The position numbers and the translations under genes were made by a program. From NCBI GenBank assembly GCA_027488865.1, contig JAIYAU010000024.1, forward strand, positions 62,001 to 126,000: 64,000 nucleotides of DNA, in the 5' to 3' direction. Below the pieces are notes generated by a model that saw nothing but the letters and a program-made list of their open reading frames with translations, had not been told where the DNA came from and ran no database searches. Within the stretch, counting starts at the first letter, position 1, and each line of letters opens with the position of its first letter. Positions 1 to 64,000 of this stretch are shown piece by piece. This DNA is from Cytophagaceae bacterium. Its GTDB lineage: Bacteria; Bacteroidota; Bacteroidia; Cytophagales; UBA9547.

Positions 1-268
1 TTAATTTATTCCATTTTCAAAATGTGGTTACCGAATTAATAAATGGATTTTCAATACTTATATTATTTCTGCCACTCCATTGATAGTCCAATAAAGAAAT
101 GTTATTAGAAGATATTTTTGAAAAACTATTTGAGGCAAACTATGAAATTGAATTGTTATTATAACATTGGGATGATTTACTAGGTTGGTTCATTTATCAA
201 CCCTAGCAATACTAACAATTTTTAGGGTTTTCAGACTATTGGATGTTTATTAAGATTTGCAAACTTGT

Positions 269-276
269 TATATTTG
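269..276 (+). promoter_or_regulatory. Possible -7 element (TATATTTG) for the rhodanese gene
   Basis: The octamer fits the Bacteroidota -7 consensus TAnnTTTG and lies 13 nt before the start codon at 290. No TTG was found at the expected 17-20 nt upstream, so only half of the promoter is visible. Confidence 0.35.
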
Positions 277-289
277 AAAAAAAATAATT

Positions 290-586
290 ATGGCAGATAT
301 TACAGCGGCTGAATTAAAAAGCAGAATTGAATCAGGAGAGCAACTAAATCTAATAGACGTTAGAGAACCTAATGAATATGAAGCAAGTAACATTAATGCA
401 AAACTAATACCATTAGCTACATTACCTAACCGACTAGAAGAACTTGAAGGTCTTAAAAATGAGGAGGTTATTATACATTGTAAGTCTGGCAGAAGAAGCG
501 CCAACGCACAACAATTTTTGCAGGCACAAGGATTTACTAATGTAAGAAACGTAATTGGAGGGATTGATGCCTACTTGAGTTTATAA
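290..586 (+). CDS. Single-domain rhodanese-like sulfurtransferase
   Basis: This 98-residue protein is one rhodanese domain, the usual size for the stand-alone family (GlpE/PspE-like). Visible marks are the N-terminal LIDVREPNEYE segment (about residues 21-31), the active-site Cys64 in HCKSGRRS with the six-residue loop that cradles the persulfide, and a closing NVIGGIDAY segment. Such proteins carry sulfur as a Cys persulfide in the cytoplasm; the acceptor here is unknown. It has no signal peptide. It stands alone, convergent with fabI, and a hairpin terminator separates them. The ATG at 290 follows a promoter-like octamer closely and I see no alternative start. Confidence 0.9.
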   Translation: MADITAAELKSRIESGEQLNLIDVREPNEYEASNINAKLIPLATLPNRLEELEGLKNEEVIIHCKSGRRSANAQQFLQAQGFTNVRNVIGGIDAYLSL

Positions 587-657
587 CGTAATTCAACTAG
601 TTAAGAATTTTTTTTAACTACTTCTTAATTTGTTGGTGGAGAAATTTCAAAAAACAA

Positions 658-693
658 CTAAAAGAGATTGACCCTCAAATCAACCTCTTTTAG
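658..693. terminator. Bidirectional terminator between rhodanese and fabI
   Basis: CTAAAAGAG and CTCTTTTAG form the outer stem, continued by TTGA/TCAA after one mismatch, with a short loop. It lies between two convergent genes, and the A-rich and T-rich outer flanks give a U-tract in both directions. Confidence 0.7.
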
Positions 694-703
694 TTTATGA
701 ATA

Positions 704-1522
704 TTAACCTTGTTGTTCAAATAGATGCATTACCTCGGCAGTCATTCCAGTGCTAGAAAAGCCACCATCATGAAGTAGATTTTGCATGGTTACACTTCTT
801 GTGAGATCTGAAAATAAGGTAACAGTATAATTTGCACAATCTTCAGCGGTCGCGTTGCCAAGAGGAGACATTTTATCGGCAAAATCAAAAAACGCGTTAA
901 ATCCAGCGATTCCTTTACCAGCAGTCGTCATAGTTGGTGATTGAGAGATGGTATTAACCCTTACTTTTTTACTTTTACCAAGTCTCGCACCATAACCTCT
1001 TGCAATGGATTCAAGAGTTGCTTTAGCATCGGCCATGTCGGTATAATCAGGAAAAATACGTTGAGCAGCTATATAAGACAATGCTACAATGGAGGCATAA
1101 TCGTTAATGGCATCATTTTTCTCCAACACGTGCATTATTTTGTGAAAAGATAGTGCTGAAACATCTAGAGTTTTAATATACCAATCGTAATTTAAGTCTC
1201 CATATTCTTTTCCTTTGCGGATATTTGGACTCATACCTATAGCGTGAAGTACAAAATCGATTTTTCCGCCTAAAACATCAACAGACTCTTTTACCAATTT
1301 GTCCAGTTCCTCTACTGAAGTAGCATCGGCAGGTATGACCTTAGCATTACAGGTTTCAGCTAATTTATTTATTTCGCCCATGCGCATTGCCAAAGGGGCA
1401 TTGGTTAAGGTAAAACTAGCTCCTTCCTCGTGACAACGAAGTGCAATTTTCCATGCAATGGAGTCTTCATTTAGTGCTCCAAAAATGATTCCTCTTTTAC
1501 CTTTTAATAGATTGTAAGCCAT
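704..1522 (-). CDS. fabI: Enoyl-[acyl-carrier-protein] reductase (NADH), FabI
   Basis: FabI catalyses the last step of each fatty-acid elongation cycle, reducing enoyl-ACP with NAD(P)H in the cytoplasm. The 272-residue protein is of family size. It starts with the divergent short-chain-dehydrogenase nucleotide fold (GKRGIIFGALNEDSIAWKIA; the FabI-type spacing rather than TGxxxGxG). The FabI catalytic set is intact: Tyr150, Tyr160 and Lys167 (Y-x6-K), spaced as in the E. coli Tyr146/Tyr156/Lys163 set. The SQSPTMTTAGKGI segment corresponds to the flexible substrate-binding loop. It is a single gene with its own upstream region, divergent from the DinB-fold gene. An essential housekeeping gene, confidently identified. 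Confidence 0.97.
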   Translation of the reverse strand: MAYNLLKGKRGIIFGALNEDSIAWKIALRCHEEGASFTLTNAPLAMRMGEINKLAETCNAKVIPADATSVEELDKLVKESVDVLGGKIDFVLHAIGMSPNIRKGKEYGDLNYDWYIKTLDVSALSFHKIMHVLEKNDAINDYASIVALSYIAAQRIFPDYTDMADAKATLESIARGYGARLGKSKKVRVNTISQSPTMTTAGKGIAGFNAFFDFADKMSPLGNATAEDCANYTVTLFSDLTRSVTMQNLLHDGGFSSTGMTAEVMHLFEQQG

Positions 1523-1689
1523 GATTGTGTGAATTAAATTTCTAATGGATTCCTTTTACAAAGAATAGTGCAATATTAGAAGATTTTATTGCTAAAATCT
1601 AAACGCACATAAAAAAAATGAACTTCACAATTATTTTGATTTGAATAAAAATATTAGTTCTATTCGTTTAATGTATATTTAGGCTGTTT

Positions 1690-1705
1690 TGTCAGCGGGA
1701 TGACA
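1690..1705. promoter_or_regulatory. Inverted repeat TGTCA-N6-TGACA in the fabI/DinB divergent region
   Basis: A perfect 5-bp inverted repeat with a GC-rich 6-bp centre in a very AT-rich 275-bp region between two divergent genes. It could be an operator for either gene. The arms are short enough for chance to be possible. Confidence 0.25.
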
Positions 1706-1797
1706 TTCTCACTAGTCGGATTTAGGTACTTTTACAAATAAGTTTTTAGGTTGCAATTTACTTATTTTATATTGTGACCATTACCAACTATTATTCA

Positions 1798-2310
1798 ATG
1801 AACATGAAAGAGTTAGTACTATCCACCACATTTACGTTAAGGCAGTTAACTAATCTATTGTCGGAACTTTCTCAGGAGGAATATAACCAAAAACTAGAAA
1901 TAATTAATGGCAATACAATAGGTAAACATTGTAGGCATATTGTAGAGTTGTTTGGTTGCTTGATAAATGGTATTGAAACCAAAGTGGTAGATTATGATAA
2001 TCGCCAGCGAGATATAAATCTTGAAACGGACAAAACATTATGCTTGTGTGTAATTGAAGACATGATTAATGCTATTATGAGATGTGAATTAGATGCAACT
2101 TTGTTTTTGGTTACTGATTTGGAAGCTAAGGGTACTATAAGGACGTCATTAAAGAGGGAGTTATTGTACAATCAAGAACACACAATTCACCACTTGGCAA
2201 TTATAGGTATAGTGGTACGCCAATGTTTTAAAAAAATTGTATTAGAAGAAAATTTTGGTGTGGCAAGATCTACCATAAGACATCAACAACAAGTCGCATG
2301 TGCACAGTAA
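1798..2310 (+). CDS. DinB-fold (putative metal-dependent) protein
   Basis: The protein looks like a DinB/YfiT four-helix-bundle protein. It is all-helical, with a His in the second helix (GKHCRHIVELF, about His47) and a later HTIHH cluster (His128, His132) that together would make the three-histidine metal site of the family. Members include thiol transferases and hydrolases; the reaction here is not known. A GTG at 1774 would add eight residues, but the family normally begins with a MKELLLST-like helix, so I prefer ATG 1798. Its end overlaps the next start by 13 nt, so the two genes are probably co-translated. Confidence 0.7.
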   Translation: MNMKELVLSTTFTLRQLTNLLSELSQEEYNQKLEIINGNTIGKHCRHIVELFGCLINGIETKVVDYDNRQRDINLETDKTLCLCVIEDMINAIMRCELDATLFLVTDLEAKGTIRTSLKRELLYNQEHTIHHLAIIGIVVRQCFKKIVLEENFGVARSTIRHQQQVACAQ

Positions 2311-3023
2311 CATATCTTCCTTTAAACAATGGATATTTTTTAACATCAAATAGGGATGAGAGTTTGTTACGACCTATGGCAATTCCGCCTAAAAAATACC
2401 TTTATAACAATCATTCATTATTTTTCCCAAAGGATCCTGTAGCTGGTGGTTCTTGGATAGTAACCGATGAAAACGAATATTCCTTATGTCTGCTTAATGG
2501 CGCTCAAATTAAGCATATTAAAAAGGGCAATTATAAAAAAAGTAGAGGCTTAATATTACTCGATTTTTTTAACTATCCAACTCTTGAAACTTTCATAAAC
2601 GAATATGACTTTAATGGTTTTGAACCTTTTACGTTAATAATTATCAAAAATTGTCCAAGAAGTTTGTTCTTGTTGAGATGGGATGAAACAAACTTAACAT
2701 TGACCGAATTAGACCATAACCAGGGCTATATTTGGTCTTCTTGTACGTTGTACGATATCGAAAATCAATCTAATAGAGAAAAATGGTTTAGATCTTTTCT
2801 AAATGATACGAAAGCGATAAAACAAAGAGATATCATCAAGTTTCATTCATGTACAGAAATTAATGACCTTGATAACGGCTTGGTTATAAAACGCACTGAT
2901 TTAATGCAAACAGTAAGCATAACTTCTGTGAGTTGTAATGAAAATAGAATTAAAATTTATTACCACGATTTACGAAACAATAAAGAATATCGGTTTCGCA
3001 TCTTTCAAATGATGCTGAAGTGA
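2298..3023 (+). CDS. NRDE/TANGO2 family protein
   Basis: The N-terminus MCTVTYLP and the SNRDES motif that names the NRDE family (eukaryotic TANGO2) are both present, followed by FPKDPVAGGSWI, another family block. Cys2 has been proposed as an N-terminal nucleophile in this fold, but no bacterial activity is established. At 241 residues it is about normal length. There is no signal peptide or membrane segment. It overlaps the DinB-fold gene by 13 nt in another frame, suggesting an operon. It converges on the response regulator gene with a 93-nt gap holding no clear terminator. Confidence 0.82.
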   Translation: MCTVTYLPLNNGYFLTSNRDESLLRPMAIPPKKYLYNNHSLFFPKDPVAGGSWIVTDENEYSLCLLNGAQIKHIKKGNYKKSRGLILLDFFNYPTLETFINEYDFNGFEPFTLIIIKNCPRSLFLLRWDETNLTLTELDHNQGYIWSSCTLYDIENQSNREKWFRSFLNDTKAIKQRDIIKFHSCTEINDLDNGLVIKRTDLMQTVSITSVSCNENRIKIYYHDLRNNKEYRFRIFQMMLK

Positions 3024-3116
3024 TTCAAGGTTATTTCTTAAAATGTATTCATGATGGATTTAAATTTCCAATCAATTATACCATTTGTAACAAATAATAT
3101 CCTTATCTAAACAACT

Positions 3117-3500
3117 CTATTTCGAGAAAATCGACCTAAACATGGTTTTCACAGCGTCTAGGCTCAGTGGTTTTACAAAATATTTATCAATTCCGTAGCT
3201 TTGAACACTTTTGTCAATATCTTCTTTTTCACTTGAGGATGTTAATACAACAACTTCTATGTCTAGGTTAAGTTTTTTAAACTCATCCATAAAATCCCAG
3301 CCGTTCATTACGGGCATGTTAAGATCAAGGAAAATTATATCAGGAAGTTGATTTGTAACAGTTTGCAAATATTCTAAAGCGTCTTGCGCCGATATAAATG
3401 TCACCAACTCCGCTTCAGGATGATTCTTCTTTACCACCATTGTATTAAATTTAATAGTGAGCAAATCATCATCTATCATCATTACTAGGTATTGCTTCAT
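3117..3500 (-). CDS. Single-domain response regulator (CheY-like)
   Basis: This 127-residue protein consists only of a receiver domain. The acidic cluster is Asp10-Asp12, the phosphoacceptor is Asp59 (FLDLNMP), the switch Thr is Thr87 (VVLTSS) and the conserved Lys is Lys110 (FVKPLS). There is no output domain, so it must signal by protein contact, either to the cognate kinase or to an unknown partner. It is the last gene of the minus-strand run, 18 nt after the histidine kinase, which is its obvious partner. Confidence 0.92.
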   Translation of the reverse strand: MKQYLVMMIDDDLLTIKFNTMVVKKNHPEAELVTFISAQDALEYLQTVTNQLPDIIFLDLNMPVMNGWDFMDEFKKLNLDIEVVVLTSSSEKEDIDKSVQSYGIDKYFVKPLSLDAVKTMFRSIFSK

Positions 3501-3518
3501 TTCTTAAATTTTTAAAAA

Positions 3519-4886
3519 TTAGTCCTTGTTTAATGTTATTTTAAAAACAGTCCCCTCGTTAAGAATACTTTCAACTGAAATATCTCCGCCCATCATTTGT
3601 AAATTAGTTTTAGCCAAATAAAGACCAATACCTTTTCCTTCAATGTTTCTATTAAATCTATTATACAGGCCAAAAATGCGTTCTTTGTATTTTACTAAAT
3701 CAATACCCTGCCCATTGTCTCCAACAATTAAGGTAACCAGACTCCCCGATTCGTGAGATATTATACGTATATGAGGCGAAAGGTTGTCTCTTTTATATTT
3801 GATAGCATTATGTACCAAATTAAATAAAACACTGTTTAACAGTGTTTTAATAGTAAATACGGTAAATTCGTCAGGAAAAAATTCTTCAATTACGGCTCCA
3901 CTTTTTTCTATTTCTGCATTTAGAGAAATCTTTATACTCCTAATAATATCTTTTAGTTTTACATGTTCTTTTCCTTCAAGTAGATGTTTTCTAGACTTTA
4001 AAACAACATTTAAGTCTGATAAAATACCATCAAGGTTATCTGCGGCTAACGAGACATTTTCTATGAGTTCGTTATTTGTATCAAGATCTTGGTTTGTTTT
4101 GTCATACATATCTAAAAAGCCTTTGATATTACTTAAAGGAGCTCTTAGGTTATGTGACACAATAAAATTAAAACTTTCTAGACTGGAATAACTTTTGGAC
4201 AAATCTGAGAATAACTTTTTTATATTTTCTTCAGAAACGATGCGCAAGTTGATCTCTTCTTCTAATTTTTTTTGCTTTGATAGTAAATTGTTTGATAGTA
4301 AATTATAATATATAGAATAATTATAAAATAAACCCAACATTAAAAACAAGTTAAAAACCATGTTTAAAGAATATATATCGAAGAAAAATATTTTAAAAAT
4401 TACAGGATATAGTGGTTTAATATTTAACTTAAAATAGAAAAGTAATATATAAACCAAAACGTAGGTTAAAAAAGCAATAAAAATATTTCTCTTCTCTTCT
4501 AATTTGAATAACCAAAAAATAAATAATGGTGATGTATAAAGATACAAATGAAAACCCGAATCAAAACCTAACATATATGTAATAGAAACTACACTAAGCG
4601 AAGTAGTAAGAATTAATATAAACTTAGACCAACTGTATTTATTAACTTTATTTAATAATACTACTAGTGAAAAAAATATATGAGAAATTAAAATAATTAA
4701 AAATGGAGGCAATAATTCATAATAATAAAATACAAAATAGTATGGTGATGATGTAAACAGACAAAATAAGCAAAACTTGTTTATAGACCTTAATTTGTAA
4801 TTATTTGCTGTGTCATCTGTTGATACAATACCAGCATCTATCCATGCAGTTAAAAAGGATGATATATGTTGCTTTAACTGTGTCAA
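3519..4886 (-). CDS. Membrane-bound sensor histidine kinase
   Basis: The first ~200 residues hold about six hydrophobic segments with very short loops and no recognisable extracellular sensor domain, so the signal may be sensed in the membrane. A short coiled coil leads to a HisKA dimerisation domain with the phosphorylated His245 (VSHNLRAPLSN). The ATPase domain follows, with the N box (LVHNAIKYK), G1 box (VGDNGQGID), F box region and G2 box (GKGIGLYLAK). The start is TTG, overlapping the TGA stop of the upstream cyclase-like gene as TTGA, so translation is likely coupled. The family is clear; the stimulus is unknown. The context suggests it senses something linked to the isoprenoid product or the membrane. 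Confidence 0.9.
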   Translation of the reverse strand: MTQLKQHISSFLTAWIDAGIVSTDDTANNYKLRSINKFCLFCLFTSSPYYFVFYYYELLPPFLIILISHIFFSLVVLLNKVNKYSWSKFILILTTSLSVVSITYMLGFDSGFHLYLYTSPLFIFWLFKLEEKRNIFIAFLTYVLVYILLFYFKLNIKPLYPVIFKIFFFDIYSLNMVFNLFLMLGLFYNYSIYYNLLSNNLLSKQKKLEEEINLRIVSEENIKKLFSDLSKSYSSLESFNFIVSHNLRAPLSNIKGFLDMYDKTNQDLDTNNELIENVSLAADNLDGILSDLNVVLKSRKHLLEGKEHVKLKDIIRSIKISLNAEIEKSGAVIEEFFPDEFTVFTIKTLLNSVLFNLVHNAIKYKRDNLSPHIRIISHESGSLVTLIVGDNGQGIDLVKYKERIFGLYNRFNRNIEGKGIGLYLAKTNLQMMGGDISVESILNEGTVFKITLNKD

Positions 4887-5539
4887 TTTATTGATTTTGC
4901 TTTCTTAAATATATAAATGTAATAAATATCAAGTAAAAAACACACTAAACACATACTAATCAACCAAGTATTTTCAGGCCAACGTAATATACACATTAAG
5001 CTGATCATGGCTGTGCCTATACATTTTGTCCAAGCGGTAGTAAAGCTCAATACCGACTTGTCTTCGAGACGAATAAACATCAATACATACAAAGATGAAA
5101 TTAGAATATTGATCACATAAGCCGAATTCGCTCCAATAGGATTATCATAATTGTTTTTATAAAAAAAGTACAAAACTATTAACCACGAAACAAGAGCAAA
5201 AGAAAACAGCTCCTTAAAATATGGAATAAATGGTTTTGTAACCTGCTTGTTGCCATATTTATAAAAACTATAAACTATAAAAATATCTAAAACAAACCAT
5301 AGTTTGTAACCTATACCCAAAACTGCACCCATATTTTGTTCAAACACAAACCCCCAAAGAAACTCCCACGTGAAGTTTGCGCATAATACTGCAGCAGGCA
5401 TTTCAACAAATTTATGTTTGATAATGTTTTTGATGATATAAGCATAGTTTACTAGCCAAAATACAGCACCTATACCAAAAAGAATTAATTGTAGAGGAGT
5501 GTAATAGTCTAAATTGAGCCAAATAATACCTAAATTCAT
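4883..5539 (-). CDS. Integral membrane protein resembling Pyr4/PaxB-type terpene cyclases
   Basis: The 218-residue protein has about seven hydrophobic helices. Its pattern matches what I recall of the fungal membrane terpene cyclases (Pyr4, PaxB) and their few bacterial relatives: a GxGxxxWLxNY block in helix 1, LCANFTWEF in helix 2 with Glu59, LWFVLDIFIVY in helix 3, CILRW in a late helix, and Asp204 in the last helix (CFLLDIYYIY). In Pyr4 one Glu and one Asp at these places protonate the epoxide or olefin of a prenylated substrate. Family length is 220-250 residues. It lies 18 nt after a phytoene-desaturase-like flavoprotein gene and overlaps the kinase gene. Similarity is judged by eye; no prenyltransferase is in the window and the substrate is unknown. 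An alternative is a lycopene-cyclase-like membrane protein. Confidence 0.6.
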   Translation of the reverse strand: MNLGIIWLNLDYYTPLQLILFGIGAVFWLVNYAYIIKNIIKHKFVEMPAAVLCANFTWEFLWGFVFEQNMGAVLGIGYKLWFVLDIFIVYSFYKYGNKQVTKPFIPYFKELFSFALVSWLIVLYFFYKNNYDNPIGANSAYVINILISSLYVLMFIRLEDKSVLSFTTAWTKCIGTAMISLMCILRWPENTWLISMCLVCFLLDIYYIYIFKKAKSIN

Positions 5540-5557
5540 ATGATTAATATTTAATTG

Positions 5558-7258
5558 TTAAAAAAGTCTTGCGATTTTTTTAAGAAAGCCCATAATCAAT
5601 GGCACACCAAAAGGTAATTTACCATTCCAAGGCAAACCTTTTTTAAACCTCATTTTATCTTTCCATCTAAAAATACCTAGGATCCAAGGTTCGTGTAAAT
5701 CCCAAACCTTGCAATAGGCATGTCTTTTGCCTGTTGCGTCAATCACTGCATTTACGGCTCTTCTTGCTGCCTCATTAGCACCTTCCATGGTGGCAAGATC
5801 TGTATTGGTTTTTACAAAATCCGAAGCTATAAATAGATTTTCCACATCTGTATAAGCAAACGGCCTGAGCGTCCATGTGTTTTTATTATTAACTAGGAGG
5901 GGCTCTTGATTGATGGCAGGTACAGTTGGCACAATGCTATCGTCCAAATTCCAAGAGTGAAGGTGTTTTTTAGTCAAAACCACCTTACCATCTACATTTA
6001 AGCTACGTGATAATTGCTCCCAACATTCTTCCACAATTTCTTTAGGAGTACAGTCTTTTGCCTTTTTGCCATATAGCACCCCGGCAGAATCCCAATCTGA
6101 AATATCAATAGATAAAATTCCTTTCACGTCACCATCACCATATTTACTCCAATCAAAATCTTCCCAAAATTGCGCCTGGGAAATTGACGTTAAAGCCCAA
6201 GGTGTATCAACATAAATGGTGTGACCATGATTAATATCTACGTTTTCAGTTAGATACAACTGCAGACCATTCATCCAATTTACGTTTTTGGCTAACTCCA
6301 ACACATTATCAAGCGTAGGATCTATTGCTAATAAATCATTGTTGATGAGTTTTGCAAGCGCTTCCACCGGCATTGCACTTATAAAATGATCTCCTTTTAT
6401 GATGGTTTGTTCAGTTACACCATTTTTCTCGAATTCAACAATTACACTGTCAACCTTTAACCGGTCTTTGCACTTGATTTCTATTACTTTGGCATGGGTA
6501 TAATATTTTAAACCCTTTTCTTGCATAATTTTAAGCCATGGCTCTATCCAAACGTCATTGGTAGGGCCATTTAAAATCCTGTCACTACTCATACCTGGCT
6601 TCATAACATCAAAAGCCAACTGAAGAAGGATATCTCCTCCCGTTTTGGTGCTTACCGTTTCTGCCCTTGCAGCTACGAGCGTTCTTGTAAGACCACGTGC
6701 TAATAGTGTTTTATATGCTTCTGAAAATCGATCTGCTTCAATAAACTCCCACCAACCGATTCTTTCATATTCTTGCTTACGTCGTTCGTAACAACTAGTC
6801 ATTAGTTGCCAAATTCTTTCAGAAAAATACTCCTTTTCTTCTGCTGTAAGTCCTAAATCTATTCCTGCATCCAAGACAAGATATTTCTTGATTTCGGCGA
6901 TTGATCCTGGAAATTTAGCAGGCATGTAAAACGACTGCTTATCAAAACGTGCTACACGTATTTCAGAAGTTTGAACCAAGTTGTCATAAACGGTTTTACC
7001 GTTGCCCAAAGGAATCTCCTTCATAGTGGCAGTTACATGCCTATAAAAACGTGGGAAAAATCTAAACCCATGTTCTCCAGGCAATGGAAACCGACCACCC
7101 ACTGCAGAGTCAGGCACTTCTGTGCTTCGTGCTTTACCGCCAGGGATTGCTTTTAGCTCATATACCTCAACTTCGTAATTTCGTTTAATAAGTTCATGGG
7201 CAGCGCTTAGTCCAGCTACTCCACCACCAAGGATTACTATTTTTTGTTTAGGATGCAT
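5558..7258 (-). CDS. FAD-dependent oxidoreductase, phytoene desaturase/hydroxysqualene dehydroxylase-like
   Basis: An N-terminal dinucleotide-binding motif (VILGGGVAGLSAAHEL) is followed by an acidic strand end and the KAIPGGKARS segment of amine-oxidase/carotenoid-desaturase flavoproteins. The GEHGFRFFPRFYRH motif is typical of the COG3349-like branch that includes hydroxysqualene dehydroxylase. The C-terminal FAD segment is NLFIASDFVKTNTDLATMEGANEAARRA. I therefore expect an FAD enzyme acting on an isoprenoid or other lipid, with no transmembrane anchor. ATG 7258 is preferred to the in-frame codon at 7279 because it starts seven residues before the nucleotide-binding strand. It is first in a run with the cyclase-like gene, kinase and regulator, and a palindrome lies just upstream. 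Confidence 0.8.
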   Translation of the reverse strand: MHPKQKIVILGGGVAGLSAAHELIKRNYEVEVYELKAIPGGKARSTEVPDSAVGGRFPLPGEHGFRFFPRFYRHVTATMKEIPLGNGKTVYDNLVQTSEIRVARFDKQSFYMPAKFPGSIAEIKKYLVLDAGIDLGLTAEEKEYFSERIWQLMTSCYERRKQEYERIGWWEFIEADRFSEAYKTLLARGLTRTLVAARAETVSTKTGGDILLQLAFDVMKPGMSSDRILNGPTNDVWIEPWLKIMQEKGLKYYTHAKVIEIKCKDRLKVDSVIVEFEKNGVTEQTIIKGDHFISAMPVEALAKLINNDLLAIDPTLDNVLELAKNVNWMNGLQLYLTENVDINHGHTIYVDTPWALTSISQAQFWEDFDWSKYGDGDVKGILSIDISDWDSAGVLYGKKAKDCTPKEIVEECWEQLSRSLNVDGKVVLTKKHLHSWNLDDSIVPTVPAINQEPLLVNNKNTWTLRPFAYTDVENLFIASDFVKTNTDLATMEGANEAARRAVNAVIDATGKRHAYCKVWDLHEPWILGIFRWKDKMRFKKGLPWNGKLPFGVPLIMGFLKKIARLF

Positions 7259-7290
7259 AAAAATAAGATAAGAGAACAAAAGGTAATTTG

Positions 7291-7308
7291 TAGTACGACG
7301 ATGTACTA
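7291..7308. promoter_or_regulatory. Palindrome TAGTAC-N6-GTACTA upstream of the flavoprotein operon
   Basis: Perfect 6-bp arms, extended by two further pairs after one mismatch, centred about 41 nt before the start codon at 7258. A near -7 motif (TACCTTTT, minus strand, 7278-7285) sits immediately downstream, so a bound protein would cover the promoter. No regulator gene with a DNA-binding domain is adjacent. Confidence 0.45.
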
Positions 7309-7440
7309 AAATAGTTACAATCCTAAATAAATTACCAAAAACAGTTTAACATCCATTTATAATTAATGTCGAAACCAAATTATTTTATCCTATATTTTAA
7401 AAAGCAATTAAAAATTAACCAATTAATATTATAAATAACC

Positions 7441-7448
7441 TAAATTTG
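7441..7448 (+). promoter_or_regulatory. Possible -7 element (TAAATTTG) for the LRR protein gene
   Basis: The octamer fits TAnnTTTG 22 nt before ATG 7471. No TTG lies in the -33 window, so this is half a promoter. Confidence 0.35.
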
Positions 7449-7470
7449 AAATTGTAAACCGCGGTACAAA

Positions 7471-10400
7471 ATGATAAGAATTATATTATTAGGCGTTTTC
7501 ATGTTTTTAATCACCGTTGGATATGGTCAAATTGCAATAGACATATCTAGCAAATCCACATATAGTTGTCCTTATGGAACAGACACCTTGGTGGTGAACA
7601 TCGAAAATGGTAGCCCTCCTTATTCTTTTGATTTATTAAGCGATAGAACAGGAGTTGTGAATTCTATTACTACCCAATCAAATTCGATTAAAATTGGAAT
7701 AGATCTACAAAAAGATGGATTAACCTATTCAATTAATAGTGTAACTGATAAATCTCAGCAAACACAAGAGGTGCAGGCCACTTTTAGTTTTACCCAAATT
7801 CCCACACCAAATGTTAGTTTTTCTTCATCAACTTATTTTTATAATTCAGGTGATAAAGTTACCGTAGATTTGGATGTTTCATCATTTTCAGGTAGTGCAA
7901 TTATTAAAATTGAAGGCAGTGAGAGTTCTACCTTTGAAATTGTAGAACAAAACGGTGGTGCGTCATTTTCAAATGTATATTTTAGCGATAAAACCTATAA
8001 CATAATTCAAGCTACTGATTTTGACTGTCCCTTTTCTATCTCCACAACACCAGTTAATGTAGTTAAAGCCGAAGACCCATGTTTAGGGCTGGATGTAACC
8101 CAAGCGATAACTCTAAATAGTGTATGTGATGGTGATGAAATTCGTTTTAACATAGGTAATTGGGAAGCTGGTAATATATTTAGAATAGAGGGTTTGCCTC
8201 AGGAGGAAAACTACATTCATTCCAGTTCTAATGATTTTGGTATTATCAATCAATCATTAGCTATAGGAGATTATTCATTGTCGTTTTTTGTAAGAAAAAG
8301 TGAAAATTGTACAAATGAGTTTAAGTTAGACCAATCGGTTAACTTTAGTGTATTTGCTAGACCTACCGATACCTTAAGTTATTTGGTAAGTGAACCAACT
8401 TGTGCAAATGGGCTAGTTTCTGAGTTTGTAATAAAAAATACACAAGCTGGTTACGATTATAGAACCATTTTTAATGGTGTTTCTATTCAGGACCAAACAT
8501 CAGCCGGAGGAGACTTAAAATTCACTTTGGATAATTTTAATATTTTTTCCGAAAATTCCGTTTTTGTTTATGCTAATAATGGAGAATGTTCAGTTCCTCT
8601 CGAAAAAATTTATACCTACGGTTCTATTAATTCTAATGCAAAAACAAGTGTTGTAGATTCTTTAGCGTTGGTAACTTTATATGACTCATTGGGTGGCGAT
8701 TTATGGACTAATAATTCTGAATGGAAATCTTCGAGTCCTATTTCTAAATGGTTTGGTGTTACTATTTCTTGTGGTAAAGTTATTAAACTGGATTTGCAGT
8801 CGAATAATGTAAAAGGACGTATTCCTCAAGCTATTGGTGATTTGACAGCATTAGAGAATTTAAACTTAAGTTTTGATAGCATCGTAGGTAGGCTTCCTTC
8901 TAGTTTTTCCAATTTAACAAAATTGCAATATCTAGATTTAGGCAATAGTTACCTTTCTGGAACGTTTCCTCAAGAATTAACTAGTCTCAACAATTTAACG
9001 GTTTTAAATATCAATGGAAATTATTTAGAAGGGAAAGTGCCAACTTCAATTAGCAACCTCACAAAACTTAATGAATTTGACATCTCTTTTAATTCTTTCA
9101 CCGATACGCTACCTGTTTTTGATTTCATAAGCCCAAATGCCCCCGTCATTGATTTAAGTTTTAATAATTTTTCTTTTGTGAGCTTGGTTCCAACTTATCT
9201 TGCCCAAAACTGGGAAGTGTTTGACGCCTATGGTCAAAACAATATAAGTGCTAGTTTTGATACGCTTGTAAATGAAGGGACAAGTTTAACTCTCACGCTC
9301 ACACAGCCACAAATAAATGGCACTAAATTTCAATGGTTTGTTTCCTTTGGAGAGGGAGCTAGTAGATTAATTGGTGATACCTTACCTTCAATCACTTTTG
9401 AGAACATATCACTCAATGACGCACGTACTTATTTTTGCCAATTAACACATCCATTGTTATCAGAATTGGAAATTTATAGTGGTGATTTTAATGTGGAGGT
9501 CTGTAAAAAAGTTTCAATAGCTGATTCTTTAAAACTTACCCGAATCTATAATGCAACAGGTGGCGCCAATTGGATTAATAAAACTAATTGGTTAACAGAT
9601 AAACCAGTGACTGATTGGTACGGAATAAAAACTGATTGTGGCATACTTACTGAAATTAACTTACCAAATAATAATTTGATTGATACTTTGCCACAAGAAA
9701 TTGATTCATTGTATAGCTTAACAAGACTAGATTTACATGGCAATAATTTGTCTAACAACAAATTGGACAATATCATAACATCTAAACCAAACCTCTCTTA
9801 TTTGGATTTAAGCAAAAACAAATTTTCAGGAGGCTTTCCCAACGTTTTAGCAAAAGGGACAGAAATAGAACATCTTGATTTAAGCGACAATCTTTTATCA
9901 GATAGCATATTAAATTTCTTTAATGGATTTTATCGAATTAGATATTTTGATGTTTCTAATAATAAGTTTGTAGGTAAGATTCCTTCCAGTATTGCACAAG
10001 ATTCTCTTAAAATATTGTATTTGAACAATAATCAATTTTCCGATACTTTAGGCAGTAGACTATTTTTAGCAAAAAGTCTAGTTGTATTTGATGCGAGCAA
10101 TAACAACCTGACAGGTATCATTCCCCAAGACATTGTTGGGTGGTCAGATAGTATTATCGTAATTAACCTGTCTAATAACAAATTGAGTGGAAACATACCT
10201 TCAGGACTTTGGAAATGTAAAGGTTTACTCAGCTTGAATTTGAGCAAAAATGAACTTTCTGATACAATTAGCAACGATATTAAGGATTTAAGTTCTCTTT
10301 CTATCTTAGACCTAAGTGATAACTTATTTGAGGGTAGTATTCCAAACAATATTGGTTTGTTGAGTGAATTACAGAGTATAAACCTTTCACAAAATAATTT

Positions 10401-11754
10401 TAGTGGTACATTAACTAAAGGAGTAGGCGGATTAAATAAACTTATTGATTTTAATGTTACCACCAATCAAATCTCTGGTAAAATTCCTTCCGAATTTGCC
10501 AATGTATCTACCCTTGAAACATTAAAATTAGGCAACAACCAATTTCAAGATTCTATCCCATTGTCATTTGTTACCCTTCCAAAGCTTAAAGTTTTGGATG
10601 TATTTAACAACAGCATAAGTTTTATTCCTGTTTTAAAGACAATCACAAGCTTGGATGAATTATATGTCGGCAATAACAAACTTACCTTTGAACATCTTTT
10701 GCCAAATGTGGGGATCAACGTATTTCAATACGCTGTACAAGATAGTGTATTAGAAAAAGAAGTTGTAAAAATTAGCAGTACTCAATCAATAAGTTTAAAT
10801 TCATTATTAAATGGTGCTGGTAATCAATATCAATGGCAACGAAATAATATCAATATTGTGGGAGCAACACAACCGGTGTTTATTAAGCTAAATGCTACAA
10901 AAGCAGATACAGGCACCTATGTTTGTAACATAACCAATCCGCTTTTGCCAATGTTAACGCTTCATAGAAGACCATTGAAACTGATAGCTTGTGATCCTGT
11001 AATTCCTACCCCCATAATAAAAGTTGCAGACTCGTCAGCATGTTTATCAAAAACACTCAAAGGTCCCTCTGGTTATAAATTTTATGAGTGGTACCTAGAC
11101 ACATATAAACTATCAAATGCAAATGATTCTGTATTAGTGGTTGTACAAAATGGAGGTTACAGATTGTCCATAGAAGACAATACCCAATGTAAAGCCTTCT
11201 CTTCAGCACTGCCCATTAGTGTTTTTGGCACATTAGCAACACCACAAATAGATCAATCACAATTAAGTAGTGATAAAATACTTAAATCAAATAAGGATCA
11301 AGCATCTTATCAATGGTACGTAAATGACAAAATAATAATTGGTGCAACCAAAGTATCCTTACCAATTTATTACAACGGAACTTATACATTAGAAATAGGA
11401 ACCACAGATTCTTGTAGGTTGTGGTCTAAGGAGGTTGTGGTAAATATAAATGGTCTACCCAATATAGCAAAAGCGGCTTTTTATAGTTCAGAAGCCAAGT
11501 CTGTTAATATTCCTAACGCTCAAACTTCGTTGGCACAAGTTTACCCAAATCCAACAACAGGAATTATTACTTTAGAACTTGCGGGAACAGACATTAAAGC
11601 AGAAGTAATTTGTAGAGATATGAGTGGTCGTATACTCAAAATTTTCAAGACCAATTCCACTACAACCATAAATACCAATTTAGGTCAAGGAATATATATT
11701 TTAGAAATAAAAACAGGAGGAAATACCCAATGGGAAAAAATAGTTATAGAATAA
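7471..11754 (+). CDS. Leucine-rich-repeat surface protein with T9SS type A sorting domain
   Basis: A signal peptide (residues 1-19, cut near VGYGQ) shows export by Sec. Residues ~20-390 are beta-rich domains. Two LRR blocks follow, about 400-560 and 680-1090, with plant-type repeats (LxxLxLSxNxLSGxIP), each opened by a conserved cap with a GGxxWxNxxxW-like sequence. Two immunoglobulin-like segments (ending TYFCQLTHP and TYVCNITNP) follow the blocks. The last 72 residues (YPNPTTG ... GQGIYILEIKTG ... KIVIE) are a type A T9SS sorting domain, so it crosses the outer membrane and is probably attached to the surface. LRR proteins of this sort bind proteins or polysaccharides; the ligand is unknown. 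It heads a run of four co-directional genes. Confidence 0.9.
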   Translation: MIRIILLGVFMFLITVGYGQIAIDISSKSTYSCPYGTDTLVVNIENGSPPYSFDLLSDRTGVVNSITTQSNSIKIGIDLQKDGLTYSINSVTDKSQQTQEVQATFSFTQIPTPNVSFSSSTYFYNSGDKVTVDLDVSSFSGSAIIKIEGSESSTFEIVEQNGGASFSNVYFSDKTYNIIQATDFDCPFSISTTPVNVVKAEDPCLGLDVTQAITLNSVCDGDEIRFNIGNWEAGNIFRIEGLPQEENYIHSSSNDFGIINQSLAIGDYSLSFFVRKSENCTNEFKLDQSVNFSVFARPTDTLSYLVSEPTCANGLVSEFVIKNTQAGYDYRTIFNGVSIQDQTSAGGDLKFTLDNFNIFSENSVFVYANNGECSVPLEKIYTYGSINSNAKTSVVDSLALVTLYDSLGGDLWTNNSEWKSSSPISKWFGVTISCGKVIKLDLQSNNVKGRIPQAIGDLTALENLNLSFDSIVGRLPSSFSNLTKLQYLDLGNSYLSGTFPQELTSLNNLTVLNINGNYLEGKVPTSISNLTKLNEFDISFNSFTDTLPVFDFISPNAPVIDLSFNNFSFVSLVPTYLAQNWEVFDAYGQNNISASFDTLVNEGTSLTLTLTQPQINGTKFQWFVSFGEGASRLIGDTLPSITFENISLNDARTYFCQLTHPLLSELEIYSGDFNVEVCKKVSIADSLKLTRIYNATGGANWINKTNWLTDKPVTDWYGIKTDCGILTEINLPNNNLIDTLPQEIDSLYSLTRLDLHGNNLSNNKLDNIITSKPNLSYLDLSKNKFSGGFPNVLAKGTEIEHLDLSDNLLSDSILNFFNGFYRIRYFDVSNNKFVGKIPSSIAQDSLKILYLNNNQFSDTLGSRLFLAKSLVVFDASNNNLTGIIPQDIVGWSDSIIVINLSNNKLSGNIPSGLWKCKGLLSLNLSKNELSDTISNDIKDLSSLSILDLSDNLFEGSIPNNIGLLSELQSINLSQNNFSGTLTKGVGGLNKLIDFNVTTNQISGKIPSEFANVSTLETLKLGNNQFQDSIPLSFVTLPKLKVLDVFNNSISFIPVLKTITSLDELYVGNNKLTFEHLLPNVGINVFQYAVQDSVLEKEVVKISSTQSISLNSLLNGAGNQYQWQRNNINIVGATQPVFIKLNATKADTGTYVCNITNPLLPMLTLHRRPLKLIACDPVIPTPIIKVADSSACLSKTLKGPSGYKFYEWYLDTYKLSNANDSVLVVVQNGGYRLSIEDNTQCKAFSSALPISVFGTLATPQIDQSQLSSDKILKSNKDQASYQWYVNDKIIIGATKVSLPIYYNGTYTLEIGTTDSCRLWSKEVVVNINGLPNIAKAAFYSSEAKSVNIPNAQTSLAQVYPNPTTGIITLELAGTDIKAEVICRDMSGRILKIFKTNSTTTINTNLGQGIYILEIKTGGNTQWEKIVIE

Positions 11755-12683
11755 TAGCAGTTTTGCTCTTAATTACTGGAGGGCTTTACTTTTGTAAACA
11801 AAAGGTTGAAGTAATTATTCCAACTACAGACGTGGATTTATTGGTGGTTAGTACTAAAGCGGATACCTTAAAAGGTGCAATAGTTGCTATTTTTGACAAT
11901 CAGGATGATTTTAATCAAGCACAATTAACACGAAACTATTCAAACGCACTTAAAGTAGATACAACGGATAATAAAGGAAAAATTTATTTTGCAGGTCTTA
12001 AGGAAGATAGACGATATTTTTTTGCAGCTTATTATAATGATAACAAAACCTTTCCAGGTAATACAATCTTGTGGGATAACACTGATGGCGCCTATTTCTT
12101 TTTGAATAATTTAATAAAAAGCTCAGTAACTTATTCTTTAATAGTGCTAAGTCCAGTGGAAGGGTTTGTAACGTTTTGGACTCAATCAGAAAACTTAACA
12201 AAAACACCCATTGGGATTAGAATTGGCTCTGATTCAATAGGTTCTATTGCAACAGGATTAGCAACGGCTCCAGCACCTTTTGGTAACCAAGCCATTACTT
12301 ACAAAGTAAAAAAGGGAGTGTTTAATTATCAAGCCAAAAATGCCTTAGGTTGTGTTTGGATTGACACCATAAATGTGGTTGGAGGTATTAATAAATACGA
12401 GCGACTACCACTTTGCACTTTTGGTACTTTATCCTTTGGGGTGCCAACTAACTCGACTTCTAAATTGCCTATAACTGTAGTACTTAACCAACAAGATACG
12501 ATTGGTCAAATAGTCCAAAGCACCACCAACGTAGTATTTACTTGCAAACCTAGCAACACCTTAAGCGTGATAAAAAGCCCAGGCAAGTACACGTATACCG
12601 CAATCTCTAAAACTACAGGCACAGCTTGGACTGGCATAGTTAATTTAAAAGCAGATAGTTGTAAAGTAGTGTATCTTCCATAA
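11730..12683 (+). CDS. Exported or membrane-anchored protein of unknown function
   Basis: The 317-residue protein starts with an N-terminal hydrophobic segment (IIAVLLLITGGLYF) ending next to Cys22, but YFC is a poor lipobox, so it may be a signal anchor. The early part (KADTLKGAIVAIFDNQDDF ... GKIYFAGLKEDRRYFF) reads like a carboxypeptidase-regulatory beta-sandwich. Pairs of Cys later could form disulfides. I do not recognise the rest. The start lies inside the end of the LRR gene (25-nt overlap), with a good Shine-Dalgarno-like AGGAGG at 11715-11720, unusual for this genome, that decides the start. Its place suggests a partner of the LRR protein. Confidence 0.6.
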   Translation: MGKNSYRIIAVLLLITGGLYFCKQKVEVIIPTTDVDLLVVSTKADTLKGAIVAIFDNQDDFNQAQLTRNYSNALKVDTTDNKGKIYFAGLKEDRRYFFAAYYNDNKTFPGNTILWDNTDGAYFFLNNLIKSSVTYSLIVLSPVEGFVTFWTQSENLTKTPIGIRIGSDSIGSIATGLATAPAPFGNQAITYKVKKGVFNYQAKNALGCVWIDTINVVGGINKYERLPLCTFGTLSFGVPTNSTSKLPITVVLNQQDTIGQIVQSTTNVVFTCKPSNTLSVIKSPGKYTYTAISKTTGTAWTGIVNLKADSCKVVYLP

Positions 12684-12700
12684 TAGTTAAAGAGCTTATA

Positions 12701-13372
12701 ATGAAATATTTCTTACTTATATTAATATCTTCCTTTAGTGCTTTTGCACAAATTGATCAATTTCAAGGTTATTTGGGTACTTCACTTTTTCCTGCTAACG
12801 AAAAAATTGGAATCAGCGGTGTTCCTGAAAATTATTTTGCTAAATACAGACCTGCTATTAACATAGGCGGCGGCGTGTCCTTTTTTCTTAATGATAACTT
12901 CAGGTTTTCAGCTAATATAGAATACTCCAATTCTTCTAAAACTGGTTATAAATTAAACCTACTAAATATATTGCCAAGTCTAAACTACCATTTTGGTTCT
13001 TTTGATAACAAAGTGTCACCTTATATTGGGGTTTCTGGTAATATTAGTTTTGTGTCCATCAAACAAGAGGCATATTCTAGAGTTATTCAAAGAGATTCTG
13101 CTTATTATATACAAAGTTCTGGTAATATATCATCCAATCCAGTTCTGATTCGAGAGGAGTATTTTAATATTTTATTTGTTCCAGTATTTGGAGGCGGCTT
13201 AAGTGCTGGGGTAGATTTAAAGCTAACAGAAAAGTTTGGTGTGTTTGTGCAAGGCAATTATAATGTTCTCCTTACTAATAGTGCAAAGTTGATTAAAGAA
13301 AACTTGGATAATAATAAATCAAATATGATTAATACCTCGATTATAATTGGGATTAGGTATAGACGTATATAG
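12701..13372 (+). CDS. Outer-membrane beta-barrel protein
   Basis: A signal peptide (MKYFLLILISSFSAFAQ) precedes about 200 residues of alternating amphipathic strands, for example NINIGGGVSFFLNDNFRFSANIEY, ending in a terminal strand IIIGIRYRRI. This is the usual small Bacteroidota outer-membrane barrel of the OmpW/porin-like kind (8-10 strands). No ligand can be inferred. It starts 17 nt after the previous gene and ends 3 nt before the next, so it belongs to the LRR operon. Confidence 0.75.
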   Translation: MKYFLLILISSFSAFAQIDQFQGYLGTSLFPANEKIGISGVPENYFAKYRPAINIGGGVSFFLNDNFRFSANIEYSNSSKTGYKLNLLNILPSLNYHFGSFDNKVSPYIGVSGNISFVSIKQEAYSRVIQRDSAYYIQSSGNISSNPVLIREEYFNILFVPVFGGGLSAGVDLKLTEKFGVFVQGNYNVLLTNSAKLIKENLDNNKSNMINTSIIIGIRYRRI

Positions 13373-13375
13373 CAT

Positions 13376-13732
13376 ATGAAAAAACTAGACTTTTTTGGGC
13401 AAATAATTTTGATAATTTTTATGTTAACTTGTTGGTTAACAAAGGTTTTTCAAGTAGTTACATTAATGTCATTTTTTGTATTGGGTATTTGGCAACTGAT
13501 AAGTGCAATTGTAAACACTGTAGTTTATAGAAAAAACACTAAGATAATTGCTGGCCTAAAAATATACTGGGTTTTAGTTGCACTAGTGGGCATCATTAGT
13601 GCTATTGCACTTAATTATGAATTACCTGGCAAATCAACAGGTTTTTACACACTTTTGGCAAGTTCATCCGTTTGTGCTATAGTCTACTTAGTCATTTATT
13701 ACTTGAAATTAATAAAAGAAGATAACAGTTAA
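13376..13732 (+). CDS. Small four-helix inner membrane protein
   Basis: The 118-residue protein has four hydrophobic helices (about 8-25, 27-48, 59-80, 89-110) and short charged loops. I do not recognise the family. It is 3 nt after the outer-membrane barrel gene and converges on glmS with only 4 nt between the stops and no terminator visible. Confidence 0.6.
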   Translation: MKKLDFFGQIILIIFMLTCWLTKVFQVVTLMSFFVLGIWQLISAIVNTVVYRKNTKIIAGLKIYWVLVALVGIISAIALNYELPGKSTGFYTLLASSSVCAIVYLVIYYLKLIKEDNS

Positions 13733-13736
13733 ACTA

Positions 13737-15578
13737 CTACTCTACAGTAACGGATTTGGCTAAATTTCTAGGTTGATCTACGTTACAACCACGCATTACC
13801 GATATATGATAAGACAAAAGTTGTAATGGTACAACTGCTACAATTGGCATAAGTGCCTCGTGGGTGGCAGGTACTTCGAGGGTGTAATCGGCCATTTTAG
13901 CAACCTGAGTGTCTCCTTCCGTAACTATTGCAATTACTTGACCTTTTCGTGCACGCACCTCTTGTATATTAGAAACCACCTTTTCATAAGAACTATCCTT
14001 AGTTGCTATTACTACAACAGGCATTTCTTTATCTATCAGTGCTATTGGACCGTGTTTCATTTCCGCCGCAGGATAGCCCTCAGCATGAATGTATGATATT
14101 TCTTTTAATTTTAATGCTCCTTCTAGGGCAACAGGGAAATTATAACCCCTACCTAGATACAATACATTTTTAGCATCTTTATAAATGCTTGAAATGTATT
14201 TTATTTTTTCATTAAGTTTTAATACTGTTGATACCTTGTCTGGAATGCTTTCTATCTCCGCTAATAAGATACGAAACAAATGATCAGATATAGACCCTTT
14301 TTTATGAGCCACTTGTAAGGCAATCATTGTAAGCACTGTTACCTGAGCAGTAAATGCTTTGGTACTGGCCACACCGATTTCTGGACCGGCATGAAGATAA
14401 GCGCCTGCATGAGAGGCTCTTGCAATAGACGAGCCAACTACATTACACACACCAATTATAACAGCTCCTTTAGACTTAGCTAATTCAATAGCTGCTAATG
14501 TATCTGCTGTTTCGCCACTTTGTGAAATTGCAATTAGGACATCCCCTTCGCGAACCACAGGATTGCGATATCTAAATTCTGATGCATAATCGACCTCCAC
14601 AGGAATTCTTGTAAACTCCTCGAAAATGTATTCTGCCACAAGACCTGCGTGCCAAGATGTGCCACAGGCTACAATCATAATGCGCTCAGCATTTATTAAT
14701 TTGTAGAGATATTCATTTAAACCACCTAACACCAAATGGCCTCGTACTGAGTCTACCCTACCTCGCATACAGTCAAGAATGGATTTGGGTTGCTCCATTA
14801 TTTCTTTTAACATAAAATGCTCATAGCCACCTTTTTCAATGGCTTCAAGCTCTAGCTCTAACTTTTGAATATATGGTGTCATTTGCACATCCTCTATATT
14901 CTTAATTGTGAGCAGGTTATCTTTAATTATCGCAACTTCTTGGTCATTTAGATATACAACCTCATTGGTATATTCAATAATAGGAGATGCGTCAGAGGCG
15001 ATAAAAAATTCGTTTTTACCCAAACCAATTACCAATGGACTACCTTTTCTTGCAGCAATTAACTGATTGGGAGTGTCCTTGGCAATAATTACAATAGCAT
15101 AAGCGCCAACCACTTGTGACAAAGCCACCCGTACAGCTTCTTCTAATGAACAATTATTGTTAATTCTTATATCATCTATTAAATGTATAAAAACTTCAGA
15201 GTCGGTATCACTTAAAAAAACATGACCCCTTAGGGTTAAGTCCATCTTTAAAGAGGAGTAGTTTTCAATAATGCCATTATGAATAATGGCAAGGTCTTTA
15301 TTGGAAGAATAGTGTGGATGTGCGTTCACATCGTTAGGCTCGCCATGTGTCGCCCATCTGGTATGGCCCATACCAATAGTACTATTCAAAAAATGTTTGT
15401 CTTCTCCTAAGAATTCTTCAAGATCTGAGACCTTGCCTTTCTTTTTATAAACGTTAAGGTTACCATTGAGCAAGGCAATTCCTGCACTATCATAACCTCT
15501 ATATTCTAATCTTTTTAATCCTTTGATAATAATAGAATAGGCTTCTCTATGACCTACATAACCTACAATTCCACACAT
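13737..15578 (-). CDS. glmS: Glutamine-fructose-6-phosphate aminotransferase (isomerizing)
   Basis: GlmS makes glucosamine-6-phosphate from fructose-6-phosphate and glutamine, the first step towards UDP-GlcNAc for peptidoglycan and lipopolysaccharide. The N-terminal nucleophile Cys2 (MCGIVGYVG) and the class II glutaminase domain (HTRWATHGEPN, HNGIIENY) are intact. Two SIS sugar-isomerase domains follow (CGTSWHAG, SQSGETADT; then LGRGYNFPVALEGALKLKE). The protein ends with the canonical PRNLAKSVTVE. At 613 residues it is full length. A -7-like octamer at 15651-15658 may drive it. No glmS ribozyme-like leader is apparent. Confidence 0.97.
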   Translation of the reverse strand: MCGIVGYVGHREAYSIIIKGLKRLEYRGYDSAGIALLNGNLNVYKKKGKVSDLEEFLGEDKHFLNSTIGMGHTRWATHGEPNDVNAHPHYSSNKDLAIIHNGIIENYSSLKMDLTLRGHVFLSDTDSEVFIHLIDDIRINNNCSLEEAVRVALSQVVGAYAIVIIAKDTPNQLIAARKGSPLVIGLGKNEFFIASDASPIIEYTNEVVYLNDQEVAIIKDNLLTIKNIEDVQMTPYIQKLELELEAIEKGGYEHFMLKEIMEQPKSILDCMRGRVDSVRGHLVLGGLNEYLYKLINAERIMIVACGTSWHAGLVAEYIFEEFTRIPVEVDYASEFRYRNPVVREGDVLIAISQSGETADTLAAIELAKSKGAVIIGVCNVVGSSIARASHAGAYLHAGPEIGVASTKAFTAQVTVLTMIALQVAHKKGSISDHLFRILLAEIESIPDKVSTVLKLNEKIKYISSIYKDAKNVLYLGRGYNFPVALEGALKLKEISYIHAEGYPAAEMKHGPIALIDKEMPVVVIATKDSSYEKVVSNIQEVRARKGQVIAIVTEGDTQVAKMADYTLEVPATHEALMPIVAVVPLQLLSYHISVMRGCNVDQPRNLAKSVTVE

Positions 15579-15650
15579 AAATTTTGTTTGCTTAAGTTTT
15601 GATGGAAAGATTCAGTATCAACCATGCAATAATAATACGTAGCTTGATAA

Positions 15651-15658
15651 CAAATTTA
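15651..15658 (-). promoter_or_regulatory. Possible -7 element (TAAATTTG, minus strand) for glmS
   Basis: On the minus strand the octamer fits TAnnTTTG, 72 nt before the glmS start and just past the DUF4270 stop. A clean -33 TTG at proper spacing is not seen. Confidence 0.3.
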
Positions 15659-15665
15659 AGAATTT

Positions 15666-17018
15666 CTACTCAATTCTAGTATAGTAGACTTTCAATTTCA
15701 TTGGTGTGCTGGCATGTTTGTTGTCAAACAGAACGTATCTACTAAATGAATTTGAAAATATTAATGGATATATAACCAACGACCGATTTATAACAGTAGG
15801 GTTATACACTAAATCTTGGAAATAACTTGTTATTTGATGATTCACAACTACATAATTAGCGTCGTTATACGTGCCAAAAGCTGGAGTAGATACATTGGAT
15901 TGAAATTCTTGTTGAACTCTAATCAAGACTCCAGAGCTATTTTTTAAAAGTTTATTGCTAGCATCAGTTTGATACAAACACATCCCACTTGGCGGTAAGT
16001 ACTTAATACCACCCATATTAATTAAATCTGAGCTACTTTGATATTGTAAATCTACTTTTGTTATTATTATTTTGCCTTTTAAAGCTAATAGTCCTTCTAA
16101 TCCTGTGAAAGTTAACTTGGTAGCTAAACCCACATTTGGTTGTACATAACATTTGTTTGAGGCTAAACTTGAGGGTAACGAATCACCAGTTTTTGTGAGT
16201 TGTGCTAATGGCCCAGAAAAACTAGATTCAATTTTATTGAACCTAAGATTGCCAGTAGTAAAATAGAAATCAACAAACTTTTGGGTGGTTTCACCAGAAA
16301 CGTGATAGTAAAGTCTTGTATACGCCCTCCCTCTAGTGCCATTGAAACCCGCGCTATAGATGCCTAGCATTGAAGCGTTACTTGAGGTTGTTTTAAAAGC
16401 AATTCCTTTAACCAATTGATTAAAGTTATAGCTATTGTCAAGACTACCAGTGCCACTTGCAGCCACAATTTCAGAGGCTAATGTGCCACTAAGTTTCAAT
16501 TTAAGCGTATCAGTAGTTCTTTTTATGGTAGGGAAGAAAGTTAAGCTGGCCATAGGAGATGACTCAAGTGCAGGATCGCTTTTGCTTGTATATTTTATAG
16601 ACGTATCTAGTGCAGAAGCAAGTCGATATAAATCTAGTGAAATAGATTTTGTGGTATCTCCATAATAAGTTGAAAACCCTAAAATATTAACAACCATAGA
16701 ATCAGCAACACTATTCGCATCAAATCTCAAACCATTATTAGCCAAATACAATTGAGTATATGCAGTGGAGCGAATAGTACCTATTTCAGGATCATTATAA
16801 CCGCCCAAAAACAAATATTCTGCATATCTAGTATTTACAGTATCAATCAATATGGTTGAAGTCTCGATATCAAATGTATCAGTAAAGAATACATCCAGCT
16901 CGTTTCCAGCTGGTTGTACTTCTTTACCAATTCTTTTTGACTCTTTACAAGAAATTAAAACTAAAACAAAAATGGTATAAAATGCAAACGCAAAAAATCG
17001 GTTAACCCGCAAGTTCAT
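15666..17018 (-). CDS. DUF4270 family lipoprotein
   Basis: A signal sequence ends in a lipobox (VLVLISC), so the mature protein starts at a lipid-modified Cys. The segment after it (ELDVFFTDTFDIETSTILIDTVNT ... LFLGGYNDPEIGTIRSTAYTQLYL) is the signature of the DUF4270 family, found only in Bacteroidota and next to the same glycogen-synthase-like gene in many of them. Its function is unknown. The start at 17018 (MNLRVNRF) is preferred to the upstream in-frame ATG at 17060 because it puts the signal peptide at the N-terminus. It overlaps the end of the upstream gene by 17 nt, so coupled translation is likely. Confidence 0.85.
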   Translation of the reverse strand: MNLRVNRFFAFAFYTIFVLVLISCKESKRIGKEVQPAGNELDVFFTDTFDIETSTILIDTVNTRYAEYLFLGGYNDPEIGTIRSTAYTQLYLANNGLRFDANSVADSMVVNILGFSTYYGDTTKSISLDLYRLASALDTSIKYTSKSDPALESSPMASLTFFPTIKRTTDTLKLKLSGTLASEIVAASGTGSLDNSYNFNQLVKGIAFKTTSSNASMLGIYSAGFNGTRGRAYTRLYYHVSGETTQKFVDFYFTTGNLRFNKIESSFSGPLAQLTKTGDSLPSSLASNKCYVQPNVGLATKLTFTGLEGLLALKGKIIITKVDLQYQSSSDLINMGGIKYLPPSGMCLYQTDASNKLLKNSSGVLIRVQQEFQSNVSTPAFGTYNDANYVVVNHQITSYFQDLVYNPTVINRSLVIYPLIFSNSFSRYVLFDNKHASTPMKLKVYYTRIE

Positions 17019-17808
17019 TATATAAATTGTAATATGATTCTGAATAATTTTCGTCTTCAAACGCTATTTCCAAAGTTTTCTTTGGTTCCATTTCAGCAAA
17101 AAGATTTTCAATACCTTCAATATTCTTTCCGCGTATTACCGCATCAGCATATTGCATTCCTATTTTGAGAAATCCATCGTAATCAGCGGTTTGAAGCTGT
17201 TTTAGCATACTGTCGTCAATATCAATCATTTTTACTTTATTCATGATATCGCCAGTAAATTTATGACTAAATTTGCTATTATATACAGTAAATACCGACT
17301 TTGTGTCTTTGAACATTGGATCCTTTTTATAGGTAGTTTTAAGATACATCGGAATTAAGCTCGTCATCCAGTCATTGCAATGTACGATATCAGGCGACCA
17401 TCCCAATTTCTTGATGGTTTCTAAAACACCTTTGCAAAAGAAAATGGCTCTTTCATCATTATCTTCATAAAATTTGTCCTCTTTATCAAAGAAAACAGAT
17501 TTACGTTGAAAATAATCTTCATTATCGATAAAATAAACTTGAAGCTTGGCATTAGGAATAGATGCTACTTTAATTATTAAAGGCTTCTCATCTTCACCAA
17601 CCGAAATGTTAATACCCGACAAACGCACTACTTCATGTAGTTTATTTTTTCGTTCGTTAATAAGACCAAAACGAGGCACCAAAATTCTAATCTCCATGCC
17701 TTTTTCTTGCATGGCCTGAGGAAGTGTTCTTACAAATTCTGCTACTTTAGAGGTTTCCAAAAAGGGATTAATTTCACTCGCTGCGTAAAGGATTTTGAGC
17801 TTAGACAT
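17002..17808 (-). CDS. Glycogen/starch synthase N-terminal domain-like protein (GT5-like, probably not a normal synthase)
   Basis: The protein matches only the N-terminal Rossmann half of glycogen synthase GlgA: KILYAASEINPF at the start, the HCNDWMTSLIPMYLK block (canonical HCHDWQTGLVP) and VFTVYNSKFSHKF. The ADP-glucose-binding K-x-G-G-L near the N-terminus is replaced by SKVAEF, and the whole C-terminal nucleotide-binding half is missing (about 268 residues against about 480). It probably does not make glycogen. ATG 17808 (MSKLKIL) is preferred over 17850. It sits between DUF4270 and the divergent panC, a linkage common in Bacteroidota as far as I recall, which hints at a conserved cell-envelope or regulatory role. 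Confidence 0.8.
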   Translation of the reverse strand: MSKLKILYAASEINPFLETSKVAEFVRTLPQAMQEKGMEIRILVPRFGLINERKNKLHEVVRLSGINISVGEDEKPLIIKVASIPNAKLQVYFIDNEDYFQRKSVFFDKEDKFYEDNDERAIFFCKGVLETIKKLGWSPDIVHCNDWMTSLIPMYLKTTYKKDPMFKDTKSVFTVYNSKFSHKFTGDIMNKVKMIDIDDSMLKQLQTADYDGFLKIGMQYADAVIRGKNIEGIENLFAEMEPKKTLEIAFEDENYSESYYNLYNELAG

Positions 17809-17938
17809 ATATGGGGGATTAAGAAAATTCAATGTCCTAACTAAGGGCACACAAAATTATAAAAAAAAATGGTCAAAATCAAAAGAGTTTTCAAAAATAG
17901 ATGTAAGTTTGGCAACTTACCCGTAGTGTGCCAATTTA

Positions 17939-18787
17939 ATGCAAATTTTTCACCATCAAGTTCAACTTCGAGACTTTATAAAAAAATGCCAACAAAACGG
18001 GCAATCTATTGGGTTGGTTCCTACCATGGGTGCTTTGCATCAAGGGCACTTGGCACTAATAAATGCCAGTAAGGCATTAGCAGATGTTACAGTTGCTTCT
18101 GTTTTTGTGAATCCTTTACAATTTAATAATCAAACAGATTTTCAAAAATATCCGCAGGTTCTGGATCAAGATATTCAACTTTTAAGTAGTACAGGTTGTG
18201 ATGTCGTGTTTGCTCCATTGGTTTCTGAAATTTATCCACAAGCTACAACCTTAAAGTTTGATTTTGGTCAACTAGAAACAGTGATGGAAGGCAAGTTTAG
18301 ACCTGGTCATTTTAATGGTGTTGGGATCATTGTAAGCAAACTTTTTAACTTGATTCGACCAAATTGGGCGTTTTTTGGTCAAAAGGATTTACAACAATGT
18401 GCTGTAATTAAATGTTTGGCCAATGACCTTTCATATCCTATCGAAATAAAAATAATAGAAACGTTAAGAGAATCGGACGGGCTTGCCATGAGTTCAAGAA
18501 ACAGACGATTATCGAACCTAGGCAGGTCGATTGCCCCTGAAATTTTTGCTTCCCTACAGTTGGCTTTGTCGATATGCCATGAACCAGTTGAAGTTATAAA
18601 GTTGGCAATTGCAGAATATTACAAGTCTCGTAATTATTTCAACTTGGAGTATTTTGAAGTTTGTGACCCCGAAACTTTATATATACACAAGCTAGGAAAA
18701 TTAGATAAAACCTCAGCGTTTTGTATAGCTGTTCATTTAGAGGATGTTAGGTTAATAGATAACGTAATTGTACCTGTGGCAAATTAG
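17939..18787 (+). CDS. panC: Pantothenate synthetase (pantoate-beta-alanine ligase)
   Basis: PanC joins pantoate and beta-alanine using ATP, the last step to pantothenate (vitamin B5, precursor of CoA). Family marks are PTMGALHQGHLALI (ATP-binding HIGH-like motif HQGH), the FVNPLQFN block, RPGHFNGVGIIVSKLFNLI, FGQKDLQQ and the KMSKS-equivalent MSSRNRRL. At 282 residues it is full length. It is divergent from the glycogen-synthase-like gene with 130 nt between the starts. No panB or panD is in the window. Confidence 0.97.
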   Translation: MQIFHHQVQLRDFIKKCQQNGQSIGLVPTMGALHQGHLALINASKALADVTVASVFVNPLQFNNQTDFQKYPQVLDQDIQLLSSTGCDVVFAPLVSEIYPQATTLKFDFGQLETVMEGKFRPGHFNGVGIIVSKLFNLIRPNWAFFGQKDLQQCAVIKCLANDLSYPIEIKIIETLRESDGLAMSSRNRRLSNLGRSIAPEIFASLQLALSICHEPVEVIKLAIAEYYKSRNYFNLEYFEVCDPETLYIHKLGKLDKTSAFCIAVHLEDVRLIDNVIVPVAN

Positions 18788-18871
18788 TATCTAACGAATG
18801 CTTTTCTAAATATATAGATTAATCCTACCATAAGATAGGTAGCACTCCAATTATCATTTCATAAATTAAGT

Positions 18872-18879
18872 TAAATTTG
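18872..18879 (+). promoter_or_regulatory. Possible -7 element (TAAATTTG) for mutS
   Basis: The octamer matches TAnnTTTG 35 nt before ATG 18915. No -33 TTG is visible at the right distance. Confidence 0.4.
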
Positions 18880-18914
18880 GAAATTGTTTTTTTGAATAAA
18901 ACTTATAGAATGAT

Positions 18915-21521
18915 ATGGCCAAAACTCCAGAAGAAACACCTCTAATGAAACAATATAACGCCATCAAGGTGAAATATCCAGGGGCGATGTTGTTATTCAG
19001 AGTTGGAGATTTTTATGAAACGTTTGGAGAAGACGCAGAGAAGGCAAGCAAAATATTGGGAATCACACTTACCAAAAGAGGAAGTGGTTCTGCCTCGGAA
19101 ATAGCATTGGCAGGGTTTCCTCATCATTCCATTGATAATTATTTACCTAAACTTGTAAGAGCTGGACAAAGAGTAGCCATTTGTGATCAATTGGAAGACC
19201 CGAAGTCGGTAAAGGGGATTGTAAAAAGGGGTGTAACAGAGCTAGTAACCCCAGGTGTATCATTTAATGACAACGTACTTGAACAAAAACGCAACAATTA
19301 TCTATGTGGCATTTTTATAAATAAAGAAAATATCGGGATTGCACTTTTAGATATTTCAACTGGAGAATTTTATTCCGCACAAGGTGCATCCACCTATATT
19401 GATAAACTTTTACAGAGCTTTTTGCCTTCGGAGGTGTTGGTGGCCAAGGCAAAAAGAAACGAATTCGTTTCATTATTTTCGGATAAATACAATACTTTCC
19501 ATCTTGATGAATGGATTTATTCTTCCGATTACTGTTATGAACTTTTAACAAAACATTTTAACACGGTCAACCTAAAAGGATTTGGGATTGATGGGCTGAA
19601 TGATGGTATAATCGCAGCAGGCTCTGTATTGCAATATCTTAAGGATACTGAACATCACGATGTAAAACATATTGCCTCAATTTCAAGAATAGAAGAGGAA
19701 AGATATGTATGGTTGGATCGATTTACGATCAGAAATTTAGAATTAATTTATACCCAATTTGAAGGGGGCGTTCCTCTTATTGATATAATCGACCATACCG
19801 TGACTCCCATGGGAAGTAGATTATTAAAAAAGTGGATGGTTCTGCCCCTCAAAGAAACCAAACCAATAGAAGAGCGTCTTGCCATAGTAGAAACCTTTAA
19901 GTCTGATAAAGAACTACTTACCGCATTAATTGGCCACATGCGTCAAGTGGGAGACCTTGAAAGGTTAATTTCAAAAGTAGCTGTGAGAAGAATAAACCCA
20001 AGGGAGCTCAACCAGCTTAAAAAGGCATTACATTGTATAAAACCGCTTAAAGACCTTCTTCTTAAAGCAGCAATTGAAAACACAGATTTAGTAAAATTGG
20101 CAGAAATGCTCAATCCTTGTGATTTTATAAGCAACAAAATAAGTACTTTGTTGCAAATGGATCCACCAATACTTACCAATCAAGGAGGGTTGATTAATGA
20201 GGGAGTTAATAATGAACTGGACGAGCTCCGTAAAATTGCCTATTCGGGAAAAGATTTTTTGATTCAGATTCAAAGAAGAGAAAGCCAGCGTACAGGAATC
20301 AACTCACTTAAAATTAGCTTTAATAAAGTATTCGGTTATTACATTGAAGTGACCAATACGAATAAAGAAAAGGTGCCTGCTGATTGGATACGGAAACAAA
20401 CCTTAGCAAATGCTGAGCGGTTCATTACCGAAGAACTCAAACTTTATGAAGACAAAATTTTAACAGCAGAGGATAAGATTAATGTAATAGAGCAAAAATT
20501 ATTTGAAGAATTAGTGATGCACACAATTGATTTTGTTCCTCAAATACAGCTTAATGCTCAGACCATTGGGAAAATTGATTGTTTATCATCTTTTGCATTT
20601 GTGGCTGATAAAAATAACTATGTAAAACCCGCTGTTAACGAAAGTAAAGCAATCAAAATTACTGGCGGTAGACATCCTGTAATTGAAAAGCAATTACCCT
20701 TAGGTGAAAAATATGTGTCAAATGATGTTTTTCTTGATGACCAGACGCAGCAAATTATTGTGATTACAGGGCCAAATATGGCTGGAAAGTCGGCCTTGTT
20801 GCGACAAACCGCGTTAATAGTTTTGTTGTGTCAAATTGGTTGTTTTGTGCCGGCAGATGGAGCAGAGATAGGAATTGTAGATAAAATTTTTACCCGAGTT
20901 GGAGCAAGTGACAATTTATCGAAGGGCGAGTCCACCTTTATGGTAGAAATGACTGAGACAGCAAGTATTCTTAATAACTTAAGTGAGCGAAGTCTTGTGT
21001 TAATGGATGAAATTGGCAGAGGAACAAGCACTTATGATGGCGTTTCTATCGCATGGTCTATTGTGGAATACCTTCATAATCATATTAAATACAAAGCTAA
21101 AACATTATTTGCTACCCATTATCATGAGTTAAATCAGCTTACAGAGGATTTTTCAAGAATTAAAAACTATAATGTGTCGGTAAAAGAAGTTGGCAACAAA
21201 GTAGTTTTTATGCGAAAACTTAAGGAGGGTGGAAGTGAGCATAGTTTTGGTATTCACGTTGCTCAATTGGCTGGTATGCCTAACAGCGTAGTGTTGCGTG
21301 CCAACGAAATCATGCATCATCTTGAAAAAGAGAAATTAAAAACGGATGATAAATTGTCACTGAAAGATCTTCCTAAAAACAATTATCAAATGACGTTATT
21401 TGAATCAAATGACCCTCAATATGTGAAAGTGAAAGAAATGTTACAAAACTTGGATATTAACACCATTTCGCCAGTGGAAGCCTTATTAAAATTAAATGAG
21501 ATAAAAAATATGGTGCGCTAA
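18915..21521 (+). CDS. mutS: DNA mismatch repair protein MutS
   Basis: MutS recognises mismatched bases and recruits MutL. The mismatch-reading F-x-E motif is present near the N-terminus (GDFYETFGEDA), followed by connector and lever domains with the clamp. The ABC-type ATPase is complete: Walker A GPNMAGKSALLRQ, the STFMVEMTE signature region, Walker B LVLMDEIGRGTSTYDG and the ATHYHEL switch His. The 868 residues are normal for MutS1. No mutL is nearby. The gene is alone and ends at a strong hairpin terminator. Confidence 0.98.
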   Translation: MAKTPEETPLMKQYNAIKVKYPGAMLLFRVGDFYETFGEDAEKASKILGITLTKRGSGSASEIALAGFPHHSIDNYLPKLVRAGQRVAICDQLEDPKSVKGIVKRGVTELVTPGVSFNDNVLEQKRNNYLCGIFINKENIGIALLDISTGEFYSAQGASTYIDKLLQSFLPSEVLVAKAKRNEFVSLFSDKYNTFHLDEWIYSSDYCYELLTKHFNTVNLKGFGIDGLNDGIIAAGSVLQYLKDTEHHDVKHIASISRIEEERYVWLDRFTIRNLELIYTQFEGGVPLIDIIDHTVTPMGSRLLKKWMVLPLKETKPIEERLAIVETFKSDKELLTALIGHMRQVGDLERLISKVAVRRINPRELNQLKKALHCIKPLKDLLLKAAIENTDLVKLAEMLNPCDFISNKISTLLQMDPPILTNQGGLINEGVNNELDELRKIAYSGKDFLIQIQRRESQRTGINSLKISFNKVFGYYIEVTNTNKEKVPADWIRKQTLANAERFITEELKLYEDKILTAEDKINVIEQKLFEELVMHTIDFVPQIQLNAQTIGKIDCLSSFAFVADKNNYVKPAVNESKAIKITGGRHPVIEKQLPLGEKYVSNDVFLDDQTQQIIVITGPNMAGKSALLRQTALIVLLCQIGCFVPADGAEIGIVDKIFTRVGASDNLSKGESTFMVEMTETASILNNLSERSLVLMDEIGRGTSTYDGVSIAWSIVEYLHNHIKYKAKTLFATHYHELNQLTEDFSRIKNYNVSVKEVGNKVVFMRKLKEGGSEHSFGIHVAQLAGMPNSVVLRANEIMHHLEKEKLKTDDKLSLKDLPKNNYQMTLFESNDPQYVKVKEMLQNLDINTISPVEALLKLNEIKNMVR

Positions 21522-21538
21522 TGTATTATACAAAAATG

Positions 21539-21566
21539 TAAATGCTGGACCTAAGTCCAGCATTTA
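21539..21566. terminator. Strong bidirectional hairpin after mutS and the papain-like gene
   Basis: TAAATGCTGGAC, loop CTAA, GTCCAGCATTTA: a perfect 12-bp stem between two convergent stop codons, flanked by A and T runs. Confidence 0.9.
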
Positions 21567-21576
21567 AAATAAGATT

Positions 21577-23226
21577 TTACTTTCGTTGAAAGTGTTGAGA
21601 AGTTTTAATTTTTTGCTCTAATCTACCATTTTTAGCAGACTTAACTAAAAGTGCTCTTATTTCGGCAGGTGTATAGGTGTTCGGATTAGCATTAATAAGT
21701 TCCTCCGATGTACGACCATTTCTTCCTTTTCGTACTAAATCACCATCTAAAACCTTTCCACCTCTTACTGTTAATGGTTCACCAGTTGTTTTATCAGCAG
21801 TATAGAATAAGAAGTTATTATCTTCATCAGCTTCTTGAACCTTGTTAAATGGATCAGCCCAAAGTACAAAGTAATATTTTCCATCAGGTAAAGAAGAAGG
21901 AATGGCATATTCCCATTCAAAAACACCATCACCTTGTACTGCTCTGGCAATCGAAAATCCTGCTGGAATGTCAACATGATTCCACCAATTGCCAGAACTA
22001 CCTATAGCAGACGGATTAGCTCCCGCATTAGGCACTGTGCTAGTAGTCCATTCGTCGGTTTCTCCTACAATACCGATATCGTCCGAATAATAATCGTATA
22101 AAAAAACCCCATATTTATTAGCATCAAAAGCATTATACCACATATAAACCACCGACCAATCACGTGATGCAGGAATTGAGGTAGTGCCTTTATTAAGAAC
22201 ATCATAAGTGATATTTCTAATAGTACCAGTTGAGTCTATGTCCGTAAGGTTTGTAGCCATTAAATCCATCCCCGAAGTTTGATTTTCGGAATTAATGCTT
22301 CCATTACTATTTACTGCGACTTGTTTGTCAGAGCTTGAAGCTACATAACCAGCGAAACAAAATTTTCTGAAAAAATAATCATAGCCAACCCAAATAAAAC
22401 CTTCACTTCCCCAATCTTCTCCCCAAGAGTTAATGATTTTAAAAGCACCACCTCCTTTATTATCGTCGTATCCAACCACAGTGATTGCATGGTAAGCGTG
22501 TTGTCCTTGATATTCTTCAGTATCATCGGTGATAACACTGTTTGAAGACCAAGACATAAAATTTTCGCCTAATTTTGCACCTATAACAATAGGTCTATTT
22601 TGAGCAAGATAGGTCTTAAAAGTTTTAAGATCTTTTGTGATTTCTCTATAACTTTTTAGTTTGAAATTCGCAGCGTTAAATGACGATGTACCTTGGCTAC
22701 AAGTACCTAAGTTAGTATAAGGCACTTGATCTAACGTGGCAACACCATTTTTTTGCATGGTTTCAAAGGCTGGGTCAAAGGCCGAACCGTTGCAGTTAGT
22801 ACCTCTGTCATCCGCTGGGATGGACAAATACAAATGCTTAGGGCTAAACTGATTTTGTGGTTGAGATAGCGCGGAATTAGATAGGTTATTGTCTTGCCCG
22901 AATAAAAAGGTACGATAGTAGTAACCTGCGGCCCAAGCTACACAAGTACCATATTGGCCTTGATTTTTAACTGGCGGAAATTTACTAGTGAGATCTATTG
23001 AACTTGGTAATGTGTTGTTTGTATTTTGATCCAAATTTAAATCTTGTTCCACTTCTGAAGTGTCTTTGTCAATAAACTTTTCGTCATAACCAAAACTATT
23101 GTTAAGACCAAGACTATCAAAAATTGATACTAGTCTCGGATCAATTTTTCCGTCTTCGGTACAACTACATAGTGAAAGAATAATACCAACTAAAGTGGTG
23201 ATTACTAATAATTTGGTGCGTAACAT
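21577..23226 (-). CDS. C1 (papain-like) cysteine protease lipoprotein with C-terminal CARDB-like domain
   Basis: A lipobox (LSLCSC, Cys22) marks an envelope lipoprotein. The papain domain spans about 75-300: oxyanion Gln89 and catalytic Cys95 (KNQGQYGTCVAW), catalytic His246 (YHAITVVGYDD) and Asn266 (KIINSWGEDWG). The propeptide region is short. The C-terminal half has a CARDB-like beta-sandwich (YYFVLWADPFNKVQEADEDNNFLFY) and a basic tail. It is likely a surface or periplasmic protease; its substrate is unknown. ATG 23226 is preferred to the TTG six bases upstream. It follows the pentapeptide-repeat lipoprotein by 20 nt and is probably co-transcribed with it. Confidence 0.88.
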   Translation of the reverse strand: MLRTKLLVITTLVGIILSLCSCTEDGKIDPRLVSIFDSLGLNNSFGYDEKFIDKDTSEVEQDLNLDQNTNNTLPSSIDLTSKFPPVKNQGQYGTCVAWAAGYYYRTFLFGQDNNLSNSALSQPQNQFSPKHLYLSIPADDRGTNCNGSAFDPAFETMQKNGVATLDQVPYTNLGTCSQGTSSFNAANFKLKSYREITKDLKTFKTYLAQNRPIVIGAKLGENFMSWSSNSVITDDTEEYQGQHAYHAITVVGYDDNKGGGAFKIINSWGEDWGSEGFIWVGYDYFFRKFCFAGYVASSSDKQVAVNSNGSINSENQTSGMDLMATNLTDIDSTGTIRNITYDVLNKGTTSIPASRDWSVVYMWYNAFDANKYGVFLYDYYSDDIGIVGETDEWTTSTVPNAGANPSAIGSSGNWWNHVDIPAGFSIARAVQGDGVFEWEYAIPSSLPDGKYYFVLWADPFNKVQEADEDNNFLFYTADKTTGEPLTVRGGKVLDGDLVRKGRNGRTSEELINANPNTYTPAEIRALLVKSAKNGRLEQKIKTSQHFQRK

Positions 23227-23246
23227 GTGCAAAGGGTTTTAAATGT

Positions 23247-24212
23247 TTATTTACTTAATTCTAATGGTGTTTTTTGAAATATCCAAGCGTCTTTTATGTT
23301 AACACCTGACTCTTTTTCAAATATTACTTCCTTTAATTCTGGTTTGTGAAAGTAAAATTGAGCCTTTTCAAAGCTTAAATTACCCTTGAATGTCGAAGTG
23401 TTTAATTTAATTACATCCCAAATTTGTATTTGATAAAATGTGACATCTTGCTTACACTGGGTATTAATAAATTCTGTCCTTCCTTTAAAGCTAGCGTTGG
23501 AAAAATCAACATAACCATAGAACAAAGAATTGTTTAAAATTAACTTTTTTGAAAATAACGCCAAACTAAAATCCAAATTTTTATTAAATACTGCATCAGC
23601 AAACATAACATTGCCATCAAAATCAGCAAGTTGGAAAGAGGCCTTTTCCCAAAATTCCGTTTTAAGAAAATCTGTATGTCCCAAAACTCTAAGCCTTTGA
23701 AACCTAGTTTCTGCCTTAAATTTAGTTTCTGTAAAAAATGAATAGGAACTATGTAGTTGGCTTCCTTCCATGCCAACCTCTCCTTGCACTTGGCATTTGG
23801 TAAGGTTAAATAGACCTTTTACTATTATCTCTCTAAATTGAATTTGTTTTTCAAAAACACAATCATTAAAAGAAAGACATTTTGAAAATTCTACAAAGGT
23901 TACTTTACCTTTATCAGATTTAGCATAAGCAATGACGTCTTCTTCAAACTTGCAGTTATCAAAAGTAACGGCAACTTCTATATCAATTTTGCTTGCGTTG
24001 CTTGAAATAACATAAGCATCTAAAACAGTGAAGTCTAACTTGCCTTTGATTAACTTATTGCTGTAAAATACATTCTTTTTACTTTTTATTTGATTGATAA
24101 TATCCTCGGCTTGGATAAACTCTTTGTGTGCTGCGGTGCAGTTGGTGAGTGCAAAATAACTTATAAAAAGGAGAGGCAAAAAAAATAATTTCGCAATAAA
24201 GAAATTTGACAT
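23247..24212 (-). CDS. Pentapeptide-repeat-like lipoprotein
   Basis: The signal peptide ends in a lipobox (FALTNC). The rest consists of about 20-residue turns with Phe and small residues at five-residue steps (for example VTFDNCKFEEDV, FNDCVFEKQIQF, VMFADAVFNKNLDFSLALF, VDFSNASFKGRTEF), the pattern of a right-handed beta-helix of pentapeptide repeats. No enzymatic residues are evident; such helices are scaffolds. ATG 24212 is chosen over 24248 because it begins a proper signal peptide. It is upstream of, and likely in operon with, the papain-like lipoprotein. Confidence 0.75.
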   Translation of the reverse strand: MSNFFIAKLFFLPLLFISYFALTNCTAAHKEFIQAEDIINQIKSKKNVFYSNKLIKGKLDFTVLDAYVISSNASKIDIEVAVTFDNCKFEEDVIAYAKSDKGKVTFVEFSKCLSFNDCVFEKQIQFREIIVKGLFNLTKCQVQGEVGMEGSQLHSSYSFFTETKFKAETRFQRLRVLGHTDFLKTEFWEKASFQLADFDGNVMFADAVFNKNLDFSLALFSKKLILNNSLFYGYVDFSNASFKGRTEFINTQCKQDVTFYQIQIWDVIKLNTSTFKGNLSFEKAQFYFHKPELKEVIFEKESGVNIKDAWIFQKTPLELSK

Positions 24213-24427
24213 TAAGCTATTTTGGTTATTTGCAAAAAACAAGGGCAATTTGCTAAAAATTAATAACTTGAAAAAACTTGAACTAAAAAATTTGTAATAA
24301 TTTTGGAATAGATTAGTATCTCGTTACGGGCTGTTTTAAATGGAAAAACAAATATTTTACAATTAAGAAATTAGGAATTTTAACAATTTAGGAAGTTTTT
24401 TGTTAGCTTAATACAAATATTAAAAGC

Positions 24428-25441
24428 ATGAAACCACATACCGGAGTTTTACTTATTAATCTTGGAACACCAGACAGTAGCAAGACCAGTGATGTAAGAA
24501 AGTATTTAAGGGAATTTTTAATGGATGCAAGGGTAATTGATGTACCCTACATTTTAAGGTGGATTTTGGTAAACTTGATCATAGCACCATTTAGAGGTCC
24601 AAAATCGGCACATGAGTATAAAAAAGTTTGGACAGACAAGGGTTCTCCCATAAAGGTGTACGCATATCAAATAGAAAAGCTGCTACAGGATGCGCTTGGT
24701 GAAGAATACCATGTGGCCATGGGTATGAGATATCAAAGCCCTTCCATTAAATCGGCCCTTGAGAAAATGAAATCCAAAGGAATTCAAAAAATTGTTGTGG
24801 TTCCATTGTATCCTCAATATGCCTCCGCATCTACCGGATCAACTATAGAAAAAGTAATGATGGACATTAAAGATTGGCAAATATTACCAGACCTCAAAAT
24901 AATTAGTAAATTTCCAGATCATCCGCTGTATATAAAGGCCTTTGCCGAAATAGGAAAAAAATACATGTCACAAGACAATTATGATCATATCATGTTTACT
25001 TATCATGGTTTGCCAGAACGCCAAATATTAAAGGGCTCTGTTCATGACCATTGTGCCTTAGGCACTTGTTGCAATTCCTATCACGCCAATAACAGTCATT
25101 GTTATAGAGCCCAATGTTTTCATACCACCCGCGAACTTGCCAAGGCCTTAAATCTAAACGAAACAGATTATACTGTTTGTTTCCAATCACGACTAGGTAA
25201 AGACCCATGGATAAAACCATATACCGACCTAAAAATTGATGAGCTAGCAGCTGAGGGTAAGAAAAAAATCCTAGCATTTTCTCCATCTTTTGTGGCTGAC
25301 TGTTTGGAAACTACAGTTGAGATTGGCGAGACCTATAAAGAGCAATTTATAGAAAAAGGAGGTATTAAATGGCAATTGGTAGAAAGCCTCAATACCAACG
25401 AAATTTGGGTTGAGTGTCTTAAACATATGGTTCAAAATTGA
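24428..25441 (+). CDS. hemH: Ferrochelatase
   Basis: HemH inserts ferrous iron into protoporphyrin IX, the last step of protoheme synthesis. Family marks are GVLLINLGTPDS at the N-terminus, VPLYPQYASASTGS, the catalytic His193 in TYHGLPER, and the acidic patch with Glu294 (DCLETTVEIGE). At 337 residues it is standard. Between the catalytic His and the C-terminal half is a Cys-rich insert with Cys209, Cys214, Cys215, Cys225 and Cys230, resembling the internal [2Fe-2S]-binding segment known in some bacterial ferrochelatases. Its TGA stop overlaps the TTG start of the next gene. Confidence 0.96.
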   Translation: MKPHTGVLLINLGTPDSSKTSDVRKYLREFLMDARVIDVPYILRWILVNLIIAPFRGPKSAHEYKKVWTDKGSPIKVYAYQIEKLLQDALGEEYHVAMGMRYQSPSIKSALEKMKSKGIQKIVVVPLYPQYASASTGSTIEKVMMDIKDWQILPDLKIISKFPDHPLYIKAFAEIGKKYMSQDNYDHIMFTYHGLPERQILKGSVHDHCALGTCCNSYHANNSHCYRAQCFHTTRELAKALNLNETDYTVCFQSRLGKDPWIKPYTDLKIDELAAEGKKKILAFSPSFVADCLETTVEIGETYKEQFIEKGGIKWQLVESLNTNEIWVECLKHMVQN

Positions 25442-26505
25442 GAGAAGAAACAATCTTTGATTATATCATTGTAGGCCAAGGTGTTGCAGGTAGTGTTTTG
25501 GCCTTAACCTTGGCATCGAGTGGTTTAAAGGTACTAATTATAAATGAAGAAAAACCTAACACCTCTTCAAAAATAGCTGCTGGTTTATTAAATCCTGTTA
25601 CAGGTTTTAGAAAAAAGAAAGCGTGGTTAGCAGATATAATTTTTCCTGTATTACACCAATTTTACCTAAAACAGGAACAAGTTTTAAATGAGCAGTTCTA
25701 CCATCCAAAAGATATATTCATACCCTTTGATTCCATACAGTCACAAAACGATTGGATCTCAAAATCAGGTGATAATGAATGGAGCTCATTTATAGAGACT
25801 TCTGAATTACCGGATTCATACCATAACAGAATAATACAGCCATTTGGGGGCATGAGTATAAAACAATCAGGTTGGGTGGATATACCCAAGCTTTTACAAG
25901 CCACAAAAAAATATTTCACCCAAAAAGAGGCCTATCTCAGCCAAAAAATTGAATATACACAAATTCAATTTGGTGAAAACATTATTGTAAATGGTATAAC
26001 AGCCAAAATGATAATTTTTTGTGAAGGCACAAATACAATGCTCAACCCTTTTTTTGATTGGATACCGTTTGTACCTAACAAAGGCGAGATTCTTGACATA
26101 AAATTGGAGAACTTTCCAACACAATTTATTCTGAACAAAGGAGTGTTTTTATTACCAATACATCAAGACATTTTTAGATGTGGATCAACTTATTATAATG
26201 AATTTGATTCTCCTGATGGTGTTACTGCAGTAGGTAAGAAGGAGTTATTAACAAAACTAAAAGGGCTCATTTTAGAAAATAACATAGAAATAATTGGCCA
26301 TAAGGCCAATGTAAGACCGGCTGTTTTGGGTCGTAGACCAGTACTTGGTTTCCATCCCCAATATCCTCAATTGGGAATTTTTAATGGACTTGGCTCAAAA
26401 GGTGTTTCTTTAGCTCCTTATTTTGCTAAAGTTTTGGCACATAATCTACTAAATGCCACACCCTTACCAATTGATGTCAATTGTGTTCGTTTCTGGAAAG
26501 AGTGA
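25438..26505 (+). CDS. FAD-dependent oxidoreductase of the D-amino-acid oxidase (DAO) family
   Basis: The N-terminal FAD fold is clear (DYIIVGQGVAGSVLALTL, with an acidic residue after beta 2 in LIINEEKP), then KIAAGLLNPVTGFRKKKAW, and the C-terminal RPAVLGRRPVLGFHPQYP ... NGLGSKGVSLAPY closing the flavin site, as in glycine oxidase/ThiO-type enzymes. The substrate cannot be read. The only plausible start is TTG at 25438, sharing four bases with the hemH stop (TTGA), so translation is likely coupled to hemH. It could serve heme metabolism or simply share the promoter. Confidence 0.78.
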   Translation: MREETIFDYIIVGQGVAGSVLALTLASSGLKVLIINEEKPNTSSKIAAGLLNPVTGFRKKKAWLADIIFPVLHQFYLKQEQVLNEQFYHPKDIFIPFDSIQSQNDWISKSGDNEWSSFIETSELPDSYHNRIIQPFGGMSIKQSGWVDIPKLLQATKKYFTQKEAYLSQKIEYTQIQFGENIIVNGITAKMIIFCEGTNTMLNPFFDWIPFVPNKGEILDIKLENFPTQFILNKGVFLLPIHQDIFRCGSTYYNEFDSPDGVTAVGKKELLTKLKGLILENNIEIIGHKANVRPAVLGRRPVLGFHPQYPQLGIFNGLGSKGVSLAPYFAKVLAHNLLNATPLPIDVNCVRFWKE

Positions 26506-26523
26506 ACCAATCTTAATAAGAAT

Positions 26524-26751
26524 TTATAATTTATCAATTAGTGCTGCCAAAGTTCGGTCTTTTTGGGTAATGGTATTGCCAGCGTCATGCGTACTTAATT
26601 CAATTTCCACGCGGTTATAGGTATTGGTCCAAGTGGGATGGTGGTCAAGTTTTTCTGCCAATAATGCCACTCGGGAAATAAAACCAAATGCTTCGGAGAA
26701 ATCCTTGAAAATGTAACTACGGCAAAGTTTATTATTTTTTTCGATCCACAT
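26524..26751 (-). CDS. Pterin-4a-carbinolamine dehydratase-like protein
   Basis: The 75-residue protein has the PCD motif in [25 protein letters not shown], with the paired His of the active site, and the ending [12 protein letters not shown]. The enzyme dehydrates 4a-hydroxytetrahydrobiopterin and can also act as a dimerisation cofactor (DCoH). ATG 26751 is chosen; a longer frame reaches back to 26901, but those residues do not belong to the family and overlap the ligase-like gene. No phenylalanine hydroxylase is in the window. It is slightly short (usual 95-110) because the N-terminal helix is brief. Confidence 0.85.
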
Positions 26752-26827
26752 GGTTGGTTTTTTAATTAAAGAAACTAGAGTTTTATTTAAAAGTATAAGA
26801 ATTTTTGAATAGATCAATTTTATAAGT

Positions 26828-28267
26828 TTAGTTTTTTGGTAATAGATTGTTTTTAATTTTCCAATTAAATGAAGTGAGCGCACCCATGCTACAATAAACA
26901 ACTATACTTGTTGGATACATGGTTACCACTTCTTGAGCATAATTTGCCACAATTACTGCAAAAAACATACAAAGAATAGCAGCTATTATGGTTTTTAACT
27001 TTTCATCGGTAGAATTGAAATAAGCATCTATCCCAGTTTTAAAAGCAAAAAACCAAAGAAGACAGTATATTAATAGACCAATGGTACCTTGTTCGACACC
27101 TATTTTAACAAATCCGCTATCTACCTGAAATTGGGACAACATGGTCCATGGTGTAAATTTTCCGGCTGTCATTCCTGTTGAACCTAATCCTCCGCCTAAC
27201 GGATGAGTTTGGATATATGGTTGTATCATTGCCTGGTTTTTAAGCCTGACGTTAAATGAAGCATCTTGTGTTGGCATAAACGCCGAACGTATTCTTTCAA
27301 GATTATTGGCATCTAAAGGACCGAGACTTTTAATAGGCGACAAAATTATTCCTGCCCCTGCCCCAAAGAGGATACTCGAAAGAATTATTACTCTCAAATT
27401 GTTGTTAAGAATCACATAAAAGACTAGGCCTGCCACCGGCATCACATATGCTGTACGAGTACCTGAAAATACCATTGAAAAGAACATAATTCCTGCTGCA
27501 ACGAAAAGAATGATTCTTTTCCAAGTTTTAATATTTTTTCCGAATCCCAAAATGAGCGCAAAAACTCCAGAATATGCACAGGTTACTCCAAACGTCATTG
27601 GATCTGCAAAAAAGGAAAACTTTCTATATTTCCAATTAGTAAAAAATAAATTATATCGCATTTTGTCTTTTTTCACCCAGGCCTCTTCCCAACCTGATAA
27701 ACCGTTAAATTCTTGAACTATTCCATATAGAGCCAATAAACTCGCAAGAATGAGCAGTACAAACATGTAGGTTCTAATATTTTGATAACTAGCAAAATAA
27801 CGAATAGATACGAAATATATTAACATGGTAAAAGCGATAGAACGAATGGAAAATACCCAAGAGACTGTGGCCTCTGCTGCAGGATTGGCTATTTGTAAAA
27901 TGTTATAGACGATCCAAACAATGAATAAAATGCTTAAAGGATTTTGAATTGGCAATGATTGTTTAGTACTAATTAGGCCATACAACATTATCACAAATAG
28001 ATAGATGATGATTGCATCCATGAGAATTCCCAAGGGTATATCTACAAACCGAAGAATACCAAGTAAAAAAAATGAAAAAATAAAAGTAACAAGGAGCCCA
28101 TAAAATGGGTAAATAGCATAAATGACCACAACAGGAATACCCACAAGTAGTCCCGCGCCTACCACCACACCTAAGGTCGAATTACTCCCTATTAAATAAC
28201 CTATACCTAAGCAACAGACAATAACGATTGCTAAAATGGAAATTAGGGGTTTTGAGGTTGTATTCAT
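26828..28267 (-). CDS. O-antigen ligase/polymerase-like polytopic membrane protein
   Basis: About 12 hydrophobic helices and a large periplasmic loop (roughly residues 315-380, containing [29 protein letters not shown]) match the Wzy_C/O-antigen ligase superfamily (WaaL, Wzy, and related polysaccharide polymerases). The Arg of NVRLK and the His of THPLGGGLG fit the conserved loop motif. It would join glycan units in the periplasmic leaflet of the inner membrane. No glycosyltransferases accompany it here. A 37-residue membrane ORF ends one base before its ATG. Confidence 0.8.
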
Positions 28268-28268
28268 A

Positions 28269-28382
28269 TTAGAAAAAAATAACTTTTGATATAATAAGTA
28301 TTAAAATCAACGCTATAAAAACTAACACCAATGGTTTGGCAATACTTGTTTTTTTTTCATTGTTATCTGAATATTTTATCAT
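28269..28382 (-). CDS. Putative 37-residue single-pass membrane protein
   Basis: From ATG 28382 to TAA 28271-28269 the frame encodes MIKYSDNNEKKTSIAKP, then a purely aliphatic helix (LVLVFIALILILIISKVIF). Charge is at the N-terminus with the helix at the end, consistent with a tail-anchored or N-in protein. Its stop lies one base before the ATG of the ligase-like gene, which suggests coupled translation. It could also be only a leader ORF. No family is known to me. Confidence 0.45.
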   Translation of the reverse strand: MIKYSDNNEKKTSIAKPLVLVFIALILILIISKVIFF

Positions 28383-28493
28383 AAATAATTAGATTTATGG
28401 GTCAAAACCTCCTAATTGCTTAAATAATTTCTATTTTTGCGAGATAGTCTAAAGTTGGTTAAGTTCATAACGTAGTTCACAAAAATATTTTCG

Positions 28494-28910
28494 ATGAAGA
28501 ACAAATTATCATTATACATTTCATTTTTAGTACTAACACTTTTTTTATTCTCTTGCTCAAATGACGAGAAAAATATTGAGGAAACCAACCAAAACACATT
28601 GTTAACAGACTCGATTCATGATGAAACGATTACAATACAAAAAGCGGATACAATACAAATTGGCGGGGCTCAATTAATGCGCTCAAGTGATTGTTACACC
28701 TGTCATGCCGACAAACAAGATCTTGTAGGGCCTTCTTTCCTTAAAATTTCCTTAAAATATTCCAAGAACACAGAGAATGTTGAACTTTTATCAACCAAGA
28801 TAATAAAAGGAGGTCAAGGCGTATGGGGTAAAGTGCCTATGCAAGCTCATCCAGCTCTTTCAAGAAAAGATGTGGCTGAAATGCTTAACTACATTTGGAC
28901 TATAAATTAG
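28494..28910 (+). CDS. Class I c-type cytochrome lipoprotein
   Basis: A lipobox (LFLFSC) directs it to the envelope. After a linker of about 45 residues comes a single heme-binding CYTCHA motif, the VGPSF block next to it, and the distal Met ligand in GKVPMQAHPALSRKDVAEMLNYIWTI. This is a small cytochrome c of the c551/c552 type, about 85 residues in its domain. It lies 114 nt upstream of the dehydrogenase subunit and GMC oxidoreductase genes and is a natural electron acceptor for them. Confidence 0.92.
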   Translation: MKNKLSLYISFLVLTLFLFSCSNDEKNIEETNQNTLLTDSIHDETITIQKADTIQIGGAQLMRSSDCYTCHADKQDLVGPSFLKISLKYSKNTENVELLSTKIIKGGQGVWGKVPMQAHPALSRKDVAEMLNYIWTIN

Positions 28911-29024
28911 TAACTAGATTCCTACCTCCTTCCTTAGACTTACTCAAAGCTTTTTGCAGTTTTTATTATTTTTTTGTCTATTTTTATTCAATATTGTTTT
29001 ATCATTTAAAACAGATCATTTTTT

Positions 29025-29591
29025 ATGAATAGGAGAAAAGCGATTATAGGACTTGTAGGTCTTACTGGTGCTGCTACTGCGTCTTATTTTTTTTATACAC
29101 AAACCAAACAAGAAGACCTCAACCAACTTGATTCAAACAAGTTGTTTATAGCTGAATTAGCCGAAACAATTATTCCGCGAACCACAACTCCAGGTGCCAA
29201 AGATGCTAAGGCAGAAGAAATTATTATTTTATGGCTAAAAGAATGTACCGATAGGAAAACAAGAAATAATTTTATACGAGGTTTAGAAAAACTTAAGTCT
29301 AGATGTCAAGCTGCTTTTGATAAGGATTTTATGCATTGTTCAGCTCAAGAAAGACAGGCACTATTAAATCAATTTGAAAAAGAAGAAAAACCATTCGCGC
29401 CTATTTTTGGAAAAATTCAAAAAAAATTTCTTGGTACAGCCTTTATGCCTACCTTAAAAGAATATACTACCAAAGCCTACTGTACTTCATTTTTAGGGGC
29501 TACTCAAGGGTTGGCTTATGTATTAATACCGTCTAGAAGAGAGGCATGCATTCCGTTACAAACTAGTCAAAAATCTTGGGCCACTCAATAA
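29025..29591 (+). CDS. Gluconate 2-dehydrogenase subunit 3-like protein
   Basis: The N-terminus MNRRKAIIGLVGLTGAATASYFF is a signal or anchor sequence with a Tat-like twin Arg (NRRKAI). The body (LFIAELAETIIPRTTTPGAKDAKAEEII) is the hallmark of the small subunit of GMC-type membrane dehydrogenases. It is thought to export the GMC subunit by the Tat route and stabilise it. The gene ends 7 nt before the GMC gene. Confidence 0.87.
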   Translation: MNRRKAIIGLVGLTGAATASYFFYTQTKQEDLNQLDSNKLFIAELAETIIPRTTTPGAKDAKAEEIIILWLKECTDRKTRNNFIRGLEKLKSRCQAAFDKDFMHCSAQERQALLNQFEKEEKPFAPIFGKIQKKFLGTAFMPTLKEYTTKAYCTSFLGATQGLAYVLIPSRREACIPLQTSQKSWATQ

Positions 29592-29598
29592 AACTCGC

Positions 29599-31320
29599 AT
29601 GTTAGATACTCTTAAAACAATCAATTTGAACGGTACTGCCTATAAGGCAAATACATACGATGCCATAGTGGTAGGCTCTGGTATAAGTGGTGGCTGGGCA
29701 GCTAAAGAACTATGTGAAAAAGGCCTTAAAACCCTAGTACTTGAAAGAGGAAGAAATATCGAACATGTAAAGGACTATCATACTGCCTTTAAAAATCCAT
29801 GGGATTTTACTCATCGGCTTGTGAATACACAAAAAGACAAAGAGGAATGTCCAATTCAAAGTCAGGCATTTGATCAAGGCAATAAACATTTTTTTGTAAA
29901 TGATAAAGAGCACCCATATATTCAAGAAAATCCCTTTTCTTGGGTGAGAGGATATCATGTAGGAGGTAGATCTTTAACTTGGGGTAGACAATGTTATCGT
30001 TTAAGTGATTTGGATTTTGAAGCCAATTTAAATGAGGGCATTGCTGTAGATTGGCCAATACGCTATAAAGATATTGCACCTTGGTACGACTATGTAGAAA
30101 AATATGTTGGCATAAGTGGAAGAAAAGAGGGGCTATCACAGTTGCCTGATGGTGAGTTTTTGCCACCCATAGACTTAAATTGTATTGAAGCTTATTTTGA
30201 AGGTTCGGTAAAGAAAAACTACACCGATAGGGTCGTGACACCAAGCCGGGTAGCGAACTTAACAGAAGCCAAAGATGGGCGCGGTCCTTGCCAGTACAGG
30301 AATTTATGTTCAAGAGGATGCCCTTTTTCAGCTTATTTTAGTAGCAATGGGGTTACATTACCTGCAGCGGCTGTTACTGGCAACCTGACTTTGATTTCAA
30401 ATGCCATTGTGGCTGAGGTAATTTATGACAAAGAAAAGAAGAGGGCTATAGGGGTTAGGGTGATTGACACGATAACCAAACAAGAAACAAAATATTTTGC
30501 CAAAATAATCTTTTTAAATGCTTCAACAATAGCCACTGCTTCAATTTTACTTAATTCAACCAGTGAAGCCTTTCCTCAAGGTTTAGGTAACTCCAGCGGT
30601 CAAGTAGGTCATAATTTGATGGATCACTTTCAATTGGCGGGTGCATCGGGCATTTATGAAGGATTTGAAGATAAATATTATTTTGGGCGATCTCCAGGTT
30701 CAATCCACATACCCAGATTTAGAAATATCAATGCAGAAACAAAACAAAAAGACTTCATTCGTGGCTACGGCATTCAAGGTAAAGGGGAAAGATTAAGTTG
30801 GAACGATCTCTATGCCCAAACAGAAGGTGTTGGTGCATCTTTTAAAGATAAAATAACAAAGCCAGGCCCTTGGGAGGTGTGGTTAGGTGGTTGGGGAGAA
30901 ACATTGCCGTATTATGATAACAAGATTACACTTGACCCTGTTGCAAAAGATAATTGGGGGCTCCCAATTTTAAGAATATCGTTTGAATATGGTGATAATG
31001 AAAAAGCCATGCGCAAAGACATAAAACAGAGTTGTAAAGAAATGCTGGAAAGAGCAGGATTTACAAACATTAATGCCTTTGATTACGATCAACCGCCAGG
31101 TTCTGCAGTGCATGAAATGGGTACAGCTAGGATGGGACATGACCCCAAAACATCTGTACTTAATGGCAATAATCAGATGCACGAGGTACCTAACGTATTC
31201 ATCACCGATGGCAGTTGTATGACATCAAGTGCTACCCAAAATCCTTCACTCACTTATATGGCACTTACGGCCAGAGCATGTGAATACGCAGTAGAAGGAT
31301 TAAAAAAAGGATTATTGTAA
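29599..31320 (+). CDS. GMC family oxidoreductase (large flavoprotein subunit)
   Basis: The FAD-binding start is YDAIVVGSGISGGWAAKELCEKGLKTLVLERG. The WVRGYHVGGRSLTWGRQ segment is the second GMC signature region, and the C-terminus carries GSAVHEMGTARMGHDPKTSV with the catalytic His region and NPSLTYMALTARA. At 573 residues it matches the bacterial gluconate/glucose/sorbosone-type dehydrogenases that work with a subunit-3 partner and a cytochrome. Electrons would pass to the nearby cytochrome c. A CQYRNLCSRGCPFSAYFSS cysteine cluster (about residues 232-252) is common in this subfamily. The sugar or polyol substrate is not determinable. Confidence 0.93.
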   Translation: MLDTLKTINLNGTAYKANTYDAIVVGSGISGGWAAKELCEKGLKTLVLERGRNIEHVKDYHTAFKNPWDFTHRLVNTQKDKEECPIQSQAFDQGNKHFFVNDKEHPYIQENPFSWVRGYHVGGRSLTWGRQCYRLSDLDFEANLNEGIAVDWPIRYKDIAPWYDYVEKYVGISGRKEGLSQLPDGEFLPPIDLNCIEAYFEGSVKKNYTDRVVTPSRVANLTEAKDGRGPCQYRNLCSRGCPFSAYFSSNGVTLPAAAVTGNLTLISNAIVAEVIYDKEKKRAIGVRVIDTITKQETKYFAKIIFLNASTIATASILLNSTSEAFPQGLGNSSGQVGHNLMDHFQLAGASGIYEGFEDKYYFGRSPGSIHIPRFRNINAETKQKDFIRGYGIQGKGERLSWNDLYAQTEGVGASFKDKITKPGPWEVWLGGWGETLPYYDNKITLDPVAKDNWGLPILRISFEYGDNEKAMRKDIKQSCKEMLERAGFTNINAFDYDQPPGSAVHEMGTARMGHDPKTSVLNGNNQMHEVPNVFITDGSCMTSSATQNPSLTYMALTARACEYAVEGLKKGLL

Positions 31321-31330
31321 AATAGTTATC

Positions 31331-31358
31331 TTGTAAAGCGCTAATTTATTTATCTTTA
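31331..31358 (+). promoter_or_regulatory. Promoter for the Panacea gene, possibly leaderless
   Basis: TTG at 31331-31333, 17 nt, then TATCTTTA at 31351-31358, fitting the Bacteroidota -33/-7 pattern except for the last base. The ATG is at 31363, so transcription would start at or next to the start codon. Confidence 0.5.
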
Positions 31359-31362
31359 CGGC

Positions 31363-31818
31363 ATGAAAGTATTTGACAGTATTAAAATGGCTAACTTTAT
31401 TTTGTCTATGGCATATAATAAAGGAACGCCTTTAAATATGACGCAGCTTCAAAAAATTCTGTTCATCTGTTACGGATATTACCTTGCAGAAAAAGATCAG
31501 ATTTTTATAAACGAATCTCCAAAAGCGTGGCCATTTGGCCCTGTTTTTCCTAATACACAAAAGAACATTAAACTAGATAAAATAACAGAACTTACCAATC
31601 CAGATTTTATAGAAATACAAGAAGAAAAGGAGTTAATTAACAAGGTAGAACAAATTTTAGATAGATATGGTAAATACACTGCCACTCAATTATCTAATTG
31701 GTCACATGCCCATGGAAGTCCATGGGATAAGACAACTAAACTCAAAGGTTTTAAATGGAATATGCCAATTCCAAACGAGTTTGTAAAACAATATTTTTCT
31801 GAATTTAACGTGATTTAG
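31363..31818 (+). CDS. Panacea-domain (DUF4065/SocA-like) protein, probable antitoxin
   Basis: The 151-residue protein has the Panacea/DUF4065 pattern: FILSMAYNKGTPLNMTQLQKILFICYGYYLAEK, then the WPFGPVFPNT block and a late LSNWSHAHGSPWDK motif. Panacea is the antitoxin domain of many different toxin-antitoxin pairs (PanAT), including pairs with small membrane toxins, and of SocA, a proteolytic adaptor. There is no added DNA-binding domain. The gene is 2 nt upstream of a small two-helix membrane protein gene, the expected PanAT layout. The promoter lies so close that the mRNA may be leaderless. Confidence 0.88.
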   Translation: MKVFDSIKMANFILSMAYNKGTPLNMTQLQKILFICYGYYLAEKDQIFINESPKAWPFGPVFPNTQKNIKLDKITELTNPDFIEIQEEKELINKVEQILDRYGKYTATQLSNWSHAHGSPWDKTTKLKGFKWNMPIPNEFVKQYFSEFNVI

Positions 31819-31820
31819 CC

Positions 31821-32150
31821 TTGAAAGATAATTTAGTTGGGCAAATCGACTCACAATCAATTGGAAGCAACTTGTCTGACATTGATTTAAAAAGTTTTGA
31901 CGTTCAGCTTCGTTCATATGAAGTTGCGCGTTATGCCTCAGATACTACCGATAGAAAATGGTTAGCCTATTGGACCTCCATTATTGTTACGCTGTGGCTT
32001 GTTGCTGTTATTCTTATTTTGTTTCTCAATAAATATTACATCGGCCTATCCGACGCGGTGTTAATAGCCTTGTTAGGTACCACTACTTTAAATATCTTAG
32101 GATTGTCATTTATTGTTCTTAAAGGACATTTTAAAATAATAGAGCAGTAG
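31821..32150 (+). CDS. Small two-helix membrane protein, candidate toxin of the Panacea pair
   Basis: The first ~45 residues are polar (with SFDVQLRSYEVARYASDTTDRKW), followed by two transmembrane helices (about 49-69 and 78-99, AYWTSIIVTLWLVAVILILFL and a second one) and a short tail. The start is TTG at 31821; no ATG occurs before the first helix. The stop-to-start gap of 2 nt with the Panacea gene implies one transcript. I recognise no family. By context it may disturb the membrane when free of its antitoxin. Equally it may be a membrane anchor or target for the Panacea protein. Confidence 0.6.
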   Translation: MKDNLVGQIDSQSIGSNLSDIDLKSFDVQLRSYEVARYASDTTDRKWLAYWTSIIVTLWLVAVILILFLNKYYIGLSDAVLIALLGTTTLNILGLSFIVLKGHFKIIEQ

Positions 32151-32219
32151 TTGCTTAAACCTATTTTAAATACTTGGAGGCAAATAACCTCTCAAAAAAT
32201 GCACCTTCTTAGAAATTGA

Positions 32220-33047
32220 CTAAAAAGCGACTTCTTTCCAATCATTCTGTATGTAATGCCAAGAGGAATGAATACCTGCCTCCTTAGCTAGCTGAATGGC
32301 TTCATCATAATTACTTACTATTTCAGCTGGGGTATGGCTGTCAGAATTAAGCACAATGCCGATTTTCCTATGATTTATCATTTGTAATATAAAACTACTC
32401 GGGTATGGTTCTTCGGTTTTTTTCTTATACAACCCCCGTGTATTTAGTTCAATGAGTTTATTTGTTCTGGCCACCTCATCTAAGAAGTTCTCAAGCAAAC
32501 CCACATACAAACTGTTGGTGCTCAGCCAATGGGTATCGTAGTTACGATGGATCTTGATCTTATCTATGTGACCAATGATGTCTGTACTAGTGTTGGAAGC
32601 GATAAAATTTAGTTTACCAAAATAGTCTTGTAAAAAAGCAGCTATGGACCCATCATAAATTTCATTAATACCTTTTTCAAATAATGTAGAGCTACCATCC
32701 ACTTCAAATAAACTACCATCGGCAAACTTGCCACAGTAATGCACCGAAGTAAGTTTATAATCTAAATTATCAAAACTTTCTACAATGTTACAATCGACCA
32801 AATAATCAATTTCTAGGGATGTGTATATTTCAATCTGTCCTTTATACTTTTGCTTTAGTTGTTCTATCTGTTCGTAATAGGTTGTAATATTTTCTGCTTT
32901 CATGGACCAACCATTGGCAACAGGGATGGGACAATGTGAGCTAAATCCAAGAGATGCAAGGCCAAATTCAAGTGCGGTTTTTACATAAGCTTCTAAAGGA
33001 GAATTCCCGTCACAAAAATTGCTATGGCAATGATAGTTTGTAAGCAT
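32220..33047 (-). CDS. Histidinol-phosphatase of the PHP family (HisJ/HisK type)
   Basis: The PHP metal-binding motifs are in order: NYHCHSNFCDG at the N-terminus, GFSSHCP, the YTSLEIDY Glu, SVHYC, IIGHIDKIKIHRNYD and NSDSHTP near the end. This set is typical of HisJ/HisK phosphatases that hydrolyse histidinol phosphate, the eighth step of histidine synthesis. At 275 residues it is normal. No other his genes are in the window, so another PHP phosphatase substrate is possible. It lies 5 nt downstream of the XRE-cupin regulator gene. Confidence 0.85.
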   Translation of the reverse strand: MLTNYHCHSNFCDGNSPLEAYVKTALEFGLASLGFSSHCPIPVANGWSMKAENITTYYEQIEQLKQKYKGQIEIYTSLEIDYLVDCNIVESFDNLDYKLTSVHYCGKFADGSLFEVDGSSTLFEKGINEIYDGSIAAFLQDYFGKLNFIASNTSTDIIGHIDKIKIHRNYDTHWLSTNSLYVGLLENFLDEVARTNKLIELNTRGLYKKKTEEPYPSSFILQMINHRKIGIVLNSDSHTPAEIVSNYDEAIQLAKEAGIHSSWHYIQNDWKEVAF

Positions 33048-33052
33048 AAGTT

Positions 33053-33625
33053 TTAGTTTCCAATATGCATCAAATATATCTTAAACAGAATTACTTTGTG
33101 ATCACTATCATTTTTTACCGAATGTGGTATCGACCCATCAAAAAATAATGTGTCACCTTCATTTAAGGCTATTTCCTTGTCATCTAAGCCATATGTAATG
33201 TTGCCAGAAACTACATATACCTGTTCCAAAGCCTCTGTGGATATTGGTTTCCTATAAGTATTTGGTGGCACGGTAACTATCATGGTTCTAAAATGATAGT
33301 TGGAAAGATTTTGGCTGATCAAACTCTCATAAATTAGTTCTTTAGAATCGTCACGGTATTCCCGTTCTCTTTCATCTTTTCTTACTAAAATAAACTGACT
33401 GTTGTTATCTTTTAATACATCTACTAGTTCTGACATGGGCACCTCTAGTGCTATGGCAATTCTATTAAGTACTGGCAAAGAAGGTATAGCCCTGTAATTT
33501 TCGATTTTAGAAAGTAATCCCGCAGTTATTTCCGCTTTGGTGGCTATTTCTTTCAGTTTCCATTTGTTCTTTTTTCTTACCTCATTTATTTTTTTCCCAA
33601 TTAAGCTTAAATTATCATCTTTCAT
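33053..33625 (-). CDS. XRE-type transcriptional regulator with C-terminal cupin domain
   Basis: Residues ~8-65 form a helix-turn-helix of the XRE/lambda-Cro type (IGKKINEVRKKNKWKLKEIATKAEITAGLLSKIENYRAIPS). A cupin barrel covers ~105-190 (EALEQVYVVSGNITYGLDDKEIALNEGDTLFFDGSIPHSVKN) and would bind a small ligand or metal. Regulators of this architecture typically control genes of small-molecule metabolism. It is directly upstream of the histidinol-phosphatase-like gene. An inverted repeat about 150 nt upstream could be its operator. Confidence 0.9.
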   Translation of the reverse strand: MKDDNLSLIGKKINEVRKKNKWKLKEIATKAEITAGLLSKIENYRAIPSLPVLNRIAIALEVPMSELVDVLKDNNSQFILVRKDEREREYRDDSKELIYESLISQNLSNYHFRTMIVTVPPNTYRKPISTEALEQVYVVSGNITYGLDDKEIALNEGDTLFFDGSIPHSVKNDSDHKVILFKIYLMHIGN

Positions 33626-33777
33626 TTAATCCACATCCTTTTATTGACCAACTTAATTTTACAATCTGCAATTTGAACATTTTTACACTTATAACAAACT
33701 TAACCGATAATTGGATTAAATTGAACAAAACTATTTAGATTAAGGGATTTTTTAAAACAAACCTTTAAAAAGTTAAA

Positions 33778-33798
33778 CAGATAAACACAAATTATCTG
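33778..33798. promoter_or_regulatory. Inverted repeat CAGATAA-N7-TTATCTG between tamL and the XRE gene
   Basis: A perfect 7-bp inverted repeat in the 251-bp gap between tamL (ends 33877) and the regulator gene (starts 33625). On the minus strand it is followed by a T-rich run, so it may terminate tamL instead of binding the regulator. No gene is seen in the gap. Confidence 0.35.
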
Positions 33799-33876
33799 CT
33801 TATCAAATCATTTAGTTGGGCCTCACTTACCAGCGTTTATTAATTAATACTTCATTGAATAAAAGAAAAGCAACCC

Positions 33877-36312
33877 TTAAAATGGATAGCCAATACTTAT
33901 ATTATAAATAGTTTGTTCACCTTTGCCAAGAATATTAGCCAAAGAAATTTTATTAATTCTGAGTTTTTCACCTTCTTCTCTTCCTGGGTCGTACATTTTA
34001 ATACCTGCATCTAATCTAAATATTAAAAAAGAAAAATCAAGTCTAATACCTAACCCTGCGCCTACGGCAATTTCTCTGTAGAATCTATCAAGCTTAAACT
34101 CAGCATTAGGTCTACTAGCAGTTTTTTCTCTAGCCCATACGTTGCCAACATCTGAGAAAATCGCACCAGCTATAAACTTATATATTTTAAACCTGCCTTC
34201 AAGATTCGCTTCCATGATAATTTCTCCAGGTTGCTCAAAACTGTATGAAATACTTCCATCAGCGTTTTTAACAGCATAACTTCCCGGCCCTAACCTTCGT
34301 GGGCTCCAAGCTCGGTTACTATTGCTACCACCAGAAAAGAAATATTTTTCGTAAGGTAAAAATGAATACCCATCGTAAGGAGCTACTATGCCTGACATGA
34401 TCCTAAAAGCAATGGTGTTTTTCTTGCCAATAGGTTGGTAAAATCTATAATCAGCCTGAAGTTTCCAAAACTTAAAATAGGGTAAGCCAAAAAGTGAATC
34501 CCGCTTAGATATTGTTTCTTCATTCACAATTTGGCTCAGTAAATTCGGCATTAGTCCGCCAAATTCGGCGGTGGCCCTAAAAAAATGTGCTCTCCTGTTT
34601 TTGGTAAGATCGTTGTTGTTATAAGTGTAGGTAAGGCCCATGTTAGTAATAATTGACCTTGTAAAACTGGTGAGAAGGTTATTCCCTTTTGCCGAAAGCT
34701 CAACCAATCGTGTTTGAAACAAAGGATCTAATATTTTTGCATTTACAATATTGACTTCCAAAGGGGTAATAATCAATCTTGAATAAAAGCCTGGCTGCAC
34801 AATGTAGCTGTAGTTACCCCTAATGTTGGTTCGAATATATTCTGGCCTTTCGGTATTGATATAACTTAATGTAAACTTTGTTTTTGGGTTAAAATCGTTA
34901 AATATAAAACGGTACTTACCAGGCAGAAGTAGTTTCGGTAAAGTAAGTGACGAGTTACTACTTAGCTCTCGTGTTCTATATATAATATTAGCATCTAACG
35001 CACTTGCCTGGCCTTCTATACCTCCTCTAATGTTAAAATCAAATAATTCACAACCTTTAAAGGTGTTTCTATTTAAGAAAGTGATACTACCAAAAGGTCC
35101 CGGAATCTGTTGGTTAATATTGGTAGTAACACCCCATTCATCTGAAAGCTGATATCGAGAAAGGGAGGAGGTATTGATATAAGCAATTAGGCTGTCACCA
35201 TCTACTTTTTGATAGTTCAAATTTACAAAACTGAACATATCCAATTGTGAAATCCTGTTTTGTGTTTTTTGGCTATTTGTTAAGTTATAAAGCTCCTTTG
35301 CCTTAATTGCGATTTTGCTATTAATCACGCGTTTGGAATAATAACGATAATAATACTCGTAGTTCACTCCATTAAACAAAATAGTGTCGACCCTTGGCTT
35401 AGACCTTCTTTTGTTATTTTTATCAATGATCATATAAATACTTTTAACAGCATACTGCGTATGAAAAGTACTTTTTGTTGGATTTTGGACATAAATCACC
35501 AAGTCTATTTGGTTTTTTAAACCAATGGAATCCACATCCATATATACGTATTGCCGCGTAAAGTCAAAATATCCGTTATTTTTTAATAATTTATAAATCC
35601 GCTCTCGTTCTTTGGTTAAATTCTCCTCGTCATAATTTTGGTTTGCTTTTACCAAGGTTTCTTTGTCAGCATTTATAATGCGAGAAATAGAGGTATCCTT
35701 AATGTCATATATTAGATTTCGAATTTTAAATACTTGTTTTTCATTAATTAGATAGCTCACATAGCCTAGTCTTCCTATAGTATCAATTTTGAAAGTAACT
35801 TCGCCAAAAAAATACCCTTTTGTTTGCAAATAGGTGGTCATTTCAGCGGCAGTGTTCTCAAGAACCTGCTGGTCAAGGTAGACTGGTGGCTCACCCATCA
35901 CCCGCATTAAATAGTTTCCATCACTTAATTGTTCGTTAAGCTTGCCAAGCTTTCTATTATGTTTGGCATTTAATTTTTTTATTTTTATTGAATCTTTTTC
36001 TGGCGACAACATATCCATCTTTTTATTAAATGTTATGTTGAGGTCAACTATTCTCCGTTCGATTTTTTTCTTATCGTATGCCTTTTCTCCCAACAGATAA
36101 AAGTAGAGATAAGGTTTCGTGCCAATAATGGGTAGTTTTCTGTTTGGTTTTTGTTTAATTAACAATTCAAATTGCTCTTTTTTAATATGCTTGTTTCCTT
36201 TAATACTCTGTTTGTGAAGCAGATATCTGTCCTTTTGTAGTAAAGGTGAATATTTACATCCTGTTATTAAGAAAAGAAAAGTTAATATTTGTATGTAAAT
36301 TCGATAGCGCAA
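33877..36312 (-). CDS. tamL: TamL-type BamA-family outer-membrane lipoprotein
   Basis: The lipobox (FLFLITGC) makes this an outer-membrane lipoprotein. POTRA-like periplasmic repeats extend to about residue 340. A 16-strand Omp85 barrel follows, with the typical loop-6 region (FFSGGSNSNRAWSPRRLGPGSY, including the conserved RAWS/RGW-like segment) and the last strand NISIGYPF ending in Phe. This matches TamL, the Bacteroidota lipoprotein form of TamA, which works with TamB on outer-membrane homeostasis. At 811 residues it is of family size. The only usable start is TTG at 36312, 11 nt from the divergent rRNA methyltransferase start. No tamB is adjacent. Confidence 0.87.
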   Translation of the reverse strand: MRYRIYIQILTFLFLITGCKYSPLLQKDRYLLHKQSIKGNKHIKKEQFELLIKQKPNRKLPIIGTKPYLYFYLLGEKAYDKKKIERRIVDLNITFNKKMDMLSPEKDSIKIKKLNAKHNRKLGKLNEQLSDGNYLMRVMGEPPVYLDQQVLENTAAEMTTYLQTKGYFFGEVTFKIDTIGRLGYVSYLINEKQVFKIRNLIYDIKDTSISRIINADKETLVKANQNYDEENLTKERERIYKLLKNNGYFDFTRQYVYMDVDSIGLKNQIDLVIYVQNPTKSTFHTQYAVKSIYMIIDKNNKRRSKPRVDTILFNGVNYEYYYRYYSKRVINSKIAIKAKELYNLTNSQKTQNRISQLDMFSFVNLNYQKVDGDSLIAYINTSSLSRYQLSDEWGVTTNINQQIPGPFGSITFLNRNTFKGCELFDFNIRGGIEGQASALDANIIYRTRELSSNSSLTLPKLLLPGKYRFIFNDFNPKTKFTLSYINTERPEYIRTNIRGNYSYIVQPGFYSRLIITPLEVNIVNAKILDPLFQTRLVELSAKGNNLLTSFTRSIITNMGLTYTYNNNDLTKNRRAHFFRATAEFGGLMPNLLSQIVNEETISKRDSLFGLPYFKFWKLQADYRFYQPIGKKNTIAFRIMSGIVAPYDGYSFLPYEKYFFSGGSNSNRAWSPRRLGPGSYAVKNADGSISYSFEQPGEIIMEANLEGRFKIYKFIAGAIFSDVGNVWAREKTASRPNAEFKLDRFYREIAVGAGLGIRLDFSFLIFRLDAGIKMYDPGREEGEKLRINKISLANILGKGEQTIYNISIGYPF

Positions 36313-36323
36313 AATAAAAGAGG

Positions 36324-37064
36324 ATGATTACGAAGAACGAGATAAAACTTGTCAAATCACTGCAAATTAAGAAATACAGAAAAGAACAGCAATGTTTTGT
36401 GGTAGAAGGTACAAAAAGTGTGCAAGAATTAATCTCCTCAAGTTTTGAAATTGAAACAATTTATGCTAGTGCTAAGTTTCTGGCCACACATAAAACACTA
36501 CTAAGCTCGTACACCGAAAATCTGAAAATAGTAGATGAGTCGATTTTGTCCACTTTGGGAAGTTACGAAAATAATACCAATGTTTTAGCAGTAGCACGCA
36601 TGAGCACACCACAAATAAGCCAATTGACCTTAGATAATGTGGTTTTATTGTTGGACGATATCAGAGATCCAGGTAATCTAGGTACAATTATTCGGACAGC
36701 TGACTGGTTCGGTATCAATCACATTATTTGCAGTAAGGAGACAGCTGAATTTTATAATCCAAAAGTAATACAAGCCACAATGGGTTCTTTTGCCCGTGTT
36801 AAGGCTTATTATGAAGAACTTGTGGAAGTCATCAAAAATCATCCACAAGTACCTATTTATGGCGCTTATCTTGACGGCGATAACATTAAAAATATAAACA
36901 TTACAAAACCCGCATTTTTGGCCATAGGCAATGAAGCCAACGGAATAAGCCCAGAAATTGGTAACCACATAAGTCAAAGAATATCTATACAAGGCTTTGG
37001 TAAAGCGGAATCTCTTAATGCTGGAGTGGCAGCGGGTATTATGATGTTTGCCTTGTGCTCTTAG
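36324..37064 (+). CDS. TrmH/SpoU family RNA 2'-O-methyltransferase
   Basis: The SPOUT knot motifs are intact: VLLLDDIRDPGNLGTIIRTADWFGINHIICS (motif 1), AIGNEANGISPEI (motif 2) and SLNAGVAAGIMMF (motif 3). The N-terminal ~95 residues are the substrate-binding domain (LRKYRKEQQCFVVEGTKSVQEL-like) common to TrmH/RlmB-like 23S rRNA methyltransferases. It methylates a ribose in rRNA or tRNA using SAM; the target base is not readable. It is divergent from tamL. Confidence 0.9.
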   Translation: MITKNEIKLVKSLQIKKYRKEQQCFVVEGTKSVQELISSSFEIETIYASAKFLATHKTLLSSYTENLKIVDESILSTLGSYENNTNVLAVARMSTPQISQLTLDNVVLLLDDIRDPGNLGTIIRTADWFGINHIICSKETAEFYNPKVIQATMGSFARVKAYYEELVEVIKNHPQVPIYGAYLDGDNIKNINITKPAFLAIGNEANGISPEIGNHISQRISIQGFGKAESLNAGVAAGIMMFALCS

Positions 37065-37083
37065 AAATTATATCTATTGAATT

Positions 37084-37152
37084 TATCAATTCGATTGCGT
37101 AACCTATGATAAATCATAAGATTGGTAATTTTATGATAACAATGAATTGATA
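37084..37152. repeat. Nested inverted repeat between the two RNA methyltransferase genes
   Basis: TATCAATTC (37084-37092) pairs with GAATTGATA (37144-37152), extended by GATTG/CAAT with one bulged base. A second imperfect hairpin (CTATGAT/ATCATAAG) is nested inside. It may be a terminator, a cruciform or an RNA structure. The -7 element TAACTTTG of the next gene (37157-37164) follows directly. Confidence 0.45.
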
Positions 37153-37156
37153 TTTT

Positions 37157-37164
37157 TAACTTTG
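37157..37164 (+). promoter_or_regulatory. Possible -7 element (TAACTTTG) for the THUMP methyltransferase
   Basis: The octamer matches TAnnTTTG 23 nt before ATG 37187. No -33 TTG at proper spacing was found. Confidence 0.4.
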
Positions 37165-37186
37165 CCATTCATATTATTTGTTTTTT

Positions 37187-38350
37187 ATGTCGCATCCAAT
37201 TGAAAGTACCATTACCATTACTTGCTCCAAAAGAATTACACCATACTTAGAAAGAGAGGTAGAAATGCTCGGTTACACAATTTTTGATAAAAACATTAAT
37301 TCAGTGAGCATTAATGGCACGATGGCAGATGCCATGAAATTGAACTTTTATGTTCGTACAGGCAACCAAGTACTATACAAAATTGCGGAATTTAACGTGG
37401 CAGAGCCCAAGGCTTTGTTTAAAAAAATGTTGGATATTCAATGGGACACTTGGCTCAAAGAAGATGGCTATTTTAGCATTGTGTCTACCGGCAACAACGA
37501 GAACATAGATAATTTTATGTATGTAAACCAAGTATGTAAAGATGCCATCGCAGATTTTTTTATGGGTAAATATGGGCAACGACCTGATTCGGGGCCCGAA
37601 AAAAATAAGGCCGTTATTAGCATCTATTGGGTTGATGATGTGTGCACAGTGTATTTAGACACAAGTGGCGAAACACTCACAAAACATAATTATAGAAAAG
37701 TTCCCTTTAAAGCCCCTATGCAAGAGGCGCTCGCTGCAGCCACCATACTGGCCACAGGCTGGGACATGGATTCCAATTTTGTTAATCCCATGTGTGGTAG
37801 TGGCACTTTAGCTATCGAAGCGGCACTTATGGTACAAAACAAATACCCAGGCTTGTTGAGAAATTATTATGCCTTTATGCACTTTAAGGTGTATGAAGAG
37901 GATGACTGGGAGGCCATTAGAAAAGAAGCCAAATCGATTATAAAAAAAGATATTCAAGCCAAAATAATAGCCTCAGATAGAGATCCTTTGGCTATTGACG
38001 TAGCTAAAAGGAATGCACAAACTGCCGGTGTAGATCACCTCATCCATTTTGAAGTTTGTGATTTTGAAAATACTACCATCCCTGAAGGTGCAGGCGTGGT
38101 ATTTATTAATCCAGAATATGGCCATCGCCTTGGAGACCTAGATATTTTGGAAGAGGTATATATTGGAATTGGAGACTTTTTTAAGAAAAGTTGTGCTGGC
38201 TATTTGGGCTGCGTATTTACTGGAAACCTGGATTTAGGTAAAAAAATTGGACTAAAGCCAAAAAGGAAAACTGAATTTTACAATGGCAAAATTGATTGTC
38301 GTTTGTTCCAATTTGAACTCTACAAAGGATCTAAAACAATTAAGGTATAA
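37187..38350 (+). CDS. THUMP-domain class I RNA methyltransferase (RlmL/YpsC-like)
   Basis: An N-terminal THUMP-type RNA-binding part (about 1-160) precedes a Rossmann methyltransferase with NPMCGSGTLAIEAALM (SAM site) and IIASDRDPLAIDVAKRNAQTAGV. The catalytic motif reads FINPEYGHRLGD where E. coli-type enzymes have NPPYGxRL; as I recall the Bacteroidota homologues commonly have NPEYG. It most likely makes N2-methylguanosine in 23S rRNA. ATG 37187 is preferred to a TTG three codons earlier. About 388 residues, normal for the single-domain form. Confidence 0.87.
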   Translation: MSHPIESTITITCSKRITPYLEREVEMLGYTIFDKNINSVSINGTMADAMKLNFYVRTGNQVLYKIAEFNVAEPKALFKKMLDIQWDTWLKEDGYFSIVSTGNNENIDNFMYVNQVCKDAIADFFMGKYGQRPDSGPEKNKAVISIYWVDDVCTVYLDTSGETLTKHNYRKVPFKAPMQEALAAATILATGWDMDSNFVNPMCGSGTLAIEAALMVQNKYPGLLRNYYAFMHFKVYEEDDWEAIRKEAKSIIKKDIQAKIIASDRDPLAIDVAKRNAQTAGVDHLIHFEVCDFENTTIPEGAGVVFINPEYGHRLGDLDILEEVYIGIGDFFKKSCAGYLGCVFTGNLDLGKKIGLKPKRKTEFYNGKIDCRLFQFELYKGSKTIKV

Positions 38351-38482
38351 ACACCCTAATAACTAGCTGATTAGAATAAAACCGAAAAAAATCAGCAATA
38401 AACAGCTAATATGTTTCCTACTACACAATACGGGTTAAACATTGGACTTATGAATTAGGTTTACATAACAAGCATCAAAATC

Positions 38483-38947
38483 ATGAAAGTTTACAAACTG
38501 GAAACAATTCAAATTTTGCCTATTTCGTTAGAAGAGGCATGGGATTTTTTTTCAACACCTAAAAATTTACAAAAAATCACCCCGAAAGAACTAGATTTTA
38601 AGATATTACCTGATTTTAAAGATCAAAAGATGTTTCCTGGTCAGGTTATAAATTATATTGTAAAGCCAGTATTAAATATCCCAATGAGATGGACTACAGA
38701 AATAACACATGTAGCTCAAAATCAATATTTTGTGGACGAACAACGATTTGGTCCTTACGCATTTTGGCATCACAAACATTTTTTTAAGGCAGTGGAAGGT
38801 GGCGTAGAAATGATAGACGAGGTGCATTATGCACTTCCTTTTGGAATTTTAGGTAATATTGCTCATGTACTTTTTGTAAAGAACAAACTAAATTCTATTT
38901 TTAGCTTTAGAAAAGAGACTTTGGAAAAATATTTTAGGAAGGGTTAG
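38483..38947 (+). CDS. SRPBCC (START-like) ligand-binding protein
   Basis: The 154-residue protein has the polyketide-cyclase/START fold pattern: LPISLEEAWDFFSTPKNLQKITP at the start and FRKETLEKYF at the last long helix, with a beta-sheet between (FVDEQRFGPYAFWHHKHFFKAVEGGVEMIDEVHYALPFG). Members of this subgroup bind hydrophobic molecules; the ligand is unknown. There is no signal peptide. It stands alone, 132 nt after the methyltransferase gene, and appears conserved as a short cytosolic protein in Bacteroidota. Confidence 0.82.
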   Translation: MKVYKLETIQILPISLEEAWDFFSTPKNLQKITPKELDFKILPDFKDQKMFPGQVINYIVKPVLNIPMRWTTEITHVAQNQYFVDEQRFGPYAFWHHKHFFKAVEGGVEMIDEVHYALPFGILGNIAHVLFVKNKLNSIFSFRKETLEKYFRKG

Positions 38948-39055
38948 CGCAATATTCTTTTACCAAATTATCTATAAATCAAGGTAATGTCTTCTGGCAT
39001 GTTAATTTTATTTGTGAAAAATTACATCCGTAACAAGTACGTGCTATAAGGCATG

Positions 39056-39083
39056 TTGCTTGATTCCAATTGCATTACCTTTG
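39056..39083 (+). promoter_or_regulatory. Promoter TTG-N17-TACCTTTG before the 64-residue ORF
   Basis: TTG at 39056-39058, 17 nt, then TACCTTTG at 39076-39083, an exact -7 match, 23 nt before ATG 39107. It is one of the best promoter matches in the window and supports the small ORF as a real gene. Confidence 0.6.
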
Positions 39084-39106
39084 AAATACTAAAACGATAA
39101 TATTTT

Positions 39107-39301
39107 ATGAAACTACCTGTATCTATGGAACTTGCCAACTACGGCGCACTTGGTTTTGACACCTACCGTAATTTTACCAAAACAAAAGAGTTTAAAAAGT
39201 TTGTAAAACTCTCCAAATACCTGTTAACAGGAGCATTACCACAAATTCAGAAAAGAGCATATAAACTTAGAATGGCGGGTGTAGAATTTCATCAACGGTA
39301 A
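39107..39301 (+). CDS. Small basic protein of unknown function
   Basis: The 64-residue protein (MKLPVSMELANYG ... AGVEFHQR) is strongly basic, with Lys/Arg-rich helices (KTKEFKKFVKLSKYL and QKRAYKLRMAGV). It has no membrane helix or signal peptide. I do not know the family. It has a good promoter 23 nt upstream and fills an otherwise empty gap before polA. The excess of positive charge would suit nucleic-acid or membrane-surface binding, which is only a guess. Confidence 0.5.
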   Translation: MKLPVSMELANYGALGFDTYRNFTKTKEFKKFVKLSKYLLTGALPQIQKRAYKLRMAGVEFHQR

Positions 39302-39396
39302 ATTGAATTTATATCAGAATTTTTGTTGACCTAACAATTCATGGATCTACATAGAAACACTATATTTGGTTTTAAAATAATCATTTAGCGTTTTTT

Positions 39397-42240
39397 ATGT
39401 CAAAAAAATTATTTTTGTTAGATGCATTTGCACTAATATACCGTGCACATTTTGCTTTAAGTAAAAGCCCACGCATCAACTCCAAAGGCATGAATACAAA
39501 TGCCTCCTTTGGCTTTACAAATACGCTTTTAGAAGTAATCAACAAAGAAAAACCCACACATATAGCCGTGGCTTTTGATACAAAAGCGCCTACTTTTAGG
39601 CACGAGCAATTTGAAGAATATAAGGCGCATCGCCAGTCGCAACCAGAAGATATCACTTCTAATATTCCTTATATCATTAAGTTGGTGGAGGGTTTTGGCA
39701 TACCTTGCCTCATGATGGACGGCTACGAAGCTGATGATGTTATTGGCACTATTGCTAAAAAGGCTGCTAAAAATGGTTTTGATACCTACATGATGACAAG
39801 TGATAAAGACTATGGACAACTGGTTGAAGACCATATATTTATATATCGCCCAGCTTTTATGGGAAATGGGCCCGAAGTCTATGATACCGCAAAGGTGCTT
39901 CTTAAATTTGGCATTAATCACGTTGACCAAGTAAGAGATATTTTGGGACTTCAAGGTGATGCCTCTGATAACATTCCTGGAATACCAGGAATTGGAGAAA
40001 AAACGGCACAAAAACTGTTGGCTGAATATGGTTCTGTAGAAAATTTGATTGCTAATTCTGATAAACTTAGCGGAAAATTGAAGGAGAATGTGGTTAATTT
40101 TGCGCAGCAAGGCCTCATGTCAAAAGAACTAGCCACTATTTTTACAGATGTACCTGTTGAGTTCGATGAGGATAAATTGTTGTACACTGGCCCCATACGT
40201 GAGATTTTAGAACCAGTATTGGATGAACTTGAATTTAGAACCTTAAAAAAACGTGTTTTAGGGGATGTTGAAGAAGATAGTACTCCAAAACCAAAACAGA
40301 TATCTGTTGAGACTAAATCAAAAAAAGACACAAACCAATTAAGTTTATTTGGGCTGGCAGAAGCAGATGGCAAAGGGGTCACTACCACTGACGAAGACTT
40401 AGAAACAGAAACAGAACTTGTAAGCAAATTTAATATAAACAACACCTTACATCGTTATAAACTTCTGGATACCTACGAATTAAGAACGTGGTTAATAGAA
40501 TTTATAGAATTGCAAGACGAATTTTGTTTTGACACAGAAACAGACAATATTGAAGCAATCGATGCCAATCTGATTGGTTTATCCTTTTCTTATACTCCAA
40601 GTGAAGCATACTACGTACCTATCCCAAAAGAAAGACAAGCAGCTGTGGAAATATTGGCTGAATTTAAGTCTGTTTTGGAAAATGAGAAAATTACTAAAAT
40701 TGGTCAAAATTTAAAATATGATATCACAGTTTTGCAAAACTATGACATCGAAGTAAAAGGGCCAATTTTTGATACAATGTTGGCTCATTACATCTTGGAT
40801 CCTGAAACTCGCCATGGAATGGACGTGTTATCAGCAAGATTTTTAAACTACACGCCCATTTCAATTTCAGAATTAATAGGCAAGAAGGGCAAGGAACAAG
40901 GAAACATGACCGATGTAGACTTGGCCAAAGTCGCAGAATATGCAGCAGAGGATGCAGATATTACGCTTCAGCTAAAAAATGTATTTGCACCGAAATTGAA
41001 GTCGTTTAATGCAGATAAGTTATTTTGGGAAGTAGAAACACCGCTCATTGCTGTATTGGCCGACATGGAACGTAGTGGTATAAAAATTGACACCAATGCC
41101 CTTGCTGAGTTTTCTGATATTCTACAGCAAGATATTATACAAGCCGAGGCCAAAGTGTATGAAGCCGCAGGAATGAAATTTAATGTAGCCTCTCCAAAAC
41201 AACTTGGAGAGGTACTTTTTGAAAGACTTAAGTTAGATCCGAAGGCTAAAAAAACTAAAACAGGCCAATATGCGACAGGCGAAGAAATTCTTTCTAAACT
41301 TGCCTACGAGCATCCCATTGCCAAGCATATTCTTGAATATAGAGAGTATCAAAAACTGAAATCTACTTACGTCGATGCCTTGCCATTACTTATAAACCCT
41401 GCCGATCAAAGGGTTCATACTTCTTATAACCAGGCAGTGGCAGCTACGGGACGGTTAAGCTCAACCAATCCTAATTTGCAAAATATCCCTATCAGAACTG
41501 ACAAAGGAAAAGAAATTAGAAAGGCATTTGTACCCCGAAATGAGGATTATACTATTTTAAGTTGTGACTATTCTCAAATTGAACTTAGAATAATGGCAGC
41601 CTTCAGTAAAGACGAAAGTATGCTGGACGCCTTCAGCAAGGGCATAGATATCCATACTAACACCGCCAGCAAGGTATTTAAGGTAGATATTGAAGAAGTA
41701 ACTGGTGAGATGCGTCGTAAAGCCAAAATGGTCAATTTCGGGATAATTTATGGCATTACACCATTTGGTTTGGCACAAAGACTTGATATACCACGAAAAG
41801 AAGCAGGTGAAATTATCAACAATTATTTTGCCCAATTTTCAACCGTAAAGGGTTTTATGGATAAATGCATTAATGATGCCCGAGAAGCTGGCTATGTAGA
41901 AACTATTTTAGGAAGAAGAAGATATTTAAGAGATATCAATTCCGCCAATCAAACTCTTAGGGGTTTTGCTGAACGTAACGCCATAAACGCCCCTATACAA
42001 GGAAGTGCTGCCGACATGATAAAAGTGGCAATGATAAATATTCATGACTGGATGAAAAAACAAAACCTAAAATCAAAAATGGTGCTTCAGGTACATGATG
42101 AATTGGTATTTGATGCGCATAAAGACGAGGTTGCGTATATGAAACCAATTATTGAAAACTTAATGAAAACGGCCATTTCTTTACCAGTGCCCATGGAGGT
42201 CGGGATGGGGGAAGGGGTTAATTGGCTAGAGGCTCATTAG
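39397..42240 (+). CDS. polA: DNA polymerase I
   Basis: Pol I fills gaps and removes RNA primers. The 5'-3' exonuclease (FEN) domain runs about 1-300 (LLDAFALIYRAHFAL, YEADDVIGT, SDKDYGQLV, GDASDNIPGIPGIGEKTA). The 3'-5' exonuclease domain starts with Asp379-x-Glu381 (CFDTETD), so proofreading residues are present. The polymerase domain has CDYSQIELRIMAAFS (motif A), RRKAKMVNFGIIYG (motif B) and LQVHDELVF (motif C). At 947 residues it is full length. A -7-like TATATTTG at 39361-39368 may serve it. It converges on the TonB receptor gene with 15 nt between stops. Confidence 0.98.
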   Translation: MSKKLFLLDAFALIYRAHFALSKSPRINSKGMNTNASFGFTNTLLEVINKEKPTHIAVAFDTKAPTFRHEQFEEYKAHRQSQPEDITSNIPYIIKLVEGFGIPCLMMDGYEADDVIGTIAKKAAKNGFDTYMMTSDKDYGQLVEDHIFIYRPAFMGNGPEVYDTAKVLLKFGINHVDQVRDILGLQGDASDNIPGIPGIGEKTAQKLLAEYGSVENLIANSDKLSGKLKENVVNFAQQGLMSKELATIFTDVPVEFDEDKLLYTGPIREILEPVLDELEFRTLKKRVLGDVEEDSTPKPKQISVETKSKKDTNQLSLFGLAEADGKGVTTTDEDLETETELVSKFNINNTLHRYKLLDTYELRTWLIEFIELQDEFCFDTETDNIEAIDANLIGLSFSYTPSEAYYVPIPKERQAAVEILAEFKSVLENEKITKIGQNLKYDITVLQNYDIEVKGPIFDTMLAHYILDPETRHGMDVLSARFLNYTPISISELIGKKGKEQGNMTDVDLAKVAEYAAEDADITLQLKNVFAPKLKSFNADKLFWEVETPLIAVLADMERSGIKIDTNALAEFSDILQQDIIQAEAKVYEAAGMKFNVASPKQLGEVLFERLKLDPKAKKTKTGQYATGEEILSKLAYEHPIAKHILEYREYQKLKSTYVDALPLLINPADQRVHTSYNQAVAATGRLSSTNPNLQNIPIRTDKGKEIRKAFVPRNEDYTILSCDYSQIELRIMAAFSKDESMLDAFSKGIDIHTNTASKVFKVDIEEVTGEMRRKAKMVNFGIIYGITPFGLAQRLDIPRKEAGEIINNYFAQFSTVKGFMDKCINDAREAGYVETILGRRRYLRDINSANQTLRGFAERNAINAPIQGSAADMIKVAMINIHDWMKKQNLKSKMVLQVHDELVFDAHKDEVAYMKPIIENLMKTAISLPVPMEVGMGEGVNWLEAH

Positions 42241-42255
42241 TTTATGTCTTTTGCT

Positions 42256-44478
42256 TTATTTTAAACTAAACCTCAAACCTATAAAAAATCTAATACCTTG
42301 ATTAGGCGCATAGTTATAAGTGGTATCAAAAGTATCACTAAATGGCTGTGAGGGATTATACAAAGGGTTTTTTGGAAGAAAATTTAAAATATTTTTTATT
42401 CCTCCGTAGATGGTCACGCCCTTTTTGTTTTCTCGGCTTAGCTGTACGTTTTGTAAACTAAACCAAGGAGAATATTCCCTTCTATAGTCATCAGCTACCA
42501 AGGGGAGTCGTTGTGGGCCGTATATTACACCTGTATAGTCGACGGCCAAGCCAACCTTGCGAACCAAATAAGATAATGTAAATGTACCTTGAAAAGTCGG
42601 TGCATGTATTTGGGTTTGTTTTTCGTTTACACCATTTTCATTTTTTTGAATTCGATATACACTCAAGGCAGTAGCACCTAACATGGCCTTAAACCCATTT
42701 ACAAAAGATGCGTCCAAGTTGGCAGAAATGCCTCTAGATACGGCATAACCATCCAAATTTTTATAAAGTATCTTGTTGGGGTCTGTGTCATAATCAGGTT
42801 GAATTTTATTTGTAAAATAGGTATAAAACGCTTGTAATTCTGTATTTAAGAAGCCATTTTTAAAATTTAGGTAATTGCTGTAAGTCACCGTTCCGTTCCA
42901 ACTTTTCTCTGGTTTTAGATTTCCCAACACTTCCACCTTTCTAGATCCCGTGAGTGCTGCATGGTCTTCAGTAAAAATATTTACCACCCTAAAGCCATTG
43001 CCCACATTTACCCTAAAAAAATTATATTTATTTAAATTCCATTTATAACCCACCCTTGGCGCCAAAATATTACCGTGCACGTTATGGTAATCGTATCTAG
43101 CGCCTAATAGTAGTTTATGCTTTTCATTAATTTTATATTCATTTTGAACAAATAAACCTGGCAAATAAGTATTTGTGAATATGTTATTTAAGGTGTCAGA
43201 AGGGTTTCTAGTGGCAGCAGTATTGTCTTTGTAGCCAGTATATCTAAAAGTTGCACCAGTTACAAGTTCATTTCTCAAACTCAACTTTTTTTCCCAAACA
43301 AGCTGAAAAAAAGCCGTGTGTTGAGTGGCTATATACGAAGTTGTGCCGTAAGACGAATTTTGATGATGATAATTATAAGAACCATTAAAGTTGATCTTCT
43401 CAGTTTGCACAGGCAATTGATAGTTTCCAAATAACTCAAGCCGATTGGTATATATTGATTCGCCATACACTTTGTTGGTGTTTCTAAATTGTTTTGTCCA
43501 TTGCGTTTCACCGCCCCATCTATCCTCATAAAATACCCTTGAACCTAATGAAGCCTTAAAGTCATTTTTACGTTTTATACTAGCCTTCATAAAAATTGAC
43601 GCCCTATTTTGTAGGGTCATGTCGGTAAAGTTGTCTTTGTTTTTGTCTACAATATTTTGATAGTTAAAATAATTGCCCCCAAAAAGCATTTCCACCTTTC
43701 CCAATTTAGCCTTGGTCATTAAGTCAAGATTATGTTCTCGATAAGTATTTGTATTTATATCTACAAACAATCGATGTGCTTTTGCTGGACTTTTTGTAAT
43801 AATATTAATAATACCTGCCACGGCCTCAGAGCCATATAAGGTACTTGCAGGGCCTTTTATAATTTCTATCCTTTCCACCATCACATTTGGAATACCCATT
43901 AAGCCATAAACCGTAGACAACGAACTTACTATAGGCATACCATCTATTAATATCAAGGTATATGGTCCTTCCATCCCATTTATATGAATATCGCCAGTAT
44001 TACAAACAGCACATTGTAGCTGAGGTTGAACACCATTTATGTTTTGTAGCGCATAAAAAAGATTGGGTGTAGGATTTTTTTGAAAAAATTTAGGAGAATA
44101 AACTTCAACTGGGGTTATAGTCTCGGTGCGAAAACTTTCTTTCATAGTTCCTGTAACCACCACTTCTTCAGCAATACGCTCATTTTCTACGAGCTTAATA
44201 TCCAAAATAAGACTACTTTGGTCAACCACCACCTCCTTTTCCCACCTAAAATACCCTAGGGCATTTACCCTCAATGTATACTTACCACTTTCTAAAGCTG
44301 ACAGTAAAAATCGTCCGCTGCTGTCAGTTATAGTCCCTTTATTGGTACCTACTAACACAATTTGGGCATATTCTATTTTTGCTCCATTTGAGGTAACTTT
44401 TCCTCTTATACCACCTGATTGACCCATTAGGAAGGAAGGTAGAAAAAGAATCAAAAAAAAGAATATTAAATACCTCAT
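42256..44478 (-). CDS. TonB-dependent receptor with N-terminal carboxypeptidase-like domain
   Basis: The signal peptide (MRYLIFFFLILFLPSFLMGQ) is followed by a carboxypeptidase-regulatory-like domain (GGIRGKVTSNGAKIEYAQIVLVGT, about 20-100), a plug domain with a Cys pair (QCAVCNTGDIHINGMEG) and the block IDGMPI ... VERIEIIKGPASTLYGSEAVAGIINIITK, and a 22-strand barrel ending in FIGLRFSLK. It imports a siderophore, metal complex or organic nutrient by TonB energy. The ligand is unknown; there is no SusD partner. ATG 44478 is chosen over 44484 and 44523 as it begins the signal peptide. It is a single gene, divergent from the PKD protein. Confidence 0.92.
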   Translation of the reverse strand: MRYLIFFFLILFLPSFLMGQSGGIRGKVTSNGAKIEYAQIVLVGTNKGTITDSSGRFLLSALESGKYTLRVNALGYFRWEKEVVVDQSSLILDIKLVENERIAEEVVVTGTMKESFRTETITPVEVYSPKFFQKNPTPNLFYALQNINGVQPQLQCAVCNTGDIHINGMEGPYTLILIDGMPIVSSLSTVYGLMGIPNVMVERIEIIKGPASTLYGSEAVAGIINIITKSPAKAHRLFVDINTNTYREHNLDLMTKAKLGKVEMLFGGNYFNYQNIVDKNKDNFTDMTLQNRASIFMKASIKRKNDFKASLGSRVFYEDRWGGETQWTKQFRNTNKVYGESIYTNRLELFGNYQLPVQTEKINFNGSYNYHHQNSSYGTTSYIATQHTAFFQLVWEKKLSLRNELVTGATFRYTGYKDNTAATRNPSDTLNNIFTNTYLPGLFVQNEYKINEKHKLLLGARYDYHNVHGNILAPRVGYKWNLNKYNFFRVNVGNGFRVVNIFTEDHAALTGSRKVEVLGNLKPEKSWNGTVTYSNYLNFKNGFLNTELQAFYTYFTNKIQPDYDTDPNKILYKNLDGYAVSRGISANLDASFVNGFKAMLGATALSVYRIQKNENGVNEKQTQIHAPTFQGTFTLSYLVRKVGLAVDYTGVIYGPQRLPLVADDYRREYSPWFSLQNVQLSRENKKGVTIYGGIKNILNFLPKNPLYNPSQPFSDTFDTTYNYAPNQGIRFFIGLRFSLK

Positions 44479-44578
44479 GACCATTGCTTTATACAAAGCT
44501 AAATAATAATTTAGAATAACCAATATTATAATTTAGATTAGTCTAAAACTAAAAATAGAATATTAATAATTAAAGGTA

Positions 44579-44607
44579 TTGTTGCAATAATTTAATTATT
44601 ATCTTTA
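44579..44607 (+). promoter_or_regulatory. Promoter TTG-N18-TATCTTTA for the PKD protein
   Basis: TTG at 44579-44581 and TATCTTTA at 44600-44607 fit the pattern apart from the last base, 42 nt before ATG 44650. Confidence 0.45.
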
Positions 44608-44649
44608 TCATCTAAATTACAAATCGGGTAATTTACTGCCATTTCAATC

Positions 44650-47481
44650 ATGAAGCTAACAAAAAAAATTATTGTTATTTTTTTTATTTGCATTAGCTTT
44701 TCAACTATGGCTTCACATATAGTAGGTGGAGAATTAACTTATCAATATTTGGGTAATGATGTGTACCAAATAAGACTTAAAGTGTACAGGGATTGTTTTA
44801 ATGGAATTCCACCATTTGATAACCCTGCTTCTCTACTGTTTTTTGACCAAAACAACGTTCTACTTTATTATTCACTTATTCGAAACCCCGTAGTGAAGGA
44901 ATTGCCTTTGGTGTCTACTGATCCTTGCTTGGGTACTCCTTCAGGTGTATGCGTAGAAGAGGCTATTTATACTAACAATATTAGGTTACCTTACCGGGTA
45001 GGTGGTTATCAAATTGCTTATCAGCGTTGCTGTCGCAATAAAACCATTCTTAATATTTTGAATCCAAGTGAAGTTGGAGCTACGTACATGACAGTTATTC
45101 CTGACAACAAGTTAATTACCAATAGTTCTCCCTTTTTTAATAATTTCCCTCCTATTTATATTTGTAATAATTCACCTTTGAATTTTGACCATTCCGCCAC
45201 AGATCCTGATGGTGATTCGCTTTCTTATGAATTGTGTGATCCATTTGTTGGTGGTGACACCACAAAACCTTTTAATGCAATCTACCCCGATGGTTTCTTC
45301 TACCTAACCGATAATGCAAACCCTCCATATGATTTTGTAACCTTTAGACCGCCATTTACAGGTGCTAATCCTTTAAGTGGAGTTCCTTTAAAGATAAATC
45401 CTCAAACAGGATTACTTACTGCGATCCCTAACCGGTTAGGACAATTTGTAGTAGGCGTTTGTGTTAACGAATACAGGCAAGGAAAATTTATTGGGTCAAC
45501 AAAAAGAGATTTCCAATTTAATGTAACTATTTGCCCTCCTGCACCTACAGCATCAATACCTGTTCAACTGGTGGCATGTGGCCTAACTGCCAACCTTAAA
45601 AGTTTAAGTATTAATGCCAGCACCTATTTATGGGATTTTGGTGATTCAACAAACATAAGCGATACTTCTACACTCGAAAATCCATCATATACTTATCCTA
45701 CAACTGGTAAATATAAGGTTTCATTAATCGTAAATAATAACACAATATGTGCCGACACCGCTTTTGGTGATGTGTTAGTTTATAATGCTATAAAGGGTGC
45801 AAATTTTTCAACGTCCAACGTTTGTCTGGATAAAATAGCACAATTTAATGACCTTTCAGTGCTTTCAGAAGGTACAATTCAAAAGTGGTATTGGGATTTT
45901 GGCGATAATAATGTGGCAAAAATTAACAACCCTCAACACCAATTCACTCAGCCTGATACCTTTTTGGTCAAGCTGATTGTAGAAAATGAAAATACATGTA
46001 AAGATTCTATTGTTAAACCTATAATAGTCTATCCCCTTCCTAGTACTAATGCTGGACCAGATACAACTGTTTGCTTTAATCAACCTTTTAAACTTCGTGC
46101 TAGTGGTGCATCCTCTTACCTTTGGTCTGGCAGCGGTCTAAGTTGTTACAATTGTGTTAACCCTAAGGCTTTAGCCAACATTAGTGAAAAATATTACCTT
46201 AAAGGAACTAGCCCATTTGGTTGTGATTTTATAGACTCCGTGAAAATAACCGTGCCAAAAGTGGTATCATTTGCTGGTAGCGATACAACTATCTGCAACA
46301 AAGCTGAAGCTTTTTTATACGGTTCGAGTCCATTTACATTTAGATGGTTTCCATCTAACTCCCTGAACTGCAGCAATTGTAAAAATACTATAGCTAAACC
46401 AAGTACCACTCAAACGTATTATCTAGAAGCCTCAGATGCCAATGGTTGCAAAGATACTAGCTCAGTGATAGTGAAGGTTCGCAACCCTGTGACTGTTAAT
46501 GCCGGACTTGACCAAAACATATGTTATGCTTCCACCGCTATTTTAACAGGTACGGGCAACATCGCTACCAAAAGCTGGTCTCCTTCTAGAATGGTGTTGT
46601 GTGCTACTTGTAATCCCACCTCCACCGTGCCATTGTTTCAAGACACCGTTTTTGTATTAGAGGTAACGGATATGAATAACTGTACCAATACAGATTCGAT
46701 TAAGATAAAGGTGTATACTAATAGTGCATTTGCAGGAAATGATACTACCATTTGTTATGGTTCACAAGTTACACTTACTGGTAAAGGCGCCATTACGCAT
46801 CGTTGGAAAAATTTGACTTCAGAATGTGCAGTCTGTAACCAAATTACGGTAAGTCCATTAGATACAACACAATATATTTATCTTTCGAAAGACCAATATG
46901 ATTGCACCAATGAAGATACTGTACAAGTAAATGTTAGAAGAATTATTCCTAACATAGAATTCACAAATAATGAACCACGATGTGTAGATGTGCCTATTAA
47001 TTTTAATGGTAAAGTATCAAACTTTGATTATCTGTGTCTCAAAAAAATAAACTATTTGTGGGATTTTGGAGATGGCACACAAGATACGATACAAAACCCA
47101 ACCCATCAGTACCTAAACAGCGGCGACTACACCGTTACTTTTGACATAAATGGCACCAAAATGCCAGTAAAAAAATTATTACGATTATTACCTATAGATT
47201 CGTGTTTAAAGAACATTTATATTCCCAACACATTTACACCTAATGGTGATGGACAAAATGACGTTTTATATGTGCGAGGTATTAATGTGACCAAATTGTT
47301 ATTTAGGTTATATAATAATTGGGGAGAAGAAATATTTTCGACCAATAATTTACAAACTGGCTGGGACGGTACTTATAAGGGATCGAAACTAAGTCCGCAA
47401 GTTTTTGTTTATACTGGTTTTGCCACCTTTTGGGATGGCTCTCAAGTAAACCTAGAGGGCAATGTTACACTGGTGGAATAA
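44650..47481 (+). CDS. PKD-repeat surface protein with T9SS type B (gliding-motility-associated) C-terminal domain
   Basis: A signal peptide (residues 1-22, ending TMAS) precedes a conserved N-terminal domain (HIVGGELTYQYLGNDVYQIRLKVYRDC ...) common at the start of these Bacteroidota adhesins. At least three PKD domains follow (YLWDFGDSTN, WYWDFGDNNV, YLWDFGDGTQ) and four or five Ig-like repeats with GxDTTIC/SCYNC cysteines. The last ~90 residues (NTFTPNGDGQNDVLYV ... LYNNWGEEIF ... GWDG ... GNVTLVE) are the CHU_C type B sorting domain. This domain type is exported through the T9SS with help of a PorP/SprF protein. A large surface adhesin, unlinked to its PorP partner here. It ends at a terminator hairpin. 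Confidence 0.92.
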   Translation: MKLTKKIIVIFFICISFSTMASHIVGGELTYQYLGNDVYQIRLKVYRDCFNGIPPFDNPASLLFFDQNNVLLYYSLIRNPVVKELPLVSTDPCLGTPSGVCVEEAIYTNNIRLPYRVGGYQIAYQRCCRNKTILNILNPSEVGATYMTVIPDNKLITNSSPFFNNFPPIYICNNSPLNFDHSATDPDGDSLSYELCDPFVGGDTTKPFNAIYPDGFFYLTDNANPPYDFVTFRPPFTGANPLSGVPLKINPQTGLLTAIPNRLGQFVVGVCVNEYRQGKFIGSTKRDFQFNVTICPPAPTASIPVQLVACGLTANLKSLSINASTYLWDFGDSTNISDTSTLENPSYTYPTTGKYKVSLIVNNNTICADTAFGDVLVYNAIKGANFSTSNVCLDKIAQFNDLSVLSEGTIQKWYWDFGDNNVAKINNPQHQFTQPDTFLVKLIVENENTCKDSIVKPIIVYPLPSTNAGPDTTVCFNQPFKLRASGASSYLWSGSGLSCYNCVNPKALANISEKYYLKGTSPFGCDFIDSVKITVPKVVSFAGSDTTICNKAEAFLYGSSPFTFRWFPSNSLNCSNCKNTIAKPSTTQTYYLEASDANGCKDTSSVIVKVRNPVTVNAGLDQNICYASTAILTGTGNIATKSWSPSRMVLCATCNPTSTVPLFQDTVFVLEVTDMNNCTNTDSIKIKVYTNSAFAGNDTTICYGSQVTLTGKGAITHRWKNLTSECAVCNQITVSPLDTTQYIYLSKDQYDCTNEDTVQVNVRRIIPNIEFTNNEPRCVDVPINFNGKVSNFDYLCLKKINYLWDFGDGTQDTIQNPTHQYLNSGDYTVTFDINGTKMPVKKLLRLLPIDSCLKNIYIPNTFTPNGDGQNDVLYVRGINVTKLLFRLYNNWGEEIFSTNNLQTGWDGTYKGSKLSPQVFVYTGFATFWDGSQVNLEGNVTLVE

Positions 47482-47486
47482 AAAAG

Positions 47487-47519
47487 CAAAGACCACGTCT
47501 AAAATAAACGGGGTCTTTG
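47487..47519 (+). terminator. Rho-independent terminator of the PKD protein gene
   Basis: CAAAGACC/GGTCTTTG 8-bp stem, with CGT/ACG continuing after a mismatch, loop CTAAAATAA region, beginning 6 nt after the stop codon and followed by TTA. Confidence 0.7.
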
Positions 47520-48182
47520 TTATCCTAAAATCTATTTATTACAATTTATTATTACTATAGTTATACGCAGTGACCAATGTAAGGGTTTCGCTCTACGTAG
47601 TATATGTCCTTAAGTTAATATTGTAAGTTTACAAAATGGCCTATACACCACAGTGTTTTAAGAGTAAGGCTCAATCTTTAGTAAAACATTTTATTAAGAA
47701 CTTGATACTATTACTTACATTCTACCTCCTAACATTTATCTTTTTATTAAATTTTTATAAACATTAACATGTCCAAAAATATAATAAATTAACAAGAACC
47801 ATATTTGTCAAAAACTATATTTACATCTAAAAGTCAAAACGGAAATCGTTATAAATCAGGGCAAGTAAGAGGTATAAATTGTTTTTCGTTGGATTTATCC
47901 ACAAAATATTTGTTTTCTTAATATAGATTAATTAATTGATATTCAGATGGTTGAAAATAGTGGAATTTTTACTGTGGATAACTCATTGATTTTGTGGAAA
48001 ACTTTATTGATTTATTTTTTGAAATTGTACCTTCTATTTTTAAGTAACTTCAAGTAAATTTTTGTTAATCGCTATAAGAAACTGATAATTAGTTAACTTT
48101 ATAATAACATTACCATAACCTCATTCCTCAAAAAATTGTAAAATCTTAATATAAAAATTACCAGAAAATATAAGGCCGCATC
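47520..48182. other. AT-rich non-coding region with three DnaA-box-like sites
   Basis: No gene is visible in these 660 bases. Sites are TTATCCACA at 47895-47903 (perfect consensus), TGTGGATAA at 47973-47981 (perfect, opposite strand) and TGTGGAAAA at 47993-48001 (one mismatch, TTTTCCACA on the other strand). Very AT-rich stretches lie at about 47700-47820 and 48000-48130. This could be a replication origin or a DnaA-binding regulatory region. Against an origin, genes on both sides are transcribed towards it (plus on the left, minus on the right), the opposite of the usual bias. Confidence 0.4.
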
Positions 48183-48722
48183 TTACATGACATTTTTTGC
48201 TAGAAAGCCTTTGGGATTTATAATTTTATAATGTTTAAAATCTTGTGTGGCTTCCAATCCATTTCCCCAAAGCTCCTCCTTAGGTGTTTCAATTTTAACG
48301 AATTTGGTGGTGGTGACCTTCTTGGTTAACGGATTCCAATTAAGCTCTTCACTGGTCATTTTTTTGTTCTCATTTATTCCCTTTATCACTACATGGCCTG
48401 TTACATTATAAGTATCTGTAGTTTTTATATATTTGCCTTTGTCGGCTACTAGGGTACTGGTTGGAACACCATTTTGATGAAAAACTATGTTAATACCTTT
48501 AGGAAACAACCTATCGCCATTAGCATACTCCCATTGTTCTTTTGCCATCAATTTTACCTTCAGCACTGCTGAATCGCTGTATAGTGTTTCTATATTCGTA
48601 AGCTTTATCAATGGGCCGTCATAAGGCTTCGAAATCTGTTTGTCCTCATTATCTTCACATGATGCGAAAAACAATGTTATAATGGCACATAATACATATA
48701 AAACTAGTTTCTGATATTTCAT
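48183..48722 (-). CDS. lptC: LPS export system component LptC (lipoprotein form)
   Basis: A lipobox (TLFFASC, Cys near residue 22) replaces the transmembrane anchor found in Proteobacteria, as I expect for Bacteroidota. The beta-jellyroll segments (IETLYSDSAVLKVKLMAKEQWEYANGDRLFPKGINIVF ... GHVVIKGINENKKMTSEELNWNPLTKKV) fit the LptC/OstA family, which passes lipopolysaccharide from the inner-membrane LptBFG complex to LptA. At 179 residues it is of typical size. Other lpt genes are not in the window. It follows era in the same direction with 114 nt between, so may be separately transcribed. Confidence 0.85.
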   Translation of the reverse strand: MKYQKLVLYVLCAIITLFFASCEDNEDKQISKPYDGPLIKLTNIETLYSDSAVLKVKLMAKEQWEYANGDRLFPKGINIVFHQNGVPTSTLVADKGKYIKTTDTYNVTGHVVIKGINENKKMTSEELNWNPLTKKVTTTKFVKIETPKEELWGNGLEATQDFKHYKIINPKGFLAKNVM

Positions 48723-48836
48723 GAAAAATAATTTTTTAATAATTAAATAAAAACAAATGAAAATATTAAGCTGTAAATTAAGTTAAAACATTCAATTTGT
48801 ATAATTCTAACGCCTTTAAACGATTGTGTATTTTAT

Positions 48837-49730
48837 CTAATCTCTGTGGTTATAACCAAACCTTTCTAACAGTTGAGGTTTAGAACGCCAGTCAGGTTCT
48901 ACTTTTACATGTGTTTCTATATGCACTTGTTTACCAAAAAACTTCTCCAATTCTTGACGTGATTGAATGCCTACTTTTTTAAGTGATTCTCCTTTGTGCC
49001 CAATAATTATACCCTTTTGGCTATCTCTTTCTACGAAAATCTCCGCCCGTATTCTTATAATATCATCAGTTTCTTTAAACTCCGTCACTATGACCTCACA
49101 ACTGTATGGCACTTCCTTTTTGTAGTTTAGAAATATTTTTTCTCTCACAATTTCAGCAGCAAAAAATCTTTCAGGCTTATCAGTAAGTGTGTCTTTATCA
49201 AAATATGGCGGGTGAATAGGAAGTAAATCCACAATTTGTGTGATTATTAACTCAGTATTGATCTCTTTTAATGCAGAAATGGGGATTATTTCCTTAAAAA
49301 GATTTTTGTCTTTCCAATATTTAACTACCTCATTTACCTCATTTTCATCACAAACGTCTATTTTATTTAAAATCAATACTATTGTAGCTCCAGACTTTTG
49401 CAAGCGTTCTAAAAACTCCAGCTCGTCCTCCTTTTCTTTTACCTCTCTTACATAAAGTATTACATCTGCATCTTCAAGTGAAGTACTTACAAACCTCATC
49501 ATAGATTTCTGCAGCTCGTAGGCTGGCTTAATAACCCCGGGAGTATCTGAATATACTATTTGAAAATCTTCTCCATTTAAGATTCCCATTATTCGATGTC
49601 TGGTTGTTTGTGCCTTTGAGGTGATAATCGAAAGTCGTTCTCCAACCAACACATTCATTAAGGTAGATTTACCAACATTAGGTTTACCAACAATAGAAAT
49701 ATATCCTGCTTTGTGTACTTTATCCTCCAA
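48837..49730 (-). CDS. era: GTPase Era
   Basis: Era binds 16S rRNA and assists assembly of the 30S subunit. G motifs are GKPNVGKST (P-loop), the T of switch I, DTPGVIKP (G3), NKID (G4) and SALKEINTE (G5). The C-terminal KH domain (about 215-297) has GHKGESLKKVGIQSRQELEKFFGKQVHI. At 297 residues it is full length. The start appears to be TTG (TTGGAGGAT) at 49730, since no ATG or GTG precedes the conserved N-terminus. The initiator tRNA gene lies just upstream on the other strand. Confidence 0.97.
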   Translation of the reverse strand: MEDKVHKAGYISIVGKPNVGKSTLMNVLVGERLSIITSKAQTTRHRIMGILNGEDFQIVYSDTPGVIKPAYELQKSMMRFVSTSLEDADVILYVREVKEKEDELEFLERLQKSGATIVLILNKIDVCDENEVNEVVKYWKDKNLFKEIIPISALKEINTELIITQIVDLLPIHPPYFDKDTLTDKPERFFAAEIVREKIFLNYKKEVPYSCEVIVTEFKETDDIIRIRAEIFVERDSQKGIIIGHKGESLKKVGIQSRQELEKFFGKQVHIETHVKVEPDWRSKPQLLERFGYNHRD

Positions 49731-49879
49731 AATATTTTTTTTACAAAAGTAGTTGTTTTAAAATAAAATCTCCTATCTTTGCAGTCCGATTTACAGTAAT
49801 CGCTACAAAAAAGAAGTAACACCTTGATTAGCAGTGGTGTTTTTAGTTTAAAATTGACATTGCTCATATAAAAATACAT

Positions 49880-49952
49880 CGCGGGATGGAGCAGTTGGTA
49901 GCTCGTCGGGCTCATAACCCGAAGGCCACAGGTTCGAGTCCTGTTCCCGCTA
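49880..49952 (+). tRNA. Initiator tRNA-fMet (CAT anticodon)
   Basis: The acceptor stem is GCGGGA/TCCCGC with an unpaired C at position 1 opposite T72, and the anticodon stem ends in the three G:C pairs (GGG ... CCC) that mark initiator tRNAs. The anticodon CAT is at 49913-49915, and the TTCGAGTC T-loop is present. The gene is 73 nt and CCA is not encoded. It is followed at once by a terminator hairpin. Confidence 0.95.
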
Positions 49953-49961
49953 CTTTTTGAT

Positions 49962-50001
49962 AAAAGGGGTAACAAACTTAAATGTTAGTTATCCCTTTTT
50001 T
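49962..50001 (+). terminator. Terminator of the initiator tRNA gene
   Basis: AAAAGGGGTAAC pairs with GTTATCCCTTTT (12 bp with one G-T pair), followed by further T. It starts 10 nt after the tRNA end. The 245 bases after it hold nothing recognisable. Confidence 0.85.
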
Positions 50002-50246
50002 GATTTATTTCACTTTCTGAGTATCACCATTTAATTTTCCATTCCTTTAGCATAAATATGCATAGAATATTTTTATTCAGGCTATTCTAAAGAACAAGGG
50101 AAACAAAGAAAATATATTTGACAAAAGCAATTTCATTGACATTTTGTAAAAAAAACAGATGGCAAACTCTTTTTGACAGCAGTACAAAACGAGGAAGAAT
50201 TTCACCATTTTTAACCAGTCGTTTGATTATTTGTTAAGGCAGTAAT

Positions 50247-52541
50247 TTATTCGCCTAAATAAATCACTAATGAACTGGTTTTAATGTTTGGTGTATATTT
50301 GACTCTCAAGGGTTTAAAAGCAAAAAGGTTATCATTAGTTAAGCCATTTACTTCAAATATTTCATCAATGGACATGTTAAATTCTTTAGATAGTGAATAA
50401 AACGTAGTACCAGGATTTACTAAACACGTGACGTAAGCTGGTTGATAATGTTTCTTTAAGTTATTAATGTTAAGCAAAACTCGCCTATTAAACTGAGTGT
50501 ATAGCTTAGGATCATTAAAGGTACCTTCAGTAGCTTCTCCTAGTGCATGTATTATCAAGGATTTTCTATCAACCCCATTTTCTACCAAACAATTATAAAC
50601 TGTTTCACCTCTTAGTTTAGAGAGCTTAATGTTAAACTCATCTGCTCCAATAGTATCGGTGCATGCCATAATCTCAACCTGTGCCTGGGTGTTATTTTTT
50701 AAAAAATCTGCCAGGGTAACTATACTTTGTTTGGCTTCAGGTCTCAACTCTGATTTTCCAAAATCAAAGAAAATATTTTCAAATTCTGAACTTACATTGT
50801 TTTTATTAACAGGGTAGGTGGTTAAACTTTGGAGTTTTATATTCGTCCTTCCAGTAGTTTTATTTAGCTTAGCTTCAGCTTGTAACACATAATTATTGTT
50901 TTCAACTTGATCCATTCTAAAATCACCGTTGTTATCAGAGGTTGCTACTTTATTTATTTTATTTTTTTGATCAACAAGTTTTACTGTTACAGGTTTTTGT
51001 GGACTGTTAGCATCTTTGATGCTGCCTTTTATATCTATTTTTGTTGAATTGGGATTATCTCTTTTATTGATAACACCAATATTAATATTTTCGTAATCGG
51101 ATTTGGAAGTACTATCACTTTTAGGAGAATCAAAGTATCTTGTTGTAGGTGCTTGCTGTTCATTGGGCTTTAAAGTCAATTCCTTGGCGATTTCAACATC
51201 ACCAGTATAGTTAAAGGAATAAATATCAAATTTACCTATCCCTCCTGCTCGGTTCGAAGAAAGATATCCTTTTTGTTCACCTATGGTGAAATAACAATCA
51301 TCAGCACTAGAGTTGAAAGGTGCTCCAAGGTTAACAACCTTTTCTTTACTCGTAAACACTCCATTAAGTAGCATGACGTCCAACCCTCCTAATGATTCGT
51401 GACCTTCCGAAGCAAAAAACAGGACTGTATCTAGAGGGTAATAAAAAGGTGAATTCTCATTGAGCGGGGTGTTGGCAGTAGTAAGGTTTTTTGCTACGCT
51501 CCAGCTGTCAGATGAATCTTTTTGGGTTGCGTACCAAATGTCGTTAGCCCCTACGCCTCCTTTTCTATTGGACACAAAAAACAAAGTGTTTTCTTGATCA
51601 TTTAAACAAGGCTGTTTAGAGTCAAATCCTGATTTATTAATATTTTCATTTAAAGGCCTGGGCTTTTGCCATTTACCTTTTTTAAGTTCTGAAAGATATA
51701 TACTACAACTGCCATCAGGGTTTTGGCAAGAAGTAAAGTAAAATTTGGTATTGTTTTTATTTAAAACCCCAGCACCATCACCATATTTGGTATTAATGTT
51801 AGAAAAACCATCCACATCAGGTAGCTCTTTCCATATTGTTAGATCACTAACCTTGATAAACCTGTAGTTGTCACTAGTTGCCTCTTTTAGAATTGGGTCA
51901 ATAGTTTTATTGTTTTTGGTTACCCGACCTGATGTGATTATCAACGAATTATCATTTTGATATATTACAGGTGCATAATCGTTGTATTCGGTATTTAGTG
52001 GTTGTGTTTCTATTTTAAAGGACTTTGCTATACCCAACGCTGGTTTTTGCTCAAGTGCCAAATAGCACCCGCGTTTTTCGATTTTTGCTTGACTACCAAG
52101 ATTATCCCTTTTTTTGAATTTTTCTGGATTTGCTTCAACGTTTTTTATGAATTGCTCAAAGTTGGCTAAAGCATTTAGGTATTTTCCATTGGTTTTTTGC
52201 ATTAATGCAACATAATATAGGGCCGTAGGCTGCTCCTTTGGTTTATATTTATGTACCTTTTCGTACCATTGCTCAGCCTCTTCATAATTTCGTAGTTTTC
52301 GTTTGGCTTCAGCCACCTGAAACATAGCATGTGTGTTGAGACTGTCATCTTTAAGGATATCATGATACAATTCAATGGCTGTGCTGTAATTTTCTTTATT
52401 AAAATATTCATCAGCTTTTGCAATTACGTGTTCGTCGTTTTTATAATGTTGTGCATTGGCAAAAGTGCATATAAATGTTAGTCCTATTATTAGATTCAGT
52501 TTTTGGAGGTTAAAAAGGTAAGTTGTTGAAAAACAAATCAT
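50247..52541 (-). CDS. PorE-like OmpA-family protein (TPR, beta-propeller, CRD, OmpA) with C-terminal LysM
   Basis: A signal peptide (ending FANAQ) is followed by TPR helices (about 35-160), a PD40/WD40-like propeller (about 165-450, repeating FTSCQNPDG, FFVSNRKGGVGANDIWY, GYLSSNRAGGIGKFDIY), a carboxypeptidase-regulatory-like domain (about 505-570, IDIKGSIKDANSPQKPVTVKL) and an OmpA peptidoglycan-binding domain (FDFGKSELRPEAKQSI ... CTDTIG ... NRRVLL). A terminal LysM segment (NPGTTFYSLSKEFNMSIDEIFEVNGL) completes it. PorE, which anchors the T9SS to peptidoglycan, has the same four-domain order without LysM. It is last in the adhesin operon, 5 nt after the PorP/SprF gene. Confidence 0.85.
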   Translation of the reverse strand: MICFSTTYLFNLQKLNLIIGLTFICTFANAQHYKNDEHVIAKADEYFNKENYSTAIELYHDILKDDSLNTHAMFQVAEAKRKLRNYEEAEQWYEKVHKYKPKEQPTALYYVALMQKTNGKYLNALANFEQFIKNVEANPEKFKKRDNLGSQAKIEKRGCYLALEQKPALGIAKSFKIETQPLNTEYNDYAPVIYQNDNSLIITSGRVTKNNKTIDPILKEATSDNYRFIKVSDLTIWKELPDVDGFSNINTKYGDGAGVLNKNNTKFYFTSCQNPDGSCSIYLSELKKGKWQKPRPLNENINKSGFDSKQPCLNDQENTLFFVSNRKGGVGANDIWYATQKDSSDSWSVAKNLTTANTPLNENSPFYYPLDTVLFFASEGHESLGGLDVMLLNGVFTSKEKVVNLGAPFNSSADDCYFTIGEQKGYLSSNRAGGIGKFDIYSFNYTGDVEIAKELTLKPNEQQAPTTRYFDSPKSDSTSKSDYENINIGVINKRDNPNSTKIDIKGSIKDANSPQKPVTVKLVDQKNKINKVATSDNNGDFRMDQVENNNYVLQAEAKLNKTTGRTNIKLQSLTTYPVNKNNVSSEFENIFFDFGKSELRPEAKQSIVTLADFLKNNTQAQVEIMACTDTIGADEFNIKLSKLRGETVYNCLVENGVDRKSLIIHALGEATEGTFNDPKLYTQFNRRVLLNINNLKKHYQPAYVTCLVNPGTTFYSLSKEFNMSIDEIFEVNGLTNDNLFAFKPLRVKYTPNIKTSSLVIYLGE

Positions 52542-52546
52542 TAAAC

Positions 52547-53587
52547 TTAAATAAGAGGTGTTGAGAATTTTTTTACTTGTAAATTTTTTAATATTCGATA
52601 AGAGAGTGAAATTTCCATAGCAGCACCGCCAAAATTTGTATAAGTTTTAGTTGAAATATTGGAATCATAACTTAAACCAAAAGAATACTTGTCGTTATGA
52701 TATCCAAAAGCCAAAATGAAAGAGTCGCCCCATCTATACCAAGAGCCTATGGTAATATAATGCAAATTGCCTTTGGTGCTTAGGTTGTTTTCGATTTTAT
52801 AGGTGAAATACGATCCCAAGTTTATCACAAACTTTTTATTGTAAGTTAGTATATATAAGTTCGGTGATACGGTTAGGTTTCTATAGGCCGACACTACATC
52901 CATACCACCATGTAGTTTGATATAAGTCGAGTTTTTGTAAACAGTATTTTTAAGAACTGATTCATTAGGGCGTGTGAGATTATAAAGTGCTATTCCAGCA
53001 AATTTTTTAACCACCATTTTTGCCCCTCTTTGGCGTGGATTGTTATACCAAATCAACCCAGTATTTATGGAAGGATATACAACATTCTGTTTTATTTCGC
53101 TTTGTAAAGAAGGTGAAATTTTTTCGTCAAATCCCGTGAAGGGATCATATTGCGAGCCCCAAGTAAGCTCATCAAAATCTATTTTTTTATTAAACACCCC
53201 CACTTGAAGTCCAGAACTAATCATATTGCTAGCATCACGATCAAGAATTAGATTATAGGACCCATTAATTAATAATCCAGAATTTCTTAAAACCGTAGTT
53301 TTTCCAGCTGTTTCGTTAAATAAAGTAAGACCTATACCTCCTTTGTGAGGGTGCCTTGTATGACCTTTCACATAAATTGGGAGATTTGTAGTAAGTTGGT
53401 TGGTAGTATAAGCGTTATTTGCGTTATTCCAGAAAGCCTTAGAATTAACCCCAAAATAGTAATGTGGATCCACACCTCCCAAGGCTGGATTTAATAATAA
53501 AGGCGCAGCATAAAATTGACTAAAATTGGAATTTTGACCAATCGCCATTTTTACTATGAAAAGAACTAATATGTAGTGAAGTTTCAT
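52547..53587 (-). CDS. PorP/SprF family type IX secretion outer-membrane protein
   Basis: After a signal peptide (MKLHYILVLFIVKMAIGQ) the sequence starts FSQFYAAPLLLNPALGG, the hallmark of the PorP/SprF family, and continues with amphipathic strands to a terminal barrel strand. SprF in Flavobacterium is required to export the adhesin SprB, which carries a type B sorting domain. The gene immediately upstream encodes a type B-like sorted protein and is the expected client. It is 15 nt after that gene and 5 nt before the PorE-like gene. Confidence 0.92.
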   Translation of the reverse strand: MKLHYILVLFIVKMAIGQNSNFSQFYAAPLLLNPALGGVDPHYYFGVNSKAFWNNANNAYTTNQLTTNLPIYVKGHTRHPHKGGIGLTLFNETAGKTTVLRNSGLLINGSYNLILDRDASNMISSGLQVGVFNKKIDFDELTWGSQYDPFTGFDEKISPSLQSEIKQNVVYPSINTGLIWYNNPRQRGAKMVVKKFAGIALYNLTRPNESVLKNTVYKNSTYIKLHGGMDVVSAYRNLTVSPNLYILTYNKKFVINLGSYFTYKIENNLSTKGNLHYITIGSWYRWGDSFILAFGYHNDKYSFGLSYDSNISTKTYTNFGGAAMEISLSYRILKNLQVKKFSTPLI

Positions 53588-53602
53588 GGCAATTTATTAA
53601 CA

Positions 53603-54784
53603 CTACCTTACCAAGGTAATAATCCCTGTTTTTTTGAATTTGATACCATTATAAAATTCACCTCCAATCTGAAAATGGTAAACATCGGCATTTTCTAAAA
53701 TACCAGAAAAGAGATTTCTGCCGTCCCATCCATAAGTAGACATATCATTGTATGAAAAAGATTCAAAAATGGTATGTCCTGATTTGTCATAAACTCTAAA
53801 ATAGAAACCATCCGAGATAATATCTCTACTATATACTTTAATTACTTGGTCCTCTATGTTAGGTGCTAAAGGTGAAAGTGCTGATGGAACGTAATATACT
53901 CCAGCCACCTCTGTATTGACTGGGATGCCCAATCCAAAATAAAATGCCTTAATTGGGCTTTGTGATTTTATTAAACCTGATGAAGCATCACCTCTTGAAA
54001 TGCCATTTCCTATGCTTCTAAAAACACTTATTGAATCTTTTGATTCACCAACTACTGCATCTTCAATATCGTTTAATCCCTCGTCTCCAAGAACTGGTAA
54101 GGTAATAAAGGCATCAGTAAACTTACCCGATGCGACATGTAATTTATAAATACGTTGTTGAGACATGCTATCAATACCTAGTCCCGCCTTCAATTTTCCC
54201 GGAGTAGGAAACATTTCTATACCTAAAACCAAAGAATCTCTCGCACGAATATCAGTTATAGTAACTGGGGAGTAAACAGACCTTTTACCAATTGGAAAAT
54301 TCTTGTTATCAAAACCTTCTAAAAAAAGCTTACCATCAACAAAACTGCCAGATGAGCCACCTTCAATTTTACCATCCTTAGAAACATGAACATAAAACGA
54401 ATCAGTAGTAATTATTTTGCCTACAATTAGTTTAATTTCTCCCTTAGAATCCAAATTACTTAAGAGTATTTTATCTCCAAGGCCGTTAACGACCAATTTG
54501 TTTATCTGGTCTTTCGTTTTTATTTGTTGTACAGTATCCCCTTCCAATAGTACCAAGGCAGATGGTAAATCTTCATAAGTTCCCGTGTTAATATAATCGC
54601 GTTTTAAAGTTAGACTCCCTTCGTTAAGGAGCTCACTTTCATTAAATAAATTACTATTTACAAATAAATCGGTTGACGGCGTTATATATATCAAAGACTG
54701 ATTAACGAATTGACCCAAACATGTTGAACCATCCCAAACAATGGATAAATAAATGGCTACTAAAAGTATTCTTTTGAGATTCAT
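53603..54784 (-). CDS. Surface protein with T9SS type B-like C-terminal domain
   Basis: The signal peptide ends near TCLGQ. The body is beta-rich, with no family I recognise. The last ~75 residues (IKVYSRDIISDGFYFRVYDKSGHTIFESF ... YGWDGRNLFSGILENADVYHFQIGGEF ... KKTGIITLVR) match the gliding-associated/CHU_C type B sorting domain, though with a divergent start. It is 16 nt after the tail-fibre-like gene and just before the PorP/SprF gene, so it may be the T9SS client that holds the fibre at the surface. Confidence 0.78.
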   Translation of the reverse strand: MNLKRILLVAIYLSIVWDGSTCLGQFVNQSLIYITPSTDLFVNSNLFNESELLNEGSLTLKRDYINTGTYEDLPSALVLLEGDTVQQIKTKDQINKLVVNGLGDKILLSNLDSKGEIKLIVGKIITTDSFYVHVSKDGKIEGGSSGSFVDGKLFLEGFDNKNFPIGKRSVYSPVTITDIRARDSLVLGIEMFPTPGKLKAGLGIDSMSQQRIYKLHVASGKFTDAFITLPVLGDEGLNDIEDAVVGESKDSISVFRSIGNGISRGDASSGLIKSQSPIKAFYFGLGIPVNTEVAGVYYVPSALSPLAPNIEDQVIKVYSRDIISDGFYFRVYDKSGHTIFESFSYNDMSTYGWDGRNLFSGILENADVYHFQIGGEFYNGIKFKKTGIITLVR

Positions 54785-54800
54785 ATGTAAAAGTTCTTAG

Positions 54801-57800
54801 TTATTTAGAACTATTTAATTTGGCTTCTTTAGGCAGCACTTGCATGTTTTCTTTGATTAAATCTATTTCAGTAAACAACAAGTTTAATTTTTTATTTGTG
54901 TTAATGTTGGCTTGTTCTAAGGATTCTATTTTATTATTTTGATCTTTTAAGGCTTCAATCAAAATAGGAATTAAGCCCTGATAATTAACTGAGAGATATC
55001 CGTTGCTATTTTTGGTAACTAGCTCAGGTAAAACAAGTTGAAGCTCTTGTGCAACTACACCATACTGGGTACCTTTTATATTTAGACTATCTTTTAACAA
55101 ATAGGTATAACCATTAAGTTGTATTATTAATTCTAATGCCTTGACGATAGGTACTATGTTAGTTTTGTAACGTTTATCGCTTAAGGTAAGCAAGCCAGCG
55201 GCTGAGGTTATAGTTCCTCCTGCATTAAGGCTAGTAACGGTTACGTTATTAAAAATGCCATCTGCAGCAGTAATATTTGCAAAAGTTACGTTGTCCGTAG
55301 TTCCCAAACCAATTGAAAATCTGGCACCATCAGCATCATTTGCCCCTGTACCTCCATTCGCCAGAGCCACAGTTCCTGTGACATTGTCTGCTGTACCTGA
55401 AACATTTCCCGTTACATTCCCTATCAAATTTCCGGTGATAGTTCCAAACGTAACATTATCAGTTGTTCCTAAACCTAAGTTGGTTCTTGCCCCTGCTTGG
55501 GTAGTTGCTCCTGTACCTCCATTCGCCAGAGCCACAGTTCCTGTGACATTGTCAGCTGAACCTGAAACATTTCCCGTTACATTCCCTATCAAATTTCCGG
55601 TGATATTTCCAAACGTAACATTATCAGTTGTTCCTAAACCTAAGTTTGTTCTTGCCCCTACTTGGGTAGTTGCACCAGTACCTCCATTAACGAGGGCTAC
55701 TGTACCAGTTACATTACTAGCTGTTCCAGAAATATTTCCTGTGACATTAGAAATTACAGTTGCAAAAGTTACAACATCGGAGGTTCCTAAGCCTAGATTA
55801 GATCTGGCACCAGCTGGTGAGGCTGCACCAGTGCCACCATTAGTAATAGCAACAATACCTGATACATTAGAGGCTGTTCCACTTACATTTCCAATCAAAT
55901 CACCAGTAATGTTACCTATAAAAGTTGCAGATACATTACCAAAAGTTACGTTGTCTGTAATACCTAGTCCCAAATTGGTTCTAGCTCCTGAAGCTGAAGC
56001 TGCGCCCGTACCGCCATTAGCTAAAGAAACTATACCCGAAACACTTGTTGCAGATCCAATTACATTACCAGTTAAATTTCCTGTAACATTTCCAGTTAAA
56101 TTTCCTGATATTGTACCAAAAGTCACATTATCTGTCCCACCTAGCCCAAGGTTAGTTCTCGCTCCAGCTGCTGAGGCTGAGCCAGTACCTCCATTTGCTA
56201 AAGAAACTATACCAGAGATATTTGTCGCAGTTCCTGTTATATCACCAGTCACATTACCTGTCAAATTGCCCGTTACATTCCCTGTTAGATTTGCAGTGAT
56301 ATTTCCAAATGTCACATTATCAGTGGAACCCAATCCCAGATTGATTCTAGCACCAGTTGCAGAGGTAGCTCCTGTTCCACCGTTGGCGAGTGCTACAGTA
56401 CCTGATACTGAGCTGGCTGTACCTGTTACATTACCAGTTAAATTTCCAACAAAGCCTGTACTTGCAGTTATTACAATACCATCAATATTAGAAAAAACCA
56501 CATTGTCAGAGGTGCTTAGTCCAAGTCCAACTCTAGCACCTAGTGCGGTTGAAGCTCCAGTTCCTCCATTGTTTATGGCTACAACCCCTGACACATTTGT
56601 GGCTGTACCAGAAATATTTCCACTTAGGTTTCCTGTTACATTTCCAATGAGGTTGCCAACAAAATTGGTAGCTGATATTTGATTCCCATTAATATTCTTA
56701 AAGCTAACGTCATCAGATGTACCAAGCCCTAAATTAGATCTAGCGCTAATTGCTGAAGTAGCACCAGTACCACCGTTAACTAATGGTACTACCCCAGAAA
56801 TGTTTGAAGCAGTTCCCGAAATGTTTCCAACTACATTTCCAACCACATTTCCAGTTAAATTGCCAACAAAGCCAGAACTTGCTGAAATAATTTTTCCGTC
56901 AATATTGCTAAATGTAACGTTGTCTGTACTGCTTAACAATAAATTTGCTCGAGCTCCTGCAGAGGTGGTAGCACCAGTTCCTCCGTTTGTTAAAGGCAAT
57001 ATAGAGGTGATGGTTGTTGCTGTTCCAGATATGTTTCCTGTAACGTTTCCTGAAAGATTTCCGGAGAAACTACCAATTACCTGAGACGCATTTACAATGT
57101 TAAACGTTACATCATCCGTGTTAGATAATCCAATACTTGATCTCACACCAGCAGCATTAGTGGCTCCTGTTCCACCATTTGCCAATGCTACAACGCCTGT
57201 AACGTTATTAGCAGTTCCACTTATATTTCCAGTTAAATTTCCATTGATGGTGGTAGCTGTAATGGAAGTACCATTAATTGCATTAAAGGTTACATTATCT
57301 GTATTACCAAGTCCCAAATTTGTTCTTGCTAGTGAGGCGTTATTGGCTCCAGTTCCTCCATTTGCAACTGCCGCCACTCCAACAATGTTTGTTGCATTTC
57401 CTAACAGATCTCCAGTTACATTACCAGTTAAATTACCTACAAATCCACCCGTAGAGGTAATAATTTTACCATCTATATTGTTAAAAACTACATTATCTGA
57501 ATTTCCAAGTCCTAAGTTATTTCGTGCATTCGTAACATTCGTTGCACCTGTTCCACCATTAGCTATTAAAAGTGTTCCGGTTATATTTGTTGCAGTTCCG
57601 CTGATATTTCCCGTAACGTCGCCAATAAGGTTACCTGTAAATGTATTTGCTGTAATGGACGTGGAACTAATACTATTGGTTGCCAAACTTGCAAAGGTAA
57701 CATTGTTTGTAGTACCTAAGGCCAATGCGGATCGAGCACCAGCAGCAGTTGCTGCTCCAGTTCCGCCATTTGATATAGAAACTATTCCAGATAAGTTGGT

Positions 57801-59588
57801 AGCTGTACCATTTACATTTCCAGTTAAGTTTCCAACAAATCCACCCAAGGAGTTTATTTGATTTCCAATAATATTATTAAATGTAACATTGTCTGTTGTT
57901 CCTAAATTTAGACTATTTCTAGCTCCATCAGGAGTGTTAGCTCCTGTGCCTCCATTTTCTATTTTAACTATTCCTGTTACGTTAGTTGCAGTTCCTGTAA
58001 GACTGCCACTAATTTGGGATGCAGAGATTGTTATGGCGTTGATGGTATTAGCATTAACGCCACCAAAAGTAACATTATCACTAGTGCCTATTAGCAGGTT
58101 ATTTCTTGCCTCGTTCGCTGAGGATGCACCAGTGCCACCATTATTAAGCGAAACAATGCCATTCACATTGGTCGCATTACCAGTTACATTGCCTGTGACA
58201 TTACCAGTTAGACTACCCACGAAACCACTCGAAGCGGTAATTTGATTGCCACTAATGTTCCTGAAACTTACGTTATTGGAAACGCCGAGTTCAAGTTTAG
58301 AGCGCGCTCCAGCTTCGTTGTTAGCGCCAGTGCCTCCGTTTACAATATCTATAATTCCGGTTACATTACTTGAAGTACCAGAAACATTTCCAATCACATT
58401 ACCAGTTAACATACCACTAATAGCGCTTGCAGTAATATTGTTTGCATTTAGGGCAGTTGCATTCACTCCTCCAAAAGTGACATTGTCGGTTATACTTAAG
58501 CCAAAAGCCTCTCTAGCACCGGTGGCACTTGTGGCGCCAGTTCCTCCATTAAGTACTGATATTATACCAGTAACATTAGAAGCATTTCCTGAAACATTTC
58601 CTGAAACATTACCAACTAGGTTTCCTGCAAAACTACTTACTGCAGTTATTTGTTGGCCTGTGATATTACCAAAAGTTACATTGCTTGTATTGCTTAATTC
58701 TAAGTTAGAGCGAGCACTTGAAGCATCGATTCCACCTGTACCACCATTTGCCAGACTTATTATACCCGTAACGTTACTGGCTGTACCACTTACATTGCCA
58801 ATCACATTTCCAGTTAGGTTTCCAATAATTGAGGTGGCATTTACATTATTAGCAGTTAATGTGGTTGTTGCAAGATTTCCAAAAGTGACATTGTCGTTAA
58901 TGCCTATTCCTAAATTATTTCTTGCACTTGATGCGTTTGTGGCACCAGTTCCTCCATTGGCAATGTTGAGGATACCGGTAATATTTGTGGCTGTGCCATT
59001 AATATTGGAATTTACCAATTGTGGCAGACTAAAAACAAACCCATTCCCCGATTGATTAATTTCTATTTCGTCTTTAGTGCCAATAAGCTCAAGCGTGTCG
59101 CCAAGGTCAAGTGTTATACTGGTAATTTTATTGGAGATTTGAACCGAACTATTTTTTAACACATTATTTAACAGTGACCCTGTAGCAACTTTTATGGATG
59201 TGATAGCACCGTCTTGAATTTTCGAGGTACTTAAAATGTTGTCTTCTAGCATACCATTTACAACTGTGCCTGGCAAAATCTCAAATCGCATTCCCAAAAC
59301 CCATTTGTTTACTTCCCAATAGTAAAATCTATTGTCTGTAATATCATAAACTAGCAAGCCATTATTATCACCGTTGTTTAGTGCCGTGATAAAGCTAGCT
59401 GATACCCTTTCAGAGGTGGTCATTCTTGGAACCAAGAAACCTTGATTTTTGGTAGGAGACTCTAAATCTAAAACTGCATTTTTATTTGGTGTTTTAGTAC
59501 CAATTCCAACGGTGTTTTGACCAACTAAATAATTGGACACAAGAGCTATAATAACTATTGCAACATGATAAGAATATAATATTTTCAT
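54801..59588 (-). CDS. Large tail-fibre-like repetitive surface protein with S74 intramolecular chaperone domain
   Basis: A signal peptide ends near LVGQ23. Residues ~24-195 (NTVGIGTKTPNKNAVLDLES) are a conserved head seen in Bacteroidota tail-fibre-like proteins. From ~198 to ~1465 there are 20 repeats of 51-78 residues, each with NGGTGxxxxxxAR and DNVTF blocks and GNLTGNVTG runs. The last 126 residues form an S74/endosialidase-type chaperone: Ser1470 and Lys1475 (SDKRYKT), then GVVAQELQLVLPEL and a coiled coil. S74 domains fold a trimer and then cut themselves off, so the product should be a trimeric fibre. No T9SS sorting domain is present. It heads the four-gene operon. Confidence 0.85.
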   Translation of the reverse strand: MKILYSYHVAIVIIALVSNYLVGQNTVGIGTKTPNKNAVLDLESPTKNQGFLVPRMTTSERVSASFITALNNGDNNGLLVYDITDNRFYYWEVNKWVLGMRFEILPGTVVNGMLEDNILSTSKIQDGAITSIKVATGSLLNNVLKNSSVQISNKITSITLDLGDTLELIGTKDEIEINQSGNGFVFSLPQLVNSNINGTATNITGILNIANGGTGATNASSARNNLGIGINDNVTFGNLATTTLTANNVNATSIIGNLTGNVIGNVSGTASNVTGIISLANGGTGGIDASSARSNLELSNTSNVTFGNITGQQITAVSSFAGNLVGNVSGNVSGNASNVTGIISVLNGGTGATSATGAREAFGLSITDNVTFGGVNATALNANNITASAISGMLTGNVIGNVSGTSSNVTGIIDIVNGGTGANNEAGARSKLELGVSNNVSFRNISGNQITASSGFVGSLTGNVTGNVTGNATNVNGIVSLNNGGTGASSANEARNNLLIGTSDNVTFGGVNANTINAITISASQISGSLTGTATNVTGIVKIENGGTGANTPDGARNSLNLGTTDNVTFNNIIGNQINSLGGFVGNLTGNVNGTATNLSGIVSISNGGTGAATAAGARSALALGTTNNVTFASLATNSISSTSITANTFTGNLIGDVTGNISGTATNITGTLLIANGGTGATNVTNARNNLGLGNSDNVVFNNIDGKIITSTGGFVGNLTGNVTGDLLGNATNIVGVAAVANGGTGANNASLARTNLGLGNTDNVTFNAINGTSITATTINGNLTGNISGTANNVTGVVALANGGTGATNAAGVRSSIGLSNTDDVTFNIVNASQVIGSFSGNLSGNVTGNISGTATTITSILPLTNGGTGATTSAGARANLLLSSTDNVTFSNIDGKIISASSGFVGNLTGNVVGNVVGNISGTASNISGVVPLVNGGTGATSAISARSNLGLGTSDDVSFKNINGNQISATNFVGNLIGNVTGNLSGNISGTATNVSGVVAINNGGTGASTALGARVGLGLSTSDNVVFSNIDGIVITASTGFVGNLTGNVTGTASSVSGTVALANGGTGATSATGARINLGLGSTDNVTFGNITANLTGNVTGNLTGNVTGDITGTATNISGIVSLANGGTGSASAAGARTNLGLGGTDNVTFGTISGNLTGNVTGNLTGNVIGSATSVSGIVSLANGGTGAASASGARTNLGLGITDNVTFGNVSATFIGNITGDLIGNVSGTASNVSGIVAITNGGTGAASPAGARSNLGLGTSDVVTFATVISNVTGNISGTASNVTGTVALVNGGTGATTQVGARTNLGLGTTDNVTFGNITGNLIGNVTGNVSGSADNVTGTVALANGGTGATTQAGARTNLGLGTTDNVTFGTITGNLIGNVTGNVSGTADNVTGTVALANGGTGANDADGARFSIGLGTTDNVTFANITAADGIFNNVTVTSLNAGGTITSAAGLLTLSDKRYKTNIVPIVKALELIIQLNGYTYLLKDSLNIKGTQYGVVAQELQLVLPELVTKNSNGYLSVNYQGLIPILIEALKDQNNKIESLEQANINTNKKLNLLFTEIDLIKENMQVLPKEAKLNSSK
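55225..59000. repeat. Internal repeat array of the tail-fibre-like gene (20 units)
   Basis: Units of about 155-235 nt, each coding for the NGGTG ... DNVTF pattern. The two copies beginning at 55345 and 55510 are almost identical over their 165-nt (55-codon) period, while units nearer the protein N-terminus have drifted. This suggests recent duplication or gene conversion at the C-terminal end of the array. Confidence 0.85.
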
Positions 59589-59965
59589 AAATTAAAATGA
59601 GGTAAGCATTTAGGCTTTAATGTTTAATATGCTGATTTATACAATTCATAAAAATACGATAATAAATTTTAAAAAAAAATCCAGTAATGAATAAGTTTTT
59701 TGTAAAAATTCTTGTTTTCAGCTCTTTACGAAACTTGAGTTACAACAGGTAAAAATGAAATGTATTAAAATTTTTCAATAAATTTCTTGGTTGTTTATCT
59801 AGTTTCAGCTTTAAAAATTATCACCTTTGGTTCTCCAGAGCTTGCGTGAAAATGGTTTGGAACACCTTATAATTAACCATTGCAGATAATAAATACCAAA
59901 TTATGGACCAATAGAGATGTATTTCCATCTATACAATCTAGTAAAGGGGAACCCTAAAATAAATA
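59589..59965. other. Non-coding 377-nt gap upstream of the fibre operon
   Basis: Very AT-rich; it must hold the operon promoter, but no TAnnTTTG element or hairpin that I would defend was found. Confidence 0.4.
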
Positions 59966-61831
59966 CTAATTTGCTAACACTTTAAACTCAGTTCTTCTAT
60001 TCAGTTGTCGACCTTCTGGTGTGTCGTTGGGGGCAACTGGTTGGTCAGAGCCATACCCCTTGGCAACTAAGCGCGACTTGTCTACCCCGTTGGATATAAG
60101 AAAATCTACAACTGCTTTAGCACGATCTTGGGAAAGTTTTTGATTGGCCTGCAAGTTGCCTGTATTGTCTGTATGTCCCGAAATTTCTAATCTTAATTTA
60201 GGGGTAGTTTTTAATAGTTTTACCAACCTAAACAGTTCAGCGTTGGATTCATCAGAAAGATTGTTTTTTCCAGATTCAAAAAAAAGATTGTTTAATATCA
60301 CACTGGCACCAGGCTTCATGGTGATTAATTTAACATCTTTATACATTTTTTTGAACCCCTCATTGAGGCTGGCGTGCACATTTTCTGAATGAAAAAGGTA
60401 CTCGTTTTTTTCTACTGTAATGTTGTAGTTGATCCCAGAAGGCAAAGAAATCAGATATTCACCAGTTTTGGCATTGGAGTGAAGCTCGGCGACCAATTCG
60501 TTGGTTTCATTATTTTGAATAAAAATTTTAGCTTCCAAAGGTAGATTAGTAACAGCATCAGTAATTTTACCAGCAAAAAGTGTTAAGTCTGGTCGGTGAT
60601 ATGTTGTAGGTGTCCTTACCGAATATAAGTCTTGTTTTCCAAAACCGCTTTCTTTTTCAGAGGAATAAAAACCAACTTTTCCATCAGCAGAAAGTACAAA
60701 ATATACATCGTCAAGCGCAGTATTTAAAGGATAACCTAGATTTTCTGGAACAGACCAAACGCCACCCGAATAGGTTGATTTAAAAATATCGTAACCTCCC
60801 ATGCTGCTGTGTCCTTTGGAGCTAAAATACAAAGTTTTACCATCAGGATGCATGTATGGCGATTCTTCATCGTAAGGTGTATTGATGTTGTCACTAATTT
60901 TAATAGGTTTAGACCAAGCACCGTGAATTCCACGACTGCAAGTATAAATGTCTTTGGAGCCAGTACTTGTTTTTTTTACAAAAAATATCTTACGTTCGTC
61001 GGGTGACAAAGATGGCGATGACTCAAACTGTTCTGTGTTAATACTTACACTCTTTAGTTCACCCCATTTATCCCCTTTAAGTTCAGTTTCAAAAATATCT
61101 CCACCGTTACTTCCTTTGTACACAAACATAGTTTGACCATCTTCTGAAACCCCAACACAGGCGTCATGTATTTCACTATTTATTGGTTTTGTAAGCAACA
61201 TAGGGGCATCCCAAGCTCCACCTTTGTTTTTGCACATATATACATCTTCAAAAGGGCTGTCGTCTACATCCAACTTCCCGCCAGTGGAGCCCGTTCTTCT
61301 GGAAGTAAAATACATGGTCATCATATCTGCAGTGATACGAGGAAGGTACTCGGCTTGAGGGGTATTTATTCGTTCGCCAAGATTAGTAATTTTAAAATCT
61401 TGCGGCGACGCCAAATATTTTTTACCAAATTCACATTCTTTAATGGACTTGGAGGTGGCTTTGGCATTGGTATTGCCTGGGTCAGCTTTTTTGTAAAACT
61501 CTATGGCCTTGTCAAACTGGTGGTTAATGTGTAATGAACCTGCATATGCCAAATACATTTCTTTAGTCGGCTTGGGGGAATTTTCTATAGCCTGACGTAA
61601 ATACTGTAACGATTTGGATTTGGGAAATGTAGCTAAATAACAGAGCCCCATTTTGTAGTTTAGATCAACGTTCTTGGGATCTATTGCATAGGCTTGTTCA
61701 AAAAATTCGAGGGCTTTTGTAAATTTATTATCTTTAAAAAATACTTCCCCTTTTGAAATAAGTTTAGCAGCAGATTGAGCATAAACCAAAAAAGAAGAAC
61801 AAATAAGTGCAAGAACAACAAGCTTTTTCAT
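59966..61831 (-). CDS. PorE-like OmpA-family protein (TPR, beta-propeller, CRD, OmpA)
   Basis: The signal peptide (MKKLVVLALICSSFLVYAQ) precedes TPR helices (about 20-140), a PD40 propeller (about 150-400, MYFTSRRTGSTGG, FFVKKTSTGSKDIY, YFSSKGHSSMGGYDIF, VGFYSSEKESGFGKQDLY), a carboxypeptidase-like domain (LFAGKITDAVTNLPLEAKIFI) and the OmpA domain (NLFFESGKNNLSDESNAEL ... GHTDNTG ... NRRTEFKVL) with the Asp and Arg that grip diaminopimelate. This is the PorE architecture. It is separated from the fibre operon by 377 nt and follows the bactofilin by 62 nt. It is a second paralogue without LysM. Confidence 0.87.
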   Translation of the reverse strand: MKKLVVLALICSSFLVYAQSAAKLISKGEVFFKDNKFTKALEFFEQAYAIDPKNVDLNYKMGLCYLATFPKSKSLQYLRQAIENSPKPTKEMYLAYAGSLHINHQFDKAIEFYKKADPGNTNAKATSKSIKECEFGKKYLASPQDFKITNLGERINTPQAEYLPRITADMMTMYFTSRRTGSTGGKLDVDDSPFEDVYMCKNKGGAWDAPMLLTKPINSEIHDACVGVSEDGQTMFVYKGSNGGDIFETELKGDKWGELKSVSINTEQFESSPSLSPDERKIFFVKKTSTGSKDIYTCSRGIHGAWSKPIKISDNINTPYDEESPYMHPDGKTLYFSSKGHSSMGGYDIFKSTYSGGVWSVPENLGYPLNTALDDVYFVLSADGKVGFYSSEKESGFGKQDLYSVRTPTTYHRPDLTLFAGKITDAVTNLPLEAKIFIQNNETNELVAELHSNAKTGEYLISLPSGINYNITVEKNEYLFHSENVHASLNEGFKKMYKDVKLITMKPGASVILNNLFFESGKNNLSDESNAELFRLVKLLKTTPKLRLEISGHTDNTGNLQANQKLSQDRAKAVVDFLISNGVDKSRLVAKGYGSDQPVAPNDTPEGRQLNRRTEFKVLAN

Positions 61832-61893
61832 TATAAATGATCATCACTAATAAACCTACTGAAAAAAAGGTGAAAGAAGAAAATTAGTTAATT

Positions 61894-62298
61894 CTAAGCT
61901 TCAACTTTCGTGTTTGTGGCTACAGTTGATTTTGGATTTTCAGTAGTAGACATTTTGCAAATACCGTTAAAATTAGCCCCTGGTTCAACAGCAAGCTTAG
62001 CGGTTAAAATATCACCATTAATAGTAGCACTAACTTTAAGAACTAAAAGATCAGCAACTTCAATTTTACCTTTTATTAAACCAGCAATCTCGGCATTTTG
62101 AGCGATTATGTTACCTTCTACTTGCGCAGTTTCACTCATTACAAGCTTTGATTTGGTATTTATATTGCCGATAACCTTACCTTCTATTCGCACGTTTCCT
62201 TGAGATTCGATGTTTCCCTCAACAGTAGTACCTTTGCCAATAATATTGCTAATGTTGGTTAAATCCTCCACGATCTTTTTTGCCTCTTTGTTGAACAT
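61894..62298 (-). CDS. Bactofilin (polymer-forming cytoskeletal protein)
   Basis: The 134-residue protein has the bactofilin/DUF583 beta-helix core: IIGKGTTVEGNIESQGNVRIEGKVIGNINTKSKLVMSETAQVEGNIIAQNAEIAGLIKGKIEVADLLVLKVSATINGDI, about residues 18-105, with short disordered ends. It polymerises into filaments without nucleotide and often recruits cell-wall enzymes. It is between accD and the PorE-like gene on the same strand. Confidence 0.93.
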   Translation of the reverse strand: MFNKEAKKIVEDLTNISNIIGKGTTVEGNIESQGNVRIEGKVIGNINTKSKLVMSETAQVEGNIIAQNAEIAGLIKGKIEVADLLVLKVSATINGDILTAKLAVEPGANFNGICKMSTTENPKSTVATNTKVEA

Positions 62299-62410
62299 GT
62301 AAAAATGATTTAGAAATTTGTTTTGAAAGATATAGGTTATTTGTCGAAAAAAAAAGAGCGTCCTTTCCTAAAAACTAAAAATATTTCTGCTCAAAATTGG
62401 TAAAATGAAA

Positions 62411-62435
62411 AAAGCTACTTGTTCTAAGTAGCTTT
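62411..62435 (-). terminator. Terminator of accD
   Basis: AAAGCTACTT, loop GTTCT, AAGTAGCTTT: a perfect 10-bp stem 23 nt after the accD stop. On the minus strand it is followed by a T-run. Confidence 0.85.
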
Positions 62436-62457
62436 CTGTTTTGAAATATACTAAAAA

Positions 62458-63300
62458 CTATTTAAGCATATTGAGCAAGTCAGCCAGCTTTTGTTTCATT
62501 TCTTTCCTGTCCACAATAAAATCTAAAAAGCCATGTTCAAGCACAAATTCTGCACTTTGAAATCCTTCTGGTAAGTCTTTACCAATCGTTTCACGAATTA
62601 CTCTTGGGCCTGCAAAACCAATCAAAGCGCCAGGTTCAGAAATGTTAAAGTCACCTAGCATCGCAAAAGAAGCTGTCACGCCACCTGTTGTTGGATCGGT
62701 TAAAATGGAGATATAAGGAATTTTTTCTTCACTTAACAAGGCTAATTTGGCGGAAGTTTTTGCCATTTGCATAAGTGAATAACCAGCTTCCATCATCCTT
62801 GCTCCACCCGACTTAGAGATCATAATAAAAGGAATCTTATGTTTCCTAGCATAATCTATACCCCTTGCAATTTTTTCACCAACCACGGAGCCCATCGAGC
62901 CTCCAATAAACCCAAAATCCATGCAAGTAATCACCACATCGATTCCCTCCATCTTGCCAAATCCAGTACGAGCTGCATCTACTAAGCCGCTCTTTTTCTG
63001 GGTAGCAACGATTCTATCAGGGTAAGCTTTTGTGTCTACGAATTTTAAGGGATCCGAAGAGCTAAGGTGTTTGTCTAGTTCTTCATATTCGTTTTCGTCA
63101 AAAAGTACTTCAAAATAATCTTCTGAACTAATTTTTTCATGGTAGTTACAAGACGGGCACACGTAGGCACTTTTGCGATGTTCTCTTACGTGCATCACCT
63201 TTTTGCACTGCGGGCATTGATACCATAACCCATCTGGTGTTTCTTTTTTTAATTCGGTCGGGGTTACAATACCCTTTTCCTTTCTATGAAACCAAGACAT
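62458..63300 (-). CDS. accD: Acetyl-CoA carboxylase carboxyltransferase subunit beta
   Basis: AccD with AccA transfers CO2 from carboxybiotin to acetyl-CoA, giving malonyl-CoA for fatty-acid synthesis. The N-terminal zinc ribbon is [16 protein letters not shown] ... YVCPSC, and the crotonase-type domain has [19 protein letters not shown] and [18 protein letters not shown] followed by [20 protein letters not shown] 63300 ([10 protein letters not shown]) is preferred because homologues begin there; the frame also continues to 63366. At about 280 residues it is full length, ending at a strong terminator. Confidence 0.96.
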
Positions 63301-63529
63301 ATTATTTTCCAATTCTTTGAGCTCTTCCTTTTGATTTACAACATAATACAAAGGATTTCTTATCAACTAAGATTTGAGAAGAGCACACAAAATTAATTAA
63401 AATTTGCAACAATACCTCACCAAACTGTCTAATTATGTAGATATCAACACAATTTGACCCAAACTTAACTTTTTAGAAAAAGATAAATTTATGGTTTTCA
63501 ATGTCTTGTCTTTCTTAATTTTAAAGCAA

Positions 63530-64000
63530 TCAATTCTTAATAAACTTATAAGTATGCTTTGTACCTGAGGTTAGTAGCTCTAAAAAATAAAGCCCAGTAT
63601 TAAGTTGCTCACCAAATGATTGTTTCATATTCGTTTCAAAATCAATGGTTTCAATTTCCTGACCAGAAGCATTTCTGATTTTTAAAACCAATTTATCAGA
63701 ATTAGCAGTAAGAACCTGAATTATTGCAGACCTATCTGCCGGATTAGGATATATACTTATCAATTCGTCCACCTCCCGTACCACTGCTTGGACGCTGGTG
63801 TAAGACAAATCTCCATCTTTATCCACTTGTTTAACTCTATAATAAGAATTACCAGCAAGAGGAGTCTGATCATTGAAACTAAAATATTGCAATTCTGATT
63901 GACCACCATCTCGATCGACTCTACCTATTTCTACAAAATTTTTGCCGTCCATAGATCGTTCAATAGCAAAATAGTCATTATCTTTTTCATCAACTGTTTT
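63530..64000 (-). CDS. C-terminal part of a secreted protein with T9SS type A sorting domain (partial)
   Basis: The frame runs off the right edge of the window; residues before MDGKNF (DEKDNDYFAIERS) belong to the same frame, so the start is outside. The FNDQTPLAGNSYYRVKQVDKDGDLSYTSVQAV segment is the common Bacteroidota pre-sorting domain, and the end (ISIYPNPADRSAI ... LNTGLYFLELLTSG ... YKFIKN) is a type A T9SS sorting domain. The upstream body and its function are not visible. Confidence 0.88.
   Translation of the reverse strand, partial: KTVDEKDNDYFAIERSMDGKNFVEIGRVDRDGGQSELQYFSFNDQTPLAGNSYYRVKQVDKDGDLSYTSVQAVVREVDELISIYPNPADRSAIIQVLTANSDKLVLKIRNASGQEIETIDFETNMKQSFGEQLNTGLYFLELLTSGTKHTYKFIKN

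Follow-up and report, generated by a model that had tools for sequence, protein, structure and literature searches.

Pyr4-like transmembrane terpene cyclases (TMTCs), to which PaxB also belongs, are encoded in meroterpenoid clusters, and the canonical cluster carries a UbiA prenyltransferase and an FAD epoxidase beside the cyclase. In Vibrio, the biosynthetic gene CqsA lies next to the gene for CqsS, a receptor kinase with six helices that recognizes a lipophilic ligand. PMC4821796 describes CqsS as the receptor and CAI-1 as its ligand, reports that this 6TM receptor can substitute for the anchor of Rv1625c and then responds to a lipophilic ligand, and terms the Rv1625c membrane domain itself an orphan receptor. 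The membrane domains of mammalian adenylyl cyclases (ACs) have been reported as lipid receptors (PMC11606603), and the title of PMC12414865 calls the AC membrane domain a blind spot. Described TMTCs from fungal and bacterial meroterpenoid clusters include Pyr4, XiaH, TylF and ZigF, and a survey from 2026 gathered 1107 bacterial candidates, which a filter for terpenoid neighbours took to 264 (PMC13307353).

Here, we compare these systems with an operon in a 64,000-nt stretch of DNA from a Cytophagaceae bacterium (the window). The original prediction described four tightly packed minus-strand genes with gaps of 18, -4 and 18 nt, all of which was confirmed from the open reading frames and the sequence. 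The features are as follows:

5558-7258, minus strand: flavoprotein of the amine-oxidase/phytoene-desaturase superfamily (ATG start; an alternative TTG start reaches 7279)
4883-5539, minus strand: Pyr4-like TMTC by PF25129 and AlphaFold, 218 aa, seven helices
5363-5365, minus strand: codon of Glu59 (in NFTWEF), candidate catalytic acid from conservation counts
4928-4930, minus strand: codon of Asp204, candidate catalytic acid from conservation counts
3519-4886, minus strand: membrane histidine kinase, 455 aa, with His245 (TTG start; 4 nt overlap with the cyclase gene)
4212-4886, minus strand: six-helix membrane sensor domain, kinase residues 1-225 (AlphaFold and fold comparison)
3117-3500, minus strand: lone receiver-domain response regulator, 127 aa, with Asp59 (Response_reg match)

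A promoter scan performed at about the level of chance (26 found, 23.0 expected). Unlike the canonical meroterpenoid cluster, the window has neither the UbiA prenyltransferase nor the FAD epoxidase beside its cyclase, which instead adjoins an amine-oxidase-type flavoprotein and a kinase, and a domain search found no CqsA-type synthase among the four genes and three neighbours.

The 218-residue membrane protein had been proposed to resemble the Pyr4/PaxB cyclases, and both the HMM search and the structure prediction agree with this. It matches PF25129 at 63.4 bits (E 3.2e-17; gathering cut-off 27), its AlphaFold model has seven helices (pLDDT 94.5, pTM 0.89), and it shares the family, the helix number and the conserved Glu and Asp with the TMTCs of meroterpenoid clusters. 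By family it is a Pyr4-type transmembrane terpene cyclase, for which cyclisation activity is predicted; a sequence search of solved structures with this protein gave no match. Glu59 and Asp204 were found where they had been predicted and are conserved in homologs. Of 76 sequences extending to position 204, 73 have Asp there, as do all 22 of an unselected set, and Glu59 is retained in 19 of 24 sequences not chosen for it (window included), the five exceptions being alanines from a single genus code (f19, g70). At loci L045-L118, Glu59 is conserved by construction, because these were fetched with a pattern containing WEF. The Glu and Asp pair presumably has a catalytic role in the fungal Pyr4-type enzymes, for which Glu59 and Asp204 are the candidates here; a literature search for published text on the catalytic residues of Pyr4 found none.

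That such cyclases are rare in bacteria, as was also claimed, holds in relative terms only. The PF25129 family occurs in at least 24 of the 395 genomes sampled within the phylum (with up to seven candidates scored per genome, many of these entries, like our MPAB genome counts, are lower bounds), and the 2026 survey arrived at the 1107 bacterial candidates given above. Since that survey filtered by terpenoid neighbours, loci such as the one in the window may have been set aside.

A search of genome contigs with a single window protein found no close relatives; these were recovered instead by an alignment-based search with the WEF-containing pattern. The survey comprised 79 TMTC loci, window included, with neighbors considered within 2.5 kb, and the linkage holds across Bacteroidota and more widely than supposed, in several phyla. 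An oxidoreductase was present at 63 of the 79 loci, 48 of the MPAB/rubber-oxygenase type and 15 of the window flavoprotein type, and the two were never found together (0/79). Directly upstream of the TMTC and on the same strand, there were 43 MPAB and 15 flavoprotein genes. A transducer, either fused to the TMTC or encoded no more than 2.5 kb away on one of the two strands, was present at 62 of the 79 loci. Where the TMTC was flanked by 1.5 kb or more in both directions (64 loci), 45 loci had both an oxidoreductase and a transducer. Among TMTC-adjacent genes of at least 100 aa, 41 of 137 encoded MPAB, 13 the flavoprotein and 47 a transducer, whereas the corresponding numbers among 396 genes located four or more genes away were 0, 0 and 32. 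Median gaps were 5 nt upstream (51 pairs) and -4 nt downstream (40 pairs). No MPAB or flavoprotein gene was nearby at 16 of the 79 loci and no transducer at 17, only some of them at contig ends. Upstream ORFs of ca. 160 aa at L047, L049 and L055 were rejected as partners since they looked housekeeping-like by eye (presumably lumazine-synthase-like and YajQ-like). Kinases can also adjoin TMTCs without the full cassette, because at L041, one of nine stretches outside the cassette lineage, a kinase-receiver gene directly follows the TMTC and there is no oxidoreductase. Overall, we observe in several bacterial phyla a small operon of two likely isoprenoid-modifying enzymes, one being a membrane terpene cyclase of the fungal type, and interchangeable membrane signaling proteins.

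The flavoprotein in the window matches the Amino_oxidase family PF01593 (E 1.1e-18), and a sequence search of solved structures returned sarcosine oxidase alone (E 0.00094). Its best NCBIfam match, HpnE, scores 63.7 bits, far below the cut-off of 283.05, which does not place it with the hydroxysqualene dehydroxylase HpnE. A protein 70.9% identical to it occupies the same place at L045. In relatives, proteins matching PF09995 (MPAB) above the cut-off stand beside the TMTC, and the copy at L103 matches rubber-oxygenase structures. MPAB/Lcp oxygenases include the mycophenolic-acid enzyme MpaB and the rubber oxygenase Lcp; the window flavoprotein takes their place and fills the oxidoreductase slot of the cassette, with a predicted isoprenoid-modifying role. 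The window organism's genome has at least one MPAB copy, unlinked to the operon.

The assignment of the last two genes to a kinase and a lone receiver also stood. The kinase matches HATPase_c (E 2.8e-16) and, below threshold, HisKA (E 2.4e-5; 24.7 bits against a cut-off of 26.9), the receiver matches Response_reg (E 4e-17) and has no output domain, and both His245 and Asp59 are present. The six-helix domain of the kinase models (pLDDT 90.2) with the fold of the class III AC membrane domains: the comparison with Rv1625c (7yzk) gave Z 17.3 over 195 residues at an rmsd of 3.9, and that with human AC9 gave Z 12.5, with the following rows at 8.4 and 6.8, whereas Foldseek's own E-value against Rv1625c was 0.36. 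The sensor sequence had no relevant match to solved ACs up to E 10 (profile A4). In contrast to the class III ACs (Rv1625c/Cya and the mammalian ACs), the domain is here fused to a kinase and accompanied by an operon that may make its ligand, although some relatives have a related domain ahead of a nucleotide cyclase. A receiver-cyclase gene lies within 8 kb downstream at 10 of 28 kinase-type loci; a cyclic-nucleotide output in the window organism is unlikely, since its genome has no match to PF00211.

The transducers are of four kinds: histidine kinases (HK), SpoIIE phosphatases, nucleotide cyclases and Ser/Thr-kinase-AAA proteins. A TMTC tree obtained with a quick method implies at least seven changes of output type and at least three of oxidoreductase. 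In two TMTC clades of this tree the output differs and the adjoining membrane domain is still recognizable: L055 and L063, with SpoIIE and kinase outputs (clade value 99), have a common sensor (E 5e-40), as have L098 and L075, with cyclase and kinase outputs (clade value 100; E 2e-27). Comparisons across clades, such as L098 against the window, gave no match. Profiles of sensor groups matched at 97.3% and 97.4% between HK and SpoIIE, 99.6% between one HK group and the cyclase group and 94.0% between SpoIIE and cyclase, against at most 1.4% for pairs involving four control families; the window-type HK group had no direct match to the cyclase group (0.6%). A tree with the linked sensors as one clade apart from unlinked ones was rejected (p-AU 6e-6, quick tree), and none of 21 loci of unlinked family members had a TMTC, MPAB or flavoprotein gene, which means that members of this family function outside the cassette as well.

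Our preferred explanation, to which we give slightly less than an even chance, is a terpenoid-lipid signaling cassette. The computations establish gene order, co-occurrence, family membership, folds and the exchange of outputs on a conserved sensor; substrate, product, cyclization, ligand binding and phosphotransfer we infer as follows. The oxidoreductase, here the flavoprotein and in most relatives an MPAB/rubber-oxygenase-type enzyme, would oxidize a membrane isoprenoid, which the seven-helix cyclase would protonate and cyclize with Glu59 and Asp204 as the acids. The product would be a membrane-soluble terpenoid, bound by the transducer that the following gene encodes, through its six-helix AC-type membrane domain. 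In the window this would be the histidine kinase, which would phosphorylate the lone receiver, and in relatives related membrane domains are joined instead to outputs of the SpoIIE-phosphatase or nucleotide-cyclase type. The kinase and receiver had been thought to provide feedback on the isoprenoid, which we no longer consider the best reading: in two clades the output type changes while the membrane domain persists, and a receptor for the product fits this better. Three observations speak against the cassette reading: the linked sensors do not group together as a single clade, kinase-AAA-type transducers lack a match to the six-helix domain, and in one protein the TMTC is joined to a kinase directly.

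We also considered that the TMTC-like protein could itself be the receptor, much like a sensory rhodopsin, with the oxidoreductase making the ligand, the seven-helix protein binding it and signaling by contact, and the six-helix domain acting as a coupling partner only. At L093 a TMTC and a kinase form one protein that has no six-helix domain, which is why the TMTC might be a receptor, and only a short match to the sensor lies before the kinase domain. Similarly, kinase-AAA transducers without a six-helix match stand beside TMTC and MPAB, for example at L076 and L103; the domain was found in none of 17 ORFs of this type near a TMTC, nor in the AAA-type neighbors at L107 and L110, and kinase-type ORFs at L059 and L112 matched partially and solely in stretches next to the output domain. 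The TMTC fold is also closest to receptors and transporters, namely the KDEL receptor (Z 13.5), cystinosin (Z 12.6) and SWEET (Z 11.5). However, L093 keeps both candidate catalytic acids, another TMTC of the phylum (L034) has UbiA on one side and a FAD_binding_3 protein on the other, as in meroterpenoid clusters, and a membrane sensor domain that persists through output swaps would be needless if the TMTC were the sole receptor. We regard this alternative as unlikely.

Still less probable, in our view, is ordinary regulation: the terpenoid made by the operon would be a pigment, an antibiotic or a lipid of the membrane, and the two-component system would do no more than adjust operon expression to an unrelated cue. 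Regulators adjoining biosynthetic genes are common, and the receiver without an output domain could act in feedback. Yet control of expression predicts DNA-binding outputs, whereas the slot directly downstream holds the four kinds of transducers listed above; one hybrid kinase with an AraC domain, at L028, lies on the other strand. Nor did any other family recur in more than five loci among 211 unannotated neighbors. Finally, the cassette might monitor the state of the membrane or of the quinone pool: the two enzymes would clear or mend a damaged isoprenoid, and the transducer would report its level. The substrate would then be a resident membrane isoprenoid, in line with the lack of a dedicated precursor gene in the four-gene operon and with a squalene/phytoene synthase gene beside a desaturase-like gene, and UbiA in six places, all elsewhere in the genome. 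The patchy spread of TMTCs in the phylum ill suits such general housekeeping, and we think this quite improbable.

The terpenoid cassette could be said to work like CqsA-CqsS, by analogy and not by membership; it has terpenoid-type enzymes and an interchangeable transducer output. A literature search, judged mostly by titles and abstract openings and covering few subscription papers or preprints, found no paper describing it. More tentatively than for the cassette itself, we suggest a previously undescribed, cross-phylum class of lipid signaling, in which an AC-type six-helix receptor would have as its natural ligand a terpenoid produced by an isoprenoid oxidoreductase and a Pyr4-type cyclase, and would carry exchangeable output modules (kinase, phosphatase or nucleotide cyclase). 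If this is true, bacteria of several phyla signal with cyclized terpenoids, for which no bacterial signal-receptor system was found in the literature searched, and the six-helix AC membrane domain would have a genetically linked candidate ligand pathway, one open to testing in bacteria already in culture, for example Algoriphagus species, Hymenobacter setariae and Portibacter marinus. Natural ligands would then be paired with a fold whose mycobacterial prototype is an orphan and whose mammalian members were lately reported to be lipid-responsive. The finding also points to bacterial Pyr4-like cyclases located beyond the classical biosynthetic clusters.

The tight packing of four minus-strand genes that had been predicted, with gaps of 18, -4 and 18 nt, was confirmed. 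The original prediction also held for the 218-residue membrane protein, which scores 63.4 bits against a Pfam cut-off of 27 as a Pyr4-like transmembrane terpene cyclase (TMTC, PF25129). The operon and two other large genes in the window are as follows.

3117-7258, minus strand: operon for a flavoprotein, the TMTC, a histidine kinase with a six-helix sensor domain and a lone receiver
7471-11754, plus strand: 1427-residue protein containing numerous leucine-rich repeats, Ig-like domains and a C-terminal Por secretion sorting domain, divergently transcribed from the operon
54801-59588, minus strand: 1595-residue protein with a C-terminal Peptidase_S74 endosialidase-type chaperone domain

The TMTC model has seven helices (pLDDT 94.5) and its nearest solved folds are the KDEL receptor (Z 13.5), cystinosin (12.6) and SWEET (11.5), followed by an unrelated match at 6.0; no terpene cyclase was found among the structure matches listed. 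The flavoprotein is a member of the amine-oxidase/phytoene-desaturase superfamily, with HpnE as its best named relative, yet at a score far below the cut-off. His245 is present in the kinase and Asp59 in the receiver.

The same combination of an oxidoreductase, a TMTC and a signal transducer recurs across phyla. A search of one-genome-per-species contigs with an alignment of five TMTCs gave 74 loci, assigned by contig titles to Bacteroidota, Ignavibacteria, Kapaibacterium, Acidobacteria, Gemmatimonadaceae, Desulfobulbaceae, Deltaproteobacteria, Fibrobacteria, Leptospiraceae, Candidatus Uabimicrobium and a few others. Together with the window and four loci from a survey of genomes of the phylum (L027, L031, L032 and L033), 79 loci were scored. 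Within 2.5 kb of the TMTC, an MPAB/Lcp-type oxygenase was found in 48 loci and a window-type flavoprotein in 15, never both together (0/79), and 62 had a transducer within this distance or fused to the TMTC. The transducer was fused or directly downstream on the same strand in 47 loci, and these comprised 29 histidine kinases (one fused), 4 SpoIIE phosphatases, 4 nucleotide cyclases and 10 Ser/Thr-kinase-type proteins. Among representatives searched with Pfam, L027 was confirmed to encode both MPAB and SpoIIE, L030 both MPAB and a kinase-AAA-GAF-output protein, L031 MPAB, L028 Guanylate_cyc and L076 a further kinase-AAA-GAF-output protein. Chance explains this arrangement poorly, since 41 MPAB genes and 13 flavoprotein genes occur among the 137 genes of at least 100 residues that adjoin a TMTC, against none of either among the 396 located four or more places away. 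Median gaps within the cassette are 5 and -4 nt, no further family among the unannotated neighbors recurs in more than five loci, and a Cytophagales locus (L045; TMTC 73% identical) has exactly the order of the window operon, flavoprotein-TMTC-kinase-receiver. Exceptions include 16 of the 79 loci with no oxidoreductase nearby and 17 with no transducer, some of them at contig ends; in L109 and L114 the MPAB gene lies on the far side of a large transducer, and in four distant loci (L115-L118) neither partner was found on the strand of the cyclase. A literature search, judged by titles and displayed abstracts, found no description of such a cassette. A survey of bacterial Pyr4-like cyclases retained 264 of 1107 candidates for their terpenoid neighbors (PMC13307353), and no mention of signaling cassettes was found in the part of its text examined.

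The six-helix domain of the transducer is proposed to be a receptor for the product of the cassette enzymes. That of the window kinase was modeled with high confidence (pLDDT 90.2), and its best structural alignments are to the adenylyl cyclases Rv1625c (Z 17.3 over 195 residues) and human AC9 (Z 12.5); Foldseek alone gave E 0.36 and probability 0.99 for Rv1625c. The membrane anchor of Rv1625c has been termed an orphan receptor, and a CqsS-Rv1625c chimera is described as driven by CAI-1 (PMC4821796, in part). Mammalian adenylyl cyclase membrane domains are reported to be lipid receptors (abstract of PMC11606603), a question also treated in a review (PMC12414865, in part). Among the 35 directly downstream kinase, SpoIIE and cyclase proteins, 201-291 residues precede the output domain in 34 and 403 in L033. 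Group profiles of these regions match between output types (HK-SpoIIE, 97.3 and 97.4%; one HK group and cyclase, 99.6%; SpoIIE-cyclase, 94.0%), compared with at most 1.4% for pairs involving four control families, although the window-type HK group has no direct match to the cyclase group (0.6%). A TMTC tree inferred by a quick method with SH-aLRT support implies at least seven changes of output type and three of oxidoreductase type. Two well-supported clades each combine different outputs with what is plainly one sensor, as in the L055 SpoIIE protein and the L063 kinase (E 5e-40), and in the L098 cyclase and the L075 kinase (E 2e-27). In 10 of 28 kinase-type loci (L053, L063, L072, L080, L083, L087, L090, L091, L101 and L102), a response regulator fused to a nucleotide cyclase is encoded within 8 kb downstream, and the kinase and cyclase forms may therefore share a second-messenger output.

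The sensor family extends beyond the cassette, to at least 61 places in at least 38 of 395 genomes, and the top three are the TMTC-linked ones partly used to build the profile. A second clear protein of this type (E 2e-12) is encoded in the window's own genome (L124, contig C33, 7382-10036). The 16 kb examined there gave no match to a TMTC, MPAB or flavoprotein, and none of the three was matched at any of 21 loci with unlinked sensors (9-16 kb examined). A single clade of linked sensors was rejected (p-AU 6e-6), which implies either repeated recruitment of the sensor or an origin of the unlinked members from linked ones. It could also be that the TMTC itself is the receptor. This alternative is kept alive by 17 kinase-AAA-type ORFs, none of which matches the six-helix domain except in stretches adjoining the output, and by a naturally fused protein (L093, 3834-6251) in which a region devoid of hydrophobic segments joins a Pyr4-like membrane cyclase to a histidine kinase and the six-helix domain was not found.

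PF25129 was detected above the cut-off in at least 24 of 395 genomes sampled from the phylum and in one of ten genomes of the family, that of the window; the genes beside the TMTC differ between members of PF25129. UbiA, TMTC and a FAD_binding_3 protein are consecutive in L034 and the TMTC adjoins UbiA in L035, both from the same phylum, and these are likely meroterpenoid clusters. Nine stretches of family code f19 lack MPAB and have no flavoprotein close by, apart from one weak, distant match in L038. A kinase-receiver gene immediately follows the TMTC in L041 (2046-4823; f19), outside the cassette lineage, and a weak kinase match adjoins the TMTC on the opposite strand in L042 (f19). Conservation of the candidate catalytic residue Glu59 across the 74 loci is a consequence of the search pattern, whereas that of Asp204 is not. 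In five f19 TMTCs of one genus code (L011, L015, L018, L019 and L021), Glu59 is replaced by Ala. Neither an oxidoreductase nor a transducer was matched in the 2.7-3.6 kb examined, and these proteins are possibly a non-enzymatic branch.

The window genome has one SQS_PSY gene, adjoining a desaturase-like gene, and six UbiA places, all outside the operon. A GH3-type gene and a metallophosphatase are associated with the nucleotide-cyclase form of the cassette in L070 and L074, and it is tempting to speculate that the product is an acid. MpaB is described as cleaving a farnesylated intermediate oxidatively (PMC11934065, in part) and the L103 MPAB protein matches rubber-oxygenase structures (E 2e-7), which together with the cyclase family points to an isoprenoid as the substrate of the cassette.
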